A stretch of 64,000 nucleotides of DNA from Pseudomonadota bacterium (GTDB lineage Bacteria > Pseudomonadota > Gammaproteobacteria > Steroidobacterales > Woeseiaceae). A model generated the notes under the pieces. The model saw only the letters and a list, made by a program, of their open reading frames with translations, did no database searches and was not told the origin of the DNA. Position numbers and translations under genes: made by a program. Shown piece after piece: positions 1-64,000 of the stretch. The stretch lies in assembly GCA_022563255.1 (NCBI GenBank), contig JADFNS010000015.1:1-64000 (forward strand). Direction: 5' to 3'. How positions within the stretch are numbered: position 1 is the first letter of the stretch; each line of letters begins with the position of its first letter.

Positions 1-311
1 TCTTCACCTACAACGGCAAGCGAATCCGGAAGATGAACACTGCAGCGTGGCGGAAGGGACGGTTAAGAGCGGGGTTGCCGCAGGTCCGGGTGCATGATCT
101 CAAACACACGTTTGGCCGCCGATTAAGGGCTGCCGGGGTGTCGTTTGAGGACAGGCAGGATTTGCTGGGACACCGCTCGGGAAGGATCACAACCCACTAC
201 TCAGCAGCTGAATTAGGCAATTTGTTATCGGCTGCTAACCGAGTGGTTGGGGAGGGGTCACGCAAAACTCCCGCACTGTTCGTTTTAAAGAAAAAAGCAG
301 CTAGCGCCTGA
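1..311 (+). CDS. Tyrosine recombinase (integrase), C-terminal fragment
   Basis: The reading frame is already open at position 3, so the gene is cut by the window edge; the ATG at 33 is internal. The visible ~100 residues hold the C-terminal catalytic core of a tyrosine recombinase: HDLKHTF (the H-x-x-R box, with Lys where Arg is usual), LLGH (second catalytic His) and THY with the nucleophile Tyr in ITTHYSAAE. Such enzymes catalyse site-specific integration of phages and genomic islands. The gene reads toward the 3' end of tRNA-Arg, which starts 33 bp further on. This is the usual layout of an element integrated in a tRNA 3' end, with the rest of the element lying left of the window. A degenerate remnant is equally possible, because the N-terminal part is not visible. 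Confidence 0.8.
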   Translation, partial: FTYNGKRIRKMNTAAWRKGRLRAGLPQVRVHDLKHTFGRRLRAAGVSFEDRQDLLGHRSGRITTHYSAAELGNLLSAANRVVGEGSRKTPALFVLKKKAASA

Positions 312-343
312 GGCACTAACTGCTTGATCTAACTTCGAAAAGT

Positions 344-420
344 TGGCGCGCCCGGAGAGATTCGAACTCCCGACCGCTCGGTTCGTAGCCGAGTACTCTA
401 TCCAGCTGAGCTACGGGCGC
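344..420 (-). tRNA. tRNA-Arg (anticodon ACG)
   Basis: On the minus strand a full cloverleaf can be read. The acceptor is GCGCCCG/CGGGCGC with discriminator G and an encoded CCA (344-346). The D-arm begins TAGCTCAGCTGG, the anticodon loop is CTACGAA giving ACG, and the T-arm contains GTTCGAATC. Length is 77 nt including CCA. The A at position 34 is normally edited to inosine by TadA, so it reads CGU, CGC and CGA. In Escherichia the equivalent argV genes lie just after serV and csrA; the same order is kept here except for the reductase gene in between. A matched promoter lies at 471-499. Confidence 0.95.
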
Positions 421-470
421 ATTGTCTGGTGTTTGGGAGAACTGATGCCCGCCCTGTCGAACGGTCGCAC

Positions 471-499
471 ATAGTACTCATAGTCATTATGGACGTAAA
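471..499 (-). promoter_or_regulatory. Sigma-70-type promoter for tRNA-Arg
   Basis: Minus strand: -35 TTTACG (494-499), exactly 17 bp spacer, -10 TACTAT (471-476), followed by a GC-rich discriminator starting GTGCG. The tRNA 5' end is about 50 bp downstream. The same arrangement (TTTAC, 17 bp, TACTAT, GTGCG) occurs in front of the tRNA-Ser genes. GC-rich discriminators are typical of stringently controlled stable-RNA promoters; that control is inference here. Confidence 0.6.
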
Positions 500-521
500 G
501 AACTTCCGGGCGAATGGGGAG

Positions 522-1553
522 CTATTCTTCGTCTCCGGTAAGTCCCAAACGCTTGTGCATAATCGGGCTCGTGGTCGTGTACTGGACATGCACTTTTTTG
601 CCCGGCTCAACGCGCTGCTTTATCGCGTAAGCTGCCAGGGCAGCCTCGTGGAAGCCGCACAAAATAAGCTTCTTTTTACCCGGGTAATAATTGATATCAC
701 CGATCGCGTAGATACCGGATGTTGAGGTTTCGAACCGCTCGGTGTCCACGTTTATCGTCTTGCGGTTGATATCGAGGCCCCATTCTGCGATCGGACCGAG
801 TTTGGGTGCCAGGCCGAAAAATACCAGCGCATGATCCGCCGCCACCTCGAATGTTTCGCCGGCCTTATTCGCAACAATCACCGATTCCAGTGCGTTTTCG
901 TCTCCCAGCAATTCTGTGACTTTTGCGTTCTCAATGAGATCCATATCGCCACTTGCAACCAGTCGGCGCATCGCGGCCATCGTGGCACCAACCGCGCGAT
1001 ATTCGTCACGGCGATGAACCAGCGTTACTCGCCTGGCGATCGGCACGAGTTTCAGAACCCAATCCAGCGCAGAATCGCCACCACCGAGCACGACAAGATT
1101 CTTGCCTTTGAATTGTTGCGATTCTTTTACGCGATAGTGGACGCAGTTTACTGCGACTGCGTCGATACCGGTTGCACGCAGCGCCCGCGGTTGAAACGAT
1201 CCAACGCCTGCCGCGATCACGACGGCCTTGGCCAGAAACTCCGTGCCGTTGTCCGTTTCCAGATAGAATCCGTCGCCTTCAGGCCGAACCACTGCGAGCT
1301 CCTCGCCAAGGTGCATGCCAGCACCAAACGGTTTGATCTGCTGCAACAGGTTTTCGGTAAGTACCTCACCCGTACACACCGGAATTCCCGGTATGTCATA
1401 GATCGGCTTGTCGGGATAGAGCTCGGAACACTGACCACCGGGCTGGCGAATCGAATCCACAACTTCGGCTTTGAGGCCGAGCAGACCGAGCTCAAATACC
1501 TGGAATAAACCGCAGGGACCAGCGCCGATGACGACAACATCTGTATTGATCAA
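522..1553 (-). CDS. Thioredoxin-reductase-like ferredoxin-NADP reductase
   Basis: The 343-residue product is a two-dinucleotide-binding flavoprotein: FAD motif GAGPCG (residues 10-15), NADPH motif GGGDSA (157-162) followed by HRR (180-182), and the second FAD motif GIYAIGD (280-286). The CxxC redox pair of true thioredoxin reductases is absent. That fits the TrxB-like ferredoxin/flavodoxin-NADP+ reductase family, which passes electrons from NADPH to ferredoxin or flavodoxin. The start is a TTG preceded by AAGGA at a good distance. The gene sits between tRNA-Ser and tRNA-Arg, where many relatives have nothing. It could be co-transcribed with the upstream tRNA-Ser genes, since no terminator is visible in the 66-bp gap. 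Confidence 0.88.
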   Translation of the reverse strand: MINTDVVVIGAGPCGLFQVFELGLLGLKAEVVDSIRQPGGQCSELYPDKPIYDIPGIPVCTGEVLTENLLQQIKPFGAGMHLGEELAVVRPEGDGFYLETDNGTEFLAKAVVIAAGVGSFQPRALRATGIDAVAVNCVHYRVKESQQFKGKNLVVLGGGDSALDWVLKLVPIARRVTLVHRRDEYRAVGATMAAMRRLVASGDMDLIENAKVTELLGDENALESVIVANKAGETFEVAADHALVFFGLAPKLGPIAEWGLDINRKTINVDTERFETSTSGIYAIGDINYYPGKKKLILCGFHEAALAAYAIKQRVEPGKKVHVQYTTTSPIMHKRLGLTGDEE

Positions 1554-1619
1554 TTATCTATGTCCTTGGCTGCGACGCCAGATAGAGTGCCCGGCGAGGA
1601 GTTCGTGTCACGGGGAATG

Positions 1620-1710
1620 TGGCGGAGAGAGAGGGATTCGAACCCTCGAAGGGGTATTAGCCCTTACTCCCTTAGCAGGGGAGCGCTTTCGACCACTCAG
1701 CCATCTCTCC
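1620..1710 (-). tRNA. tRNA-Ser (anticodon GCT), intact copy
   Basis: A 91-nt class II tRNA on the minus strand. The acceptor is GGAGAGA/TCTCTCC with discriminator G and encoded CCA (1620-1622). The anticodon loop CTGCTAA gives GCT (Ser AGC/AGU codons). There is a long variable arm and a T-arm GAGGGTTCGAATCCCTC. It corresponds to serV of Escherichia, also next to csrA. A second, interrupted copy lies directly upstream (1738-1968). The only promoter I can see (2013-2041) precedes that broken copy, so both are probably made as one precursor. Confidence 0.95.
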
Positions 1711-1750
1711 GTTCTGTTCTGCATCTTCGCGTATCCACCGAGAGAGGGAT

Positions 1751-1817
1751 GGATTCGCTCACTTCGTTCACTCTCCCCTACGGGGCGCCTTCGGCGTCCA
1801 AAACGCTGCGCGTTTTG
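1751..1817 (-). repeat. Hairpin insertion element, copy 1 (in tRNA T-loop)
   Basis: Read on the minus strand, the 67-bp insert follows directly after TTCGA of the T-loop. It opens with a perfect hairpin, CAAAACGC, loop GCA, GCGTTTTG. Next come GACGC, a GC-rich short palindrome around CCCCGTAGGGG, and a tail GAGTGAACGAAGTGAGCG. It encodes nothing. It shares its opening hairpin design, the GACGC linker and the CCGTAGGG core with copy 2. Confidence 0.75.
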
Positions 1818-1866
1818 TCGAACCCTCGAAGGGGTATTAGCCCTTACTCCCTTAGCAGGGGAGCGC

Positions 1867-1946
1867 GTTGACTCGCGGCTAACGCCCCTCGCCCTACGGG
1901 CGCTTTCGCTTCGCTGCAGCGTCCAAAATCGCCTGCGGCGATTTTG
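1867..1946 (-). repeat. Hairpin insertion element, copy 2 (in tRNA D-loop)
   Basis: Minus strand, 80 bp, directly after GGTCGA of the D-loop. It opens with a perfect 10-bp hairpin, arms CAAAATCGCC and GGCGATTTTG around the same GCA loop as copy 1. GACGC follows, then a central CCCGTAGGGCGAG and a tail containing GGCGTTAGCC. Copies 1 and 2 agree in the outer CAAAA/TTTTG of the hairpin, the loop, the linker and the CCGTAGGG core but differ in the stem centre and tail. They are related family members rather than a recent tandem duplication. Confidence 0.75.
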
Positions 1947-2012
1947 TCGACCACTCAGCCATCTCTCCCATTTAATCGATCCATGAGGCCTTTGGCCCCG
2001 CGCGGGCCGCAC

Positions 2013-2041
2013 ATAGTACTGTCAGTACTACATGAGGTAAA
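2013..2041 (-). promoter_or_regulatory. Sigma-70-type promoter for the tRNA-Ser genes
   Basis: Minus strand: -35 TTTACC (2036-2041), 17-bp spacer, -10 TACTAT (2013-2018), discriminator GTGCGGCCCGCG. The spacer and -10 also form a perfect inverted repeat TAGTACTG/CAGTACTA around position 2022. The layout matches the tRNA-Arg promoter at 471-499 base for base at the key positions. Confidence 0.6.
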
Positions 2042-2067
2042 GCCGTATTCCAGCTATTTGGGACCGA

Positions 2068-2268
2068 TCAGGTTTCTTCAGAATCGGGCGTCGCCGCCGC
2101 CGCTTTTTCCTTCTGAATCCGCTCGTAGATCTCTTCCCGGTGAACGGCAATGTCTTTGGGTGCACTGATCCCTATCCGGACCTGGTTTCCTTTGACCCCC
2201 AAGACGGTGATCGTTATATCGTTCCCGATCATGACCGCCTCGCCCGCTCGTCGCGTCAGAATCAGCAT
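2068..2268 (-). CDS. csrA: CsrA/RsmA, carbon storage regulator
   Basis: The 66-residue product begins [15 protein letters not shown] and continues with the [13 protein letters not shown] core, the compact beta-strand dimer of CsrA. This RNA-binding protein recognises GGA in hairpin loops, usually repressing translation at the Shine-Dalgarno, and controls carbon metabolism, motility and biofilm. Length and position (between alaS and tRNA-Ser) are typical for gammaproteobacteria. The start is fixed by AGGAGTAGGAAG just upstream. Its own leader is rich in GGA motifs, suggesting autoregulation. Confidence 0.97.
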
Positions 2269-2272
2269 GACT

Positions 2273-2326
2273 TCCTACTCCTGCCTGGAGGGGCTCCTGC
2301 CCCGTTCCTTTGCGCGTGTTACATCC
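2273..2326 (-). promoter_or_regulatory. csrA leader with CsrA-binding GGA motifs and an AGGA hairpin
   Basis: Within 60 nt upstream of the csrA start the minus strand carries five GGA motifs (on the plus strand, TCC at 2324-2326, 2306-2308, 2295-2297, 2279-2281, 2273-2275). The first is embedded in AAGGATGT, matching the 3' part of the known CsrA consensus. The third sits in the loop of a perfect hairpin GGGGC-AGGA-GCCCC (2290-2303), the ideal presentation for CsrA. The last two overlap the Shine-Dalgarno. A possible -10 TAGAAT lies at 2340-2345; I see no good -35. Confidence 0.6.
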
Positions 2327-2374
2327 TTAAACTGTTGTAATTCTAGCTGATTTTCATATCCGATGCCCAATGCG

Positions 2375-4981
2375 CTAGCCGAGGTGTTCTGCGACCCACT
2401 TGGGAACGGAGGCCAGCGCCTGATCGAGAGCCGCGGCATTGGTGCCGCCCGCCTGGGCGAAATCCGCCCGGCCGCCGCCTTTCCCGCCGACCTGCTCCGC
2501 CACCGGTTTAATCAGGTCGCCCGCCCGAATTTTGTCGATATTGTTCTTCGTGACCCCTGCCGCCAGATGGACTTTGTCACCATTCGCTGACCCCAGCACA
2601 ACCACGGCGTTTCCGAGCTTGTCCTTAAACCGATCAACCGCGTCACGCAGCGTCCTGGCATCGGCACCGTCCATGCGGACCGCGAGCACCTTGATGCCAG
2701 CGATCTCCTGTACCTTGTCGGAGTAATCCTTCGCTTGTCCTGTCACCAATGCCTGCTTGGCCGCGGCCAGTTCCTTTTCCAGACCCTTACTGCGCTGCAG
2801 CAGTTGTTCGACTTTCGCGGCACTTTGTTCGGGTTGGCTGCGCAGCATTTTAGCGAGCTCGTTGAGCGTACGCTGATTCGTGGCAATCCAGTCCATCGCC
2901 CCTGCTCCCGTCAACGCCTCAATGCGCCGCACGCCTGACGCCACACCGCCCTCGGACGTGATCTTGAAAACACCGATGTCGCCCGTGCGATCGACGTGCG
3001 TGCCGCCGCAAAGTTCGACCGAAAAATCACCGAAGCGCAGTACGCGCACCTTGTCCCCGTACTTTTCGCCAAACAATGCCATCGCACCCGACTCTATGGC
3101 CGCGTCGTAGCTCATAAGATCGGTGTCGGCTGTAACGTTCCTGCGAATTTCTGTATTCACAAGATCCTCGATTTCGGCGAGCTGCCCGGCCGTTACTCCT
3201 TCGTAATGCGAAAAGTCGAAACGCAGCCGGTCGGGCGCTACCAGTGAACCCTTCTGCGCGACGTGCTCGCCGAGAACCTGCCTGAGTGCCGCATGCATCA
3301 AATGCGTTGCCGAATGATTGAGCCGGATTGCCTGGCGACGCTCTGCATCTACGACAGCTTCCATCTTGTCGCCAACTTTAAGTTCGCCCTGCTCGACGCT
3401 GCCGAAATGAACGTTGGCCTTGCCACTCTTTTGCGTGTCTTCGACACGGAACAACTTGCCGTCACTGACGAGTATGCCCTCATCGCCAACCTGGCCGCCG
3501 CTCTCAGCGTAAAACGGTGTGGACGCAAGAATGACAGCGCCTTCATCAGCTGCTGCCAGAGAATCGACCGGCTTGCCATTCTTATATAAGGAGACGATCT
3601 TACTCGCGCCTTCGGTGCCGTCGTAACCCAGGAATTCGGTCTCGGCGTCGGTCTTTAGCATGTCGCCGCCAGCCGTACCAAACTTGCTGGCCGCCCGAGC
3701 GCGATCGCGCTGCTGCCCCATCGCCATCTCGAATCCGTCTTCATCAATGGTCAATCCGCGCTCGCGGGCAATATCCGCTGTCAGATCCATCGGAAAACCG
3801 TAGGTATCGTACAGCTTGAATACGATGTCGCCCGGAATTTGCTTGCCAGCCATCGCGGCGATCGCAGACTCCAGAATCTCCATGCCCTGATCCAGCGTCT
3901 GTGCGAAACGCAGCTCTTCTTTCTTGAGAACCTTTTCAACGTGTGCCCGCGCCTTGACGAGTTCCGGATAGGCGTCGCCCATCTCTTTAGCGAGTGGCGC
4001 CACAAGCTGGTGGAAAAACGCGTCGTCCGTGCCAAGTTTCTTGCCGTGACGAATCGCTCGGCGAATGATGCGGCGCAGCACATAGCCCCTGCCCTCGTTG
4101 CCCGGCAATACGCCATCGACAATCAGGAAAGAACACGCACGAATATGATCGGCAATGACGTTCAGAGAACTCGACCCGTCATTCTTGACGCCGAGCACCC
4201 TGGCAACGGCGATAATCAGGTTTGCGAACAGGTCGATCTCGTAGTTGGAGTGCACCCCCTGCATGACTGCGGCGATGCGCTCAAGGCCCATGCCCGTGTC
4301 GACCGAAGGCTTCGGCAATGGCACCAGTTCGCCAGCCGCCGTGCGGTCGTACTGCATGAAAACCAGATTCCAGATCTCGACGTAGCGATCACCGTGCTCG
4401 TCGGGTGAGCCCGGCGGACCGCCAGCCACATCGGCACCGTGATCGAAAAATATTTCACTGCACGGCCCGCACGGGCCGGTGTCGCCCATCGCCCAGAAAT
4501 TGTCTTTCTCACCAAGACGCGAGAACCGCGCCGGGTCGATCTTTATTTCCTTGAGCCAGACGTCGGCCGCTTCGTCATCCTCTTCATAGACAGTGACCCA
4601 GAGTTTTTCGGCGGGCAAGCCCAGCGTTTCAGTCAGAAATTCCCAGCTGTACTGAATCGCCTCGAGCTTGAAATAGTCGCCAAAGCTGAAATTACCGAGC
4701 ATTTCGAAGAACGTGTGATGGCGCGTCGTGTAGCCCACGTTTTCCAGATCATTGTGTTTGCCACCAGCGCGTACGCAGCGCTGTGAGGAGACCGCGCGCT
4801 TGTAACTGCGTGTGTCCTCGCCCAGAAACACATCTTTGAACTGCACCATGCCGGCATTCGTAAACAACAGCGTCGGGTCGTTTCCCGGCACCAATGGGGA
4901 ACTTGCAACGACCTCGTGGTCGTTATCACGGAAAAACGCCAGGAAAGCCTGGCGCAGCTCATTGCTCGTCATCGATTTCAT
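2375..4981 (-). CDS. alaS: Alanyl-tRNA synthetase
   Basis: Charges tRNA-Ala and edits mischarged Ser/Gly. From the ATG at 4981 the product is 868 residues, usual for AlaS. N-terminal class II core: [26 protein letters not shown] and [18 protein letters not shown] (motif 2 region), then [11 protein letters not shown] and GMGLER (motif 3). The editing domain shows the zinc ligands HSATHLMH and CGGTH. The C-Ala domain ends with [19 protein letters not shown] at 4993 extends the frame by four residues and an ATG at 4972 would shorten it by three; no strong Shine-Dalgarno decides between them. It lies between recX and csrA, as in Escherichia and Pseudomonas, but without the lysC gene that Pseudomonas has here. 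Confidence 0.97.
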
Positions 4982-5012
4982 CGTGGTTTTCAACGACGCT
5001 AGTGTACGGGGT

Positions 5013-5510
5013 TTAAGCTCCTGTCGCCGCCTTGATATGATCTCGCTCGAAACCGCGATACTGCAGAAAGCGCATCTGCCGCGCCTTTGCCTTGAAGTCG
5101 ACTGGCCTGGCGTCGCCGAATTTCTTTAGGCGAACCTCGCAGGCAAGTTCGTCCCAGTCTGCCCCGGCCGCCTCGATCGCCTGCTTGATGCCGATGCTGT
5201 CGATACCACGCTGGCCCAACTCCGAACGCATGCGGACCGGACCCTTGCCTTGACTGATTCGCGATCGTACAAAGTTTGCGGCGAAGCGCTGGTCGCTTTG
5301 CAGTCCTGCTGCGGTCAATTCGACGATGGCCTGTTCGGCTACCTGACGCATGTAGCCTTTGTTGACGAGCTTGTTGACGAGCTCCGTCTGACCGTATTCC
5401 CGACGGGCGAGAAAAACCATGGCTTTTTTGCGGGCTTCAATCGCTGAAGAAAAACGATCTTCCTCCGCGGTGGAGAGAAGATCGCTGATTTCCTTATGCA
5501 GCTCGATCAT
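5013..5510 (-). CDS. recX: Regulatory protein RecX
   Basis: The 165-residue product has the RecX three-helix-repeat pattern: [14 protein letters not shown], then [27 protein letters not shown] and a C-terminal [11 protein letters not shown]. RecX binds RecA filaments and limits their extension. It follows recA by 25 bp, and that gap is filled by a REP hairpin. The ATG at 5510 has no clear Shine-Dalgarno because the hairpin occupies the position, so translation may depend on recA readthrough. The 30-odd bases between it and alaS hold no terminator. Confidence 0.93.
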
Positions 5511-5513
5511 GGG

Positions 5514-5539
5514 CTTCGCGCGCTAAGGCGCGCCCCTAC
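5514..5539 (-). repeat. REP element filling the recA-recX gap
   Basis: Minus strand: head GTAGGGGCGCGCC, loop TTA, then GCGCGCGAAGCCC. The GTAG head followed by a GC-rich hairpin is the signature of REP sequences mobilised by RAYT transposases. The TAG of the head is the recA stop codon. The hairpin could also act as a transcription attenuator between recA and recX, as the partial terminator does in Escherichia. No RAYT gene is in the window. Confidence 0.65.
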
Positions 5540-6582
5540 GCTTCGGCCGCGGCCTTTTCTTCGTCAGAATTATCGTCGACAACTTTTGTTTTTTCCGGCA
5601 ATAGTTTGGCGCGGATTTTTGCTTCGATCTCCTCGGCCATTTCAGGATGTGATTTTAAGAATTCGCGAACGTTTTCCTTGCCTTGGCCAATGCGATCGTC
5701 GCCGTAGCTGTACCACGAGCCTGACTTGTCTACGATGTCGTGCTGTACACCGAGATCGATAATCTCGCCCAGACGGCAAATGCCGTAACCGTACAGGATC
5801 TCAAACTCAGCCTGCTTGAACGGCGGCGCGATCTTGTTCTTGACGACTTTGACGCGCGTCTGGTTGCCGATCACTTCGTCACCCTTCTTGATGGCGCCGA
5901 TACGGCGGATGTCCAGGCGTACTGAGGCGTAAAATTTGAGTGCGTTGCCGCCCGTGGTGGTCTCAGGGTTGCCAAATATGACGCCAATTTTCATGCGAAT
6001 CTGGTTAATGAAGATAACCATTACGTTGGAACGTTTGATGTTGCCCGCCAGCTTTCTGAGCGCCTGCGACATTAAACGAGCCTGCAGGCCCATGTGCGTC
6101 TCACCCATCTCGCCCTCGATCTCAGCCTTGGGCGTCAGGGCCGCAACCGAGTCGATGACGATGATATCGATTGCACCGGAGCGCACCAGCATATCGGTGA
6201 TTTCCAGCGCCTGTTCGCCCGTATCCGGCTGCGATACCAGCAACTCGTTAACATTGACGCCCAGTTTCTCGGCGTAGTTGGGGTCGAGCGCGTGTTCCGC
6301 ATCGATAAAGGCTGCAGTACCACCTAATTTCTGGGCTTCGGCGATCACTTGCAACGTCAGCGTAGTCTTGCCGGATGACTCCGGACCGTAGATCTCGACC
6401 ACACGACCTTTCGGCAGTCCGCCGATGCCAAGAGCAACGTCCAGCCCGATAGAACCGGTGGATATGACATCGATATCCCTGAAGCTACTGTCATCTCCGA
6501 GGCGCATAACCGAGCCTTTTCCAAACTGTTTCTCGATCTGTCCTAAGGCCTGCGCGAGTGCTTTTTTCCGATTCTCATCCAT
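5536..6582 (-). CDS. recA: Recombinase RecA
   Basis: The 348-residue RecA polymerises on single-stranded DNA, catalyses strand exchange and triggers LexA cleavage. Visible signatures: Walker A GPESSGKT (66-73), LIDAEHALD-type Walker/Glu segment (FIDAEHALD), the DNA-binding L1/L2 region with [17 protein letters not shown], and an acidic C-terminal tail ([13 protein letters not shown]). The ATG at 6582 follows an A-rich stretch. A near-perfect LexA box lies 44 bp upstream. Its stop codon coincides with the GTAG head of a REP element. Confidence 0.98.
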
Positions 6583-6625
6583 TTTTTTGGTCCATTATAT
6601 TGCCCCATTTCGTTGCTATTGGGAT

Positions 6626-6645
6626 TACTGTTGATATACACAGTA
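6626..6645 (-). promoter_or_regulatory. LexA (SOS) box of recA
   Basis: TACTGTTGATATACACAGTA: CTG and CAG half sites exactly 10 bp apart, with TA flanks on both sides as in the Escherichia consensus. Placed 44-63 bp upstream of the recA start it would block the promoter until SOS induction. Confidence 0.9.
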
Positions 6646-6733
6646 TTATTCCATGAAACCCGCGCCAATGGGAGCTTCCGGGGCAGCTAATTTGTTGGCG
6701 AAGTGCCAAGAAACAGTAGAAAACTGCCGGAAG

Positions 6734-7243
6734 CTATTGTTTCAGCGGTAGGTAGCGGACCCCGCCAGGACCTGCAACGGACTCGATCAATTCGAAGCGG
6801 GACCACTGCGTCGCCGCTCGATGCGCCAAACGCTCCGTGGAAAAGGGTCGCGCCCCCCGTACCACCGTAATGTGCGGCCGGTAGGTACGATCGTCGGGCA
6901 TCACCCCAATATCCACGAGCACTTCGTTGAGCTTCGAAACGAGGGTCTGCAACTCAGCTGGCACTGTCGGGGACATCAGAGCGGCGATCTTCGGCCGCGG
7001 CCAGTACTCCAGCCGATTAAAGCTCAACTTAAACGGCTCAACCTGTATCCGACGCGCACTTTCGCGCAATTCGCCGATGCTGTCTTCCGGAAACTGACCG
7101 ACATACGCCAGCGTGACATGCCAGTTCCGCCGTTCGACGGGCTTGCCCTCGACCGTCTTGGCCACGACGTTGATGACGTCTCGCAACCGATCTCTTTGCC
7201 GATCGTCAGGCCACAACGCAAAAAACAAGGTCCTGGCGCTCAC
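6734..7243 (-). CDS. thpR: RNA 2',3'-cyclic phosphodiesterase (ThpR/LigT family)
   Basis: A 169-residue 2H phosphoesterase: the two catalytic H-x-T/S-x tetrapeptides are WHVTLAYVG near residue 42 and PHITVVRG near 123. The N-terminus LFFALWPDD is typical of the family, which opens 2',3'-cyclic phosphates in RNA and was first described as a 2'-5' RNA ligase. It starts with GTG, overlapping the stop of the cinA-type gene (GTGA), so it is translationally coupled and the last gene of a glycosyltransferase-pncC-thpR operon. Its link to those genes is not obvious from function. Confidence 0.88.
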   Translation of the reverse strand: MSARTLFFALWPDDRQRDRLRDVINVVAKTVEGKPVERRNWHVTLAYVGQFPEDSIGELRESARRIQVEPFKLSFNRLEYWPRPKIAALMSPTVPAELQTLVSKLNEVLVDIGVMPDDRTYRPHITVVRGARPFSTERLAHRAATQWSRFELIESVAGPGGVRYLPLKQ

Positions 7244-7743
7244 GATTCGATACGCTCACGCACGCCTTGCAGCGCGTGCACTACGGTCAGTTCGCGCACG
7301 AGATCGCGATCGCCGGTGAATTGTTCGCGCCACGTGTCGACCAACGTATTTGCACCGTCGCGCACGGCCCATGCGAACCAGACCGTGCCAACCGGCTTCG
7401 CCTTGGTGCCACCAGCGGGACCGGCCACGCCGCTAACCGCCACCGCAATGTCTGCGCCGCTGAGTCCCAGCGCTCCCCTGGCCATCTCCTCAACCACTTT
7501 TTCGCTGACTGCGCCGTGTTCTTCGAGCGTCTTGTTCAGCACTCCGAGTACTGACTCCTTGGCACCATTGGAGTAACTCACGATGCCGTAAGCGAACACG
7601 ACCGAGCTACCGGGACAATCGGTAATGGCCTTTGCGATCCAGCCGCCCGTACAGGACTCCGCTGTGGCAACGGCTTTTCCGGACTTCGTGAGTTCCCCGA
7701 CGAGCGCCTGGGCCAGTTTTCGAATGGATTCGTGGTCAGCCAT
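7240..7743 (-). CDS. pncC: CinA-family nicotinamide-nucleotide amidase
   Basis: The 167 residues correspond to the C-terminal amidase domain of CinA only. Motifs: ATAESCTGGWIAKAIT (catalytic Ser region), GSSVVFAYGIVSYSN, and AVSGVAGPAGGTKAKPVGTVW. This domain deamidates NMN to nicotinate mononucleotide, salvaging pyridine nucleotides. Stand-alone versions are usual in gammaproteobacteria and commonly lie beside recA, as here. The ATG overlaps the stop region of the upstream glycosyltransferase by 8 bp. Confidence 0.92.
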   Translation of the reverse strand: MADHESIRKLAQALVGELTKSGKAVATAESCTGGWIAKAITDCPGSSVVFAYGIVSYSNGAKESVLGVLNKTLEEHGAVSEKVVEEMARGALGLSGADIAVAVSGVAGPAGGTKAKPVGTVWFAWAVRDGANTLVDTWREQFTGDRDLVRELTVVHALQGVRERIES

Positions 7744-8821
7744 TGACTACCGATTCGTAAAGTGCGATGTGCTTATCCGCCATCGTAGCGATCGAGAACT
7801 CTTTTTGCATCCGTTGCCGGCCTGCGATGCCCATTCCGTTCCGCATGTGGTCATCGTCGATCATATTGGCAATCGCCTCCCGCAATTTATCCGAGTCCTC
7901 GGCCGCAACCAGCAAACCACTTGTGCCGTGCGCGACAGCTTCCTTCACGCCACCGGCGTCAAATGCCACCACGGGCACACCGGCTGCCGCCGCTTTCAGC
8001 GTCGCGACGCCGAGCCCCTCGGAGAGCGCGGGATGGACCAACAAGTCGAAGCAACCGATGAAATCGTCAAGATCGTCACGAAATCCCGCGAACTGAACGA
8101 CGCCACCCAAACCCAGCGACGCTGCCTGAGACCGCAGCTGATTGTTGAGGTAGCCGTCACCAAAAATAATCAGTCGCAAGGCCTTGTGGCTTCGGACCAG
8201 GTCGGCAACCGCCTGCAAGAGATAGCGATGCCCCTTGCGCGGGATGAGTTGACCGGCTGTGGCGATCGTAAACACGTCCGGGGCCAGGTCGAATTCACGT
8301 CGAAACGCGCCGCAATCGGGCGACCGCGCGAACGCTGGCGAATCAACTGCACTGCGGATCACGGCAATGCGCTCGGGTTCGACGCCGTGTGCGCGCAATA
8401 CCGCGCCTATTGCCTGAGATATCGCGATGATTTTCCTGAAGGGCTTGTAACGCAGCGCTGCCAGCAAACGCATTTCCGTGCTGTCGACGCGTCGCGACAC
8501 GACCGCGGGAATATCCGCGAAAGACGCTGCAAGCCCGCCCAGAAGATCAGCCCCGCGGCGGCTGTGACAGTGCACGAGGTCGGGGGCCTGCTCTTTGAGA
8601 TATTGAGATAAACGGTACGCGAACGGCAGATCCAGGTCGCCCGCGCAGAAAAGGTTTTGCACTCGAATCCCGGCCTGTCGCGCGACGCCATCGATGCCGG
8701 AATCGGGCGGACAAACCAGCGTGTTGTCGTGGCCGCGCTCGCGTAACGCGTTGATCAGGTAGATAACCTGTTGCGGGCCGCCCAAAAAATGGCGCCCGGT
8801 TTCGACATGCAGTATTTTCAC
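7736..8821 (-). CDS. Glycosyltransferase family 4 (GT-B fold)
   Basis: The 361-residue product begins [20 protein letters not shown], a GT4 N-terminal donor/acceptor domain with the glycine loop. The C-terminal Rossmann domain has [28 protein letters not shown] and [19 protein letters not shown]. In the last segment the E-x7-E motif keeps its first Glu, but the second position is Lys. Substrate unknown; cytoplasmic, no signal peptide. The start is a GTG only 25 bp from the divergent mutS start. It heads an operon with pncC and thpR. Lipopolysaccharide or another surface glycan would be a guess; there are no other glycan genes nearby. Confidence 0.85.
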
Positions 8822-8846
8822 CCGTCCATATTACAAAAAGAAGAGC

Positions 8847-11405
8847 ATGAAAGCTGAAGTCGCCCACGTTCACACGCCGATGATGCGCCAGTATCTGCGC
8901 ATCAAGTCGGATTACCCGGACATGCTGATGTTTTATCGCATGGGCGACTTTTACGAACTCTTTTACGACGACGCCAAACGCGCGGCTGTCCTGCTCGACA
9001 TCACGCTAACCGCGCGCGGCAAGTCGGGCGGCAACGCGATTCCCATGTGCGGCGTCCCGTACCATGCGATCGAAGGCTACCTGGCAAAACTCGTGCGCAA
9101 GGGCGAGTCGGTGGCGATCTGCGAGCAAATCGGCGACCCGGCAACCAGCAAGGGACCCGTGGAACGCAAAGTCACGCGCGTCGTTACGCCGGGCACCCTG
9201 ACCGATGAGGCATTGCTGTCCGCCACGCGTGACAACATCGTCGCCGCCGTGTTCGCCAGCGGCGGTGTTATCGGCCTCGCCTGGATGGACTTGTCGGCCG
9301 GACGTTTTCGTTTGACCGAAGCGCCGGATGAGGAATCGCTGCACGGCGAGATAGAGCGACTGCAGCCTGCGGAACTGATTGTCGACGAAGATCAATCGTT
9401 CGCCGCAACGTTTGCAGACAGCATTCGCGTGACACGCAGGCCGCCGTGGCATTTTGAACTCGACAGCGCGAAGCGACTCCTTTGCAGCCAGTTCGGCACG
9501 CGGGATTTACGTGGCTTCGGTTGCGAGGATTTTCCCCGTGGTATCGCCGCCGCCGGCGCATTGCTGCAGTACGTCACTGACACACAAAAGGCGGCGCTGC
9601 CCCATTTGCAGTCGATCAAGGTGGAACCTCGTGACGAGGCGATCATCATGGACAGTCCGACGCGCCGCAATCTTGAGCTCGAAACCTCCCTAAGCGGGCA
9701 GCACGAGCACACGCTCGCCGGCGTCATGGATCACTGCCAGACCGCGATGGGAAGTCGCTTGCTGCGCCGCTGGATGCAACGACCATTGCGTGCTTCGGCA
9801 ACGCTCAAAGCACGCTACCAAACACTCGATGCGTTGATTACGACGGGTGCTGACACCTCGATACAGGAATCTCTACGCGGCATCGGCGACGTCGAGCGTA
9901 TTCTTTCACGTGTTGCCCTTCGCTCAGCACGACCACGTGATCTGCGGCAACTTTGTGAAGCCGTTTCACGACTGCCCCAGCTGCGAAAGCAGCTCGCCGC
10001 CGTCGAGTCCCCGTTGCTTGCGGAACTCGCGGAGCAAATCGGCGAACATCGGTCAACGCATCATTTGCTGGAGAAAGCGATTATCGATAATCCACCGATG
10101 CTGATTCGCGACGGCGGAGTCATTGCACCCGGCTACGACGATGAACTCGACGACCTGCGGGCGATCGCCGGGAACGCGGACCAATATCTTGTCGACCTTG
10201 AAAAACGCGAGCGCCAGCGCACCGGTATCGCGACGCTGAAGCTCGGCTACAACCGCGTGCACGGCTACTACATTGAGATCAGCAAGGCGCAAGCCGATAA
10301 AGCGCCGCTGGAATACGTGCGTCGCCAGACGCTCAAAGCGGCCGAACGATATATCACGCCCGAGCTCAAGGACTTTGAAGACAAGGTTCTTGGCGCACGT
10401 GAGCGTGCATTGTCGCGAGAGAAATATCTCTACGAAGGGTTGCTCGACAAGCTGCATGAAGTGCTGGGCCAATTGCAGCTAAGCGCCGCAGGGCTGGCTG
10501 AACTCGACGTATTGGCCTGCCTTGCCGAGCGCGCGCAGACGCTGAACCTGGCGAAACCGGAAATCAGCCGCGAGCCCTGCATCGAAATCAAAGGCGGCCG
10601 GCACCTCGTCGTTGAGCAGGTCATCGATACGCCGTTCATCGCCAACGACGTCACACTAACCGCAGACAAGCGCCTGCTGGTCATCACCGGCCCGAACATG
10701 GGTGGCAAGTCAACCTACATGCGACAAACGGCGCTCATCGTCATATTGGCCCACGTTGGCAGCTTCGTGCCTGCCGACGAACTCAAAATCGGCCCTATTG
10801 ATCGCATCTTCACGCGCATCGGCGCATCGGACGATCTCGCGGGCGGCCGCTCGACGTTCATGGTCGAAATGACCGAGACAGCCACTATATTGAATAACGC
10901 GACCAGCCAGAGCCTGGTGCTCATGGACGAGATCGGTCGTGGCACAAGTACCTTCGATGGTTTGTCCCTGGCCTGGGCGGCGGCGCATTACATGGGGGAA
11001 AAGGCACGGGCATTCACGTTGTTCGCGACGCACTACTTCGAGCTGACAGCGCTCGCGCAGGAACTGCCAGGTTGCGACAATGTGCATCTCGACGCCACCG
11101 AACACGAGGGCCAGCTCGTGTTTTTGCACGCCGTGAAGCCAGGACCCGCCAACCAGAGTTACGGCCTGCAGGTTGCATCGCTGGCCGGCGTACCGAACAA
11201 CGTCATCCGGCTGGCAAAAACCTACCTCAAGACCCTGGAATCCCAACAGGTCGAGTACGGACAGGGCGTGCAGGCGCAGCTCAGTCTGAGCATCGGGGAA
11301 CCGGCCGCAGAGGATCCGCTACGAGTTGCGATCGAGAAACTCGACCCGGACTCCATGACCCCCAAACAAGCTTTAGCCGCCCTCTACAAATTGAAGGACC
11401 TGTAG
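8847..11405 (+). CDS. mutS: DNA mismatch repair protein MutS
   Basis: Full-length MutS, 852 residues. N-terminal mismatch-binding domain with the F-x-E motif in [11 protein letters not shown] (about residues 33-43). Connector and lever/clamp domains follow, then the ABC ATPase: Walker [15 protein letters not shown] (about 614-627), signature and Walker [13 protein letters not shown], then [11 protein letters not shown]. It recognises mismatches and recruits MutL. The ATG has AGAAGAG upstream. Its promoter must lie within the 25-bp gap or inside the divergent glycosyltransferase gene. In Escherichia mutS is also in this chromosomal region. Confidence 0.98.
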
Positions 11406-11410
11406 CGAAA

Positions 11411-12001
11411 TCAACGCAAAAACTCCCCCCGCTTGAAAAATGCCGCCGCCTGATCCACTACCTCGCCCGACACGAGCATGCCCTTGTGACTCACGTGCAT
11501 GATCAGGTGATCTTTCGCACCGTCAAGACGCGTTTCTGAGACAGCGACAGTGCCATCATTGTCCTCCCGAAAGTCGGCCACGAAGCGGCCGAACCCGATT
11601 GGCACATTGCCGGCAATCACACCGATATCGCGCTCTGCGGCAACGCTCGTTGCCCAGTCGTTGGCGGATCGATGTATGACGGCCGCCGACAGGGAATTGC
11701 CCAGGATGTCTTCTGCCCACTGAAATTCGTTGAGAATTCTGGCCGCCCGCGAACCCGTCAGGGGCGAGCCGATGCAGACGACCCTGCCCGGTAACGCGTG
11801 CGGATCGTTGGCTAACGAGCGCAGCGCCAGTATGCCGCCAAGGCTGTGTCCGAGAATGTGGACGCCGTCGAGGCCCTGATGAAGTATGAATTTGGAAAGT
11901 GCCGCCGCGTTTTCATCGAGTGTGCCGCGAACCGACGGGTAGCTGAACAGCGATACGCGCATTCCGTACTCGCGCTCGAGGCGGCGCTTGATCAGGTACA
12001 T
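11411..12001 (-). CDS. Alpha/beta hydrolase, lipase/esterase-like; true start uncertain
   Basis: From the only ATG (12001) the product is 196 residues. It carries HILGHSLGGILALR with nucleophile Ser in G-x-S-x-G, a likely Asp in DNDGTVAVSETR and a likely His in LIMHVSHKGML. The same frame stays open upstream and encodes [14 protein letters not shown], the family's HG oxyanion-hole motif, before the ATG. The real protein therefore very probably starts further up, overlapping the aspS 3' end, but no in-frame ATG, GTG or TTG exists there; ATT at 12037 and ATC at 12049 are the only near candidates. Convergent with mutS (5 bp apart). Substrate unknown. Confidence 0.75.
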   Translation of the reverse strand: MYLIKRRLEREYGMRVSLFSYPSVRGTLDENAAALSKFILHQGLDGVHILGHSLGGILALRSLANDPHALPGRVVCIGSPLTGSRAARILNEFQWAEDILGNSLSAAVIHRSANDWATSVAAERDIGVIAGNVPIGFGRFVADFREDNDGTVAVSETRLDGAKDHLIMHVSHKGMLVSGEVVDQAAAFFKRGEFLR

Positions 12002-12036
12002 GCCAACCCCGTGGGAGAGGTAACCGTGTACGCAAA

Positions 12037-13806
12037 TTACGTTCTTGATGTCCGTAGGCGGATGCCTGTTTCTTTTAGCTGGTCCGCGGACACTTCGCCC
12101 GGCGCATTGGTCAACGGGCAGCTTGCCGACTGCGTCTTCGGGAAAGCGATGACGTCGCGGATGCTGTCGGCGCCTGCCATGAGCATAACGATTCGATCGA
12201 GGCCGAACGCGATGCCACCGTGCGGCGGACAGCCATATTGCAGCGCCTCCAGCAGAAAACCAAACTTCTCATCGGCTTCTTCCTTGCTGATGCCCAGCAA
12301 ATCGAATACGGCCGCCTGAGTTTTCCGGTCATGAATACGAATTGAGCCGCCACCGATTTCGGAGCCGTTCAACACCATATCGTATGCGCGTGACAATGCC
12401 GCACCCGGATCCGCACGCAGCGCTTCGGGATCGGCAACGCTCGGCGCTGTAAACGGGTGATGCAATGCCGTCCAGCGTTTGGTCGCCGCATCTTTTTCGA
12501 ACATCGGAAAGTCCACGACCCACAATGGCGCCCAGCCCTCGGCAACGAGGCCACGATCTTCGGCCACCTTGACGCGCAGCGCGCCGAGCGCGTCATTAAC
12601 GATGCGGGCCTTGTCGGCGCCGAAGAAAATCAGGTCGCCCGATTTTGCGACCGTGCGTTCGATGATGCCGGTGACCGCATCATCGGGCAGAAACTTGAGG
12701 ATCGGCGACTGCAGTCCGTCACGGCCCGCGGCAACGTCGTTGACTTTGATGTACGCCAGTCCCTTCGCGCCATAACGACCAACAAACGCCGTGTAATCGT
12801 CAATGACCTTGCGGCTCATTTCCGCGCCGCCCGGAATGCACAGCGCGGCAACGCGTCCTTCCGGATCTGCCGCAGGTCCGGCGAATACCTTGAAATCGAC
12901 GGAACTCATGAGATCGGCCACTTCAATGAGTTCGAAGTCGATGCGCAAGTCCGGTTTGTCCGATCCGAAACGCTGCAAGGCCTCCGCATAACTCATGCGC
13001 GGGAACGATTCCGGCAAGTCGACCCCCATCGCTTCCTTGAAGACATGTCGCATCATGTCTTCCATGATGCCGATCACCGCGTCTTCGTCGACAAAACTCA
13101 TCTCAACGTCGAGCTGTGTGAACTCCGGTTGCCGATCGGCGCGCAAATCTTCATCGCGGAAGCAACGCACGATCTGGTAATAGCGATCGAGGCCCGCCAT
13201 CATCAGCAATTGCTTGAATATCTGCGGCGACTGCGGCAGGGCGAAAAATTTACCCGGGTGCGTACGGCTCGGCACGATGTAGTCGCGCGCGCCCTCCGGC
13301 GTTGCGCGCGTCAACATCGGCGTCTCAACATCGATAAAACCCTTGTCGTCGAGAAAGCTGCGCATCGCAGCTGTCACCTTGTGGCGCAACATCAGGTTGC
13401 CGAGCATTTCTTCCCGGCGCAGGTCGAGATAGCGATACTTGAGGCGAATGTCTTCGTTGGCCTGTTCGTCATGGTGAAACGGCGGCGTCTTCGATTTATT
13501 CAATATCTCGAGTTCATGCGCCAGCACTTCGATCCGGCCCGTGCGCATATTGGCGTTGACGGTACCATCCGGACGCGGGCGAACAACACCCTTCACTTTG
13601 AGGACGTATTCCGAGCGAATGCGCTCGGCTGCCGCGAAGATTTCCGCGCGATCGGGGTCGAAAACGACCTGCAGCAAACCCTCTCGATCGCGGAGATCGA
13701 TGAAGATCACGCCGCCATGGTCGCGACGCCGGTGAACCCAGCCGCACACCTCGATCTCCTGACTCACCAGAGACTCGCTGATCTCTCCGCAATAATGGCT
13801 ACGCAT
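12037..13806 (-). CDS. aspS: Aspartyl-tRNA synthetase
   Basis: A 589-residue bacterial-type class IIb synthetase. N-terminal OB-fold anticodon domain ([21 protein letters not shown]), catalytic motifs with [25 protein letters not shown], then the GAD insertion typical of bacterial AspRS, and motif 3 [15 protein letters not shown]-terminal [18 protein letters not shown]. Charges tRNA-Asp (possibly tRNA-Asn too if a GatCAB amidotransferase exists elsewhere). Its last bases overlap the open frame of the hydrolase gene. In relatives aspS lies next to the DUF502 and FmdB genes; here a large fusion gene separates them. Confidence 0.97.
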
Positions 13807-13874
13807 CGCTAAACCTGAGGACTTTGCTTGAAAAAAGAGGCGGAATGGTACGGCTTGAGGGTCGGTGGCGCAAG

Positions 13875-16181
13875 CTAATCCACGACCCCTAAATACTTGT
13901 CCAGCCAGCCCAGCGTTTCACCTTTGACGATTCGCGCCGGCACGAAATGACCCGTCGGCTCTACTACATGTTTTTTGTCCGCGGCATCGGTACCCAGCCG
14001 GTCGAAAAACGGTTTCGACGACGATTCATATCGAAAATCAGTATCGTACAGACCGCTGAATTGCAGCACCGGCACCTGCACGTGTGGCAAATAGTGAACA
14101 ACATTAATGTCCGCGTGATCGAGGGCGTTAATTCCCGCCTGATTCAGGATGCCAACTTTGATCCTCGGTTCGACAGCCAGGACGATCGCTCCCATCCTGC
14201 CGCCCCAGCTATAACCATAGTAGCTGAAGCTGTCTGTTTCGATATCGGGCCGAGTCTCAAGGTAATCGATCATGCGGCGGAATTCCCGAACCTCTTCAAT
14301 CGCCAGATTCCGGCCGCTGTGCGTGCGCCAATCCGGCGCTGGAGTCACCCGGCGTTCGAACATGCCCTTCATTATTGGATACGCGACGGCGCGACCATTG
14401 CGCAACGCGAAATCCAGCGCCATACCAACCTGGTCTATCGAATCCAGATACAGAGGCGAAGAACCCGGCCAGAAAAGGATCGTCTGGTAACGCGATGCTT
14501 CGCGCTCCGGCAGGTACAAGTAAACAGTCAGACGCTCGCCGCTGAGCGGACTGTCCAGAGTGATGCGCTGGCGCGTCCAGTGACGATACTCGGTGGTTTT
14601 CTCAACGACGGCGTGCAACGGGCCCGGATCGTAGTCGAAATCACTCAATCTGGCCGCGAAGACTTCGTCTGAAACCGGATCGGCCAGGCGCGGGATTTCT
14701 GCGTCCACCACGGGCTTGGCCGCCGCGACCATCGCAGTCGTTTCTTCATTCGTTGATACGAGACGAAACCCGTTCGTCCTGGAACGATCCATCGCGTCGC
14801 GCCTGTCCGCAATCGAGATGCCTTCCTCAACAACATACAGGGCGTCGTTAAAGGCACCACCAACAATCACTCGTTGATCGTCGCCCGCCAGATTTTGACA
14901 CCATTCGCGAACATTGCCGGCCATGTCGAAGGTGCCGGTCCAGCCGATTCCCGGGTATTCGCCAACCGCAGAAATTGCGTCACGATCCAGGTTACTGGCT
15001 GGCAACTGCCATGCCAGCATGCCCATCGCGAATGCCCGCCGCCAGTGATGAATAGTGGGAAGTTCCCGCTTCGAAAATCGCGCGAAGGCGGCAGCTTCAT
15101 ACCAACTGATTCCGGCTACCGGATAATCTTCCTCGCCGTCCCGGTAGGTCCCGGCTTCCCACGTACTCGGCCCGGCACGACCCGTCTTGTCGACGAATAA
15201 CGCTATTGCTTCTGCAAAAGTAATTGACTGGCCGTCCCGCACGAAATCGTGCTCCCACAGATCATGTCGCTTGTAAGCACCGGCATCGACAAATGACTGA
15301 TATTCCCGATTGGTCACTTCGTAGCGGCCCATAAAGAAATCACGAAATTCGATTAACTCGCCGTCGATCAGTGCGTCCCAGCCTGGCACGCGCAGCATGC
15401 CCTCCGGAATCGCCCCCACCTCATCAAGCGTAAAGCTTCCCGGGTGGACATTCGCGAATCCGGCCTCGGGATCTTTTTGGACCGAAAGTTCCTGATGACC
15501 TCGCAGACCACCACCAATCGCCCGCAGCAACGGGTTGTAACCCTCCAACTCTATCTTGAGCAGCGACATTCCGAATGGAATTTGGATATCGTACAACGGT
15601 GTAACCCCGATCGCCTGCCATGCTGACTCCGGACTTGTGTACTCTCGCCGATACACTGTGGCACCCACGGGCGTCGACGGAATGGATGTCGTCCAGGTAA
15701 ACGTATCCCAGATTTGCTGCATTTCCGGGTCGCCCGGAATGATTTCCCCAACATTTCTGGCGATTGTGTACGCCGCTTCCAGCTCACCGCTCTCGACCAA
15801 ACTCTCGATTTCTGTCATCGCTACATCGCGCGCCCAGCGAACGTCGCTGCCCGAATACCACCAGCCGCCTGCGGCGATTCCCACAACAACGACGACAGAA
15901 ATGAACAACACGGGCGTCTTGTAGATCGGCGCCGTATTGCCGTCCAAACGGGTCGTCGCTTTGATGCCGTCGGGGGTCAGATCGTAGGCCCAGGCGATGA
16001 TGATCGCGGGCACGAAGCCGATGATCAGGATTAGAAAAACAAGTTTGGAGGACCAATGCGGCAACTCAAGAATGGATCCGAGCAAATCCGCAACCTGCAA
16101 CAGGACCCACGAAGAAACAACGTAGGCTACGACGACGCGCAAGACCTTTCGGCGTTGCAGTTCCTGTAGAAATTGCCCCAT
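13875..16181 (-). CDS. Membrane-anchored PEGA / formylglycine-generating-enzyme-like / alpha-beta hydrolase fusion
   Basis: A 768-residue multidomain protein. Residues 1-70 ([19 protein letters not shown], two helices, [11 protein letters not shown]) match the membrane module seen at the N-terminus of adenylate-cyclase- and TPR-type signalling proteins; a third helix lies at about 88-108. Residues ~168-235 resemble a PEGA domain ([21 protein letters not shown]). Residues ~259-476 are an FGE/SUMF1 fold ([50 protein letters not shown]). Residues ~500-768 are a prolyl-oligopeptidase/dienelactone-type hydrolase with Ser658 in GYSWGG, Asp713 or Asp715, and His745. The C-terminal part is probably periplasmic. 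Substrate unknown. Kinase-PEGA-FGE proteins are known; here the membrane module takes the kinase's place. Confidence 0.8.
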
Positions 16182-16202
16182 CAGGGTGCTAAAGATACCA
16201 CG

Positions 16203-16853
16203 CTATGCCTTGTCTTCCGGCAATTCCAGCGGTAGCTCAGCCGTCTGTTCCTTGCTCCAGGTCGGAATAACAACGCCCAGCGAGATGATCATCTTCAATG
16301 CCTCGTCCACTTCCATGTCCAGCGTCATAATGTCTTTCTTCGGCACAATGATGATGAAACCCGACGTCGGATTCGGCGTAGTCGGTACAAAACAGCACAC
16401 CACTTCTTCGCCCGTGCGGCCCTGCACTTCGCCCAGTTTGGTCGCCGTCTGAAACGCGAGGCTGTAGACGCCCTTGCGCGGATACTCGATCAGCAGCACC
16501 TTCTTGAAGGACTGGCTGGAATCGGAAAAAACCATCTCGGCAAAATTTTTGGCGGCGGAATAGATCGCGCGCACGATCGGAATACGGTGCAACAGCGATT
16601 CCCAGCCAGTGACGAACGCACGGCCAACAAAGTTGGCCGCAAGTATGCCAGTGACCAGGAGTACAACCAGCATAAGTATCACGCCGAGCCCTGGTATGTG
16701 AAACCCCAGTAACTCGTCCGGTCGATACTGCGCGGGAATCAACAACAGCGTGCGGTCCATGATGCCGACCGCAAAGGTGAGCAACAGGTACGTCACTGCC
16801 AGCGGCGCCCAGACCAGAAAACCGGCAACCAGATATCGACGCAAGCGCTTCAT
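16203..16853 (-). CDS. DUF502 family membrane protein
   Basis: The 216-residue product has two N-terminal transmembrane segments (about 8-28 and 55-80) separated by a short loop. A conserved segment follows with RIPIVRAIYSAAKNFAEM and, further on, KKVLLIEYPRKGVYSLAFQT, CCFVPTTPNPTSGFI and ALKMIISLGVV, all hallmarks of DUF502. The function is not established. Its place between aspS and an FmdB zinc-ribbon gene is conserved in many proteobacteria, here broken on the aspS side by the fusion gene. It is probably co-transcribed with the FmdB gene 10 bp upstream. Confidence 0.88.
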   Translation of the reverse strand: MKRLRRYLVAGFLVWAPLAVTYLLLTFAVGIMDRTLLLIPAQYRPDELLGFHIPGLGVILMLVVLLVTGILAANFVGRAFVTGWESLLHRIPIVRAIYSAAKNFAEMVFSDSSQSFKKVLLIEYPRKGVYSLAFQTATKLGEVQGRTGEEVVCCFVPTTPNPTSGFIIIVPKKDIMTLDMEVDEALKMIISLGVVIPTWSKEQTAELPLELPEDKA

Positions 16854-16863
16854 GTCATCAGCC

Positions 16864-17190
16864 TCACGCCGATTTGACCTTGCTGTCGGTCGTCGTTTTT
16901 TTCGTTTCCGTTTTCGCCTCTGTTTTCTTTTTTGATTTGCCCGAGTCCTTCTCTTTATCCTTGGTATCGGCGCTTGTATCCTTGTCTCCGGCGATATTGC
17001 GTTTATCGCCGGTCTTGAAGTCGGTTTCGTACCAGCCTTTTCCCTTCAGACGAAACTTGGGCGCGGACAGCAGCCTGCGAAGCGATGTCTCGCCGCATTC
17101 AGGGCAGTCCACCAATACCGGGTCGGCCATTTTTTGCAGGGCGTCGAACGTATGTTCGCAGCTCCTGCAGGCGTATTCGTAGATCGGCAT
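16864..17190 (-). CDS. FmdB-family zinc-ribbon protein
   Basis: A 108-residue protein starting MPIYEYACRSCEHTFD. Two CxxC pairs (CRSC, CPEC) form a rubredoxin-like zinc ribbon in the first 40 residues, followed by RRLLSAPKFRLKGKGWYETDFK, the FmdB/putative regulatory family pattern. The C-terminal third is a low-complexity Lys/Asp/Glu/Thr tail and probably disordered. Function unknown. First gene of a likely operon with the DUF502 gene. Confidence 0.88.
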   Translation of the reverse strand: MPIYEYACRSCEHTFDALQKMADPVLVDCPECGETSLRRLLSAPKFRLKGKGWYETDFKTGDKRNIAGDKDTSADTKDKEKDSGKSKKKTEAKTETKKTTTDSKVKSA

Positions 17191-17240
17191 TCGTTTAAAG
17201 CTCCAGTGATTGCAGTGACGACCGAGGGATGCACATTATA

Positions 17241-17264
17241 GTAGGAGCGCCCCCCGGTGCGCGA
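17241..17264 (+). repeat. REP element between clpB and the FmdB gene
   Basis: GTAGGAGCGC followed by a C-rich loop and GTGCGCGAC: the GTAG head and short GC stem as in the other REP copies of the window. It lies 3 bp beyond the clpB stop codon with its tail toward clpB. Confidence 0.5.
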
Positions 17265-17267
17265 CTA

Positions 17268-19847
17268 TCAGGCCGCTTTCCGGAATTCCAGTCGTTCATC
17301 CGCTACCCCCACTTCGATCAGATCGCCGGGCACGAAATGCCCTTGCAAAATTTCCTGCGCCAACGGATTTTCGATCTGCTGCTGAATGGCGCGCCGCAGA
17401 GGTCGCGCACCGTACACCGGGTCAAAACCGGCATCGGCCAGCTTGTCGCGGGCGGCGGCGGATAAGTGAATACGGATATCCCGCTCAGCCAGGCGCTCAC
17501 GCAGGTAGCCCAGCTGAATATCCACAATTATTTTGATATGTTCGCGACCCAGCGGGTGAAACACGACCAGATCGTCGATGCGGTTCACGAACTCCGGGCG
17601 AAAGTGGCTGCCGACGACATCCATGATCGCGTCCTTCATCGCAGCATAGTTGTCCTCGCCGGCCAGCTCCTGAATCAGCTGCGACCCCAGGTTCGACGTC
17701 ATGATGATCACCGAATTGCGGAAATCGACGGTGCGGCCCTGACCGTCCGTCAAACGGCCATCGTCGAGGACCTGCAGCAAAATGTTGAATACGTCGGGGT
17801 GCGCTTTCTCTATCTCGTCGAGCAATATCACCGCATAAGGGCGGCGGCGAACCGCCTCGGTCAGATAACCGCCTTCCTCGTAGCCGACGTAGCCCGGCGG
17901 CGCACCGATCAGTCGCGCGACGGAATGCTTCTCCATGAATTCCGACATATCCAGACGAATCATCGCCTCTTCGGTATCGAACATGAATTCCGCCAGCGCT
18001 TTGCTGAGTTCGGTCTTGCCAACACCCGTGGGACCGAGAAACAGGAACGACCCGATCGGTCGCTTCGGATCCGACAATCCTGCGCGCGAACGACGTATCG
18101 CGTCCGCAACGACCGTCAACGCCTCGTCCTGACCCACGACTCGCTGCCGCATCACGGACTCCATCTGCAGCAGCTTTTCTTTCTCGCCCGCCAGCATCTT
18201 GCTGACCGGGATTCCGGTCCAACTGGAGACGATCTCCGCAACTTCTTCCGCGGTGACATTGTTACGCAACAAGGTGGTCGCAGCCGTATCGGCCTGCAGC
18301 ACCTGCTCCAGTTGTTTCTCCAGCTCAGGAATCCGGCCGTATTGCAGCTCTGACATGCGCGCGAGGTCGTTCGCACGATGCGCCGTCTCAAATTCCAGGC
18401 GCGCGCGCTCTATCTCTTCTTTAATATGTGTCGTGCCCTGCATGGCCGCCTTCTCGGATTTCCAGATCTCGTCGAGATCCGCAAACTTCCTTTCCAGCTC
18501 CTCCAGCTGCGACTCGATGTCAGCCAGCCTTTTTACGGAAGCATCGTCCGACTCTTTTTTCAGCGCCTCACGCTCGATCTTGAGCTGAATGATGCGGCGC
18601 TCCAGCTTATCCATCGCTTCGGGCATCGAATCAATTTCGATGCGTATTCGCGAAGCTGCCTCGTCGATCAGATCGATCGCCTTGTCGGGCAATTGCCGGT
18701 CGCTGATGTAACGCTGCGACAAGGTCGCGGCCGCGACGATGGCCGGGTCCGTAATCTCGACTCCGTGATGCACCTCGTAGCGCTCCTTGAGACCACGCAA
18801 AATCGCGATGGTGTCCTCGACGGTGGGTTCTTCGACGAGCACCTTCTGGAAGCGACGCTCGAGCGCCGCGTCTTTTTCGACGTACTTGCGATATTCGTCC
18901 AGCGTGGTCGCGCCGACGCAATGCAATTCACCGCGCGCGAGCGCAGGCTTGAGCATATTACCGGCGTCCATCGAACCTTCCGCCTTGCCAGCGCCCACCA
19001 TCGTGTGCAATTCATCAATAAAGAGAATGATCTGGCCTTCCTGTTTCGCGATATCACTGAGGAGAGCTTTCAGCCGCTCTTCAAACTCGCCACGAAACTT
19101 GGTGCCTGCAATCAGCGTACCCATATCCAGTGACAAAATTCGTTTGCCGCGCAGACCCTCGGGCACTTCGTTGTTCACGATGCGTTGCGCGAGCCCTTCA
19201 ATAATCGCGGTCTTGCCGACGCCGGGCTCACCAATCAATACCGGATTGTTCTTGGTGCGTCTTTGCAAAATCTGGATCGTGCGGCGGATCTCGTCGTCGC
19301 GGCCGATAATCGGGTCCAGCTTGCCCTGCTCGGCTTGCTCGGTCAGGTCAATCGTGAACTTGTCGAGAGCCTGCCGCATATCCTCTGCATTCGGATCGTT
19401 GACTTGTTGGCCACCGCGCACATCGTCGATCGCTTTCTCGATCGCGCTCCCGACTGCGCCAGCCTTTGCCATGACGTTTTTCAGCGGCGACTTGTCGCTC
19501 ATTGCGGCGAGCACGAATAATTCGCTCGAGATGTACTGATCTCCGCGTTGCTGCGCGAACTTGTCGGTGAGGTTAAACAGCTTCGTGAGCTGTGTACCGA
19601 TGTGCAGCTCACCATCAGTACCCTCAACCGTAGGCAAACGATCGATCGCGTCACCCAACAACGAACGCAGCAGGTTTACGTTGACTCCGGCCTTGGTCAG
19701 GACGCCGCGCACGCTGCCGCCTTGCTGATCCAGCAAAGCAACCAGAACGTGAGCAGGCTCGATGAATTGCTGATCCCGGCCCACAGCCAGCGACTGGGCG
19801 TCAGCCAATGCCAGTTGAAATTTACTTGTCAGTTTGTCCAGACGCAT
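17268..19847 (-). CDS. clpB: ATP-dependent disaggregase ClpB
   Basis: The 859-residue Hsp100 works with DnaK to resolubilise aggregates. Domains in order: Clp N-domain (1-145); AAA-1 with Walker A GEPGVGKT (~205) and [20 protein letters not shown]; the coiled-coil M-domain (~405-525) that distinguishes ClpB from ClpA/C; AAA-2 with [14 protein letters not shown] (~605) and the pore/sensor region [21 protein letters not shown]-terminal D2-small domain ending [12 protein letters not shown]. The start codon immediately follows a long inverted repeat that also contains a heat-shock-like CTTGAAA. A REP element lies just after the stop. Confidence 0.98.
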
Positions 19848-19920
19848 TTGAAAATCCGCGCCGCACAGCGGCGATCCCTGTAATTAGCACTAAGGATTGC
19901 GGCGCAGACCGGATTTTCAA
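19848..19920 (-). promoter_or_regulatory. clpB leader: long inverted repeat covering the Shine-Dalgarno, with an overlapping CTTGAAA
   Basis: Read on the minus strand, the outer arms TTGAAAATCC and GGATTTTCAA (10 bp) and the inner arms GCGCCGCA and TGCGGCGC (8 bp) are perfectly complementary. They are separated by a 5-nt bulge on the 5' side and enclose a 32-nt loop. The 3' arm ends directly before the clpB ATG, and its GGA, seven bases from the ATG, is the only Shine-Dalgarno visible. If transcribed whole, the hairpin would mask the ribosome site, as an RNA thermometer does. Alternatively, CTTGAAA at the 5' end is a perfect heat-shock sigma-32 -35 box (with a weaker CGCAATCC 13 bp on as -10). 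In that case the transcript would begin inside the repeat and the long hairpin could not form. Confidence 0.6.
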
Positions 19921-20111
19921 GGCGGGATCACGGCTGTACGCCCGATCGCGCATGTATGCGCGTATGGGTGCGAGGCGCGCATGGCGCGCTCATACCGCAC
20001 AAGCCGGCGAGCGAGATACTGTGTACAGGAAATAAAGCGCAGCGCACGTCGGCCCCGCCGGCGGTGCGAGCCATTCCAGTACGCAGTATGTCGGTGGACG
20101 TCCCTGTGCGA
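19921..20111. repeat. GC-rich region with degenerate REP-like palindromes, no gene
   Basis: Part of the 328-bp stretch between clpB and pgeF. It contains a degenerate REP read on the minus strand (GAGCGCGCCATGCGCGCC, about 19972-19992) and other short palindromes (GCGCATGTATGCGC around 19949-19962). Open frames here are low-complexity and overlap on all strands. I see no coding region. Confidence 0.4.
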
Positions 20112-20179
20112 ATAGGAGCGCCGTCGTGATCGCGAGTGCATGCCCGGTTGGATGCATCGCGCGCAAGGCGCGCTCCTAC
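20112..20179. repeat. Head-to-head pair of REP elements
   Basis: One copy reads on the minus strand from 20179 (GTAGGAGCGCGCC, TT, GCGCGCGA). The other reads on the plus strand from 20112 (ATAGGAGCGCCGTCGTGATC). The two terminal segments TAGGAGCGC are inverted relative to each other over 68 bp, forming a BIME-like doublet. The TAG at 20176-20178 is also the pgeF stop codon. Confidence 0.6.
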
Positions 20180-20832
20180 AAGCGTGCTATGAAGCTCACC
20201 ATGCGACCGCAGCCCGGGTTACGGCGGTAGGAGAAAAAGCGTTCTTTATCAAGGTAAGTACAAAAACCACCACCGAAAATAGACTTCACGCCGGCCGCTT
20301 CAAGTCTCTGCCGGGCCAGGGCAACCAGGTCGGCCTGCCACCGCCCCCTGTCGTTGATTTTGAAGCAGGATGTCGCGGCGGAATCGTGCATCACGAAGGC
20401 ATCCCGTACCTCCTCTCCTACCTCGAAAGATTGCTGCGAAATCGCCGGGCCGAGCCAAACCAGCAGATCGACCGGATCTGCAGCGATTTTCGCGATTGTG
20501 CTTTCGATGATTCCAGCAGCCAGGCCCCGCCATCCCGCGTGCGCAGCGCCGATATGAGCACCATCTGCAGAGCACAGCAGCACCGGCAGGCAATCGGCCG
20601 TCTTCACGACGCAAACATCGCCCGGGGTCTGGCTTACGGACGCGTCGGCATCCGGCGGAATATCGAAGCGCGCCGCCGCAACAGCCACGTTGCCATGAAC
20701 CTGATGCAGCCAGCACGGCTCTCCGGGCAACGATACATTGGCGATGTCGCCCGTGCGCAGCGTCGTACCTGCGACAATGTTCGCGGGCGCCGGCCAGTCG
20801 GGCGCCAGGTACTTATCGGGCGCTTGCGTCAT
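20176..20832 (-). CDS. pgeF: Peptidoglycan editing factor / multicopper polyphenol-oxidase-like PgeF (YfiH)
   Basis: The 218-residue DUF152 protein shows the family's metal-binding residues: HQVHGNVAV (about 43-51), TADCLPVLLCS (~78-88) and GAAHAGWRGLAAG (~95-107). Family members remove peptidoglycan precursors wrongly carrying serine in place of L-alanine; laccase and purine-nucleoside activities have also been reported. It overlaps the end of rluD by 20 bp and is presumably translated from the same mRNA; rluD-yfiH-clpB is a widely conserved order. Its TAG stop lies inside the GTAG head of a REP. Confidence 0.92.
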   Translation of the reverse strand: MTQAPDKYLAPDWPAPANIVAGTTLRTGDIANVSLPGEPCWLHQVHGNVAVAAARFDIPPDADASVSQTPGDVCVVKTADCLPVLLCSADGAHIGAAHAGWRGLAAGIIESTIAKIAADPVDLLVWLGPAISQQSFEVGEEVRDAFVMHDSAATSCFKINDRGRWQADLVALARQRLEAAGVKSIFGGGFCTYLDKERFFSYRRNPGCGRMVSFIARL

Positions 20833-21766
20833 TGCGCATCACTTCGATTAACTTCTGAAAATCGCCTGGCGGCGCGACTTCCAGTTCCAGCAATGCACCC
20901 GATGCCGGGTGTTTGAACGCCAGCCGTGTCGCATGCAACGCCTGCCGTTTGAAATGGCGCAATGTCTGAATCAACTCCTCCGATGCGCCTTTGGGCAGCG
21001 CCAGCCTGCCGCCGTACATCTGATCGCCCACCAATGCGTGCCGGCGATGAGCAAAATGCACACGAATCTGGTGCGTGCGCCCGGTTTCGAGCCTCACGCC
21101 GACATAGCTGTGAGCAGCGAACCGTTCTTTGAGCGTGTAATGAGTCACCGCCGGCTTGCCCTTCTGCAGCACACTCATGCGCTTGCGATCGACGGGATGC
21201 CGGGCAATCGGCTCTCTTACCGTTCCGCCGCCGGTCAAAACACCGTTGCAGACCGCCAGATAATTGCGTGAGATATCCCTGTCGGCCAGCTGCCGCACGA
21301 GAGCGGTATGGGCCGTCAATGTTTTACCAACAAGCAGCAATCCGCTGGTGTCTTTGTCCAGCCGATGCACAATTCCCGCGCGCGGAATCTCGTTCAGCGC
21401 GGGCACATGATGCAACAAGCCGTTCATCAACGTACCCGCCGGATTGCCCGCCCCAGGGTGCACGACCAGACCCGCCGGTTTATTGACGACGATGAGCTCG
21501 TCGTCCTCATGAACAATGTCGAGGGCCATGGGCTCCGGCGCAGCCGTCACGCTGACCTCCGGCTGCGGTTGAAAAGTGACCGTTTCCCCGCCGGAAACCG
21601 CGTCGCGCGGACGCTGCGGCCCGCCGCTCACGGTGATGAATCCGGCCAGCAGCCATTCTTTCAGACGGCTCCTGGAATAGTCCGGAAACATCCGCGCCAG
21701 CGCCTGGTCCAAACGCAGACCGGCGAGTTCTTCGGGAACCGTCAATATTTGTTTTTCGGTGCTCAT
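20813..21766 (-). CDS. rluD: 23S rRNA pseudouridine synthase RluD
   Basis: From the ATG at 21766 the product is 317 residues. An N-terminal S4 domain (LDQALARMFPDYSRSRLKEWL) precedes the catalytic domain with GIVHRLDKDTSGLLLVGKT, where the Asp in HRLDKDTSG is the nucleophile. ETGRTHQIRVHFAHRRHALVGDQMYGG lies further on. RluD modifies helix 69 positions 1911, 1915 and 1917. The frame stays open far upstream, but that part overlaps bamD on the other strand and is not conserved protein, so the later ATG is chosen. Divergent from bamD, with 81 bp between the start codons. Confidence 0.95.
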   Translation of the reverse strand: MSTEKQILTVPEELAGLRLDQALARMFPDYSRSRLKEWLLAGFITVSGGPQRPRDAVSGGETVTFQPQPEVSVTAAPEPMALDIVHEDDELIVVNKPAGLVVHPGAGNPAGTLMNGLLHHVPALNEIPRAGIVHRLDKDTSGLLLVGKTLTAHTALVRQLADRDISRNYLAVCNGVLTGGGTVREPIARHPVDRKRMSVLQKGKPAVTHYTLKERFAAHSYVGVRLETGRTHQIRVHFAHRRHALVGDQMYGGRLALPKGASEELIQTLRHFKRQALHATRLAFKHPASGALLELEVAPPGDFQKLIEVMRNDASAR

Positions 21767-21847
21767 GGATGGATCCAAGTTTACGGTATACTCGCCGACC
21801 TTGAACGGTCGGGCCGACATGGCCTGCAACCTGACAAAGACGAAAAT

Positions 21848-22621
21848 ATGCAATTTAACCCAATATTCAAGGCCCGTGCACCACGACAATTTCGCCTGCT
21901 CCTGATTCTGGCGCTGGGCGGCATGCTCGTTTCCTGTGCGGGCAACGACGAAGTTCAAACCGAAGTGCAGAACATTACCGAAGCCTTCGAAACGGCCCGC
22001 ACGGCTATATCGCACAAGAACTTCAGTCGCGGCATTCGGATTTTCGAAGCGATTCAGGCACGTTATCCTTTCAGCGAGCTGTCCCGACAGATTCAGCTGG
22101 AACTCATGTACGCCTATTACAAGAGTGGCAAGCGCGAGGAGGCGATTGAGATTGCGGACACGTTCATGCGGGAGAATCCGATTCATGCACGCGTCGACTA
22201 TGCCCTGTATATCAAAGGCCTGGCCTATTACGACGACGACCCGGGCTTTCTGGAGCGCTGGTTCAGGAAGGACATTTCCAAGCGTCCGCCCAAAGACGTT
22301 TCGCTCACCTATGCAACATTCCGGCGCCTTGTGGAACGTTACCCGGAAAGCGCCTACGCGGCAGATGCCGAACAACGCATGATCGCCATCAAGAATCGCA
22401 TTGCAGATTACGAAAATTACGTTGCCGACTATTATCTGCGCCGCGGCGCCTACGTCGCGGCCTTGAATCGCGCCAAAAACGCGCTTGAGGAATACAATGG
22501 CGCTGCCGGAAATGCACTCTCGCTCAAGATCATGGCGGAGGCCTATGACAACCTCGGCATGACGGACCTGGCTGCCGATGCGCGCAAAGTTCTGAACCTG
22601 AATTTTCCGAACGAAGGTTAG
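21848..22621 (+). CDS. bamD: Outer membrane assembly lipoprotein BamD
   Basis: From ATG 21848 the product is 257 residues. A lipoprotein signal peptide has lipobox LVSC (LLILALGGMLVSCAGND), followed by five TPR-like repeats (for example AFETARTAISHKNFSRGIRIFEAIQARYP broken over residues 42-70, YAYYKSGKREEAIEIADTF). BamD is the essential lipoprotein of the BAM complex that inserts beta-barrel proteins in the outer membrane. Placement opposite rluD is standard for gammaproteobacteria. Its stop is 12 bp from the convergent nadE stop. Confidence 0.95.
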   Translation: MQFNPIFKARAPRQFRLLLILALGGMLVSCAGNDEVQTEVQNITEAFETARTAISHKNFSRGIRIFEAIQARYPFSELSRQIQLELMYAYYKSGKREEAIEIADTFMRENPIHARVDYALYIKGLAYYDDDPGFLERWFRKDISKRPPKDVSLTYATFRRLVERYPESAYAADAEQRMIAIKNRIADYENYVADYYLRRGAYVAALNRAKNALEEYNGAAGNALSLKIMAEAYDNLGMTDLAADARKVLNLNFPNEG

Positions 22622-22633
22622 CTGGCTGGAGTG

Positions 22634-24265
22634 CTAGCGCGGGAACTGGTATCCCGAAGTAATCGGATAGCGCCAGTCGCGTCCGAACGCACGAGCGCTG
22701 ATTTTCACTCCTGGCGGCGCCTGACGGCGTTTGTATTCATTGCGTTTGACCATCTCCAGTATGTCGATAACCGTGTCGCGATCGAATCCACGTGCGGTGA
22801 TTTCGGCCACGGACAGGTCCTCCTCGATAAAGGCTTCGAGAATCGGGTCAAGAATGTCGTAATCGGGCAGCGAATCGCTGTCCTTTTGTTCAGGCCTGAG
22901 CTCGGCAGACGGCGCACGCTCAATAACCCGCTCGGGGATCGCGTCGCCCAGTTTGTTGCGATACCGGGAAAGCTTGTACACCAATGTTTTCGTGCAGTCC
23001 TTGATCGGCGCAAAACCGCCCGCCATGTCGCCATACAAGGTCGCGTAGCCGACCGCCATCTCGCTCTTGTTGCCGGTCGTGAGCAGCATCCGACCGGTTT
23101 TGTTCGAGATCGCCATGAGCAGCAGGCCACGACAGCGCGCCTGAATGTTTTCTTCGGTTGCGTCTGGCTCGCTCTCACCCAGCACCGGCTTGAGCAGTGC
23201 TACGGTCGCTTCATACATGGACCCGATTGGAATGACGTCGTAACGAAATCCCAAGGTTGCCGCCTGCTCCGCAGCATCTTCCTGGCTCATATCCGAGGTA
23301 TACCGAAATGGCATCATGACAGCCCGCACGCGGTCCGCGCCGATCGCGTCGCAGGCAATGGTCGCGACCAGCGCTGAATCGATGCCCCCCGAAAGTCCGA
23401 CGATGATGCCGGAAAAATCGTGTTTGTTGATGTAGTCGCGCGTACCGGTGACCAAAGCCGTGTAAACGCTGCTCTCAAAATCCAGTACGGCCGTGCATTC
23501 GGCCACCTCGGGAACGACACCCGATTCCGTGCCGCGCAACACGATCACGTGCAGGCCTTCAGCGAACGCCGGCGCACGAAAACACACCTCGCCGTTCGCA
23601 TCCATTACGAACGATCCGCCGTCGAAGACGAGTTCATCCTGCCCACCCACCATGTTCAGGTAGACGATAGGAATCTGCACCTCGGACACTCGCCGGCGGG
23701 TTTCATCTTCACGCCGTGACTGACTCGTCGTTTCGTACGGTGAACCGTTGATCGCGATGATGCATTCGGCGCCCGCAGTTCGGCTGGATGCGATCGGGTC
23801 CGAACTCCAGATGTCCTCGCAAATATTCAGTCCGATGCAAATTCCATTGAGAGTGAATACGGACGGCTCTTTACCGCTCGTAAAGTAGCGCTCCTCGTCG
23901 AACACGCTGTAGTTCGGCAGCCGTCGCTTGCGATAGTGCGCCAGCGCCTTGCCGTTTTGATACACGGCGCATGCATTGAATGTGTTTTTGTCGTCGTATT
24001 CGGGAAAGCCCACCAGGACCGCAATGCCCGAGATCTCGTCGCGAATTTCCCTGACCGCTTTTTCGACGCCGTGTCTGAGACCGGCGTGCAATAACAGGTC
24101 TTCGGGCGGGTAGCCGCAAACGCTGAGTTCAGGAAACACGACCAGGTCCGCCCCCAACTCGTCTCGGGCACGGTTCGCGTACGCAATTATTTTTTCTGTG
24201 TTGCCAGCGACATCGCCAACCGCAAGATCAACCTGTGCCAGCGCGATTTTAACGTTGTGATCCAT
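22634..24265 (-). CDS. nadE: Glutamine-dependent NAD+ synthetase
   Basis: The 543-residue two-domain enzyme amidates deamido-NAD. The N-terminal nitrilase-like glutaminase (1-~260) shows the Glu-Lys-Cys triad in VFPELSVCGYPPEDLL, YRKRRLPNYSVFDEERYF and GLNICEDIW. The C-terminal synthetase domain has the PP-loop GLSGGIDSALVATIACDAIG and, near the end, KRNEYKRRQAPPGVKIS. Preceded by GGAGCAGACC, 21 bp after sucD on the same strand, so it probably shares the sucCD transcript. Convergent with bamD. Confidence 0.96.
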   Translation of the reverse strand: MDHNVKIALAQVDLAVGDVAGNTEKIIAYANRARDELGADLVVFPELSVCGYPPEDLLLHAGLRHGVEKAVREIRDEISGIAVLVGFPEYDDKNTFNACAVYQNGKALAHYRKRRLPNYSVFDEERYFTSGKEPSVFTLNGICIGLNICEDIWSSDPIASSRTAGAECIIAINGSPYETTSQSRREDETRRRVSEVQIPIVYLNMVGGQDELVFDGGSFVMDANGEVCFRAPAFAEGLHVIVLRGTESGVVPEVAECTAVLDFESSVYTALVTGTRDYINKHDFSGIIVGLSGGIDSALVATIACDAIGADRVRAVMMPFRYTSDMSQEDAAEQAATLGFRYDVIPIGSMYEATVALLKPVLGESEPDATEENIQARCRGLLLMAISNKTGRMLLTTGNKSEMAVGYATLYGDMAGGFAPIKDCTKTLVYKLSRYRNKLGDAIPERVIERAPSAELRPEQKDSDSLPDYDILDPILEAFIEEDLSVAEITARGFDRDTVIDILEMVKRNEYKRRQAPPGVKISARAFGRDWRYPITSGYQFPR

Positions 24266-24286
24266 GGTCTGCTCCGGTCCTGATGA

Positions 24287-25162
24287 TCAGCGCGCGTCGA
24301 GGACTTCCTGCATCGAAGAACCCAGCTCCGCCGGAGAACGCACAGTCGCCACTCCGGCAGCGTCCAGCGCCCGGAACTTGTCCTCGGCCGTACCCTTGCC
24401 GCCCGCTATGATTGCACCCGCATGACCCATGCGTTTGCCAGGCGGCGCCGTCACCCCTGCAATATAGGCGACAACCGGCTTTGTGACGTTACTTTTTATG
24501 AACTGGGCTGCCGCTTCTTCATCGGTACCGCCAATTTCACCAACCATGATAATGCCGTCAGTGTCCGGATCCGCCTCGAACAGCTCCAGACATTCAATAA
24601 AGCCGATGCCACGCACCGGATCGCCGCCGATGCCAATGCACGTGCTCTGACCCAGACCATTGGTCGTGGTTTGATAAACGGCCTCGTAGGTCAAAGTCCC
24701 GGAGCGGGAAACGACGCCGATGCGGCCTTGCTGATGGATGAAACCCGGCATAATGCCTATTTTGCACTCTCCGGGCGTAATGATGCCCGGGCAATTCGGG
24801 CCGATCAAACGACAGTGATTGTCTCGCAACGCGGACTTTACCTTGACCATGTCATTGACCGGAATGCCTTCGGTGATGCACACAATCAGTTCGATGCCGG
24901 CATCGGCAGCTTCAAGAATCGCGTCCGCCGCGAACGGTGGCGGAACGTAGATCATGCTGACGTCTGCCCCGGTTGCATCCGCGGCGTCGCGAACCGTATT
25001 GTAAACGGGTACGCCCAGATGCTCCTGACCGCCGCGTCCGGGCGTGACGCCGGCGACGACCTGAGTGCCATATTCCATGCACTGTTCGGTGTGGAAGGAG
25101 CCTTGATTGCCAGTGATGCCCTGGCAGACGATCTTGCTGTTTTTGTTGACCAGAATACTCAT
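24287..25162 (-). CDS. sucD: Succinyl-CoA synthetase alpha subunit
   Basis: The 291-residue product has an N-terminal CoA-binding Rossmann domain ([35 protein letters not shown]), an ITEGIP segment, and the catalytic His in GHAGAII near residue 247. With SucC it converts succinyl-CoA to succinate with substrate-level phosphorylation in the TCA cycle. 12 bp downstream of sucC. Confidence 0.97.
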
Positions 25163-25174
25163 GTAAACGTCTCG

Positions 25175-26335
25175 TCAGGCTGCCGAAGCAACGACTTTTT
25201 TTGCCGCGCTCGTGAGATCGTCAGCTGCGATGATATCGAGTCCGCTGTTCGTCAAGAGCTCACGCCCCTTGATCGCGTTCGTGCCCTCGAGCCGAACGAC
25301 GACCGGCACCCTGACGCCGACCTCTTTCACCGCGCTGATAATGCCCTGAGCGATCAAGTCGCAGCGAACGATGCCCCCGAAGATATTCACGAGGATCGCC
25401 GCGACATTCTTGTTCGAGAGGATCAGCTTGAACGCCTCGGCGACACGCTCTGCGGTCGCGCCACCGCCCACGTCGAGGAAGTTTGCCGGCTCGCCACCGT
25501 GCAGCTTGATCAAATCCATCGTCGCCATCGCAAGGCCGGCGCCATTGACCATGCAGGCGATATTGCCTTCGAGTGACACATAGCTCAGATCGTGTTCTGC
25601 CGCCTCGCGCTCGGCTGCGTCTTCCTGCGACGGATCACGTAGCTCGGCAATCTTCGGTTGGCGAAACAAAGCGCTGCCGTCGATGTTGATCTTGCCGTCG
25701 AGTGCGATAACGTCACCGGCCTTGTTCGTGATCAGCGGATTGATTTCGATAAGGCTCGCGTCGACGTCAAGATACAGTTGGTACAATTTCTTGACGAGAT
25801 CGCCGAACTGGCGCATTTGCTGTTTTTCGAGTCCCAGCCCAAACGCCAGTTGCCGTACCTGATAATCCTGCAGACCGGCATCCGGAGCCACGGCAATCGA
25901 GAATATTTTCTCCGGCGTTTCCACGGCGACCTTTTCGATATCCATGCCGCCGGCCGCGGAGGCAATAATCGATATCCGGCCAAACTCGCGATCGACCAGC
26001 ATGCTTAGATACAGCTCGCGATCGATGTCGGATCCCTCCTCGACATAGACGATATTGACGGGCAGACCTTCCGGCCCGGACTGGTGTGTCACCAGCCGGA
26101 TTCCCAGCATTCCATCCGCATACTCGCGGACCTCGTCCAGCGTTCTTGCGAGCTTCACACCGCCCGCCTTGCCGCGGCCACCCGCGTGTACCTGCGCCTT
26201 GACAACCCAGAGTTTGCCACCCAATTCCTCGGCCGCCTCGACCGCTGCAGCGGCCGTGTCAGCGGGAATGCCACGCGGCACCGCAATACCGTAGTCGGCA
26301 AACAATCGCTTCGATTGATATTCGTGAAGATTCAT
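25175..26335 (-). CDS. sucC: Succinyl-CoA synthetase beta subunit
   Basis: The 386-residue ATP-grasp subunit begins [33 protein letters not shown] binds nucleotide, IEINPLI supplies the metal ligands, and a C-terminal ligase-CoA domain has [18 protein letters not shown]. It pairs with SucD. First gene of the sucC-sucD-nadE unit and divergent from pilS. The usual sucAB-lpd genes are not in the window. Confidence 0.97.
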
Positions 26336-26404
26336 CCGTTGGCTTATCTTTAAGTTCTGGCAAGAAGGAAGGTTTCGCGTTTACTGCGAAAAAGACGGCG
26401 TATT

Positions 26405-26434
26405 TTGTCGGTTTGCGCCACCCTTGTCTATATT
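26405..26434 (+). promoter_or_regulatory. Possible sigma-70 promoter of pilS
   Basis: TTGTCG (26405-26410), 18-bp spacer, TATATT (26429-26434), ending 17 bp before the pilS ATG. That would leave a very short leader. Weak support, offered because the 116-bp sucC-pilS gap must hold divergent promoters. Confidence 0.3.
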
Positions 26435-26451
26435 CAGTTTACAATTCGCGC

Positions 26452-28095
26452 ATGTCCCGGGACGCACTGAACCAAAAGCCGATCGACGAACCTGACTTGG
26501 TCTGGCGCGTCCTCGTCACGCTCAACGCTTTTCGTGTACTGATTTCTCTGACTCTGCTGGCGCTGTTCTTTGTCGGGACGGACCCGCTTTTCTTTGGGGA
26601 CAGCGATCCGGTTTTGTTCGCGGCCACCGCATCAGGCTACCTGGTCTTCGCGGCCCTGTCTGGAATCGCGTTGCGGCAGAGATGGGTGCCATTAACAGCC
26701 CATGGCGTCACGCAGCTCCTTGTCGACGTTGTCGCCATCGTCACGCTGATGCATTCGAGCGGCGGCATCGCCAGCGGCCTTGGCGGCCTGCTTATCGTTT
26801 TCGTCGGCGCGGGAAGCCTCGTGCTGCCGGTCCGTTTTCCGGCAATATTGGCGGCGACGGCGACGTTCGCAATATTGGGCGAGCAGGCATTTTCGCAGTT
26901 CAGCGGTGCGCTGACCACAGTAAATTATCCTGCCGCCGGCATCTTGAGCGGCATCCTTTTCGCGACCGCGCTTGCCGCGCAGCCTTTGGCGCGCCGCATC
27001 CAGGCCAGTGAGGCTCTCGCCCGCAAGTTCGGAGTAGACCTCAAGAACGTATCGGAGCTAAACCAGTACATCGTGCAACATCTGCGCGAAAGCATTGTGG
27101 TTATCGACGCCGACGACGCGGTGCGGCTAATCAACAGCTCGGCAATTCGATTGCTGGGGTCCAGCGAACTGACGGCGGGCACGCCGCTCGCCGTCGCCTT
27201 CGAGCCGCTGGCCGCGCATATTCGACAGTGGCGCAACGACATGTCGGTATCGTCACATCCGGAATTTACACTGGCTACCGAAAGCGACGCCGCGCGCATC
27301 GCAGCCCATCTGGCGCCGTTGGGCAAAGACGGTCAACGCGCCGGTCCGATACTCATATTTCTCGAGGATGTCGGTTTGATGAACGCCCGGGTGCAGCAAT
27401 CGAAACTCGCCTCACTCGGCCGCCTGAGCGCCAGTATTGCACATGAAATTCGCAACCCCGTCGGCGCCATGAGTCACGCCGCGCAGTTGCTCGGCGAATC
27501 GCCGGGTCTGGGCGAAGACGATGTCCGGCTCACCGAGATAATTCAGACGCACTCGAGTCGGGTCAGTCACATCATCGAAAACGTTCTGCAACTGTCACGC
27601 CGGGAGTCGAGTCGCCCGGAGCGCCTGACCCTGAACGCCTGGCTGCAGGATTTCGCTGCGGAGTTCATTGCAACGCTGGAATTGCAGGAAGGCGAATTCA
27701 CGATCGCGGCCATTGATGACGATATTGTCGTGCGCATGGATCGCGGCCATCTGCGGCAGGTGCTCTGGAATCTCTGCGACAACGCCGTTAAATACGCGAG
27801 CGAAACAGGCGGTATCATGGTCGAAATTCAGGCTGGGCGCATGCAGGGACGGGGTCGGCCGTATCTCGAAATCCTGGATTGCGGACACGGCGTTGACAAG
27901 TCGACGGCCGACAAGATTTTTGAGCCTTTCTTCACGGCACGCTCAGGAGGCACGGGGCTCGGCCTCTATATTTCCCGGGAATTGTGCGAATTGAACCGGG
28001 CAACGCTGATATACCTTGACCGGCCCGGTGGAGGCAGTATCTTCCGTATCGTATTTTCCGACCCGGCTCGCTGGGACATGCAGGAAGTGATATGA
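26452..28095 (+). CDS. pilS: Sensor histidine kinase PilS
   Basis: From ATG 26452 the product is 547 residues. About six N-terminal transmembrane helices (residues ~20-185) are followed by a PAS-like segment (QHLRESIVVIDADDAVRLIN), HisKA with phospho-acceptor His331 in SIAHEIRNPVGAMSHAAQLL, and a HATPase domain (LWNLCDNAVKYA, DCGHG, GGTGLGLYISRELCE). PilS monitors pilin in the inner membrane and phosphorylates PilR. An in-frame TTG at 26413 would add 13 residues but lies inside the putative promoter. Overlaps pilR by 4 bp (ATGA). Confidence 0.93.
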   Translation: MSRDALNQKPIDEPDLVWRVLVTLNAFRVLISLTLLALFFVGTDPLFFGDSDPVLFAATASGYLVFAALSGIALRQRWVPLTAHGVTQLLVDVVAIVTLMHSSGGIASGLGGLLIVFVGAGSLVLPVRFPAILAATATFAILGEQAFSQFSGALTTVNYPAAGILSGILFATALAAQPLARRIQASEALARKFGVDLKNVSELNQYIVQHLRESIVVIDADDAVRLINSSAIRLLGSSELTAGTPLAVAFEPLAAHIRQWRNDMSVSSHPEFTLATESDAARIAAHLAPLGKDGQRAGPILIFLEDVGLMNARVQQSKLASLGRLSASIAHEIRNPVGAMSHAAQLLGESPGLGEDDVRLTEIIQTHSSRVSHIIENVLQLSRRESSRPERLTLNAWLQDFAAEFIATLELQEGEFTIAAIDDDIVVRMDRGHLRQVLWNLCDNAVKYASETGGIMVEIQAGRMQGRGRPYLEILDCGHGVDKSTADKIFEPFFTARSGGTGLGLYISRELCELNRATLIYLDRPGGGSIFRIVFSDPARWDMQEVI

Positions 28096-29396
28096 ATCAA
28101 CCGCTGGCGCTGGTCATCGATGACGAGCCGGATATCTGCGAACTGCTTACCTTGACGCTGGCGCGCATGGACGTGCGTACGGAAACAGCGATGAACATTG
28201 CCGACGCGAAAGCGCTGCTGGGAATACGCCCGTTCGATCTGTGCCTGACGGACATGCGCTTGCCGGACGGCGATGGTCTCGAACTCGTCGCATGGATGCA
28301 GGTTCACACACCCGGCATTCCTGTCGCCGTGATTACGGCACATGGCAATGTTGAAACTGCCGTACAAGCGTTGAAATTGGGCGCCTTCGATTTCGTTTCC
28401 AAGCCGCTGGACCTCGGCGACCTGCGCAACATCGTCGAGAGCGCCCTGCGCCTGAGACCTGCCGGGCAAACCAATTCCAAGCTTCTCGGCAATTCGCCAC
28501 TCATGCACGAACTGCGGGACATGATCGACAAAGTCGCCAGGTCGCAGGCGCCCGTACACATATCTGGCGAATCGGGCACCGGCAAAGAACTGGTCGCCCG
28601 GCTCATTCATGACAGCGGGCCACGCGTGGAAGGACCGTTTGTTCCGGTCAATTGTGGCGCCATTCCGTCGGAACTCATGGAAAGCGAGTTTTTTGGCCAC
28701 CGCAAGGGAAGCTTCACGGGCGCAGTCAAGGACAAGGCAGGATTGCTGCAGAGCGCGGAAGGAGGCACATTGTTTCTCGACGAAATCGCGGATCTCCCGC
28801 TGGCGATGCAAGTTAAGCTGCTGCGCGTCATTCAGGAGAAAAAGGTCCGGCCGGTCGGCGCATCGAAGGAAGAAATTGTGGATGTGCGCTTTCTGTCCGC
28901 CACGCACAAAAACCTCTCGAAGATGGTCGCCAACGGTGAATTCCGTGAAGATCTCTATTACCGCATCAATGTCATCGAACTGCATGTCCCGGCGCTTCGC
29001 GATCGTGACGACGACGTCTTGCTGTTCGCGGAGCATATTCTGAGACGTCTGGACTCCACCGCCCTGCTGGATGAGCACGCCCGCAGCGCCCTCCTGGCCC
29101 ACGCGTTCCCCGGCAACGTTCGCGAGCTTGAGAATATGCTCGAACGAGCGGTGACCCTGTGTACCAGTGGAGTGATTGGGACATCCGACCTGCAGATGCG
29201 GGAAACCGCGAACGCCGTTGCCTCCTCCGCGACTGCGGACAGTGGCCAACTTGGCGCGCGGGTGGCAGACGTGCAGCGTCAGGCAATCGTGGCGGCGCTC
29301 AAGAAAACCCGTTACAACAAGACCGCGGCGGCGAAGCTCCTGGGACTGTCGTTCCGGCAATTGCGATACCGCATAAAGAAACTGGGTATCGATTGA
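28092..29396 (+). CDS. pilR: Sigma-54-dependent response regulator PilR
   Basis: The 434-residue NtrC-type regulator has a receiver domain with Asp10/Asp11 and phospho-acceptor Asp54 (DLCLTDMRLPDGDG), and an AAA+ domain with Walker A GESGTGKE (159-166). The sigma-54 contact loop is GSFTGA (206-211, the GAFTGA motif). A Fis-type helix-turn-helix (NKTAAAKLLGLSFRQLRYR) sits at the C-terminus. Phosphorylated PilR activates pilA from a -24/-12 promoter; such a promoter and TGTCA/TGACA repeats lie just downstream, before pilA. Confidence 0.95.
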   Translation: MNQPLALVIDDEPDICELLTLTLARMDVRTETAMNIADAKALLGIRPFDLCLTDMRLPDGDGLELVAWMQVHTPGIPVAVITAHGNVETAVQALKLGAFDFVSKPLDLGDLRNIVESALRLRPAGQTNSKLLGNSPLMHELRDMIDKVARSQAPVHISGESGTGKELVARLIHDSGPRVEGPFVPVNCGAIPSELMESEFFGHRKGSFTGAVKDKAGLLQSAEGGTLFLDEIADLPLAMQVKLLRVIQEKKVRPVGASKEEIVDVRFLSATHKNLSKMVANGEFREDLYYRINVIELHVPALRDRDDDVLLFAEHILRRLDSTALLDEHARSALLAHAFPGNVRELENMLERAVTLCTSGVIGTSDLQMRETANAVASSATADSGQLGARVADVQRQAIVAALKKTRYNKTAAAKLLGLSFRQLRYRIKKLGID

Positions 29397-29450
29397 CATT
29401 TTTTGTCAGTTTGTGACACAGAACTGACAATTGGACGCTGGATTTGTCAC
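29394..29450 (+). promoter_or_regulatory. Cluster of candidate PilR-binding motifs
   Basis: Five TGACA/TGTCA motifs in 57 bp: 29394-29398, 29404-29408 (preceded by a T run, as in Pseudomonas PilR sites), 29414-29418, 29425-29429 and 29445-29449. They end 78 bp upstream of the -24 box, the right distance for an enhancer-binding protein. The first motif overlaps the pilR stop codon. Confidence 0.5.
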
Positions 29451-29528
29451 CGGCTTTGGCTGCTGATCCTCCGAGTCTCCGCTGAAATAACAAATAAAAA
29501 CAGTTACTTGAATCGACATCGGAGAAGT

Positions 29529-29544
29529 TGGCACGGTGTTTGCT
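29529..29544 (+). promoter_or_regulatory. Sigma-54 promoter of pilA
   Basis: TGGCAC, five bases, TTGCT: full match to the -24/-12 consensus, with GG and GC at the invariant spacing. It precedes the pilA start by 66 bp. Confidence 0.88.
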
Positions 29545-29610
29545 TTGTCTTTCAGTACAGGCGTTCTCGCCGTATTTTTTAAATACTCTCAATTCATGGA
29601 GAATACAGAG

Positions 29611-30063
29611 ATGAAGAAACAACAGGGTTTTACACTTATCGAGCTGATGATCGTTGTCGCGATCATTGGTATTTTAGCAGCGATCGCTATCCCGGCTTAC
29701 CAGGATTACACGATTCGCGCACAGGTCTCTGAGGGTCTGAACCTTTCCGGCGCCGCCAAAGCTGCTGTGACGGAGTATTATCAGGATCGTGGCGTATTTC
29801 CTTCGAGCAACACAATTGCGGGTCTGGCCAATGATACCGACATTCAGGGCAAATACGTTGCGAAAGTGACAGTTACTAGTACCACCAGCGACACTATTGG
29901 CGTTATTTCGGTGACTTACGGTAAGGATGCGCACAAGACATTGTCCGGTGGAGTCCTGTTGCTGACGTCGGATGCGACAGCCGTGGGTAGTGTGCAGTGG
30001 GTTTGCACAGCCGGAACGCCGACTATCGCAAACAAGCACCTGCCGTCCGCTTGCCGCACTTAA
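29611..30063 (+). CDS. pilA: Major type IV pilin PilA
   Basis: From ATG 29611 the product is 150 residues: prepilin leader MKKQQG cleaved before Phe, then the type IVa signature [20 protein letters not shown] with Glu5 and Pro22. A variable globular domain follows, with a C-terminal disulfide pair (WVC...SAC). PilD cleaves and N-methylates it; it polymerises into pili for adhesion and twitching. GGAG in the preceding bases supports this start over an in-frame ATG at 29596. Transcription ends at a strong terminator, so the following pilin gene is separately controlled. Confidence 0.95.
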
Positions 30064-30100
30064 GACTTTCGTTTGAGGTTTTCCTCAGGACTTTGGTCAG

Positions 30101-30131
30101 AAAAGCCCCGGTTTAACCGGGGCTTTTTTTT
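30101..30131 (+). terminator. Rho-independent terminator after pilA
   Basis: GCCCCGG, loop TTTAA, CCGGGGC followed by eight T residues, preceded by an A run, 40 bp after the pilA stop. A textbook intrinsic terminator, giving a monocistronic pilA mRNA. Confidence 0.93.
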
Positions 30132-30158
30132 GCAACCTGGACGGTGCCGCATTGTATT

Positions 30159-30176
30159 GTGTGACTTTCGTCACAC
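30159..30176. promoter_or_regulatory. Inverted repeat upstream of the second pilin gene
   Basis: GTGTGAC, TTTC, GTCACAC: a perfect 7-bp inverted repeat 83 bp before the second pilin start. It has no T run, so a terminator is unlikely; an operator is possible. It shares the TGAC/GTCA core with the motifs upstream of pilA. No sigma-54 promoter accompanies it. Confidence 0.35.
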
Positions 30177-30258
30177 TTTGCCGGGCTCATGACCACGCCA
30201 CTGGAAACTTTAGGTTCTTATCGATAAAATAAGCGCTGAAATGGGCGGGAGCAGATCA

Positions 30259-30756
30259 ATGAACAGGCGACAGAAAGGATTCACACTGATCGAGCTGATG
30301 ATCGTCGTCGCGATTATTGGAATACTGGCGTCGCTTGCTATCTCGGCTTATCAGACCTACACGGTTCGAGCGCAGATTGCCGAGGGCATCAACATGGGCG
30401 CCAGCGCGAAAGTTCCCGTTGTCGATGCCTATAACAACACGGGCATGCCGCCGGCTGATCGGACTGCTGCCGGCATGACGCCGCTGGCTGCCGATACTCA
30501 GGGCTCTTACGTCAGCCAGGTCGAAATCACGAATGGCCGTGTCGACGTCAAGTTTGGCAACCGGGTCCACCAGGATATCTTCGGCGACACGATCTCTTTC
30601 ACACCCTACAGCTCGGCCGGAGGCACCATTATCTGGCGTTGCGGCGCCGCGCCAGCTCCGTCTGGCGCCACTGAACTCTCCGGCGGAGGCGTCACGAGCG
30701 TTCACCTGGCCCCGACCGTTGATACCCGCTATCTGCCGGCAAGCTGCCGAAACTAG
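30259..30756 (+). CDS. Second type IV pilin (PilA paralogue)
   Basis: From ATG 30259 (GGGAG upstream) the product is 165 residues: leader MNRRQKG, then [20 protein letters not shown]. It keeps Glu5 but carries Ser instead of Pro at mature position 22 (AISAYQ versus AIPAYQ in PilA). The globular domain differs from PilA and is longer before the final Cys (WRC...ASC). It may be a minor or alternative pilin; the terminator in front implies independent expression. Tandem pilin genes are common in pil loci. Confidence 0.9.
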
Positions 30757-30884
30757 CCCAAAATCACTGTTTTACTTAATCAAATTACGTAATTGTGAAC
30801 AACCGCACAAAATCCAGTTGAATCGGGCACTTGGATCGGTGAGACTGTAACGCTCACAGACACTCAGCGGCACTTTAAATTCAT

Positions 30885-32603
30885 ATGGCAGCAACAGCTT
30901 CACAAACCAACCTCGCGGGCTTGCCACGGCGCCTGGTACAAGACGGCATCATCTCTGAAGAAAAACTTCATGAGGCTGCAATCGCAGCCAAAAAGGATCG
31001 TTTGCCGCTGATCGCCTACCTGGTCAAAGCCGATTTGGCCAATCCCCGGGCCGTCGCCGTCGCTGCGTCTCACGAATTTGGTGTACCGCTGCTGGACCTT
31101 GACGCGATTGAGATCGATCTCGAGGTGATCAGAGCCGTAGACCAGAAACTCATCAATAAACATCGGGTATTGCCACTGGCCATGCGCGGCAAGCGGCTCT
31201 TTCTGGGTATTTCCGACCCAACGAATTTGCAGGCCATCGACGATATCAAGTTCGCAACCAGCTTGCGCGTCGATCCGGTAGTCGTCGAGCAGGACAAACT
31301 TGAAGATCGAATCAACAACGCGCTCGAAGCTGTCGATACGAGCATGTTGGGGCTCGACGACGACGATTTCGACCTTGAAAATCTCGATGTCGGCACCGAC
31401 GATGCCAAACCGGAAGAGGAACAAAGAGACGATATCGAAGACGCACCCGTGGTGCGCTTCGTCAACAAGATACTGCTCGATGCCATCAAGCGCGGAGCGT
31501 CGGATGTGCACTTCGAGCCCTATGAGAAAGTCTTCCGCGTCCGCACCCGGCTTGATGGTGTGCTGTCCGAAGTTGCGACACCGCCGGTCATTCTGGCCAC
31601 CAAGGTGTGCGCACGCCTGAAGGTAATGTCGCGCATGGATATTGCCGAACGCCGTGTGCCCCAGGACGGCCGCATCAAAATGCGCCTGTCGAAGAATCGC
31701 GCGATCGATTTTCGTGTCAACTCTTGCCCGACATTATTCGGCGAAAAAATCGTTTTGCGTATTCTCGATCCATCCAGCGCGAAAATGGGTATCGAAGCAC
31801 TCGGTTACGAAGATGCACAGCGAAAAATGTTCGAGAAGCATCTTGCCAAGCCGTACGGCATGATCCTGGTTACAGGTCCTACAGGTTCTGGCAAGACCGT
31901 GTCGCTGTACACCGGCCTGAATATACTCAACACAGAATATCGCAACATCTCGACGGCCGAAGACCCGGCAGAAATCAATCTCCCGGGCATCAATCAGGTC
32001 AACGTCAACCCGAAGGTGGGCCTGACATTTGCTGCGGCCCTCAAAGCCTTTCTGCGACAGGATCCTGACGTCATCATGGTCGGCGAAATTCGTGACCTTG
32101 AAACCGCCGAAATCGCGATCAAGGCGGCGCAAACCGGTCACCTGGTGCTCTCAACCCTGCACACCAACGACGCGCCCAAGACGCTCACCCGCATGGTGGA
32201 CATGGGCGTCAAACCGTACGCGATCGCGACCTCGGTCAGCCTGATTATCGCGCAACGCCTGGCACGCCGCCTTTGCAACAATTGCAAGGAAATAAGAGAC
32301 GTCCCAAAAGAAGCCCTGGAAAAGGAAGGTTTCACCGCTGAAGAACTGGAATCAAAGATGACGATCTTTGGGCCGAAAGGTTGCAAACAGTGCAACGACG
32401 GCTACAAGGGGCGCATCGGCATCTTCCAGGTAATGGAAGTATCCGACACCATGGGCCGCATCATTATGGAAGGCGGCAATGCAATACAAATCGCGGATCA
32501 GGCGGTACTGGAAGGGGTTGTTGACTTGCGGCGAGCCGGATTAAACAAAGTCAAGGAAGGGGTTACCAGCCTTGAAGAAGTCAACCGGGTTACAATTGAC
32601 TAG
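30885..32603 (+). CDS. pilB: Type IV pilus extension ATPase PilB
   Basis: A 572-residue GspE-family ATPase. The N-terminal MshEN/N1 domain (1-~150) and an acidic linker (~158-186) are followed by the core with Walker A GPTGSGKT (331-338), Asp box, Walker B DVIMVGEIRD (395-404) and His box STLHTND. Four cysteines (464, 467, 500, 503) form the zinc knuckle. It powers pilus assembly at the inner membrane together with PilC. Start ATG 30885; no retraction ATPase PilT in the window. Confidence 0.96.
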   Translation: MAATASQTNLAGLPRRLVQDGIISEEKLHEAAIAAKKDRLPLIAYLVKADLANPRAVAVAASHEFGVPLLDLDAIEIDLEVIRAVDQKLINKHRVLPLAMRGKRLFLGISDPTNLQAIDDIKFATSLRVDPVVVEQDKLEDRINNALEAVDTSMLGLDDDDFDLENLDVGTDDAKPEEEQRDDIEDAPVVRFVNKILLDAIKRGASDVHFEPYEKVFRVRTRLDGVLSEVATPPVILATKVCARLKVMSRMDIAERRVPQDGRIKMRLSKNRAIDFRVNSCPTLFGEKIVLRILDPSSAKMGIEALGYEDAQRKMFEKHLAKPYGMILVTGPTGSGKTVSLYTGLNILNTEYRNISTAEDPAEINLPGINQVNVNPKVGLTFAAALKAFLRQDPDVIMVGEIRDLETAEIAIKAAQTGHLVLSTLHTNDAPKTLTRMVDMGVKPYAIATSVSLIIAQRLARRLCNNCKEIRDVPKEALEKEGFTAEELESKMTIFGPKGCKQCNDGYKGRIGIFQVMEVSDTMGRIIMEGGNAIQIADQAVLEGVVDLRRAGLNKVKEGVTSLEEVNRVTID

Positions 32604-32639
32604 GTTTTTACCGGGAAAACCACCTAACGGACGAAAATA

Positions 32640-33857
32640 ATGGCTACAGCAGTTGCAGGCAGTTCGCCTTTCTTGTGGGAAGGAACCGACAGAAACGGTA
32701 AGAAAATCAAGGGTAAGAGCCTTGCGAATGACGAAGCTCAGGTGCGGGCGGATCTGCGTCGACGGGGCGTCGTACCGACGCGTATCAAAAAACAGCGCAA
32801 GAGCTTTTTCTCCGGCGGCGGTAAAATCACGTCGGGCGATATCTCGATTTTCAGTCGCCAGCTCGCGACGATGCTCGCCGCCGGCATTCCTCTCGTGCAG
32901 GCATTTGAGATCGTTGCCAGCGGCCACGAAAACGCGGCCATGCAAAAGCTGATTCTTGCGGTGAAAGCCGATGTGGAAGGCGGTAGTTCGCTGGCGGAAT
33001 CGCTCGCCAAGCATCCTTTGTACTTTGACGATTTGTTCGTCAACCTGGTTGAGTCCGGTGAGCAAGCCGGTGCGCTGGATTCATTGCTCGAAAAAATCGC
33101 CACCTACAAAGAAAAAACCGAGGCGATCAAGAAAAAGATCAAGAAAGCGCTGACGTATCCGGCGGCCGTGTTGGTCGTGGCATTCGTTGTAACGGCCATC
33201 TTGTTGATTTTCGTCATTCCGTCGTTTGAAGACCTGTTTCAGGGCTTTGGCGCCGACTTGCCGACGTTTACCCGCATGATCATCGACCTGTCGTTGTTCG
33301 TCCGAACGAACGGCATTTATATCGTGATGATCATCAGCGCGGCGGTCTCAGCCTTCATGTATTTCTTTAAGCGCTCCAGACCGTTTCGACATTTCCTTGA
33401 TCGCATAATGCTCAAAGCGCCGATCATCGGTCCCATTCTCGAAAAATCTGCAATCGCTCGTTACGCCCGGACTCTTTCGACGATGTTTGCAGCCGGCGTC
33501 CCACTGGTAGAGGCTCTTGAGTCCGTTGCTGGCGCCACGGGCAACATTGTGTTTGAAGTAGGCGTCCTCGGAATACGCGATGAAGTCGCAACCGGACAGC
33601 GATTGCAGACGGCCATGGAGAATAGCGGCCTGTTTCCCAACATGGTCAACCAGATGATTGCCGTCGGCGAAGAGTCAGGTTCCCTGGACGATATGTCAGG
33701 CAAAGTTGCCGACTTTTACGAGGAAGACGTTGACAACGCCGTGGACAATCTCTCAAGCCTGCTCGAACCGATGATCATGGCCATTCTTGGCGTACTCGTC
33801 GGTGGCCTCGTTGTCGCCATGTACCTGCCCATCTTCAAGCTGGGTGCGGTTGTCTAA
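32640..33857 (+). CDS. pilC: Type IV pilus inner-membrane platform protein PilC
   Basis: The 405-residue GspF-family protein has two repeated cytoplasmic domains (FSRQLATMLAAGIPLVQAFEI in the first, YARTLSTMFAAGVPLVEALES in the second) and three transmembrane segments (about 173-195, 222-245, 380-402). It forms the platform turned by PilB. N-terminus FLWEGTDRNGKKIKG is typical. 36 bp after pilB. Confidence 0.96.
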   Translation: MATAVAGSSPFLWEGTDRNGKKIKGKSLANDEAQVRADLRRRGVVPTRIKKQRKSFFSGGGKITSGDISIFSRQLATMLAAGIPLVQAFEIVASGHENAAMQKLILAVKADVEGGSSLAESLAKHPLYFDDLFVNLVESGEQAGALDSLLEKIATYKEKTEAIKKKIKKALTYPAAVLVVAFVVTAILLIFVIPSFEDLFQGFGADLPTFTRMIIDLSLFVRTNGIYIVMIISAAVSAFMYFFKRSRPFRHFLDRIMLKAPIIGPILEKSAIARYARTLSTMFAAGVPLVEALESVAGATGNIVFEVGVLGIRDEVATGQRLQTAMENSGLFPNMVNQMIAVGEESGSLDDMSGKVADFYEEDVDNAVDNLSSLLEPMIMAILGVLVGGLVVAMYLPIFKLGAVV

Positions 33858-33865
33858 GACCCTCA

Positions 33866-34753
33866 ATGCTTGAACTCATAGGCGAATCGACCCCGGTATT
33901 CATCGGCGTCGTATTTGCGATCACGCTGATGATCGGCAGTTTTTTAAATGTCGTCATTTATCGCCTGCCCATTATGATGGAGCACGAATGGCGCGAGCAG
34001 GCTGAGGAACTCCTGGCCTCGCAGCCCGAACACAAACTTCCCGATGGGCGTTTCGATCTCGTTGTTCCCCGATCGCGCTGCCCGTCCTGCGGCTCGCTGA
34101 TTACCGCCTGGCAAAATATTCCGGTTTTGAGTTACCTGTTCCTCAAGGGCCGCTGCGCCAACTGCAAGGCTTCTATCTCTGCCCGCTATCCACTCGTGGA
34201 ACTGATGACCGCGGCGCTGGCGGCGATCTGTGCCTGGCATTTCGGTCCCGGCTGGGAAGCCATGCTGGCAATCGTTCTGACACTCGTTCTTGTGTCGATC
34301 ACGATGATCGACGCCGATACCCAGCTGATACCGGATTCCATTGTGCTGCCGCTGATGTGGCTGGGCCTCGCCATGAGCCTGTGGCACCCAATGCCCGGAG
34401 CCAACACTCTTTTCATCAGCCCCTCGGCTGCCATCGCCGGCTCGTTGGCAGGTTATCTGAGTCTCTGGAGCATCTTCTGGATCTTCAAGATCATTACAGG
34501 CAGGGACGGCATGGGATACGGAGATTTCAAGTTGCTGGCGGCGCTGGGTGCCTGGTTGGGATGGCAGCAGCTGCCGATGATCATCATGATGTCCGCGGTC
34601 GTCGGAGTTGTGATCAACGTCGTCATGATCGTCACCAGGGGCAAAGATCGCAGCATTCCGATTCCATTTGGACCCTATCTGGCCGCAGCCGGCTGGATCA
34701 CAATGCTCTGGGGTGAGACGATCAGGAACGCCTATATTGATATGATGTTCTGA
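33866..34753 (+). CDS. pilD: Prepilin peptidase / N-methyltransferase PilD
   Basis: A 295-residue polytopic membrane aspartyl protease. The cytoplasmic loop carries two CxxC pairs (Cys72/75 and Cys97/100), the zinc site of bifunctional peptidase-methylases. The catalytic Asp is near 149-151 (ITMIDADTQLIPD), with the GxGD motif GMGYGDFKLL (Asp220). It processes PilA, the second pilin and any type II secretion pseudopilins. 8 bp after pilC. Confidence 0.96.
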   Translation: MLELIGESTPVFIGVVFAITLMIGSFLNVVIYRLPIMMEHEWREQAEELLASQPEHKLPDGRFDLVVPRSRCPSCGSLITAWQNIPVLSYLFLKGRCANCKASISARYPLVELMTAALAAICAWHFGPGWEAMLAIVLTLVLVSITMIDADTQLIPDSIVLPLMWLGLAMSLWHPMPGANTLFISPSAAIAGSLAGYLSLWSIFWIFKIITGRDGMGYGDFKLLAALGAWLGWQQLPMIIMMSAVVGVVINVVMIVTRGKDRSIPIPFGPYLAAAGWITMLWGETIRNAYIDMMF

Positions 34754-35371
34754 GTGACCCGCGACGACCTTAAGCCCGTTCTAAAGATCGGCCTGACCGG
34801 CGGCATAGCCAGCGGCAAATCGACGATCGCCAACATGTTCGCCCAGCTCGGCGCCGCCGTTATCGATACCGACGTCATCGCCCGGGAGGTCGTCCAGCCC
34901 GGTCAAGCTGCCCACGAAGAGATCTGCAGGCGATTCGGTGACGCGATCGTCGATACGGACGGAAATCTGGATCGTCGGGCGTTACGAAAAATTATTTTTG
35001 CCGATGAAAACGCGAGACTCGATCTCGAAGCGATACTCCATCCCCGAATTGCAGCCCAAACGCGGCGTCAGTCTGACGCGGCGCAGGGTCCCTACCAGCT
35101 TATTGTGGTGCCGTTACTGCTCGGCTCGCCTTTGCTAAAACTCGTGCAACGAGTCCTGGTAGTCGATTGCGATGTGCAGACGCAGTTTGAGCGACTGCTC
35201 GCCAGAGATGCTGAAACGCCCGCTCAGGCGCGCCGCATTCTGGCTGCGCAAGCCAGCCGCGAACAGCGCCTGGCAATCGCCGACGATATTATAAGCGGCG
35301 ATCAGAGTTTGGACAGCACCCGCGAGAGAGTCGTTGAACTGGATGGAATCTATCGATCCATTTGCGAGTAA
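34754..35371 (+). CDS. coaE: Dephospho-CoA kinase
   Basis: The 205-residue product has P-loop GLTGGIASGKST near residue 13, the CoA-domain segment VIDTDVIAREVVQPG and VPLLLGSPL. It catalyses the last step of CoA synthesis. It starts with GTG directly after the pilD stop (TGAGTG), so it is coupled to pilD; pilD-coaE adjacency is conserved across gammaproteobacteria. Confidence 0.95.
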   Translation: MTRDDLKPVLKIGLTGGIASGKSTIANMFAQLGAAVIDTDVIAREVVQPGQAAHEEICRRFGDAIVDTDGNLDRRALRKIIFADENARLDLEAILHPRIAAQTRRQSDAAQGPYQLIVVPLLLGSPLLKLVQRVLVVDCDVQTQFERLLARDAETPAQARRILAAQASREQRLAIADDIISGDQSLDSTRERVVELDGIYRSICE

Positions 35372-35397
35372 CCAGCCGGTAGCGCAGAATAGCGCGC

Positions 35398-36198
35398 ATG
35401 GCCAAACCCGCTGAAGAAATAGCCGCTCAACACGCCAGCAACGCGGCGCACTACGAGCAGCCCCTGTCCGAGCGTATGCGGACGTTCCTCAGGCTGGAGT
35501 TTCTCTACCAGCAGATGCTCTATAACAGCGACAGAGACGCTGATTGGGCGACGCGGGCCACAATATCGACACTTTTGGAGTTTCTCGCCATTCTGTCCCG
35601 CGGCGACGTCCGCAACGAAGTCTACAAGGAGCTGGACCACCAGATGTCTACCCTTGGGCGCTTTCAAAGCCATGCAAATGTCGACGGCGGTCGTTTGGAA
35701 ACCCTGATGCATAATTTGTCCGCCAGCCGCGATGAGATTGCGAAGATCGGCACCGGATTTCTGCAACCGCTCAAAGACAGCCAATTTCTTAATGCCATCA
35801 AGAATCGCAGCAGCATTCCCGGTGGAACCTGCGAATTCGACCTGCCGGAATACAGCCACTGGCTGCGCCAGCCTTTCAAGCGTCGGCGACAGGATATGCT
35901 GCGGTGGATCAGTTCCGTACGGCCGCTGTGCGATGCCGTCAGTGAAACACTTTGGCTTATTCGTGAAAGCGCGCAATCCACCGAAGAACTGGCAGTCAGG
36001 GGAATGTTTCAGCACAACATGCACAAAGACAGCAACTGCCGCCTGCTGCGAGTCCATCTTGCCAACGGATCGCCGCTATTTCCCGAAATAAGCGGCAGTC
36101 AGCACCGCTTTACGGTGCGCTTTCTGGAATGGTCGACAGTAGAACACCGTGCCGTACAAACCCGTCAGGACATCCCGTTCCAGCTTTCAATCTGCTAA
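35398..36198 (+). CDS. zapD: Cell division protein ZapD
   Basis: A 266-residue all-alpha/beta ZapD (YacF/DUF1342): YEQPLSERMRTFLRLEFLYQ at about 20-39, RGDVRNEVYKELDH, then LPEYSHWLRQPFKRR and a C-terminal beta domain. It crosslinks FtsZ protofilaments at the Z ring. It follows coaE as in Escherichia, but the usual third gene yacG is absent: its stop codon overlaps that of convergent mutT (CTAA shared). Confidence 0.92.
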   Translation: MAKPAEEIAAQHASNAAHYEQPLSERMRTFLRLEFLYQQMLYNSDRDADWATRATISTLLEFLAILSRGDVRNEVYKELDHQMSTLGRFQSHANVDGGRLETLMHNLSASRDEIAKIGTGFLQPLKDSQFLNAIKNRSSIPGGTCEFDLPEYSHWLRQPFKRRRQDMLRWISSVRPLCDAVSETLWLIRESAQSTEELAVRGMFQHNMHKDSNCRLLRVHLANGSPLFPEISGSQHRFTVRFLEWSTVEHRAVQTRQDIPFQLSIC

Positions 36199-36614
36199 CG
36201 ACAAGGCGAGCCCCGCAGCGCAGCGACAACCGGTACATCCGCTGGCAGCAATTCGTCCGCGTTGAGCAGCTCTGCCGACACCCATCGCAGCGCCTGCCCC
36301 TCACGGCCCACCGGGTCACCGCGCCACTCGCTGACAACGAAGAATTCGATAGAGACGACGCGATCGTCGTATTCGTGGCGCAGGTTCATGAACGAGGAAC
36401 ATGCAATGACCTGAATTCCCAGTTCCTCAGCGAGTTCTCTCGACAATGCCTGTGATGCGGTCTCGCCCGCTGCGATTTTGCCGCCAGGAAACTCCCACAT
36501 CCCGTGAAACGGTCCGTCACCCAGCCGCTCAGCAATCAGAATCCGGCCCGCGGAATCGCGCAGTATCCCGGCTGCGACATTGAAGTGATCTAGCTGTTCA
36601 GCTTGCCGTGGCAC
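36195..36614 (-). CDS. mutT: 8-oxo-dGTP diphosphatase MutT
   Basis: A 139-residue Nudix hydrolase; the Nudix box runs from [18 protein letters not shown] to AEELGI, with the E-x-x-E-E centre intact. The N-terminus [19 protein letters not shown] is typical of MutT. It cleanses 8-oxo-dGTP. The GTG start at 36614 lies 25 bp inside the end of secA, giving overlap on the same strand, an arrangement also known from other gammaproteobacteria (secA-mutT). Convergent with zapD. Confidence 0.92.
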
Positions 36615-39490
36615 TGCTTGAATTTCTTACCCGATCCACACGGGCACGGCTCGTTACGCCCGACCTTGCGCGTGCCGCGCACGAAAGGCGTGGCTGGCGG
36701 CGGCAGTGCGACCGGCCGCACGCCTTGCGACTGACCACCCATTGCCGAGGCCTCAGCATGCTGAAATTTCATCGTGCCAGCCGCTTGTTTCTTCCGGGAC
36801 ATTTCGTCGAGGTCTTCTTCGCCCTGAATGCGAATGCGCGAAAGAATGCTAATCGTGTCGTGTTTGACTTGCTCCAGCATCACGCCAAACATCTCGAACG
36901 CTTCGCGTTTGTATTCCTGCTTCGGATTCTTTTGCGCGTAGGACCGCAACCCGATGCCTTGTCGCAAGTGATCCATACCGGCCAGATGCTCTTTCCAGTG
37001 ATGATCGAGTTGCCGCAGCATCACCTGCTTTTCAACGCCTCGCATCAGGTCAGCGCCAATGCCAGCCACTTTCTTCCCGTAGGCATTGCTCGCTTCCTCA
37101 ACGCAACGGTCCGATATCGCTTCGGCGCTCAATGTCTTGTCATCGTGAATCCAGCGGGCAACATCGGCATGCAGGCCGAAATCGGACTCCAGCGCTTTGC
37201 TCAGGCCTTCTGCGTCCCACAATTCGTCCAGACTGCCTGGCGGGATGTACTGCTCTACCACGATCTCAACAACTTCCTCGCGAATCGCCGCAACCGAATC
37301 CTCGATCTCATCAGCGTCCATGAGTTCGGAGCGCTGAAAATACACGACCTTGCGCTGATCATTTGCGACGTCATCGTATTCAAGGAGATTCTTTCGAATG
37401 TCGAAGTTATGCGCTTCGACCTTGCGTTGCGCCCGTTCGATCTGACGCGACAGTAGGCGGCTCTCGATGGCTTCGCCCTCGCGCATACCTGCGCGAGACA
37501 GCAAACTCTTGGTACGTTCCGGATCGCCAAAGATACGCATGAGCGTGTCTTCCATCGACAAATAGAAGCGGCTTGATCCAGGATCGCCCTGGCGACCTGA
37601 TCGACCTCGAAGCTGGTTGTCGATACGACGCGACTCGTGTCTTTCCGTGCCAACGATATGCAGTCCGCCGGCGTCCAGAACCTCCTGGTGACGCTGCTGC
37701 CATTCTTCCCGGATGCGCGCCTCGTCGGCGCCCTCGCCTGCCGCCGCCAGTGTCGCGTCCAGGTTGCCGCCCAACACGATGTCAGTGCCGCGGCCTGCCA
37801 TGTTCGTAGCGATTGTGATCGCACCAGGACGACCGGCGTTTTGCACAATATGCGCTTCCCGTTCGTGCTGCTTGGCGTTGAGCACTTCATGCTTGATGTT
37901 TCTTTTCTTCAGGAATGAAGACAGCAGCTCCGACGCCTCAATCGAAGTCGTACCGACCAGAACCGGCTGCCCGCGCTCGCCGCAGTCGACGATATCTTCG
38001 ACGATCGCATCAAATTTGTCGTTCTCCGTCAGGTAAACAAGATCCGGCTGATCGTCGCGGATCATCGGTTTGTGCGTTGGCAATACGACCACTTCCAGGC
38101 CATAGATTTGCTGAAACTCAAAGGCTTCAGTATCCGCAGTACCCGTCATGCCGGACAGGTTGTCGTACAGGCGAAAATAATTTTGAAACGTAATCGATGC
38201 GACCGTTTGATTTTCCTGCCTGATCGATACGCCTTCTTTCGCCTCGATGGCCTGATGCAGACCATCACCCCAGCGACGACCCGGCATCGTGCGGCCGGTG
38301 AACTCGTCAACAATAATGACCTCGCCGTCTTTAACGATATAGTCGACGTCGCGCTGGTACAGTCCGTGCGCGCGCAGCGCAGAGCTCAAGTGGTGCAGTA
38401 ATTTTATATTGCCCGCGTCATACAGACTTTCAGAATCCGAGAGCAACCCGGCCTGGGTCATTAGCGACTCGACACGCAAATGACCCTCTTCGGTCACATA
38501 GGCCTGCTTGGTTTTCTCGTCGATAGTGTAGTCACCACGAACGATCAAACGACAGTTGGCGATCTTGCCGTCCATCCCGACCATCACTACATCCGCGTCA
38601 CGCCGCCCCGCGATATCGATCGCTTCGTCGAGAGGCATCACGGCTGACGGTGCGTCGCCCTCGGACGTCACCGGTTTGCCATTTTGATCGACGAGACTGA
38701 CTGTGCGCGCAGTAATGTCGAAATTCGTTGGCTCTTCGGTCTCTTCGTGCTGACGAAGTTTCGGAATCATTTTGTTGATCTGCGCATACAGGTCATTGCT
38801 GGTTTCGGCCGGACCCGAAATGATCAGCGGCGTGCGAGCCTCGTCGATCAGGATCGAGTCAACCTCATCCACAATACCGAAGTTGAGATCGCGTAAAACC
38901 TTGTCCGCCGTCGAAAATGCAAGGTTGTCACGCAGATAATCGAATCCGAGCTCGTTATTGGTCGCGTAGGTTATATCGCTGCCGTACGCCGCTCGCTTCT
39001 CTTCCGGACTTTGACCACTCTTCGACACACCGACCGTCAAATCCAGAAATTCGTAAATCGGCCGCATCCAGTCGGCGTCACGTTGCGCAAGATATTCGTT
39101 CACCGTGATGATATGCACGCCCTTGTCGCTGATTGCGTTTAGATATGCGGGCAAAGTCGCCATCAGCGTCTTGCCCTCACCGGTGCGCATTTCGGCAATG
39201 TTGCCGTCGTGCAGCACCATGGCGCCGATCAGCTGCACGTCGAACGGCCGCATTTTCATGGTGCGCAGGCAGGCTTCACGAGCGACGGCGAATGCTTCCG
39301 GCAATAAATCATCCAGAGTCTCGCCGTCTTGATAACGTTTTTTAAATTCTATCGACTTGGCCGTCAGCGCCGCATCGTCGAGCGCCTGCATGCCTTCTTC
39401 GAGAGCATTAATCTTATCGACGGTCTTAGAGTACTCACGCAGCAGCCTCTGATTGCGACTGCCAAAAATGCGTGTCAGGAATTTCGCCAC
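36590..39490 (-). CDS. secA: Protein translocase ATPase SecA
   Basis: From the GTG at 39490 (GGGAG seven bases upstream; frame starts [15 protein letters not shown]) the product is 966 residues, slightly long for SecA. NBD1 has [18 protein letters not shown] and the preprotein cross-linking domain follows. NBD2 carries [11 protein letters not shown] and the [14 protein letters not shown] motif. The C-terminal SEC-C zinc motif [14 protein letters not shown] binds SecB. It drives post-translational export through SecYEG. No secM-like gene precedes it; the M23 gene occupies that position, as in Pseudomonas. Confidence 0.97.
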
Positions 39491-39650
39491 TGAGGGCTCC
39501 CAGGTCCGATCAAACAAAGGCCGCTATTCTAATGTGTCGCGGGGCTATTTAGAATCCAATGTCGCGATTTATGGGCATTTTTCGAATTCACAAGGACCCC
39601 CGGACGATGCCGGATACTGGGTAGACGAAGGTTTGTTGCTCAGCGCTGGC

Positions 39651-40583
39651 TTATTTCGACGAATCGCGAATAAACTTCACCGGATTGACCCGGCTGTTGT
39701 TGTGCAAAACTTCAAAGTGCAGGTTCGGGCCAGTAGCACGCCCGGTCTCGCCCATCAGGGCGACGACCTGTCCTTTTTTCACCTCGTCTCCGACGGACAC
39801 GAGGTTTTCCGAATTATGCGCGTATCGCGTTGCGTAACCATTGCCATGGTTAATTTCAATCATGATGCCGTAGCCATAACGAGCCGCGGACCAGGTCACG
39901 ACGCCGTCAGCGACGGCGTTGATTTCCGCACCCTTCCTGCCAGCAAAATCTATGCCCGTGTGATTAGCGGCTTTACCCGTGAACGGGTCCATGCGTTTGC
40001 CGTAATACGATGAAATCCAACCCGACCTGACCGGCCGACCCTGCGGGTAAACACGATCGATGAGATTTTGATTCATCAAGACACCCTCGAGCACTCCGAG
40101 CTGAGCTTCGCGATTGTCCAGCTGCGCGCCCAGCGCCTGCATGGCTTCAAGCACGTCGGGAATAGCGACGCCGGAGCCGCTTGCCATCGGCTCTTCCGGG
40201 CCGCCTAACGCGGGATCCAAATCAAAATCAAACTCACCGTCGTCAATATTCGCCATGTGAGTCAGGCGACGACCGAGGGCATCCAGGCGAATCATGCGCG
40301 CATTCATGCGTGCGATGCTGATGGACAATGCGTCCAGCGTATCTTCGTTGCCCCGGCGAATGGAGTCGATGCTTTCGCGCTGAGCCTGAATTTCGCCGGT
40401 CAGGTCAGCCAGTTCGTCGGCGCTCACGCCCGATCCGGTGCTCCTGGAATACCAGGACCCGGCCGTGAACCCGATACCGACGATGACACCCGTAACGACG
40501 GCGGCACTCAGCCAGGCAGACGCGCCAGCCAAGTTCAGATGCCGGGGCTTGCCGTAGCCCCTGCCGAAAATTACAACATTCAT
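39651..40583 (-). CDS. M23-family (LytM-domain) membrane-anchored protein
   Basis: The 310-residue product has one N-terminal transmembrane anchor (~20-43), a coiled-coil-like segment (~60-110) and a LytM domain (~187-305). Zinc/catalytic residues: His208 and Asp212 (NHTGIDFAG), His256 (YAHNS), and in the final H-x-H motif Asn287-Leu-His289 (TGPNLHFEV). Asn replaces the first His, the presumed catalytic base, so it may be a non-enzymatic amidase activator like EnvC/NlpD rather than an endopeptidase. Located between secA and the DUF721 gene, as in Pseudomonas. Confidence 0.88.
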   Translation of the reverse strand: MNVVIFGRGYGKPRHLNLAGASAWLSAAVVTGVIVGIGFTAGSWYSRSTGSGVSADELADLTGEIQAQRESIDSIRRGNEDTLDALSISIARMNARMIRLDALGRRLTHMANIDDGEFDFDLDPALGGPEEPMASGSGVAIPDVLEAMQALGAQLDNREAQLGVLEGVLMNQNLIDRVYPQGRPVRSGWISSYYGKRMDPFTGKAANHTGIDFAGRKGAEINAVADGVVTWSAARYGYGIMIEINHGNGYATRYAHNSENLVSVGDEVKKGQVVALMGETGRATGPNLHFEVLHNNSRVNPVKFIRDSSK

Positions 40584-40891
40584 TGCATACGCCCTGTGTG
40601 CGCTACAGTCGCTCGAAATTTATTGATGCAAGTCGCGACGACGCGGGCTATCTGCCTGCGTTCGCTTGTTCGCGTTATTATCAACTTGCTGTCCCTGCCC
40701 ACTTCGGTAGCCCCGCTGTCCTAGGAATCAACCCTTAGACCGGTGGATTTGCGCCCCCACCTTTCGGCGGGTATGCCTTTATCGTGTGCAACAATATGCA
40801 TAATGTCGGAAATCATTACAAGGTATCGTCTCGGATTCCGGAACCAAGATCACCAGTAAGAGGTCGAAAACGCCAACTGCGTCACATTTCT
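40584..40891. other. Intergenic region between divergent M23 and DUF721 genes
   Basis: 308 bp with no credible coding frame. It must contain both promoters, but I find only weak candidates on the plus strand (TTGCGC, 17 bp, TATGCC around 40749-40777). No terminator or repeat is visible. The in-frame start at 40784 for the DUF721 gene is unlikely, because the conserved protein begins at 40892. Confidence 0.5.
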
Positions 40892-41197
40892 ATGTCAACC
40901 AAGAAGCTCGGAGACTTACTAAACCCTAATAATGTCGGGGATTTAGGAGATCTTATTAAGCGTGCCCGCAAGATGGGTGAGCTAACACAGATTCTAAGCC
41001 GCGCCCTGCCCGAGGCAGATCGCGCTGCCATCGTTGCGGCAAATGTCCGGGAAGACGGCGAATTGGTCATAATTTGCGCTTCATCGGCCTGGGCATCCAG
41101 ACTTCGTTATGAAGCGGATATGCTGCTAAGGACGGCAAGGGACGCCGGCATCGCTGCCAAAACCTGCAAGGTACGGGTGACGCAAAGTCAGGCGTAA
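40892..41197 (+). CDS. DUF721 family protein
   Basis: From ATG 40892 the product is 101 residues: a helical N-terminus, then [45 protein letters not shown] broken across residues ~47-90, the DUF721 pattern. Function unknown; the family is small and probably nucleic-acid associated. It stands opposite lpxC, sharing 10 bp at their 3' ends, the same arrangement as in Pseudomonas. Confidence 0.85.
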
Positions 41198-42096
41198 GAG
41201 GGCGTCGCGTAGGATATGGGAGCTTTTTCGGGGTCGTCGAAGGTGACTTCTTCCCATGCGGAATCGTCTTCGAGCATCGCGCGGAAGAGTTTGTTGTTCA
41301 GTTCGTGACCGGACTTGTAGGCTCGCAACTCGCCGATCAAGCCGTGACCCAACAGGTAGGCATCACCGATGGCGTCGAGAATTTTGTGAATGACAAATTC
41401 GTTGGCGTAACGCAGGCCGTCTTCATTGAGAATCCTGTAATCGTCAAGAACGATCGCATTATCCATGCTGCCGCCCAGCGTCAGATTGCGTTCACGCAAT
41501 GCCTCTACGTCACGCAGAAAACAGAACGTGCGCGCACGACTGACTTCTTTCAAAAACGACGCTGAGGAAAAGTCGATCGTCGCTTGCTGACTCATTTTGT
41601 TGAATACCGGGTGATTGAAGTACACCTCAAAACTTACTTTGAAACCGTTGAACGGCAACAACTCGATCCACTTGTCACCATCCTCGACGCGAACTTTTTT
41701 CTTGATGCGAATAAATTTCTTCGCAGCATTTTGTTCCTCTATGCCCGCCGATTGCAGCAAAAATACGAACGGCGCGGCGCTGCCGTCCATGATCGGCACT
41801 TCGGGCGCGGAAAGATCGATGGTGAGATTGTCAATGCCCAGACCCGCGAGTGCAGCCATCAGGTGCTCAACGGTTGCGACTTTAACGTCGCCGTTGACCA
41901 GCGTGGTGCCCAACGTCGTTTCACCAACACAGCGCGGGTCCGCCCGAATATCTACCGGATTTTCCAGATCGACTCGACGAAAGGTGACACCGGCGTTTAC
42001 GGCAGCCGGACGAAGGGTCATATAAACCTTGTCGCCCGTGTGAAGTCCGACGCCCGTCGCACGAATAGTGGTTTTGAGTGTTCGCTGTCTGAGCAT
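41188..42096 (-). CDS. lpxC: UDP-3-O-acyl-N-acetylglucosamine deacetylase LpxC
   Basis: The 302-residue zinc amidase catalyses the first committed step of lipid A synthesis. Zinc ligands: His in [10 protein letters not shown] (~78) and His/Asp in [10 protein letters not shown] (~236/240); the catalytic His is in the final GHELNN segment. N-terminus [18 protein letters not shown] is canonical. Length typical. Separated from ftsZ by 168 bp that contain a strong inverted repeat. Confirms a lipopolysaccharide-bearing cell envelope. Confidence 0.96.
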
Positions 42097-42208
42097 ATCG
42101 CGCGGAAGGTTATCACAAAACTGAATGAGAACCCAAAAGTCTCAGAAATTCAAACTGTTATAAAGGTGACATCCAGCACAGAGCGACGTGTTCGCGTCCG
42201 CGGTGAAT

Positions 42209-42255
42209 CAGGTAGCCGGCCCGGACGAATCCGGACCGGCAAGCGGAGTTACCTG
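42209..42255 (-). terminator. Strong hairpin between ftsZ and lpxC
   Basis: Plus-strand arms: outer CAGGTA/TACCTG, inner GCCGGCCCGGA and TCCGGACCGGC with a CGAA loop, one internal mismatch, and a 9-nt bulge on one side. It begins 10 bp after the ftsZ stop. No U run follows in the lpxC direction, so it may be a processing site, mRNA 3' protector or Rho-assisted terminator rather than a classic intrinsic terminator. Confidence 0.45.
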
Positions 42256-42264
42256 ACTCTGGCC

Positions 42265-43407
42265 CTAGTCGGCCTGCCGACGCAGGAACGCCGGAATATC
42301 GAGTAGCTCTTCGTTCAAGCCACCGCCATCGGGCCCATCATCGACTGCTCGCTGGCGCTGTATCGTTGGCTTGTCCAGAGCATGATAGTTGGGTTCGGAC
42401 TGAACTGCCGAATGCCGTACAATGCGCATCTGCGATGCGGCATTAGCTGACTGCTGTCCGAGACCCGTCGCAACCACCGTAACCCGAATGCTGTCGGTCA
42501 TTTCCGGATCGATTACCGTGCCGATAACAACTGTGGCGTCCTCGGATGCGTATTCTTTAACCGTATTACCGACTTCCTGGAATTCGCCGATCGACAGATC
42601 CATGCCAGCCGTCACGTTCACGAGAATACCCTTGGCGCCGGCAAGGTTGATGTCCTCCAAAAGCGGACTGGACACGGCCGCCTCGGCCGCCTCCCGGGCG
42701 CGATCTTCACCGGAGGCGACACCTGAGCCCATCATGGCCATGCCCATTTCCGACATGACTGTGCGGACATCGGCAAAGTCAACATTGATAAGACCCGGTC
42801 GTGTAATCAACTCGGCAATGCCCTGCACTGCACCCTGCAGCACCTCATTCGCCGAGCGAAACGCGTCGAGCAAGGTGGTTTCGCAACCCAGCACCGTCAG
42901 GAGCTTTTCGTTGGGGATGGTAATCAGCGAGTCAACGTATTTCCCAAGCTCCGCGATACCCTGCTCAGCGATCTGCATGCGCTTTTTGCCTTCCATTTGG
43001 AACGGCTTGGTTACGATCGCGACCGTAAGAATGCCAAGTTCCTTGGCGACTTGCGCAACGATCGGCGCCGCACCCGTTCCCGTGCCGCCGCCCATGCCAG
43101 CAGTAATAAACAACATGTCGGCGCCATCGATCACTTCAAGTATACGGTCGCGGTCTTCCATTGCTGCCTGACGGCCGATGTCGGGATCCGCCCCCGCACC
43201 AAGTCCCTTCGTGATATTGCAACCGATCTGCAACGACGTTCGCGCCCGCGTCGCTTTGAGCGCCTGCGAGTCCGTATTCGCACAGATGAAATCGACACCA
43301 TCGATGCCGGTTTCAACCATATGTGCTACCGCGTTGCCACCGCCACCACCGACACCGATGACCTTGATGACAGCGCTCGAGCTGTGAGCATCCATTAATT
43401 CAAACAT
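42265..43407 (-). CDS. ftsZ: Cell division protein FtsZ
   Basis: The 380-residue tubulin homologue forms the Z ring. Nucleotide motifs: GVGGGGGNAVAHM (19-31), the tubulin signature GMGGGTGTGAAP (~103-114), and NVDFADVRTVM with the T7 catalytic Asp. The conserved C-terminal peptide DIPAFLRRQAD binds FtsA and ZipA. The linker is fairly short. Last gene of the dcw cluster, 57 bp after ftsA. Confidence 0.98.
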   Translation of the reverse strand: MFELMDAHSSSAVIKVIGVGGGGGNAVAHMVETGIDGVDFICANTDSQALKATRARTSLQIGCNITKGLGAGADPDIGRQAAMEDRDRILEVIDGADMLFITAGMGGGTGTGAAPIVAQVAKELGILTVAIVTKPFQMEGKKRMQIAEQGIAELGKYVDSLITIPNEKLLTVLGCETTLLDAFRSANEVLQGAVQGIAELITRPGLINVDFADVRTVMSEMGMAMMGSGVASGEDRAREAAEAAVSSPLLEDINLAGAKGILVNVTAGMDLSIGEFQEVGNTVKEYASEDATVVIGTVIDPEMTDSIRVTVVATGLGQQSANAASQMRIVRHSAVQSEPNYHALDKPTIQRQRAVDDGPDGGGLNEELLDIPAFLRRQAD

Positions 43408-43464
43408 TGAGTTTTCCTCCGCTTTGCAAGCATTAAACCGAACCCGTTCTTGAGGCCCGCCAAT

Positions 43465-44703
43465 CTAAAATTGTCTCCGGATCCACGATTTCATGCGCCC
43501 CAGGGCGTTTCCCAGGCTGCCCGCGAGCTGTGCACTGCGCAGCTCGCGCCGGGTAATATCCTCAACGCCGTACAGCAACAGGCCAACGCCCGTGGCGTAA
43601 ATCGGATTTCGAATAACGTCTACCAGACCTTCGACGTATTGCGGCGATCCGAGTCGTACCGGCATGTGAAATACTTCCTCCGCCAGTTCGACAGCACCTT
43701 CCATCTTTGAGCTGCCGCCCGTGATGATGACGCCTGCCGCAACCAGCTCTTCAAAACCGCTGCGTCGCAATTCATCGCGAACCAGGCCGAACAATTCTTC
43801 GTATCTGGGCTCGACGATTTCCGCCAGCGTTTGGCGAGCAAGCCTGCGTGGCGGCCGCTCGCCGACACTCGGCACTTCGATCGTTTCGTCAGGGTTCGCG
43901 AGCTGCGACAATGCGCAGGCGTACTTGATCTTGATTTCTTCGGCGTATTGCGTCGGCGTCCGCATCGACACGGCAATATCGTTGGTCACCTGATCGCCTG
44001 CGATAGGAATTACTGCGGTGTGCTGAATCGCACCACCGAGGAAAACTGCGATGTCCGTCGTGCCACCGCCGATGTCGACGATGCACGATCCGAGTTCCTT
44101 TTCGTCGTCGGTCAGGACCGAGTAGCTCGACGCCAGTTGTTCAAGGACAATGTCGTCGACCTCCAGTCCACAACGTTGTACGCATTTCACGATATTCTGA
44201 ATCGCGCTTTCGGCGCCCGTCACCATGTGCACTTTCGCTTCGAGACGCACGCCGGACATGCACACCGGTTCACGGATGCCTTCCTGATTGTCGATCACGA
44301 ATTCCTGCGGCAGGATATGCAGAATCTTCTGGTCAGCCGGAATTGCGACGGCGCGCGCGGCGGCGATCACGCGATCGACGTCGCCAAGGCTGACCTCCGA
44401 ATCAAGAATGCCGACAATGCCGTGCGAATTCAGGCTGCGAATGTGACTGCCCGCGATCCCCGTGTACACCGAGTGGATCTCACAACCGGCCATCAACTCG
44501 GCTTCTTCAACCGCACGCTGAATAGAATGCACGGTTGATTCGATGTTGACTACAACACCCTTTTTCAGCCCACGCGATGGATGCGAACCGATCCCGATAA
44601 TTTCGATTTTGCCTTCATCGTTGACCTCGCCAACAATCGCCACGACTTTCGACGTTCCTATATCGAGTCCGACGATCAGATTTTTATCGGGTTGTTTGGA
44701 CAT
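43465..44703 (-). CDS. ftsA: Cell division protein FtsA
   Basis: The 412-residue actin-like membrane tether of FtsZ. Phosphate-1 segment LIVGLDIGTSKVVAIVGE, phosphate-2 CIVDIGGGTTDIAVF and adenosine loop IITGGSSKMEGAVE. The C-terminal amphipathic helix MKSWIRRQF anchors it to the membrane. Its ATG directly follows the ftsQ stop (TAAATG). Confidence 0.97.
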   Translation of the reverse strand: MSKQPDKNLIVGLDIGTSKVVAIVGEVNDEGKIEIIGIGSHPSRGLKKGVVVNIESTVHSIQRAVEEAELMAGCEIHSVYTGIAGSHIRSLNSHGIVGILDSEVSLGDVDRVIAAARAVAIPADQKILHILPQEFVIDNQEGIREPVCMSGVRLEAKVHMVTGAESAIQNIVKCVQRCGLEVDDIVLEQLASSYSVLTDDEKELGSCIVDIGGGTTDIAVFLGGAIQHTAVIPIAGDQVTNDIAVSMRTPTQYAEEIKIKYACALSQLANPDETIEVPSVGERPPRRLARQTLAEIVEPRYEELFGLVRDELRRSGFEELVAAGVIITGGSSKMEGAVELAEEVFHMPVRLGSPQYVEGLVDVIRNPIYATGVGLLLYGVEDITRRELRSAQLAGSLGNALGRMKSWIRRQF

Positions 44704-45531
44704 TTACTGTATTCCCCTGGCCGCCAGCATTTCCTGCTCCGCCCGTTGCCCGGTGCTGACCGGCGTTTGTGATCCACCTTTCCAACCAATCGTGAATCCG
44801 TTGCCGTAACGCATATCGATGTAATCGATTTCCTTTGCGCGACTCGCGATGATGTCTGCGACAACGTCCAGAAAAAGATCGGTCCGTGCCGCGACGTCAC
44901 GCCGGCCCAGTCGAACGTCTATTCCGTTTTGCAGCGTCATATCCCATGACCCACGCGCATCGAGATGCACGCGGCTCACATCCAGGCCAACAGGTATCAG
45001 TTGCTTGCGTACGGCGAGATAGCGCGCGGCTACCTCGGCAGAGCGCGCATCCGGACCACTGAGTCGCGGTAATTCGGCGGGCAGGTGTCGCAGTTCCCTG
45101 ACGAACAACTCGCCCCGAGTGTTAAGCAATCCGCTATCGCCCCAGACGGCGGCCGGCACCTGTTCCGTGACCGTTATCGAAATACGGCTCGGCCAGCGGC
45201 GCGCAACGCGTGTCTGGTCGATCCATGGCAGCGCCACGATGAGCTCGCGCATGCGATCAAGGTCTGCGCCAACGAACCCGGCGTCGATTTCGTCCTTGAT
45301 CGCCGCTTCGATGTGCAACGCCGTAACGCGTTGGAACGGTCCGCTGATCTCGATCGACGAGATGTCCCGATCCAGTATTTTCAGGCTGACTTGATAGGTT
45401 GCGAAAACAATGGCGACCGCCATGAGCGGCGCGACAATTCGACCGATACGAATTCTCGGCATCTGCAAGCGCTGCGCCGCTTTCTGCTTGCGTCTGTTGG
45501 CTTGTCTACGCACCGTGGGCGGCCACTCCAA
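44704..45531 (-). CDS. ftsQ: Cell division protein FtsQ
   Basis: The 275-residue bitopic protein has a basic cytoplasmic N-terminus, one transmembrane helix (~31-50, IVAPLMAVAIVFATYQVSL), a POTRA domain starting ISSIEISGPFQRV, then the beta domain ending IDYIDMRYGNGFTIGWK. It recruits FtsB/FtsL. The frame starts with TTG at 45531, overlapping ddl; GTG at 45513 is an alternative start. Confidence 0.93.
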   Translation of the reverse strand: MEWPPTVRRQANRRKQKAAQRLQMPRIRIGRIVAPLMAVAIVFATYQVSLKILDRDISSIEISGPFQRVTALHIEAAIKDEIDAGFVGADLDRMRELIVALPWIDQTRVARRWPSRISITVTEQVPAAVWGDSGLLNTRGELFVRELRHLPAELPRLSGPDARSAEVAARYLAVRKQLIPVGLDVSRVHLDARGSWDMTLQNGIDVRLGRRDVAARTDLFLDVVADIIASRAKEIDYIDMRYGNGFTIGWKGGSQTPVSTGQRAEQEMLAARGIQ

Positions 45532-46507
45532 CGTCGGCGGAAACTTCGTCTTCTGCGAAACTCGTTTCCAGAATACGCCAGCACAATTCTTCGAAATCGA
45601 TGCCGTCTTCGGCGGCTGCCATCGGCACGAGACTGTGGCTTGTCATGCCTGGAACCGTATTGACCTCCAGCACCAACGGCTGTTTATCGGCGCCGGTCAT
45701 GAAATCGACTCGCCCCCAACCGCTGCAACCGAGCTCTTCAAAGGCCGCGACGGCCAGGTCGGCATAGGCTTGTTCTGCCGCAGCATCGACGGTGCCTTTG
45801 CAAATGTATTCAGTGCGATCGGATTCGTACTTCGCCCGATAATCATAGAACACGCGCGGAGTCACGATGCGAATACTCGGCAGGGCTCGCCCGTTCAGCA
45901 CGGCAATCGTGAATTCATCGCCGACAATGCAACGCTCGAGCAATGCCGTATCACCGTACTGCAGGGCGATCTCAACTGCGGTATTGAGTTCGGCCCGTTC
46001 GAATACCTTTGACATGCCCACGCTGGATCCCTGACCGGACGGCTTGATAATGACCGGAAACCCGATTTGTTCGGCGGCAATGGACGCCTCGGCCACCGAC
46101 CGCACAACCGCGTATTCCGGCGTCGGTATTCCCGCTGCGCAGAACAGGTTCTTGCTGCGTACTTTGTCCATTGCAATCGCAGATGCCATTACCCCGCTTC
46201 CGGTGTAAGGCATATGCAGCCACTGCAGCGCGCCCTGCAGAGCGCCGTCTTCTCCGCCCGGACCGTGCACCGCTATCCAGACACGGGCAAACCCCGCGTT
46301 CGCAAACTCGGCCATCGACTTTTCGGTCGGATCCCAGGCGTGCGCATCGACGCCTCTGGACAGCAACGCCTTGAGAACTGCCGCCCCCGTGTCCAGCGAG
46401 ACTTCGCGCTCACAGGAATCGCCGCCAAGCATGACAGCGACACGCCCGAATTCGGACACGTCGGCGACAACGCAGCGCTTGTCCGGATTGATGGCCGAGT
46501 CGCTCAT
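45506..46507 (-). CDS. ddl: D-alanine-D-alanine ligase
   Basis: The 333-residue ATP-grasp enzyme makes D-Ala-D-Ala for the pentapeptide. Motifs: VAVMLGGDSCEREVSLDTG (N-terminal, ~24-42), FPVIIKPSGQGSSVGMSKV (~155-173), and LEVNTVPGMTSHSLVP, where the Asn coordinates Mg. It sits between murB and ftsQ, overlapping both by a few bases. Confidence 0.97.
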   Translation of the reverse strand: MSDSAINPDKRCVVADVSEFGRVAVMLGGDSCEREVSLDTGAAVLKALLSRGVDAHAWDPTEKSMAEFANAGFARVWIAVHGPGGEDGALQGALQWLHMPYTGSGVMASAIAMDKVRSKNLFCAAGIPTPEYAVVRSVAEASIAAEQIGFPVIIKPSGQGSSVGMSKVFERAELNTAVEIALQYGDTALLERCIVGDEFTIAVLNGRALPSIRIVTPRVFYDYRAKYESDRTEYICKGTVDAAAEQAYADLAVAAFEELGCSGWGRVDFMTGADKQPLVLEVNTVPGMTSHSLVPMAAAEDGIDFEELCWRILETSFAEDEVSADVGVAAHGA

Positions 46508-47403
46508 TGCTTGAGGTCTCCAACGATCCGTACTTCGTGCTTGAGACTGACACCGTGCTCATCGAGAACCGTCTGACGAACGTGCTCGATCAGCTCTTCA
46601 ATGTCGGTCGCTGTCGCGGCATCGCGATTGATGATGAAATTCGCATGTTTGTCTGAAACCTCCGCGCCACCGATGCGGTAACCCTTCAGTCCCGCCGCCT
46701 CGATCAAGCGCGCGGAATAATCGCTCGGCGGATTTCTGAACACGGACCCACAACTCGGTAAACCCAGGGGTTGTGTCCTCTTGCGGCGATCCAGCATGTC
46801 TTTCATCGTGTCCATGCTCGGCTTTACATCCGGGTCAAAGCGAAACACAGCCTCCAGAAACCACTCGTTGGCCGGACCCGTGACGCTGCGATAGCCCACG
46901 GTGTATTCGCCGGGCACACGTTCGTGAATTTCGCCGTCGCGATCAATCGTCCGCACGCCGGCCACGCGCTCCCAGGTTTCGCCACCGTGCGCTCCCGCGT
47001 TCATCGCCAATGCACCGCCGACGGTGCCTGGAATGCCGGCGAAAAACTCAGACGGCCCGAAATCCCAGCGTACGCACTGGCGCGCCAACTGCGTGCACGG
47101 CACTCCGGCGCCGGCGCGAACGAGATAATGATCCACCCGATCAAGGTCGCGAAGTATCCTGCTTGCCGATATGACGACGCCCGGAATACCGCCATCGCGA
47201 ACGAGCAGATTGCTACCAACGCCGTGCCAGAAAATGGGTGTGTCCTGATCGAGTTCGGACAGAAACGCCGCGAGATCGTCAATGCTCGCAGGGATAAAAA
47301 ACGCTTCAGCAGCGCCCCCGGCACGCCATGATGTGTGCCGACTCATCGGCTCGTTGTACCGAATCTCGCCCTGCACGTTGATGTCTCTTGCGACGGCCAT
47401 CAT
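46504..47403 (-). CDS. murB: UDP-N-acetylenolpyruvoylglucosamine reductase MurB
   Basis: A 299-residue FAD enzyme of the shorter (type II-like) MurB form: [17 protein letters not shown], then [17 protein letters not shown] (FAD pyrophosphate binding), [20 protein letters not shown] and catalytic Ser in [10 protein letters not shown]. It reduces enolpyruvate to MurNAc. In Escherichia murB lies outside the dcw cluster; here it is between murC and ddl, with ATGA overlaps on both sides. Confidence 0.95.
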
Positions 47404-48824
47404 GAGTGCACCTTCAATGACGGACCAACACGCAGCCGTTCCGGCAGCGTAGCGGCGTAAGCGCCAATATCACCAGCGCCCATTGTCAGTACAAGATCGC
47501 CGTCCTCCACGAGGTCCACCAGGACCGACGACAGATCGTCCAACGATTCAACGAACACTGGTTCGACGGCCCCGCGAGATCGGATAGCGCGCGCCATTGC
47601 GCGCCCATCCGCACCGGCTATCGCCTCCTCGCCGGCCGCATACACTTCGAGCAATATCAGCACGTCCGCATCGGACAGAACACTGGCGAAATCGTCCATC
47701 AAGTCGCGAGTGCGGGAATAACGATGTGGCTGGAATACCAGGACGATGCGTTTGCCCGGCCAGCCCGCTTTGGCCGCAGACAAGGTAGCGGCGATTTCGG
47801 TCGGATGGTGGCCGTAATCATCGACCAACATAACGGTTCCGGCCTGAACTTTTATCTCGCCCAATTCCTGGAAGCGCCGGTCGATCCCCTCGAAACCCTC
47901 GAGCGAACGCACCACGGAGGCGTCGGAAATCTGCAATTCGTCGGCGACCGCAATCGCCGCAAGCGCATTGCGCACGTTGTGCGCACCGGGTAGTTTCAAT
48001 GTCACACGCAGGGCATTTTCGTTGTCCTTGCGAATGACGTCGAATTGACTCGTCGCGCCAGCAAACTTGATATTGGTGGCCCGAACATCGGCGTCTTCAT
48101 TTGTGCCATAGGTTGTTACCGAGCGGCCAATCTCGCCCAGCACATCGTTGACACCCGGGTCATCGGTGCAGACAATCGCAAGACCGTAGAACGGCAAATT
48201 GTGCAGAAACTCGATAAAAGCGGCTTTGAGCTTCTCGATGTCGCCGTCATAGGTCGACATATGATCGGCATCGATATTGGTCACGATCGCGAGCATCGGT
48301 TTCAGATGCACGAACGATGCGTCGCTTTCGTCAGCTTCGGCGACCAGATAATCGCCTTGTCCCAATCGCGCATTGGCATCCGCACTCTTGAGGCGACCAC
48401 CAATTACAAACGTCGGATCGAGGCCGCCTTCGGCCATGATGCTCGCGATGAGGCTCGTCGTTGTCGTCTTGCCGTGCGTGCCGGCGACCGCGATCGAGTA
48501 GCGAAAACGCATCAGCTCTGCAAGCATTTCGGCCCTGCTGACAACGGGCATGCGTTGCTCTCTCGCAGCCGCAACTTCCACATTGGTCTCAGCAACCGCA
48601 CTGGAAACGACGACGGCGTCGGCGTTAAGAATATTTTCCGCAGCGTGACCTGAAAATACCGTGGCGCCGAGTTTCTCAAGCCGTTGCGTCTGTTCGTTCG
48701 ACTTCAGGTCGGAGCCCTGCACTGCATAGCCCAAGCTCAGCATGACTTCGGCGATTCCGCACATGCCGGATCCGCCGATGCCGACGAAGTGCACACAGTG
48801 GATGCGACGCATACGGTTAATCAT
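47400..48824 (-). CDS. murC: UDP-N-acetylmuramate-L-alanine ligase MurC
   Basis: From ATG 48824, which overlaps the murG stop (ATGATTAA), the product is 474 residues. N-terminal Rossmann [15 protein letters not shown]-loop [19 protein letters not shown] (~112-130), and a C-terminal ligase domain with [14 protein letters not shown]. It adds the first residue, L-Ala, to UDP-MurNAc. The frame is open another 28 codons upstream inside murG, but the conserved protein begins at [15 protein letters not shown]. Confidence 0.96.
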
Positions 48825-49908
48825 GCGACCGCCCCGCCTGCTGCAGGCATACCTCGGTGATGCGGCACAGCGCATCCGGCGTGGCAAGTTCTCGCGCCTT
48901 TTCAGCACGCTGCCTGAGCGTTGTGCGCGACTGCAGCCAGTCGCCCAGGAAATTCGCCAGCAACTCTGCCGTCAGATCGGCTTCGCGAATAATTGCCGCC
49001 GCGCCTGCCAGCACCATCGGACCTGCGTTGGCCGTCTGATGATCATCGACGGCCGACGGATACGGAACGAACAACGCGGGTACGCCAGCCGCGCAAAGTT
49101 CCGCGACCGTCAATGCGCCTGCTCTGCATACGACCAGGTCCGCCCAAGCGTAAACCTCGGCCATATCTTCGATAAAGCTCAGCAATTCAACTTCGACATT
49201 GCTTTGTGCGTATGCGGCTTGCGACACGGCCAGCGTCTTTGCTCCACATTGGTGGCGAACGACAGGACGGCATTCGGCATCGAGCAAGGCCAGCGCCGCC
49301 GGTACCGTGCGATTCAGCGCCAGCGCGCCCTGGCTGCCGCCCAGTACGAGAAGGCGCATCGGACCTTGCCGCTCGCCGTATCGTGCAGCCGGCGGCGCGA
49401 TGGCCGCAATATCCTCGCGCACCGGATTGCCAACGGTTTCCGCGCCAACGTTCGTATTAAAACTGCCCGGGAAGGCTTGCAGCACAACCCGGGCGAGACG
49501 CGCCAGAAGACGATTGGTCAGCCCGGCCGCAGCGTTTTGCTCATGGATAATGAGCGGGCGACGAGTCAACCAGGCAGCAATACCGCCCGGCCCGCTCACA
49601 AACCCGCCCATACCGAGCACGGCTGCAGGTCGGCAACGAAGAATGACCCTGAGAGACTGAATGAGCGCCCAGGCTAGTTGTAACGGTGCGATCAGCTGCG
49701 CGAGGACGCCTTTACGACGCAGGCCCCGCACGTTGATCCACTCAATATCGATTCCAGCCTCGGGAACGATGCGGGACTCGATTCCCTGGCGAGTTCCCAA
49801 CCAGACAACTTCACGCGACGTGGCCTGCAGCGCGCGTGCGACGGCAAGCGCCGGATACACGTGCCCGCCGGTGCCGCCCGCCATAACCAGTATCGGCCTC
49901 GTGCTCAT
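48817..49908 (-). CDS. murG: Lipid II synthase MurG
   Basis: The 363-residue GT28 glycosyltransferase: [19 protein letters not shown] (first G loop), [15 protein letters not shown] (second), [12 protein letters not shown], and [23 protein letters not shown] in the donor site. It adds GlcNAc to lipid I on the inner face of the membrane. ATGA overlap with ftsW. Confidence 0.97.
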
Positions 49909-51098
49909 GCCGAATCGTTCCGTTGGCGGCGTTTATAGTTGACCGGCGTCGCATCCACGGCAAGTTCGTGATGAATGCGCAATAGCAAAGAAATGCAAAT
50001 CATCGTGATGATCAAACTGCTGCGACCGTAACTGATCAGCGGCAAGGTCAGGCCTTTGGTCGGCAGCAGGCCCATGTTCACGCCGATGTTGATAAACGCC
50101 TGCATGCCCAGCCAGCCGCCCAGACCAATGGCAACGTAAGCTTCGTAGAATCGCTCCGCTGCGGCAGCACGTTTGGCAAGATCGAATACGCGCCACAGCA
50201 AAGCGAGAAACAACGCGATTAACACGATCGAACCGAGGAGGCCGAACTCCTCGGCATAAACCGCGAAAACGAAATCCGTGTGCGCTTCCGGCAGGTAGAA
50301 GAGTTTCTGCACGCTGTCGCCGAGACCGACGCCAAACCACTCGCCCCGGCCGATCGCGATCAGCGATTGCGTCAGCTGAAAACCCGAGTCGAACGGGTCC
50401 GCCCACGGGTCAAGAAATCCGGTCAGGCGTTTCATGCGATAGGGCACTGTAGCGGCGAGAGCGCCCATCGCGAGGACGGCCACGGCAATAAACAGCAGGA
50501 AATCACGGATGCGGGCGCCGGCAACGAACATCATGATCAGCGCGGTTGCCAGCAAGACCACGGCGGCGCCAAAGTCCGGTTCGGCGAGCAGCAGAACGCA
50601 CGCCACGCTCAGCGCGATCATCGGCCTCAGGAAGCCTAAAAATTCCTGGCGCAGCGATTTACTGCGGCGCACAAGGTAGCTGGCCAGGCACAACAGGAAG
50701 CAAAGCCGCGCAGGTTCTGAAACCTGTAAATTCATCCCGCCGAGACGAATCCAGCGAGTGCTGCCGTTGACCTCATAACCAACACCGGGCAGGAGCACAA
50801 CGACCAGCAGAGCAATTCCCGTCAGCAGCATTAACGGACCCAGGTTGCGCCACACCTGCATCGGAATGAACAAGCACACGAAGCCGGCTGCAGCACCGAT
50901 ACCGACAGCGAACAATTGTCGTTGCACGTAGTAGAACGGATTGCCTGACAAATCGTCGGACATTGTTATCGAGGCCGACGCGAGAATGACCAGCCCACCG
51001 AGCAACAGGGCCATCACAATGCTCAGCAACACCGGGTCAATGTGCAAATTCGGTTTGATGCGGGCCGGGAACGGCATCGTTACGCTGCGTGCTGTCAT
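49905..51098 (-). CDS. ftsW: SEDS peptidoglycan glycosyltransferase FtsW
   Basis: The 397-residue protein has about ten transmembrane helices. SEDS motifs: EVNGSTRWIRLGGMNLQVSEP (~131-151), LLLAEPDFGAAVVLLAT with the catalytic Asp, and GLLPTKGLTLPLISYGRSS (Arg where Gly is common). It polymerises septal glycan with FtsI. The start is ATG 51098 with a second ATG eight codons in. The gene lies between murD and murG. Confidence 0.96.
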   Translation of the reverse strand: MTARSVTMPFPARIKPNLHIDPVLLSIVMALLLGGLVILASASITMSDDLSGNPFYYVQRQLFAVGIGAAAGFVCLFIPMQVWRNLGPLMLLTGIALLVVVLLPGVGYEVNGSTRWIRLGGMNLQVSEPARLCFLLCLASYLVRRSKSLRQEFLGFLRPMIALSVACVLLLAEPDFGAAVVLLATALIMMFVAGARIRDFLLFIAVAVLAMGALAATVPYRMKRLTGFLDPWADPFDSGFQLTQSLIAIGRGEWFGVGLGDSVQKLFYLPEAHTDFVFAVYAEEFGLLGSIVLIALFLALLWRVFDLAKRAAAAERFYEAYVAIGLGGWLGMQAFINIGVNMGLLPTKGLTLPLISYGRSSLIITMICISLLLRIHHELAVDATPVNYKRRQRNDSA

Positions 51099-52438
51099 CG
51101 CTTAAGCGCCTCCACCGCAGCGCAGAATGCATCGCCGCGCTCCATATAACTGGCGTATTGATCGAGGCTCGCGCAAGCCGGTGCGAGCAGCACCGTGTCC
51201 TCCGATTCTGCGCAGGTCGCCGCCATGCTGACGGCCGCGCCCATCGTGTCGGCGAAATGCACTGGCATGATCGTGTCGAGATCGTGCGCAATTTTCTCTG
51301 CATCCTTGCCCATTAAAACGGCACCACGGAGCTTGTCTTCGACGGCTTTCGCAAGGTCGCCGAAGTCCCCGCCTTTGCCGTCGCCACCCGCAACCAGCAC
51401 CAGCATCGTCTCGATCGAATTGATCGACGCCACGGCAGCAGCAACGTTCGTCGCCTTGGAATCGTTGATGTAGTCCACAGCGCCGATGCGTGCAACGAAC
51501 TGCATGCGATGCGCTAGCCCCGGAAATTCGACGAGAGCCCGCAACATCGCCGCCATTTCAAGGTCCAGGAGGTCGCCAGCCGCAAGCGCCGCAAGCGCGT
51601 TGAGCTGGTTGTGCACCCCGTACATCGCAAGATCATTGACCGACAACAACAACGTGGCGCCACGCGCCAGATAAGTTTCGCCGTCATCTTCACGCAGGCC
51701 GTAGTGGCCGTCTGCAGGCGCATCAAGCCCGAAGCTAAGCACTCGATCGCAGTGTTTTGTGTGAATCGCGGCCGTTTCGTCCGCGCGATTGATCACCGCA
51801 GTCCTGGCCTCGCGGTAGACGCGATACTTGGCCTTGCGGTACTCGTCTTCATCCGCGTGCCAATCAAGATGGTCCGGGGACACGTTGAGCAGAACCGCGA
51901 CCTTCGCCGGCAATTTGTGCGTGCGATGCAACTGAAAGCTCGACAACTCCAGCAGATAGACATCCGGCTTGTCCTGAACCAGCAGGTCGAGCGCGGGTTC
52001 GCCCAGATTGCCGCCAGCCAGTGCGGATCGGCCGTCGGCACGGCACATGTGATAGAGCAACGTCGTCACCGTGCTCTTGCCATTGGTTCCGGTGACAGCG
52101 ACGATCGGCGCATCGGCATCGCGTGCGAACAATTCGATATCGGAAACTATTTCGACTTTTTTTCTGATGGCTGTCGCCAGCAGGGGATGGCTGTCAGGGA
52201 TGCCCGGTGACGCGATAATTCGCTTGCTGCCCTTGGGCAATTTGGCGTCGCCAAACAGCACTTCCGCGTCGGGGAAAATTTCAGCCAGCTCATCTTTACC
52301 CGGCGGATCCTCGCGGCTGTCGAAAAACGTCGCCCTGATATTTTTGCGCTGCAGATAACGAGCGATCGACAACCCGGTTACGCCGAGTCCCACGACCAGG
52401 TCTTTGTTGGTCGATTTTGTGACGCGTGCGGCGATCAT
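51095..52438 (-). CDS. murD: UDP-N-acetylmuramoyl-L-alanine-D-glutamate ligase MurD
   Basis: The 447-residue Mur ligase has an N-terminal Rossmann domain ([15 protein letters not shown]), P-loop [17 protein letters not shown] (~115-131), [12 protein letters not shown] and [12 protein letters not shown] (~325). It adds D-Glu. Both ends overlap neighbours by the ATGA pattern. Confidence 0.96.
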
Positions 52439-53517
52439 CGTATCTTCAGACTCGCCAGTCCGATCAACACGAGGATGACCGTAATAATCCAGAATCGAAC
52501 GATGACCTTGGGCTCGGCCCAGCCTTTGAGTTCGAAGTGATGGTGCAGCGGCGCCATGCGAAACACACGCTTTCCGGTGAGCTTGAAGGACACGACCTGG
52601 ATGATGACCGACAAGGTCTCGACGACGAAAACACCGCCCATTATCACCAGAACAATTTCCTGCCGCACCACAACGGCAACGACGCCGAGGGAGGCGCCAA
52701 GTGACAGCGCTCCTATGTCTCCCATAAATACCTGCGCCGGATAGGTGTTGAACCAGAGGAAGCCCAGGCCGGCTCCCGCCATCGCGGCGCAGAACACCAT
52801 CACTTCGCCGGTGCCCGCTACATACGGAATACCGAGGTACTCCGAAAAGTTCGCGTGACCGGTTACATAGGCAAACAGGCCCAAAGCGCCACCGATCAAA
52901 ACGGTTGGCATAATCGCCAGCCCGTCGAGGCCATCAGTAAGATTTACCGCATTACTGAAGCCAACAATAAAAAAGTACGTCACGACAATCTGAAACATGC
53001 CCAGCGGAATGGCCAGATCCTTGAAATACGGAATCAATAATGAGGTCTGCACCTCATCGGTTGCCGTAACGTACAGAGCAATGGCGGCGACGAGCGCCGC
53101 ACTGGACTGCCAGAAGAGTTTTTGCTTCGCCGAAATACCGGCCGGATTCTGCAATACGAGTTTCTTGTAGTCATCGACATAACCGATGACGCCGAAAGAC
53201 AATGTCACAAAGAGCACGATCCAGATGTAGGTGTTCTCCAGATCAGCCCACAATACGGTAGAGACCGTTATCGCCGTCAGGATCAGCGTGCCACCCATCG
53301 TGGGAGTTCCCGCTTTGAGCAGGTGTGTTTTCGGACCGTCCTTGCGGACCGGTTGGCCCAGTTGATTCACGCTCAGGCGCCTGATCATTCGTGGACCGAC
53401 AATAAACGAGATAATCAGCGCCGTTAAGGCGCCGAGAATCGCGCGCATGGTCAGGTAGTTGAATACGTTGAAGCCGGATTCAAACTGGGCGAGATATTTG
53501 GTGAGATAAAGCAACAT
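52435..53517 (-). CDS. mraY: Phospho-N-acetylmuramoyl-pentapeptide-transferase MraY
   Basis: A 360-residue, ten-helix membrane enzyme making lipid I. Signatures: [11 protein letters not shown] (~70), [12 protein letters not shown] with the Asp pair, [14 protein letters not shown] (~195), [12 protein letters not shown] and the HHHFELKGW motif near the C-terminus. Preceded by murF with a 2-bp gap. Confidence 0.97.
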
Positions 53518-53519
53518 GA

Positions 53520-54857
53520 TCAGGCGGCACGCAACGCTGTGACGACGCGCTCCATGCGCATCGAGCGCGAGCCTTTGACCAGCACGTTCGCCGCAGCGCT
53601 CACCTCTGATACATCTGCGATTAACTCTTCTATGGACGCATACCAGCGTGCGCCGTCACCGAAGCCCGCAACGCTGTGCCGGGAGAGATCGCCAATTGCG
53701 AACAAACGGTCAACGCCGCTTGCCCGAACTGACGCCCCAAGCTCGCGATGCAAATTCTCTGCGTCGTCTCCGAGTTCTTTCATGTCGCCCAGCACCAGCC
53801 AACTCTCACCTGCCAGGCTCGCCAGAAATTCTGCGGCGGCGAGAACCGACAGAGGATTGGCGTTGTAACTGTCGTCGAAAAGAGTGCAGCCATTGACGCC
53901 CGCGAACGGCCGCAAGCGTCCTTCGACCGGCGCAAGGCCTTCGAGCGCGGACTGGATGTGGGCGCTGTCGATACCCAGCGCCGTGGCGACTGCGGCGGCG
54001 GCGCATGCGTTTTGCACGTTGTGCATGCCCGGCAGCGGCAACGACACGTTGATCGAGGCCTCTGGCAACTGCAGACGAAATCGAGAACCGTCAGCGGCTG
54101 TCAAAATATCTGCAGCTCGAACATCGGCCGATTCGGCGGAACCAAAACTCATAACCCGACAATCGCCGACCAGCGATACCCAGTAATCAAAGTAAGCGTC
54201 GTCGGCGTTGAGCACCGCGACACTCGGACGACGACGATTCTGCAAAATCTCGCCCTTGGCATGTGCGACGCCCTCGATTGAACCGAAACCTTCCAGATGT
54301 GCGGCACCGGCATTGGTGATTACGACGACGTCGGGATCGGTCAGATCGGTGAGATAGGCGATCTCGCCCGTTTGACTCGCTCCCATCTCAAATACCGCGT
54401 ACTCGTGGTCGTCGTTGATGCGCGACAGCATCAACGGCAAACCGATGTCGTTGTTCAGGTTGCCCAGAGTCGCCAACGTCGGCGCTTTCGTGGCCAGACA
54501 GGCCGCGATCATTTCTTTCAATGTTGTCTTGCCGTTGCTGCCCGTGACGCCTACGACGCAAACGTTTTTGCGTTTGCGCCAGGTCGCTCCCAGTTTCCCG
54601 AGCGCCAGCTTTACGTCGCCGACTGCAATCTGCGCAATATCTTCTGCAACCAAATTGCTGACCACGGCGCCGGCCGCACCGTACGCTTTCGCTTTGCCAA
54701 CGTAGTCGTGGCCATCGAAGTTGGGCCCCCGCAGCGCGAAGAACAATTCACCATCGCTGACCGATCGGGAATCCGTGCTGATGCCGTCAAATTGCCGGTC
54801 GTCTCCGTGCAGAATGCCATCCATGTTTTTGGCGGCACAGGAAAGCGAATCGATCAT
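53520..54857 (-). CDS. murF: UDP-MurNAc-tripeptide-D-Ala-D-Ala ligase MurF
   Basis: The 445-residue ligase: uridine-binding N-domain with [21 protein letters not shown]-loop [20 protein letters not shown] (~102-121), [14 protein letters not shown] and [15 protein letters not shown]. It adds the D-Ala-D-Ala made by Ddl. The start overlaps the murE stop (ATGA). Confidence 0.97.
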
Positions 54858-56356
54858 TTGGCGCCCTCCTTTGCGTCGATCGCAGCGCTGGCGATAGCGA
54901 AGTCGGAAAACGGACGATGCTCGTCGCCGATTTCCAAGTATTCCTCATGCCCTTTTCCCGCGATGAGAACAACATCCGCAGGTTCTGCCTGGTTAATCGA
55001 CCAGACTATTGCGGCCGCCCTGTCTTCAATAACGGTCACGGCATCCGTAGTGCCAAAACCGGCAAGGATGTCAGTAATGATTTTCTTTGGGTCTTCGCTT
55101 CGCGAGCTGTCATTGGTTACTACGACAAGGTCGGCCAGACGCCCCGCAAGCTTGGCCATTAACGGCCGCTTCCCGGTGTCGCGGTCGCCGCCACAGCCGA
55201 AGACACACCAAAGCTTGCCGCGACAGTGTGGGCGGAGCGCGCGCAGCGCCGATTCGATCGCGTTCGGTGTGTGCGCGTAGTCAACGTAAATCGCAGTCCC
55301 GGATGCAGGAACACGCTGCATGCGGCCGGATGGCGCGTCGACCAGCTCGAGCAGATCGCAGGCTTTCTCCAGGTCTACTCCGATGCTCAGTAAATAGGCC
55401 AACGTGATGACCGCGTTCGCGATGTTGAAGTCCCCGGGCAGTGACAACGTGAATCGCGCGTTGCCCCAGGAACTGGTAATGGATATATCCGAGCCCTGCT
55501 CATTCGCAACCACGGAACGAACGAACACAAACGGTCGACCGTTCGCCACGCGATCAAAGTGCGTCGAGACGGTGATCACGTCCTGACCGCAGCGCGCGGC
55601 CAACTCCGTGCCGAATTCGGTATCGAGATTGATGATCCTGCTGGCGACCTTATGACGCAGAAAAAGCCGCGCCTTGCACTCGAAATATTTCTGCATGTCG
55701 CCGTGGTAGTCGAGGTGGTCGCGCGTCAGGTTCGTAAACAACGCCGCTTCAAATCTCACGCCGTCAACCCGCCCTTGCGACAAAGCATGCGATGAGACTT
55801 CAATGGCTGCGTGTGCGGCGCCCTGGTCAATGAAGTCTGCCAGGCGGCCGTGCAGCTCGATGGCTGCAGGCGTCGTCATGCCTTCAGCCCCCTGCACATC
55901 GTCCACGCCGTAACCCAGCGTTCCCAGATAACCACAGCGCTCGTCCAGCTGTCGCAAACACTGCGATATCAGCCACGCGACTGTCGTCTTGCCGTTCGTA
56001 CCTGTGATGCCGACAACTTTGAGATGTTCGGATGGGTAGCCGTAGAACCGATTCGCTATGTCGCCCAAATGCGCGTTTAAATTTTCAACGGCGATCACCG
56101 GCACATCGATGTCCGTCGGTTCGTCCACAGCACCCGGTTCCCATGCCACTGCGCGCGCGCCAGCAGCGAGCGCCTGCTCCAGATAGGCCAGCCCGTGACT
56201 GTTGATCCCCTTGCAGGCAAGAAACAGAAAGCCATCGCGCAGCCGGCGGCTGTCGCTCGCAATACCGGCCAGCGGAATGTCCGGCGCGTCCGCGTAGCCC
56301 TGCAGCAACTGGGCCAGCGACGCGGTGCTATGTATTTGTGCAGCCGGCATGCTCAT
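54854..56356 (-). CDS. murE: UDP-MurNAc-L-Ala-D-Glu:diamino acid ligase MurE, with altered DNPR signature
   Basis: A 500-residue Mur ligase: GIASDSRRLRDGFLFLACKG, P-loop VVGITGTNGKTTVAWLIS (~114-131), TNLTRDHLDYHGDM (~208-221), YVDYAHTPNAIESAL and C-terminal GKGHEEYLEIG. It adds the third peptide residue. The DNPR motif that marks meso-diaminopimelate enzymes reads D416-S-S-R419 here (context VVVTNDSSRSEDP). The Arg that contacts the second carboxylate is kept, so diaminopimelate remains the likely substrate, but specificity is less certain than usual. Confidence 0.95.
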   Translation of the reverse strand: MSMPAAQIHSTASLAQLLQGYADAPDIPLAGIASDSRRLRDGFLFLACKGINSHGLAYLEQALAAGARAVAWEPGAVDEPTDIDVPVIAVENLNAHLGDIANRFYGYPSEHLKVVGITGTNGKTTVAWLISQCLRQLDERCGYLGTLGYGVDDVQGAEGMTTPAAIELHGRLADFIDQGAAHAAIEVSSHALSQGRVDGVRFEAALFTNLTRDHLDYHGDMQKYFECKARLFLRHKVASRIINLDTEFGTELAARCGQDVITVSTHFDRVANGRPFVFVRSVVANEQGSDISITSSWGNARFTLSLPGDFNIANAVITLAYLLSIGVDLEKACDLLELVDAPSGRMQRVPASGTAIYVDYAHTPNAIESALRALRPHCRGKLWCVFGCGGDRDTGKRPLMAKLAGRLADLVVVTNDSSRSEDPKKIITDILAGFGTTDAVTVIEDRAAAIVWSINQAEPADVVLIAGKGHEEYLEIGDEHRPFSDFAIASAAIDAKEGAK

Positions 56357-58095
56357 CGACTCGTAGTCCGGTTCGCCATCGCCTGCATGACGTTGCCGGA
56401 TTCCCGGGCAGGCATCGCGTCAGGCGCGACGGCCAATAAACGCAAAGACTCTGACATGATGTCTGCGAAAACCGGGGCCGCAACATCGCTGCCGTAATAG
56501 AGTTCACCGCCGGGTTCGTCGATGACGACCACAGTCGCCAACCGCGGATTGCTGGCCGGAGCCAGCCCGGCGAAAATTGAAATGTATTTGTCCTCGGAGT
56601 AACCACCTTTTGCGAATTTCCACGCCGTCCCCGTCTTTCCGGCGATCCGGTAGCCGTCAACCGCGGCCTTTGCGCCCGTGCGACCTGGACGCACAACCTC
56701 TTCCAGCATGCGGCGCACGGCGTCGGCCGTGGCGCTGGAAATAACCTGCTCGCCAGCGGCGGGCGCATCGATTGCGAAAAGGGAAATCGGCTGCATCACC
56801 CCGCCATTACCGATCGCCGAGTAAGCCTGCGCGAGTTGCAACGGAGTCACGGAAATACCGTAACCGTAGGCGATCGTCGCCTGGCTGATCGGACGCCAGT
56901 TGCTGTAGTGAGTCAGCATGCCTGCCGACTCGCCGGGAAATCCGCTGGTCGTCACCGTGCCGAGACCAAACTTTGTCATCGTTTCCCAAAGCTGCTCGGG
57001 CTGCAAGGTCATCGCCAGTTTGGTAATGCCGACGTTACTGGATCTTGCCAGTATCGTGGTCAGACTGATCCGCCCCAGGTTATGGCTGTCCTTGATTTTC
57101 TTGGCGCCGACGATCACGTAACCCGGCGTCGTATCGACGATGCTACTCGGGCGATACTGACCGCTTTCCAGCGCGGCAGCCACGATAAGCGGCTTGATGC
57201 TGGAGCCCGGCTCGAAGATGTCGGTGATTGCGCGATTGCGATAGCGCTCCGCGACGAATTGCGAACGATCGTTCGGGTTGTATGTCGGTTGATTGACCAT
57301 CGCCAGAACTTCGCCCGTCCTGACGTCGATGATGACAACCGACCCGGAACGCGCGTTATGAGCTTTTACCGCCGCTTTGAGCGCTCTGTATGCGAGATAT
57401 TGCAGACGCAAATCGATGCTGATGTGCAGGTCTTTGCCCGGGCGCGACGGACGAATACTCTCGACATTTTCGATCGATCGACCGAGGCGATCTTTTAGTA
57501 CTCGCTTGGCGCCCGATTCACCGGACAACCAGTTGTTGGCCGCCAGTTCAAGACCTTCCTGTCCCTCATCATCAATGTTGGTAAATCCGATCAGATGACC
57601 GGTGACCTCAGATGCCGGGTAATAGCGGTGATACTCGCGTTGCACGTTGATGCCGGGAAGTTTCATGGCCATCACCAGTTCTGCATCCGCCGGACTCACG
57701 TGGCGTTTCAGGTACAGGAATTCTTTTCCCATACTGCGTGTGACACGCCGCAACAGAGTTTCTGCCGTCAGGTCCAGCGCCCTGGCAAGACGTGGAACAT
57801 CGTCGATTGCCGATGCAAACTTCTTCGGATCGACCCAGATGCTGTCAACCGGCGTGCTGATCGCAAGCGGCTCTCCGTTGCGATCGAAAATAGTGCCGCG
57901 GTGGGCCGAGATTATTTCGGTGCGCAGGTGACGCGTATCAGCCTGCTGATTCAGGAAGTCCTTATCGAGTACCTGCAAGTGCACGGCGCGCGCGACCAGC
58001 GTTGATGCGACCAGCACGAAGAACGCCATCAGCAGCGACACTCTGCCCAGGAAGCGTCGTGCAGTTTTCTGCTTTGTCTCGGCACCGTGTGTCAT
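56353..58095 (-). CDS. ftsI: Septal transpeptidase FtsI (PBP3)
   Basis: The 580-residue class B penicillin-binding protein has one N-terminal membrane helix (~17-38), a pedestal starting RGTIFDRNGEPLAIS, and a transpeptidase domain with the active-site S-x-x-K in EPGSSIKP (~300), SSN triad (~357) and KTGTAWK (~497). It crosslinks septal peptidoglycan with FtsW. The start overlaps the ftsL stop. Confidence 0.97.
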   Translation of the reverse strand: MTHGAETKQKTARRFLGRVSLLMAFFVLVASTLVARAVHLQVLDKDFLNQQADTRHLRTEIISAHRGTIFDRNGEPLAISTPVDSIWVDPKKFASAIDDVPRLARALDLTAETLLRRVTRSMGKEFLYLKRHVSPADAELVMAMKLPGINVQREYHRYYPASEVTGHLIGFTNIDDEGQEGLELAANNWLSGESGAKRVLKDRLGRSIENVESIRPSRPGKDLHISIDLRLQYLAYRALKAAVKAHNARSGSVVIIDVRTGEVLAMVNQPTYNPNDRSQFVAERYRNRAITDIFEPGSSIKPLIVAAALESGQYRPSSIVDTTPGYVIVGAKKIKDSHNLGRISLTTILARSSNVGITKLAMTLQPEQLWETMTKFGLGTVTTSGFPGESAGMLTHYSNWRPISQATIAYGYGISVTPLQLAQAYSAIGNGGVMQPISLFAIDAPAAGEQVISSATADAVRRMLEEVVRPGRTGAKAAVDGYRIAGKTGTAWKFAKGGYSEDKYISIFAGLAPASNPRLATVVVIDEPGGELYYGSDVAAPVFADIMSESLRLLAVAPDAMPARESGNVMQAMANRTTSR

Positions 58096-58382
58096 GGCCG
58101 CTCAATTACATAAATATCCGTAGCTTCAGGTCGCACCAGCGACAGTTCCTCCAGAGCCACCCGTTCGATTCGTGCGTGCGTAGCCCAGGTGCTTTGCTCT
58201 ATCTGCAGCTGACCCCATTCGATATTCAGTTCGTCGCGCTCTCGTGTCAGTCCTTCGAGCTCAACAAACAGTTTTCGCGATTCGTGTTTCGTATACACAA
58301 GCGCCACGGCGCTCGCGACGCAAACGATGGCGACTACGAAAACGAGTAGAAACGGCTGTCGAGCATTCGCTATCTGCATCAC
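58092..58382 (-). CDS. ftsL: Cell division protein FtsL
   Basis: The 96-residue bitopic protein has a short cytoplasmic tail, one transmembrane helix (~11-31, FLLVFVVAIVCVASAVALVY) and a periplasmic coiled coil with heptad-like Leu/Val spacing (~35-75). It forms the FtsQLB complex. Identification rests on size, topology and its fixed place between rsmH and ftsI. Confidence 0.93.
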   Translation of the reverse strand: MMQIANARQPFLLVFVVAIVCVASAVALVYTKHESRKLFVELEGLTRERDELNIEWGQLQIEQSTWATHARIERVALEELSLVRPEATDIYVIERP

Positions 58383-59314
58383 ATCCGCTCCGCAACTCTT
58401 AGCCGCGCACTGCGCGCGCGCCGATTCATGCCTATTTCCTCCGCCGTCGCCACAACTGCTTTGCCCATCACTCTGAATTTCGGTTTAAATTCTTCGGGTA
58501 TTGCGGGCATGCCACGGTACGGCTCCGGTTCGCGAGACATATCCCGCATGAAACGCTTCACAATGCGATCTTCCAGCGAGTGGAAGCTAATGACACAAAG
58601 CCGTCCACCGGTCTTGAGAACGTCCACGGATTGTTCAAGCACACTTGTCAGCTGCTCTAGTTCTCCGTTGATCGCGATGCGAATCGCTTGAAATGTTTGC
58701 GTGGCAGGATGTTTCTTTTGCGCCCTCGCTCGCGCCGGTACCGCGTTCGAGACGATGTCCGCCAGTTCCTTCGTCGTGCGGATCGGAGCATTCGCGCGCA
58801 TCTCAACGATGGCGCGAGCGATTCGCGGCGCAAATTTTTCTTCTCCGTACATGCGTAAAGTTTTGATCAACTCCCTTTCTTCCACGTTCTTAATGTAATC
58901 ACTCGCGGGCGACCCTGAATCCGGATCCATGCGCATATCGAGCGGGCCATCGCGGAGGAAACTGAAGCCTCGACGGGCTTCATCCAATTGCGGTGAGGAG
59001 ACGCCCAGGTCGAGGAGCAGCCCATCGACTCTTCCGATGAGCTTTCTTTCGCCAGCGAATTTCTCAAGTTGCGCACAACACCCCTTAATTAACTCGAAAC
59101 GCGGATCGTCAGTCAGGGACGGTGGTGCTGAAGCGATTGCGTCCGGGTCTCGATCGATGCCGATCAGTCGTCCGTCCTTGTTGAGACGCTTCAGTATTTC
59201 CCCGCTGTGACCACCGCGGCCGAATGTTCCATCGACGTAACAGCCGTCTGGTTTTATATCCAGCCCATCGAGGACCGGCCCTAGTAGCACCGGCACATGC
59301 TCGTTGCCACTCAT
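58379..59314 (-). CDS. rsmH: 16S rRNA (cytosine-1402-N4)-methyltransferase RsmH
   Basis: The 311-residue product begins with HVPVLLGPVLDGLDIKPDGCYVDGT broken over residues 5-30; FGRGGHSGEIL is the S-adenosylmethionine loop. Later LLLDLGVSSPQLDEARRGFS and SFHSLEDRIVKRFM. It methylates C1402 of 16S rRNA in the P site, together with RsmI, encoded 1.2 kb upstream. Overlaps ftsL by 4 bp. Confidence 0.97.
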   Translation of the reverse strand: MSGNEHVPVLLGPVLDGLDIKPDGCYVDGTFGRGGHSGEILKRLNKDGRLIGIDRDPDAIASAPPSLTDDPRFELIKGCCAQLEKFAGERKLIGRVDGLLLDLGVSSPQLDEARRGFSFLRDGPLDMRMDPDSGSPASDYIKNVEERELIKTLRMYGEEKFAPRIARAIVEMRANAPIRTTKELADIVSNAVPARARAQKKHPATQTFQAIRIAINGELEQLTSVLEQSVDVLKTGGRLCVISFHSLEDRIVKRFMRDMSREPEPYRGMPAIPEEFKPKFRVMGKAVVATAEEIGMNRRARSARLRVAERM

Positions 59315-59329
59315 GAAACAAACTGCAAC

Positions 59330-59779
59330 CTAGAAGGAAATCGATTCGAGGTCGGCCGGCATATCGCCGTCGTCCTCGTCGTTAAGCCACTCGTCGCGCT
59401 TCTCGTTCCAGATTGCCTCGTCCCATAATTCGAATTTATTGCCCTGACCGATCAGCATTCCCTGCTTATCAAGACTGGCAAACTCCCGCAGTTCCTTTGA
59501 CACGAGAATCCGGCCGCTGGCATCCATGTCGATTTCAGTCGCGTAACCGACCATAATTCGCACTATTCGACGTGCGACCTTGTTCATGCTGGGCAGGCGC
59601 ACTAACTTGCGCTCCAGCTCTTCCCAGTCAGGGAGCGGATAAACGAGGAGGCAATGATCTCTGTCCACCGTGACAATAATCTGGCCATCACAACGGGCAC
59701 GAAGCCGCTCCCGATACCGGGTCGGTATTGCCATACGCCCTTTGGCGTCCAGTGATACTTTGGTAGCCCCTCGAAACAC
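59330..59779 (-). CDS. mraZ: Transcriptional regulator MraZ
   Basis: From GTG 59779 the product is 149 residues, the usual MraZ size, with two AbrB-like repeats: FRGATKVSLDAKGRMAIPTRYRERL and ATEIDMDASGRILVSKELREF. It binds repeated TGGGN boxes in its own promoter and represses the dcw operon. The frame extends to an ATG at 59848, but that start would lie inside the MraZ boxes and only a few bases after the predicted transcription start; the GTG gives the family's conserved N-terminus. Confidence 0.93.
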   Translation of the reverse strand: MFRGATKVSLDAKGRMAIPTRYRERLRARCDGQIIVTVDRDHCLLVYPLPDWEELERKLVRLPSMNKVARRIVRIMVGYATEIDMDASGRILVSKELREFASLDKQGMLIGQGNKFELWDEAIWNEKRDEWLNDEDDGDMPADLESISF

Positions 59780-59832
59780 GGTATTTCGGACGTGCCGGGA
59801 ATCGCTCTTCTGGCGCGATAGCCGGGTTGAGT

Positions 59833-59857
59833 GCCCAATTCCTCCCACTTTTTTCCA
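59833..59857 (-). promoter_or_regulatory. MraZ operator: three TGG(G/A)N repeats at 10-bp spacing
   Basis: Minus strand: TGGAA (59853-59857), TGGGA (59843-59847), TGGGC (59833-59837), each separated by exactly 5 bp. This is the MraZ-box layout known from other bacteria, placed immediately downstream of the -10 element. Confidence 0.85.
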
Positions 59858-59866
59858 CTTTTCAAC

Positions 59867-59895
59867 ACTATAGGGATGGCCCTGATGGCGGTCAA
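59867..59895 (-). promoter_or_regulatory. Sigma-70 promoter of the dcw operon
   Basis: Minus strand: -35 TTGACC (59890-59895), 17-bp spacer, -10 TATAGT (59867-59872). The closest match to consensus that I noticed in the window. Transcription should start near 59860, at the edge of the MraZ boxes. Confidence 0.85.
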
Positions 59896-60158
59896 TAACG
59901 AAGCTTGATTAGTTGTTGTTGTACAGGGACTTAGAGACGATCCGGTGGCCTAAATAAGGCGAATTGTGGCAGCTTTCGCGCTAGTAATATCAGGCGCTTA
60001 CAGATACTTCTTCAACTAAATATCAAAAGCAGGTCGGAAAACGGCGACAGGGGCCCCCGACAACTCATTTGCACGGTGAAATGCGCAAGCGGCGCACTGC
60101 ATTCCGGAATATAAGCAGAGGTCGATCTATCTTATTGATAAATAAGAAAAAGGAAAGT
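59896..60158. other. Intergenic region between rnpB and the mraZ promoter
   Basis: 263 bp without a credible gene. It contains short A/T-rich stretches and a small CTTATT/AATAAG inverted repeat (60131-60146), just downstream of the RNase P RNA 3' end but without a T run. The rnpB transcript probably ends at the CTTTCCTTTTTC stretch at about 60147-60158 or is processed. Confidence 0.5.
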
Positions 60159-60525
60159 GAGAAAGCCGGAGCCAGCAATAAGCCGGGTTCTGTCATCGAC
60201 AACCATTCATCTGGGACAGCCGTCGCCGACTGCCTCAAGCAACCTACCCGGGAGTCCGCTCGGAACCGGCGGCGGCCCTTTCAGGCCTACTCCCCTATTT
60301 GGTCTTGCTCCGGGCGGGGTTTACCGTGCCGCGAACTGTTGCCAGTCGCGCGGTGCGCTCTTACCGCACCTTTTCACCCTTACCGACCGAGGCCGGCGGT
60401 ATATTTTCTGTGGCACTTTCCGTGGGCTCACGCCCCCCAGGCGTTACCTGGCGCCCTGTCCGAAGGAGCCCGGACTTTCCTCTGCGGCCGAAACTGCAGC
60501 GATTGTCTGGCCAACTCCGGCTCTC
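60159..60525 (-). ncRNA. rnpB: RNase P RNA (class A)
   Basis: Minus-strand RNA of about 367 nt with the conserved cores GAGGAAAGTCCGGGCTCC near the 5' end, the A-rich J regions and the 3' segment AGAACCCGGCTTATTG, which pairs to form P4. The ends are complementary (5' GAGAGCCGGAG with 3' CTCCGGCTTTCTC, P1). It cuts tRNA 5' leaders. It lies between rsmI and mraZ, as in Pseudomonas. Ends are estimated from the P1 helix and uncertain by a few bases. Confidence 0.95.
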
Positions 60526-60541
60526 TCGGTCGCAGATTCTA

Positions 60542-61399
60542 TCAGGTATCGCTGGCTTTCAGTCTCAGCAAACGTTCGTAGAGCGCGTTTCTTTTTTTTC
60601 CGGTCAGGCGAGCTGCAATCTTTGCAACGTCTTTTGCCGGGTTGTGCTGGCTTAGTTCCAGTAACAAACCATCGATATCGAGACCGGACCCGGAGCCGGA
60701 CTCCTCTTCTGCTCCCGAGATGACAACGACGAATTCGCCTTTCTCGACAATCGAATCGCTTGTGACTTTTTCCAAAAGCGAGGCCAGCGTTTCCTGCACG
60801 CACTGCTCGTGCATTTTCGTCAGCTCGCGACCAATGAACGCCCGCCGATCAGCGCCAAACATATCGACCATATCAGCAAGGCTCGCTCGTATCCGATGCA
60901 CCGATTCGTAGATCACGAGAGTGCGGGATTCTCTCGCCAGCGCCGCCATCCATTCCCGGCGAGCCGTCCGTTTGGACGGCGCAAATCCTTCAAAACAAAA
61001 CCGGTCGGTCGGCAGACCCGCGACTGAAAGCGCCGCAGTCACAGCGCTTGCGCCCGGAATCGGCGATACCGTGACACCGTTTTCGTGCGCCGCACGCACC
61101 AGCCTGTAGCCCGGGTCGCTGACCAGCGGCGTACCGGCATCACTGACCAGCGCAATGGATTTTCCGTCCAGCAACATCTTGATGAGCCGGCCAACGAGCT
61201 TTTCTTCATTGTGATCGTGCAGCGCCAAAAGTCGGGGTTTGCAGCCAATATGCGATAGCAATCGGCCGGTGTGCCGGGTATCCTCAGCCGCAACCAGATC
61301 CACGTTGGCGAGTGTCTGGCGTGCTCGCGGCGTCAGATCTTCGAGATTGCCGATGGGCGTCGCAACAACGAACAAAGTACCCGATACATTACCGCTCAT
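60542..61399 (-). CDS. rsmI: 16S rRNA (cytidine-1402-2'-O)-methyltransferase RsmI
   Basis: A 285-residue tetrapyrrole-methylase-fold enzyme: GTLFVVATPIGNLEDLTPRA, ALVSDAGTPLVSDPGYRLVR (S-adenosylmethionine binding) and the C-terminal HTH-like domain with AARLTGKKRNALYERLLRLK. It methylates the ribose of C1402; RsmH methylates the base. The ATG is 19 bp from the divergent lpoA start. rnpB follows 16 bp after its stop, so the rnpB promoter must lie within this gene. Confidence 0.96.
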   Translation of the reverse strand: MSGNVSGTLFVVATPIGNLEDLTPRARQTLANVDLVAAEDTRHTGRLLSHIGCKPRLLALHDHNEEKLVGRLIKMLLDGKSIALVSDAGTPLVSDPGYRLVRAAHENGVTVSPIPGASAVTAALSVAGLPTDRFCFEGFAPSKRTARREWMAALARESRTLVIYESVHRIRASLADMVDMFGADRRAFIGRELTKMHEQCVQETLASLLEKVTSDSIVEKGEFVVVISGAEEESGSGSGLDIDGLLLELSQHNPAKDVAKIAARLTGKKRNALYERLLRLKASDT

Positions 61400-61418
61400 G
61401 TGGCTTGAGAACCTTTAT

Positions 61419-63395
61419 ATGACGAACGCACACAGACATCCTGCCGCCAAAGCGCGTTCGCTGGCAAGCGTTGTCGTATTTCTCCTGGCGATGCTGACGC
61501 TGAGCGCCTGTGGGACGACGGGGCTCGACCGTTTCCTGGGGTCCGGAGAAAATCGAGCGGCGAGGCTTGCCGACGATGGCCAACACAATGAGGCGGCAAG
61601 TCAGTACATCGCCCTTGCGTCGAACGCTGTTGACGCCGAACGTTATCGACTGACTCTACTAGCGGTAGAGCAATGGCTGGACGCCGGAGACGTTTCTCGT
61701 GCACGAATCATTCTGCGAACCGTGCCACGACCGGCAGCGGGACCGCTGGTCGTCATCTGGAATACAAACTCCGCGGCGTTGTCTCTGTACCGCGGCGAAC
61801 CGGACGACGCGCTGATGGTGCTCGAACCGATGAGCCGGCAGTCGCTGCCCTTGCGAGACCGGCTGCGAGTGGAAGCGCTGCGCGCAGATGCATGGATTCA
61901 GAAACGGGATCCAGCCCGCGCCGTCGAGTTGATGACGCAGCGCGAAACCTGGCTCGATACCCGCCGCAGCATCGAGCAAAATCGAAATCGGCTCTGGCAG
62001 GGTTTACTTTTCAGCAATCCGCAAGTGCTGCGTGCCGCAGCCGAACTGGCGTTGAACGACCAGGCGCGAGGCTGGCTCACCCTGGGCTCGCTGGCGACAA
62101 CGACCGGACAACAGGGTATCGGGTGGAACAACGGTATCGCTCGCTGGCGAGAAGCGTATCAGGATCATCCTGCGTTGATGATTCTCGGTGACCGCCAGAT
62201 TCCAGATCAGGAGTTGCTCGATTACCCGCGGCAAGTTGCGCTGCTATTGCCGCTTTCCGGGCAATCTGCGGCGGCTGGCAGGGCTATTCAAAACGGCTTT
62301 CTTGGCGCCTACTTCATGACGGCCAGTGTGCTCGATGAGCGCCAAACCGTGCGTATCTACGATGTCAATTCCGAGGGTGGCGCCAGCGCTGCCTATCAAG
62401 CCGCCGTTGCTGACGGCGCAGAATTCGTCGTCGGTCCTCTAATGAAGAACAGCGTCACGGAACTGGCGAACGACATCCTGGTACCTGTGCCGGTACTGAC
62501 GCTCAACTATTTGCCCGAAGACACTCTCGCTCCGCCGGGCCTGTATCAGTTTGCTCTCGCACCTGAAGACGAAGCAGCAGCGGCTGCCGTGCGTGCGCTC
62601 GGCGATGGATACACGCGCGCGGTCGCGCTGGTACCCAACAACGACTGGGGCCGGCGAGTCCTGCGAAGTTTTGCGACAGAATTCGAGGGTCTCGGCGGAA
62701 CGCTACTCGACTACCGAAGCTATACGCCGGACAAGCAAGATTTTTCCAGCGATATCGAAAGCCTGATGGGCCTGACCGGAAGCGTGCGGCGCTATCAGCG
62801 CATGCGTGCCAACATTGGCGGCAGTCTGCAATTTGACCCACGCCGTCGCCAGGACGCCGAGTTCATATTTCTGGCCGCCGCTGCAGAGCCAGCCCGGCTG
62901 CTCAAGTCGCAACTCAAATTTCATTACTCGGGCGACCTGCCCGCGTATTCCACATCCTCGGTTAATTCGCTGGACGGCCGCTCAAATGCGGATCTCAACG
63001 GCATTATGTTTGCGGACACGCCCTGGCTTATCGATCCGCAACCCTGGATTCGATATCTTCCCGACGTTTACGCCAAACACTGGCCCGAAGAACGACGTCT
63101 CGGCCGTCTGCACGCCATGGGCTACGACGCTTACAACCTGATCGCCGCCTTGTTTGCCAGTCGCGGCGGCGACATGATGGAACTGGACGGCGCGACGGGT
63201 GGTTTGTTTCTCGATCAGCGAGGTCGGGTACACCGGCGTCTTGCCTGGGCGCAGTTTCAGCGCGGACAGGCCATTGCGCTTCCTGATCAGGAAGACACGG
63301 GCGGCCCGATCCAGGACGTGACGCACGACGGCGAACCGGTCATGCCCGATGCTGCCGATGAAGCGCCGTGGGATACCGCACTACAGGAGCTATAG
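61419..63395 (+). CDS. lpoA: Penicillin-binding protein activator LpoA (LppC family lipoprotein)
   Basis: From ATG 61419 the product is 658 residues: lipoprotein signal with lipobox LSAC (MLTLSACGTTG), an N-terminal TPR-like domain (ADDGQHNEAASQYIALAS onwards, to ~260) and a C-terminal periplasmic-binding-protein fold (VALLLPLSGQSAAAGRAIQNGFLG, then FVVGPLMKNSV, GYDAYNLIAAL). It stimulates PBP1a from the outer membrane. ATG 61398 is a possible start seven codons earlier. Divergent from rsmI. Confidence 0.93.
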   Translation: MTNAHRHPAAKARSLASVVVFLLAMLTLSACGTTGLDRFLGSGENRAARLADDGQHNEAASQYIALASNAVDAERYRLTLLAVEQWLDAGDVSRARIILRTVPRPAAGPLVVIWNTNSAALSLYRGEPDDALMVLEPMSRQSLPLRDRLRVEALRADAWIQKRDPARAVELMTQRETWLDTRRSIEQNRNRLWQGLLFSNPQVLRAAAELALNDQARGWLTLGSLATTTGQQGIGWNNGIARWREAYQDHPALMILGDRQIPDQELLDYPRQVALLLPLSGQSAAAGRAIQNGFLGAYFMTASVLDERQTVRIYDVNSEGGASAAYQAAVADGAEFVVGPLMKNSVTELANDILVPVPVLTLNYLPEDTLAPPGLYQFALAPEDEAAAAAVRALGDGYTRAVALVPNNDWGRRVLRSFATEFEGLGGTLLDYRSYTPDKQDFSSDIESLMGLTGSVRRYQRMRANIGGSLQFDPRRRQDAEFIFLAAAAEPARLLKSQLKFHYSGDLPAYSTSSVNSLDGRSNADLNGIMFADTPWLIDPQPWIRYLPDVYAKHWPEERRLGRLHAMGYDAYNLIAALFASRGGDMMELDGATGGLFLDQRGRVHRRLAWAQFQRGQAIALPDQEDTGGPIQDVTHDGEPVMPDAADEAPWDTALQEL

Positions 63396-63748
63396 GCGGT
63401 AGCGCAGAGGAGGATGCGCATCGCTACCTCGTCCACAAAGGTTTGCAACCTGTTGCTCGAAACTTTCGTTGTCGCGGCGGTGAAATCGACCTCATAATGC
63501 TCGACGATGGCTGCCTGACTTTCATTGAGGTCCGCTTCCGCTCATCAAGGTCATTCGCTCCAGCAAGCCATACCGTCGATTATCGCAAGCAGAAAAAAAT
63601 CATTCGCACGGCCGCCATGTTCGTCGCCAGGAACAATCGCTACGCGAATTGCATCATGCGCTTCGATGTGGTCGCTGTTGAGGGCATTGGCGACCCGTCT
63701 ATCGACTGGATCAGCGACGCGTTTCGTCCCGATAATTCAACCCTGTAG
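63368..63748 (+). CDS. yraN: YraN / UPF0102 family endonuclease-like protein
   Basis: The 126-residue restriction-endonuclease-like fold: [23 protein letters not shown] broken across residues 13-35, then [22 protein letters not shown] with the D-E-x-K-like residues (Asp, Glu-Val-Arg in place of the more common Glu-Val-Lys). Function unsettled. GTG start inside the lpoA 3' end (28-bp overlap). Its place between lpoA and diaA is standard. Confidence 0.92.
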
Positions 63749-63798
63749 GCAAGCAACTGCTGGTAGAATTCGCTACACAGTCATTGAGCGGAGCAACC

Positions 63799-64000
63799 AT
63801 GGATCCTGTAACACGGGTTCGCGAACATTTTGCGGAAAGCATTGCGACCAAAGAGGCCTCGGCAAAGTTGCTTGCCGAAAGCATCGTGGCCGCCGGTCGC
63901 TTGATGACCGACGCGCTTCTCGACGATGGCAAGATTTTGAGCTGTGGCAACGGTGGCTCCGCTGCCGATGCCCAGCATTTCTCGTCGGAACTCCTCAATC
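63799..64000 (+). CDS. diaA: DnaA initiator-associating protein DiaA (SIS domain), 5' part
   Basis: The first 67 residues are visible before the window ends: [20 protein letters not shown] and the SIS-domain phosphosugar loop [19 protein letters not shown]. GmhA (phosphoheptose isomerase) is very similar over this part, but the yraN-diaA order favours DiaA, which promotes DnaA assembly at oriC. The ATG is preceded by GAGCGGAG. Confidence 0.88.

Follow-up and report, generated by a model that had tools for sequence, protein, structure and literature searches.

The window analysed here is the whole stretch of 64,000 nucleotides at positions 1 to 64,000 of contig JADFNS010000015.1 (GenBank assembly GCA_022563255.1, a member of the Woeseiaceae within the Gammaproteobacteria). 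Its minus strand reads, in this order, csrA, a promoter-like sequence, an expanded copy of tRNA-Ser(GCT) and the intact tRNA-Ser(GCT) gene, with the following features:

2068–2268, minus strand: csrA, an ORF of 66 aa that serves as syntenic anchor of the locus (name from the preliminary description and from the protein sequence judged by eye)
2013–2041, minus strand: promoter-like TTTACC-17 nt-TACTAT in front of the pseudo-tRNA (regular expression)
1735–1968, minus strand: expanded, promoter-proximal copy of tRNA-Ser(GCT), a pseudo-tRNA (comparison of its core with the intact gene)
1869–1946, minus strand: module 1, 78 nt, in the D-loop after GGTCGA (A21), CAAAATCGCC..GGCGATTTTGGACGC...GAGTCA (47.7 bits with covariance model R1, to whose seed it belonged)
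1751–1817, minus strand: module 2, 67 nt, in the T-loop after GTTCGA (A58), CAAAACGC..GCGTTTTGGACGC...GAATCC (68.1 bits with R1, likewise a seed member)
1620–1710, minus strand: intact tRNA-Ser(GCT) gene with CCA (ARAGORN, Rfam)

Positions A21 and A58, as well as the loop-base counts given below, follow the standard tRNA numbering. The preliminary description had put the inserts at 80 and 67 bp; the latter value stands, while the D-loop insert comprises 80 nt if the altered junction bases are counted and 78 nt otherwise. Likewise, the near-identity of the two tRNA copies outside the inserts holds for the core, which equals the intact gene except for one A-to-C change in the D-stem and an altered 3' end. 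At this end the expanded copy reads GGTGG where the intact gene has TCCGCCA, GCCA having become GG, so that the reported absence of CCA is confirmed, as are the position of the copy nearer to the promoter (that is, closer to csrA and to the promoter-like sequence) and the same orientation of the intact gene behind it. The statement that every cloverleaf stem stays pairable is too strong, since the T-stem/acceptor helix lacks 2 nt in its 3' strand and the CCA is gone; when the full T-stem is read, the acceptor has four of seven Watson-Crick pairs plus one G-U, and one pair of the D-stem is lost. Judged by what characterizes a functional tRNA-Ser (a recognized cloverleaf, an acceptor stem of 7 bp and CCA), the expanded copy fails, and neither ARAGORN nor the Rfam tRNA model calls it a tRNA. 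Its folding beats 200 of 200 dinucleotide shuffles (z −2.91). The intact gene is the sole tRNA-Ser(GCT) copy matched in the source assembly, which is 84% complete. An expanded copy that works as a tRNA, or one whose inserts are removed, was rejected because of the broken acceptor end and the intact gene next door. An assembly artefact was rejected too, since other assemblies of the genus carry expanded copies at this site (L203, L209, L211, L213, L218, L220).

The promoter-like sequence is of the tRNA type and is present, as judged by regular expression, in 27 of 30 csrA loci of the genus, where in relatives without the duplicate it lies about 20–120 bases before the intact tRNA-Ser(GCT); a strict sigma-70 promoter scan called no site at 2013–2041. 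Across both tRNA copies and the modules (1608–2012, minus strand) runs an arginine-rich reading frame of 134 aa, which is probably an artefact of tRNA and hairpin sequence and recalls the 'protamine-like' tpr frame annotated in E. coli rttR. Beside tRNA-Arg(ACG) (344–420, minus strand), an open-ended frame on the plus strand (3–311) has, by eye, a tyrosine-recombinase-like C-terminus (HDLKHTFGRRLR..LLGHRS..HY) and could possibly represent the edge of an element integrated at this tRNA gene. Several relatives have tRNA-Arg(ACG) closely behind tRNA-Ser(GCT) instead. Finally, Rfam identifies a c-di-GMP-I-GGC riboswitch aptamer at 40702–40786 of the minus strand (65.7 bits).

Both inserts open with CAAAA-hairpin-TTTTGGACGC and are, more than expected by chance, members of one recurrent family, the plan of which, TTCGA-[CAAAA..TTTTG]-GA-[CGC..GCG][CCC..GGG]-TGA-[..]-GARTCM-ATCC, constitutes a chain of four hairpins of about 65–100 bp. 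For an alignment of 35 modules (A1; 33 of the 69 unique rows plus two from the source genome), RNAalifold returned the third and fourth hairpins only, and the four-hairpin structure was drawn by hand; 95.6% of its cells are paired, as compared with at most 49.3% when the partners are slid. Stem changes in A1 occur on both sides in 100 cases and on one side in 2, i.e., almost all of them are Watson-Crick swaps, and the first helix is invariant over five counted pairs because the search pattern required them. C-GNA-G triloops account for 58 of 87 (66 modules), as compared with GNA in 69 of 916 in shuffles. The scarcity of G-U pairs in folded modules (2.6%, versus 8.9% in whole tRNAs and 9.4% in shuffled modules) is weak evidence because tRNA acceptor stems are equally poor in G-U (1.7%). 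Taken together, these figures argue with moderate strength that the module palindromes are kept at the DNA level.

The CAAAA-hairpin pattern has 4 matches in the source genome and, within the order sample, occurs in 49 of 119 genomes, each of them from the genus; a reversed control pattern yielded few matches. With covariance model R1, the family is found in 66 of 73 genomes of the same genus, 17 of 46 other genomes of the order sample, 136 of 370 genomes of the class sample (Gammaproteobacteria) and 48 of 199 genomes of the phylum sample, sets of more than 40 genomes having been searched with stricter filters so that weak family members were missed. At least 116 stretches were obtained in a scan of named genomes, including those of Microbulbifer, Aliidiomarina, Endozoicomonas, Halieaceae, Legionellales and some alphaproteobacterial MAGs; a few of these matches (e.g., L041, L053, L064, L113) form no hairpin and are probably due to chance. 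The source genome holds seven module places, two of them at the locus described here; of the others, one is in a fragment of a T-arm behind tRNA-Met, one in the D-loop of an incomplete tRNA-Ser(CGA) copy and one behind tmRNA, and two are less clear. We observed tmRNA among the module hosts also in other genomes, with modules following it in L021 and L024 as in the source genome (C10:40005, L282). Six loci were fetched from outside the class, and in five of them (L259–L262 and L264; not L257) a tRNA-Ser is near the module. Near-identical dispersed four-hairpin modules were observed in G491 (20 model matches), G522 and G541 (L266–L273), with no tRNA in the 0.8–2 kb fetched around them; they may be free mobile forms of the family.

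The strict pattern gave no stretch in viral contigs, and the expanded copy found no match in phages. Nine plasmid records partly match the expanded copy, covering 20–38% of 231 bases, and eight of them do so in the middle, tRNA-core part of the query; the ninth, the linear, 67-kb Serratia marcescens record NZ_CP042515.1, matches the T-loop module at 77% and has 6 module places. This record is labelled plasmid and may be a chromosomal piece; in the part inspected (L286, 4038–6515), tRNA-Ser(GGA) genes are followed by tandem units of RtT type whose first hairpin is CAAAA..TTTTG. An origin from phage or plasmid was rejected on the basis of these searches.

Modules are mostly found inside tRNA loops or in 3' fragments of tRNAs. 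Among 144 hairpin-forming modules (loci L007–L155, most of which came from a pattern including GTTCRA; duplicate stretches dropped), 100 are located within 400 bp of a tRNA or tmRNA detected by ARAGORN, and 99 of these 100 share its orientation (the exception being L107); for the other 44, some of which lie at contig ends, no tRNA was detected within 400 bp. A pattern setting no condition for the flanks (33 loci, 34 matches) yielded 29 hairpin-forming modules, of which 17 are near a tRNA, all 17 in tRNA orientation, and 12 are without a nearby tRNA, several of them at contig ends. The C19 module of the source genome is opposite in strand to a nearby tRNA-Phe. Of 105 unique modules with a tRNA on their own strand at a distance of up to 450 bp, 55 have a 3' flank that agrees with this tRNA in 12 of 12 bases, as compared with no perfect match (0/105) when a tRNA of another isotype is taken as control; 47 of the 55 perfect flanks begin within the T-loop, at 17–19 nt from the 3' end of the tRNA. 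The host is most often tRNA-Ser (47 of 105), and 15 of the 105 modules lie upstream of the tRNA. Two anatomies recur: downstream, the module is followed by a tRNA 3' end and a terminator, often in tandem (e.g., L040), with units of about 165–180 bp that carry terminators and in one case are spaced by 168–169 bp; upstream, the 5' part of a tRNA, or a whole tRNA with modules, precedes the intact gene (L026, L046, L061, L074).

Double insertions into D- and T-loop are present in the window, L209, L203 and L211, and further combinations, each before an intact copy, are anticodon and T-loop in tRNA-Ser(GGA) (L061) and D- and anticodon loop in tRNA-Ser(CGA) (L023). With these two cases only, L061 and L023, the anticodon loop was rejected as a common site, and the exact anticodon-loop pattern with TTGGA matched in 0 of 369 genomes of the class. 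Junctions correspond to the intact site plus the module for the D-loop (L218), the T-loop (L046) and the anticodon loop (L023). Modules are inserted behind the A of a loop motif (TTCGA, GTCGA or a variant of these), and no target duplication is visible. The break lies between bases 5 and 6 of the seven-base T- and anticodon loops (TTCGA^, TTGGA^) and behind A21 in the D-loop.

How the expanded copy fares in relatives can be followed at csrA, a match to which was found in 49 of 73 genomes of the genus. Thirty of these loci were fetched, which realizes the search of csrA-tRNA-Ser loci proposed in the preliminary description: ARAGORN detects tRNA-Ser(GCT) after csrA in 29 (in L217 the tRNA runs into Ns), and inspection of all 30 by eye revealed the upstream copy in 8, the rest being without. 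These copies carry inserts (i) in both D- and T-loop (the window, L203, L209, L211), (ii) in the T-loop only (L213 and, twice, L220), or (iii) in the D-loop only (L218), and one is degenerate (L222). Since the T-loop insert of five of these loci is a different variant, CCGAGGCGC..GCGCCGACAGACGC, unlike that of the window, what this one site holds is subject to turnover. Every copy that extends to the acceptor end has this end broken. L203 and L211 have D-arm deletions, and their first hairpin is changed on both sides (CTAA..TTAG) and, by eye, still pairable. Random decay of the stems in close relatives, which had been named as the mark of a simple pseudogene, fits the tRNA stems and not the module stems. 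In L213 and L220, the anticodon arm of the pseudo-tRNA was observed to be a now longer, perfect palindrome (CTCCCTTG-GCT-CAAGGGAG), as if a tRNA stem were turning into a module-like hairpin.

On the alaS-csrA tree, the loci that carry the expanded copy do not form one clade, and a single origin was rejected: the trait needs 5 changes on the best tree, in which row L201 sits on a very long branch, and at least 4 changes are forced by well-supported branches. The A-to-C change in the D-stem is common to the window, L209, L203 and L211, and CTCTCGGTGG is common to the window, L211, L213 and L222; such odd bases in common suggest common descent of several copies. The expanded copy is either old, with losses, or was transferred.

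Comparison with known elements points to RtT (RttR; RF00391) of E. coli. Model R1, which was built without E. coli, matches the three E. coli K-12 units after tyrV at 18.6, 18.4 and 15.5 bits (E 4e-5 to 4e-4; 1.7 kb searched, filters off) and, at 14.6 bits (E 2e-4; 0.6 kb searched), the unit that lies between tyrT and tyrV. All four matches are in register and on the tRNA strand. The Rfam RtT model, which scores the units after tyrV at 134–137 bits, yields 14.5 bits for the window, under its cut-off of 45, and 30.9 bits for L027, the best of 20 relatives' loci. As in RtT, TTCGA and AATCC of a tRNA T-arm frame the hairpin chain of the window's T-loop module, the modules lie on the same strand beside intact tRNAs, and in many relatives the downstream units possess a GGATGAGAAC..GGTTCGA-like lead-in together with a tRNA 3' end. 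However, an RtT unit has the GGATGAGAAC lead-in and a tRNA 3' end with CCA, both of which the window copy lacks; the host in the window is an entire tRNA copy in front of the gene, with a D-loop module too, and the first hairpin is CAAAA..TTTTG rather than CTCG..CGAG. The tandem units after tRNA-Ser(GGA) in Serratia marcescens combine an RtT-like GAGGGGCGAGAAGCCTCGACAGGGTTCGA lead-in with a CAAAACGCCTGCGTTTTG first hairpin and are, as far as their sequence indicates, a form between the E. coli and window types.

The second Rfam family with a likeness is Aggregatibacter sRNA 22 (AaHKsRNA22, RF02902), whose ACAAAACGC..GCGUUUUG and CCCC..GGGG hairpins align with module 2, although Rfam types it as an sRNA and places it in no clan with RtT. 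Its model scores 22.1 bits in the window, under the cut-off of 39.8, and matches at the module in ten of 20 relatives' loci, one of which (L034, module after tRNA-Val, 42.5 bits) is over the cut-off. A lone regulatory RNA from Rfam was rejected, the scores of the window being sub-threshold only. With REP/BIME elements the family shares the nature of short dispersed palindromes without genes, but it differs by its tRNA-loop targets, its four-hairpin chain and the lack of a matched Y1 transposase in the source genome. Elements of the BIME type that resemble the rtT transcript are mentioned in a passage of PMC2965389, and a table in PMC12306157 lists rttR as holding a REP. Among open-licence full texts, we found no paper on modules in tRNA D-loops or anticodon loops.

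We consider it fairly probable that the locus represents a dead tRNA-Ser(GCT) duplicate that hosts two RtT-like palindromic modules, one in its D-loop and one in its T-loop, which spread as DNA and are co-transcribed with the tRNA. The earlier suggestion of a dead duplicate that served palindromic elements as a landing pad is well supported by the recurrent family, found mostly at tRNA loops and in tRNA orientation, by the broken acceptor and by the decay of the core in two relatives (L203, L211). The modules would spread as DNA by strand-specific entry into the loops of tRNA genes, and would persist only where a second, intact copy, as is kept alongside in the window, preserves tRNA function. 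Those of the window would be transcribed as leader of the tRNA-Ser(GCT) precursor and be removed when the intact tRNA is processed. The other option put forward at the outset, a structured RNA with a tRNA-like core, may apply as well: the position ahead of the sole tRNA-Ser(GCT) found in an incomplete assembly suggests transcription, and Northern signals are reported for related RtT RNAs of another species (PMC4986893).

Since TTCGAA is identical on both strands, free insertion of DNA should give both orientations; the single orientation observed hence needs either a strand-specific step or selection on RNA. Mobilisation of REP elements relies on a Y1 (RAYT) transposase encoded in the genome that harbours them. 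For Y1 transposases (PF01797), no match was found in the source genome (G000, an assembly 84% complete); they are present in 48 of 73 genomes of the genus and absent from the module-rich G037, G021 and G019. Mobilisation by Y1/RAYT is thus unsupported, as Y1 does not track the modules in the compared genomes. A further point against mobility is that exchange between the T-arms of tRNA genes would account for most places without transposition. Also at odds with the proposed reading are the 44 of 144 modules for which no tRNA was detected within 400 bp, the L107 and C19 modules, which are opposite in strand to the nearest tRNA, and the copies located apart from tRNAs in G491, G522 and G541.

A rival reading takes the modules as genes, or processing products, of an RtT-like regulatory sRNA: tRNA core and hairpins would make up an RNA that is cut from the tRNA transcript and acts, for example, in the response to amino-acid starvation claimed for RtT. 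A single orientation relative to transcription (99 of 100), the promoter-like sequence in front, the distant match of R1 to the E. coli rttR units and the AaHKsRNA22 model reaching its cut-off in L034 are all in line with such a role. Passages of PMC4986893 likewise describe E. coli RtT as released from tRNA transcripts, tie RtT to amino-acid limitation, and report Northern signals in A. pleuropneumoniae for the RtT RNAs Arrc20 and Arrc21, which adjoin tRNA genes. Yet the expanded copy is found in only 8 of 30 csrA loci and is scattered on the tree, the T-loop insert is of another variant in five of these loci, and the changes are almost all Watson-Crick swaps, so that we regard an sRNA as unlikely.

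Distinctly unlikely, too, is an explanation that dispenses with a mobile module altogether and invokes tandem duplication of tRNA fragments together with gene conversion between conserved T-arms (GGTTCGA..ATCC). Homology shared between T-arms would fix the orientation, most matched flanks (47 of 55) place the module between the GGTTCGA and ATCC common to tRNAs, and tandem units of about 165–180 bp with terminators do exist. However, the D-loop insertions are without 3' ATCC homology and are nonetheless bounded by the module ends, the two anticodon-loop cases likewise, and dispersed copies without a tRNA exist. Remnants of integrative elements or phages using tRNA attachment sites are very improbable: integrative elements do leave tRNA 3' fragments beside intact tRNAs, and an integrase-like frame (motif by eye) is situated beside tRNA-Arg at the left edge of the window, but neither the strict pattern in viral contigs nor the expanded copy in phages found a match, the modules contain no gene cargo, and they occupy D-loop and anticodon-loop sites.

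In E. coli, the repeats that adjoin the tyrosine tRNA gene are mostly regarded as peculiar to one operon. Our findings suggest to view these tyrT repeats as one branch of a family that extends across Gammaproteobacteria and other proteobacterial lineages, with members entering T- and D-loops, and rarely anticodon loops, in a single orientation; the window type is a new variant of these known but neglected RtT-like repeats. It is then tempting to speculate, although we advance this only tentatively, that a class of gene-less mobile DNA modules exists throughout the phylum, E. coli RtT and Aggregatibacter sRNA22 being its outliers, which inserts into tRNA loops on one strand (TTNGA^; in the D-loop after A21) without target duplication, its landing site being a folded single strand of a tRNA gene under active transcription. 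Origin and spread thereby become testable: a single genome can hold one module in several tRNA genes, at an identical position in the loop and often next to the empty site. In annotation, misreading is likely both for expanded tRNA copies and for the arginine-rich frames that cross them. Should the modules move on single strands, the tRNA genes would serve as targets in the form of exposed DNA hairpins; if they act as RNA, many tRNA transcripts would carry an unannotated structured leader or trailer.
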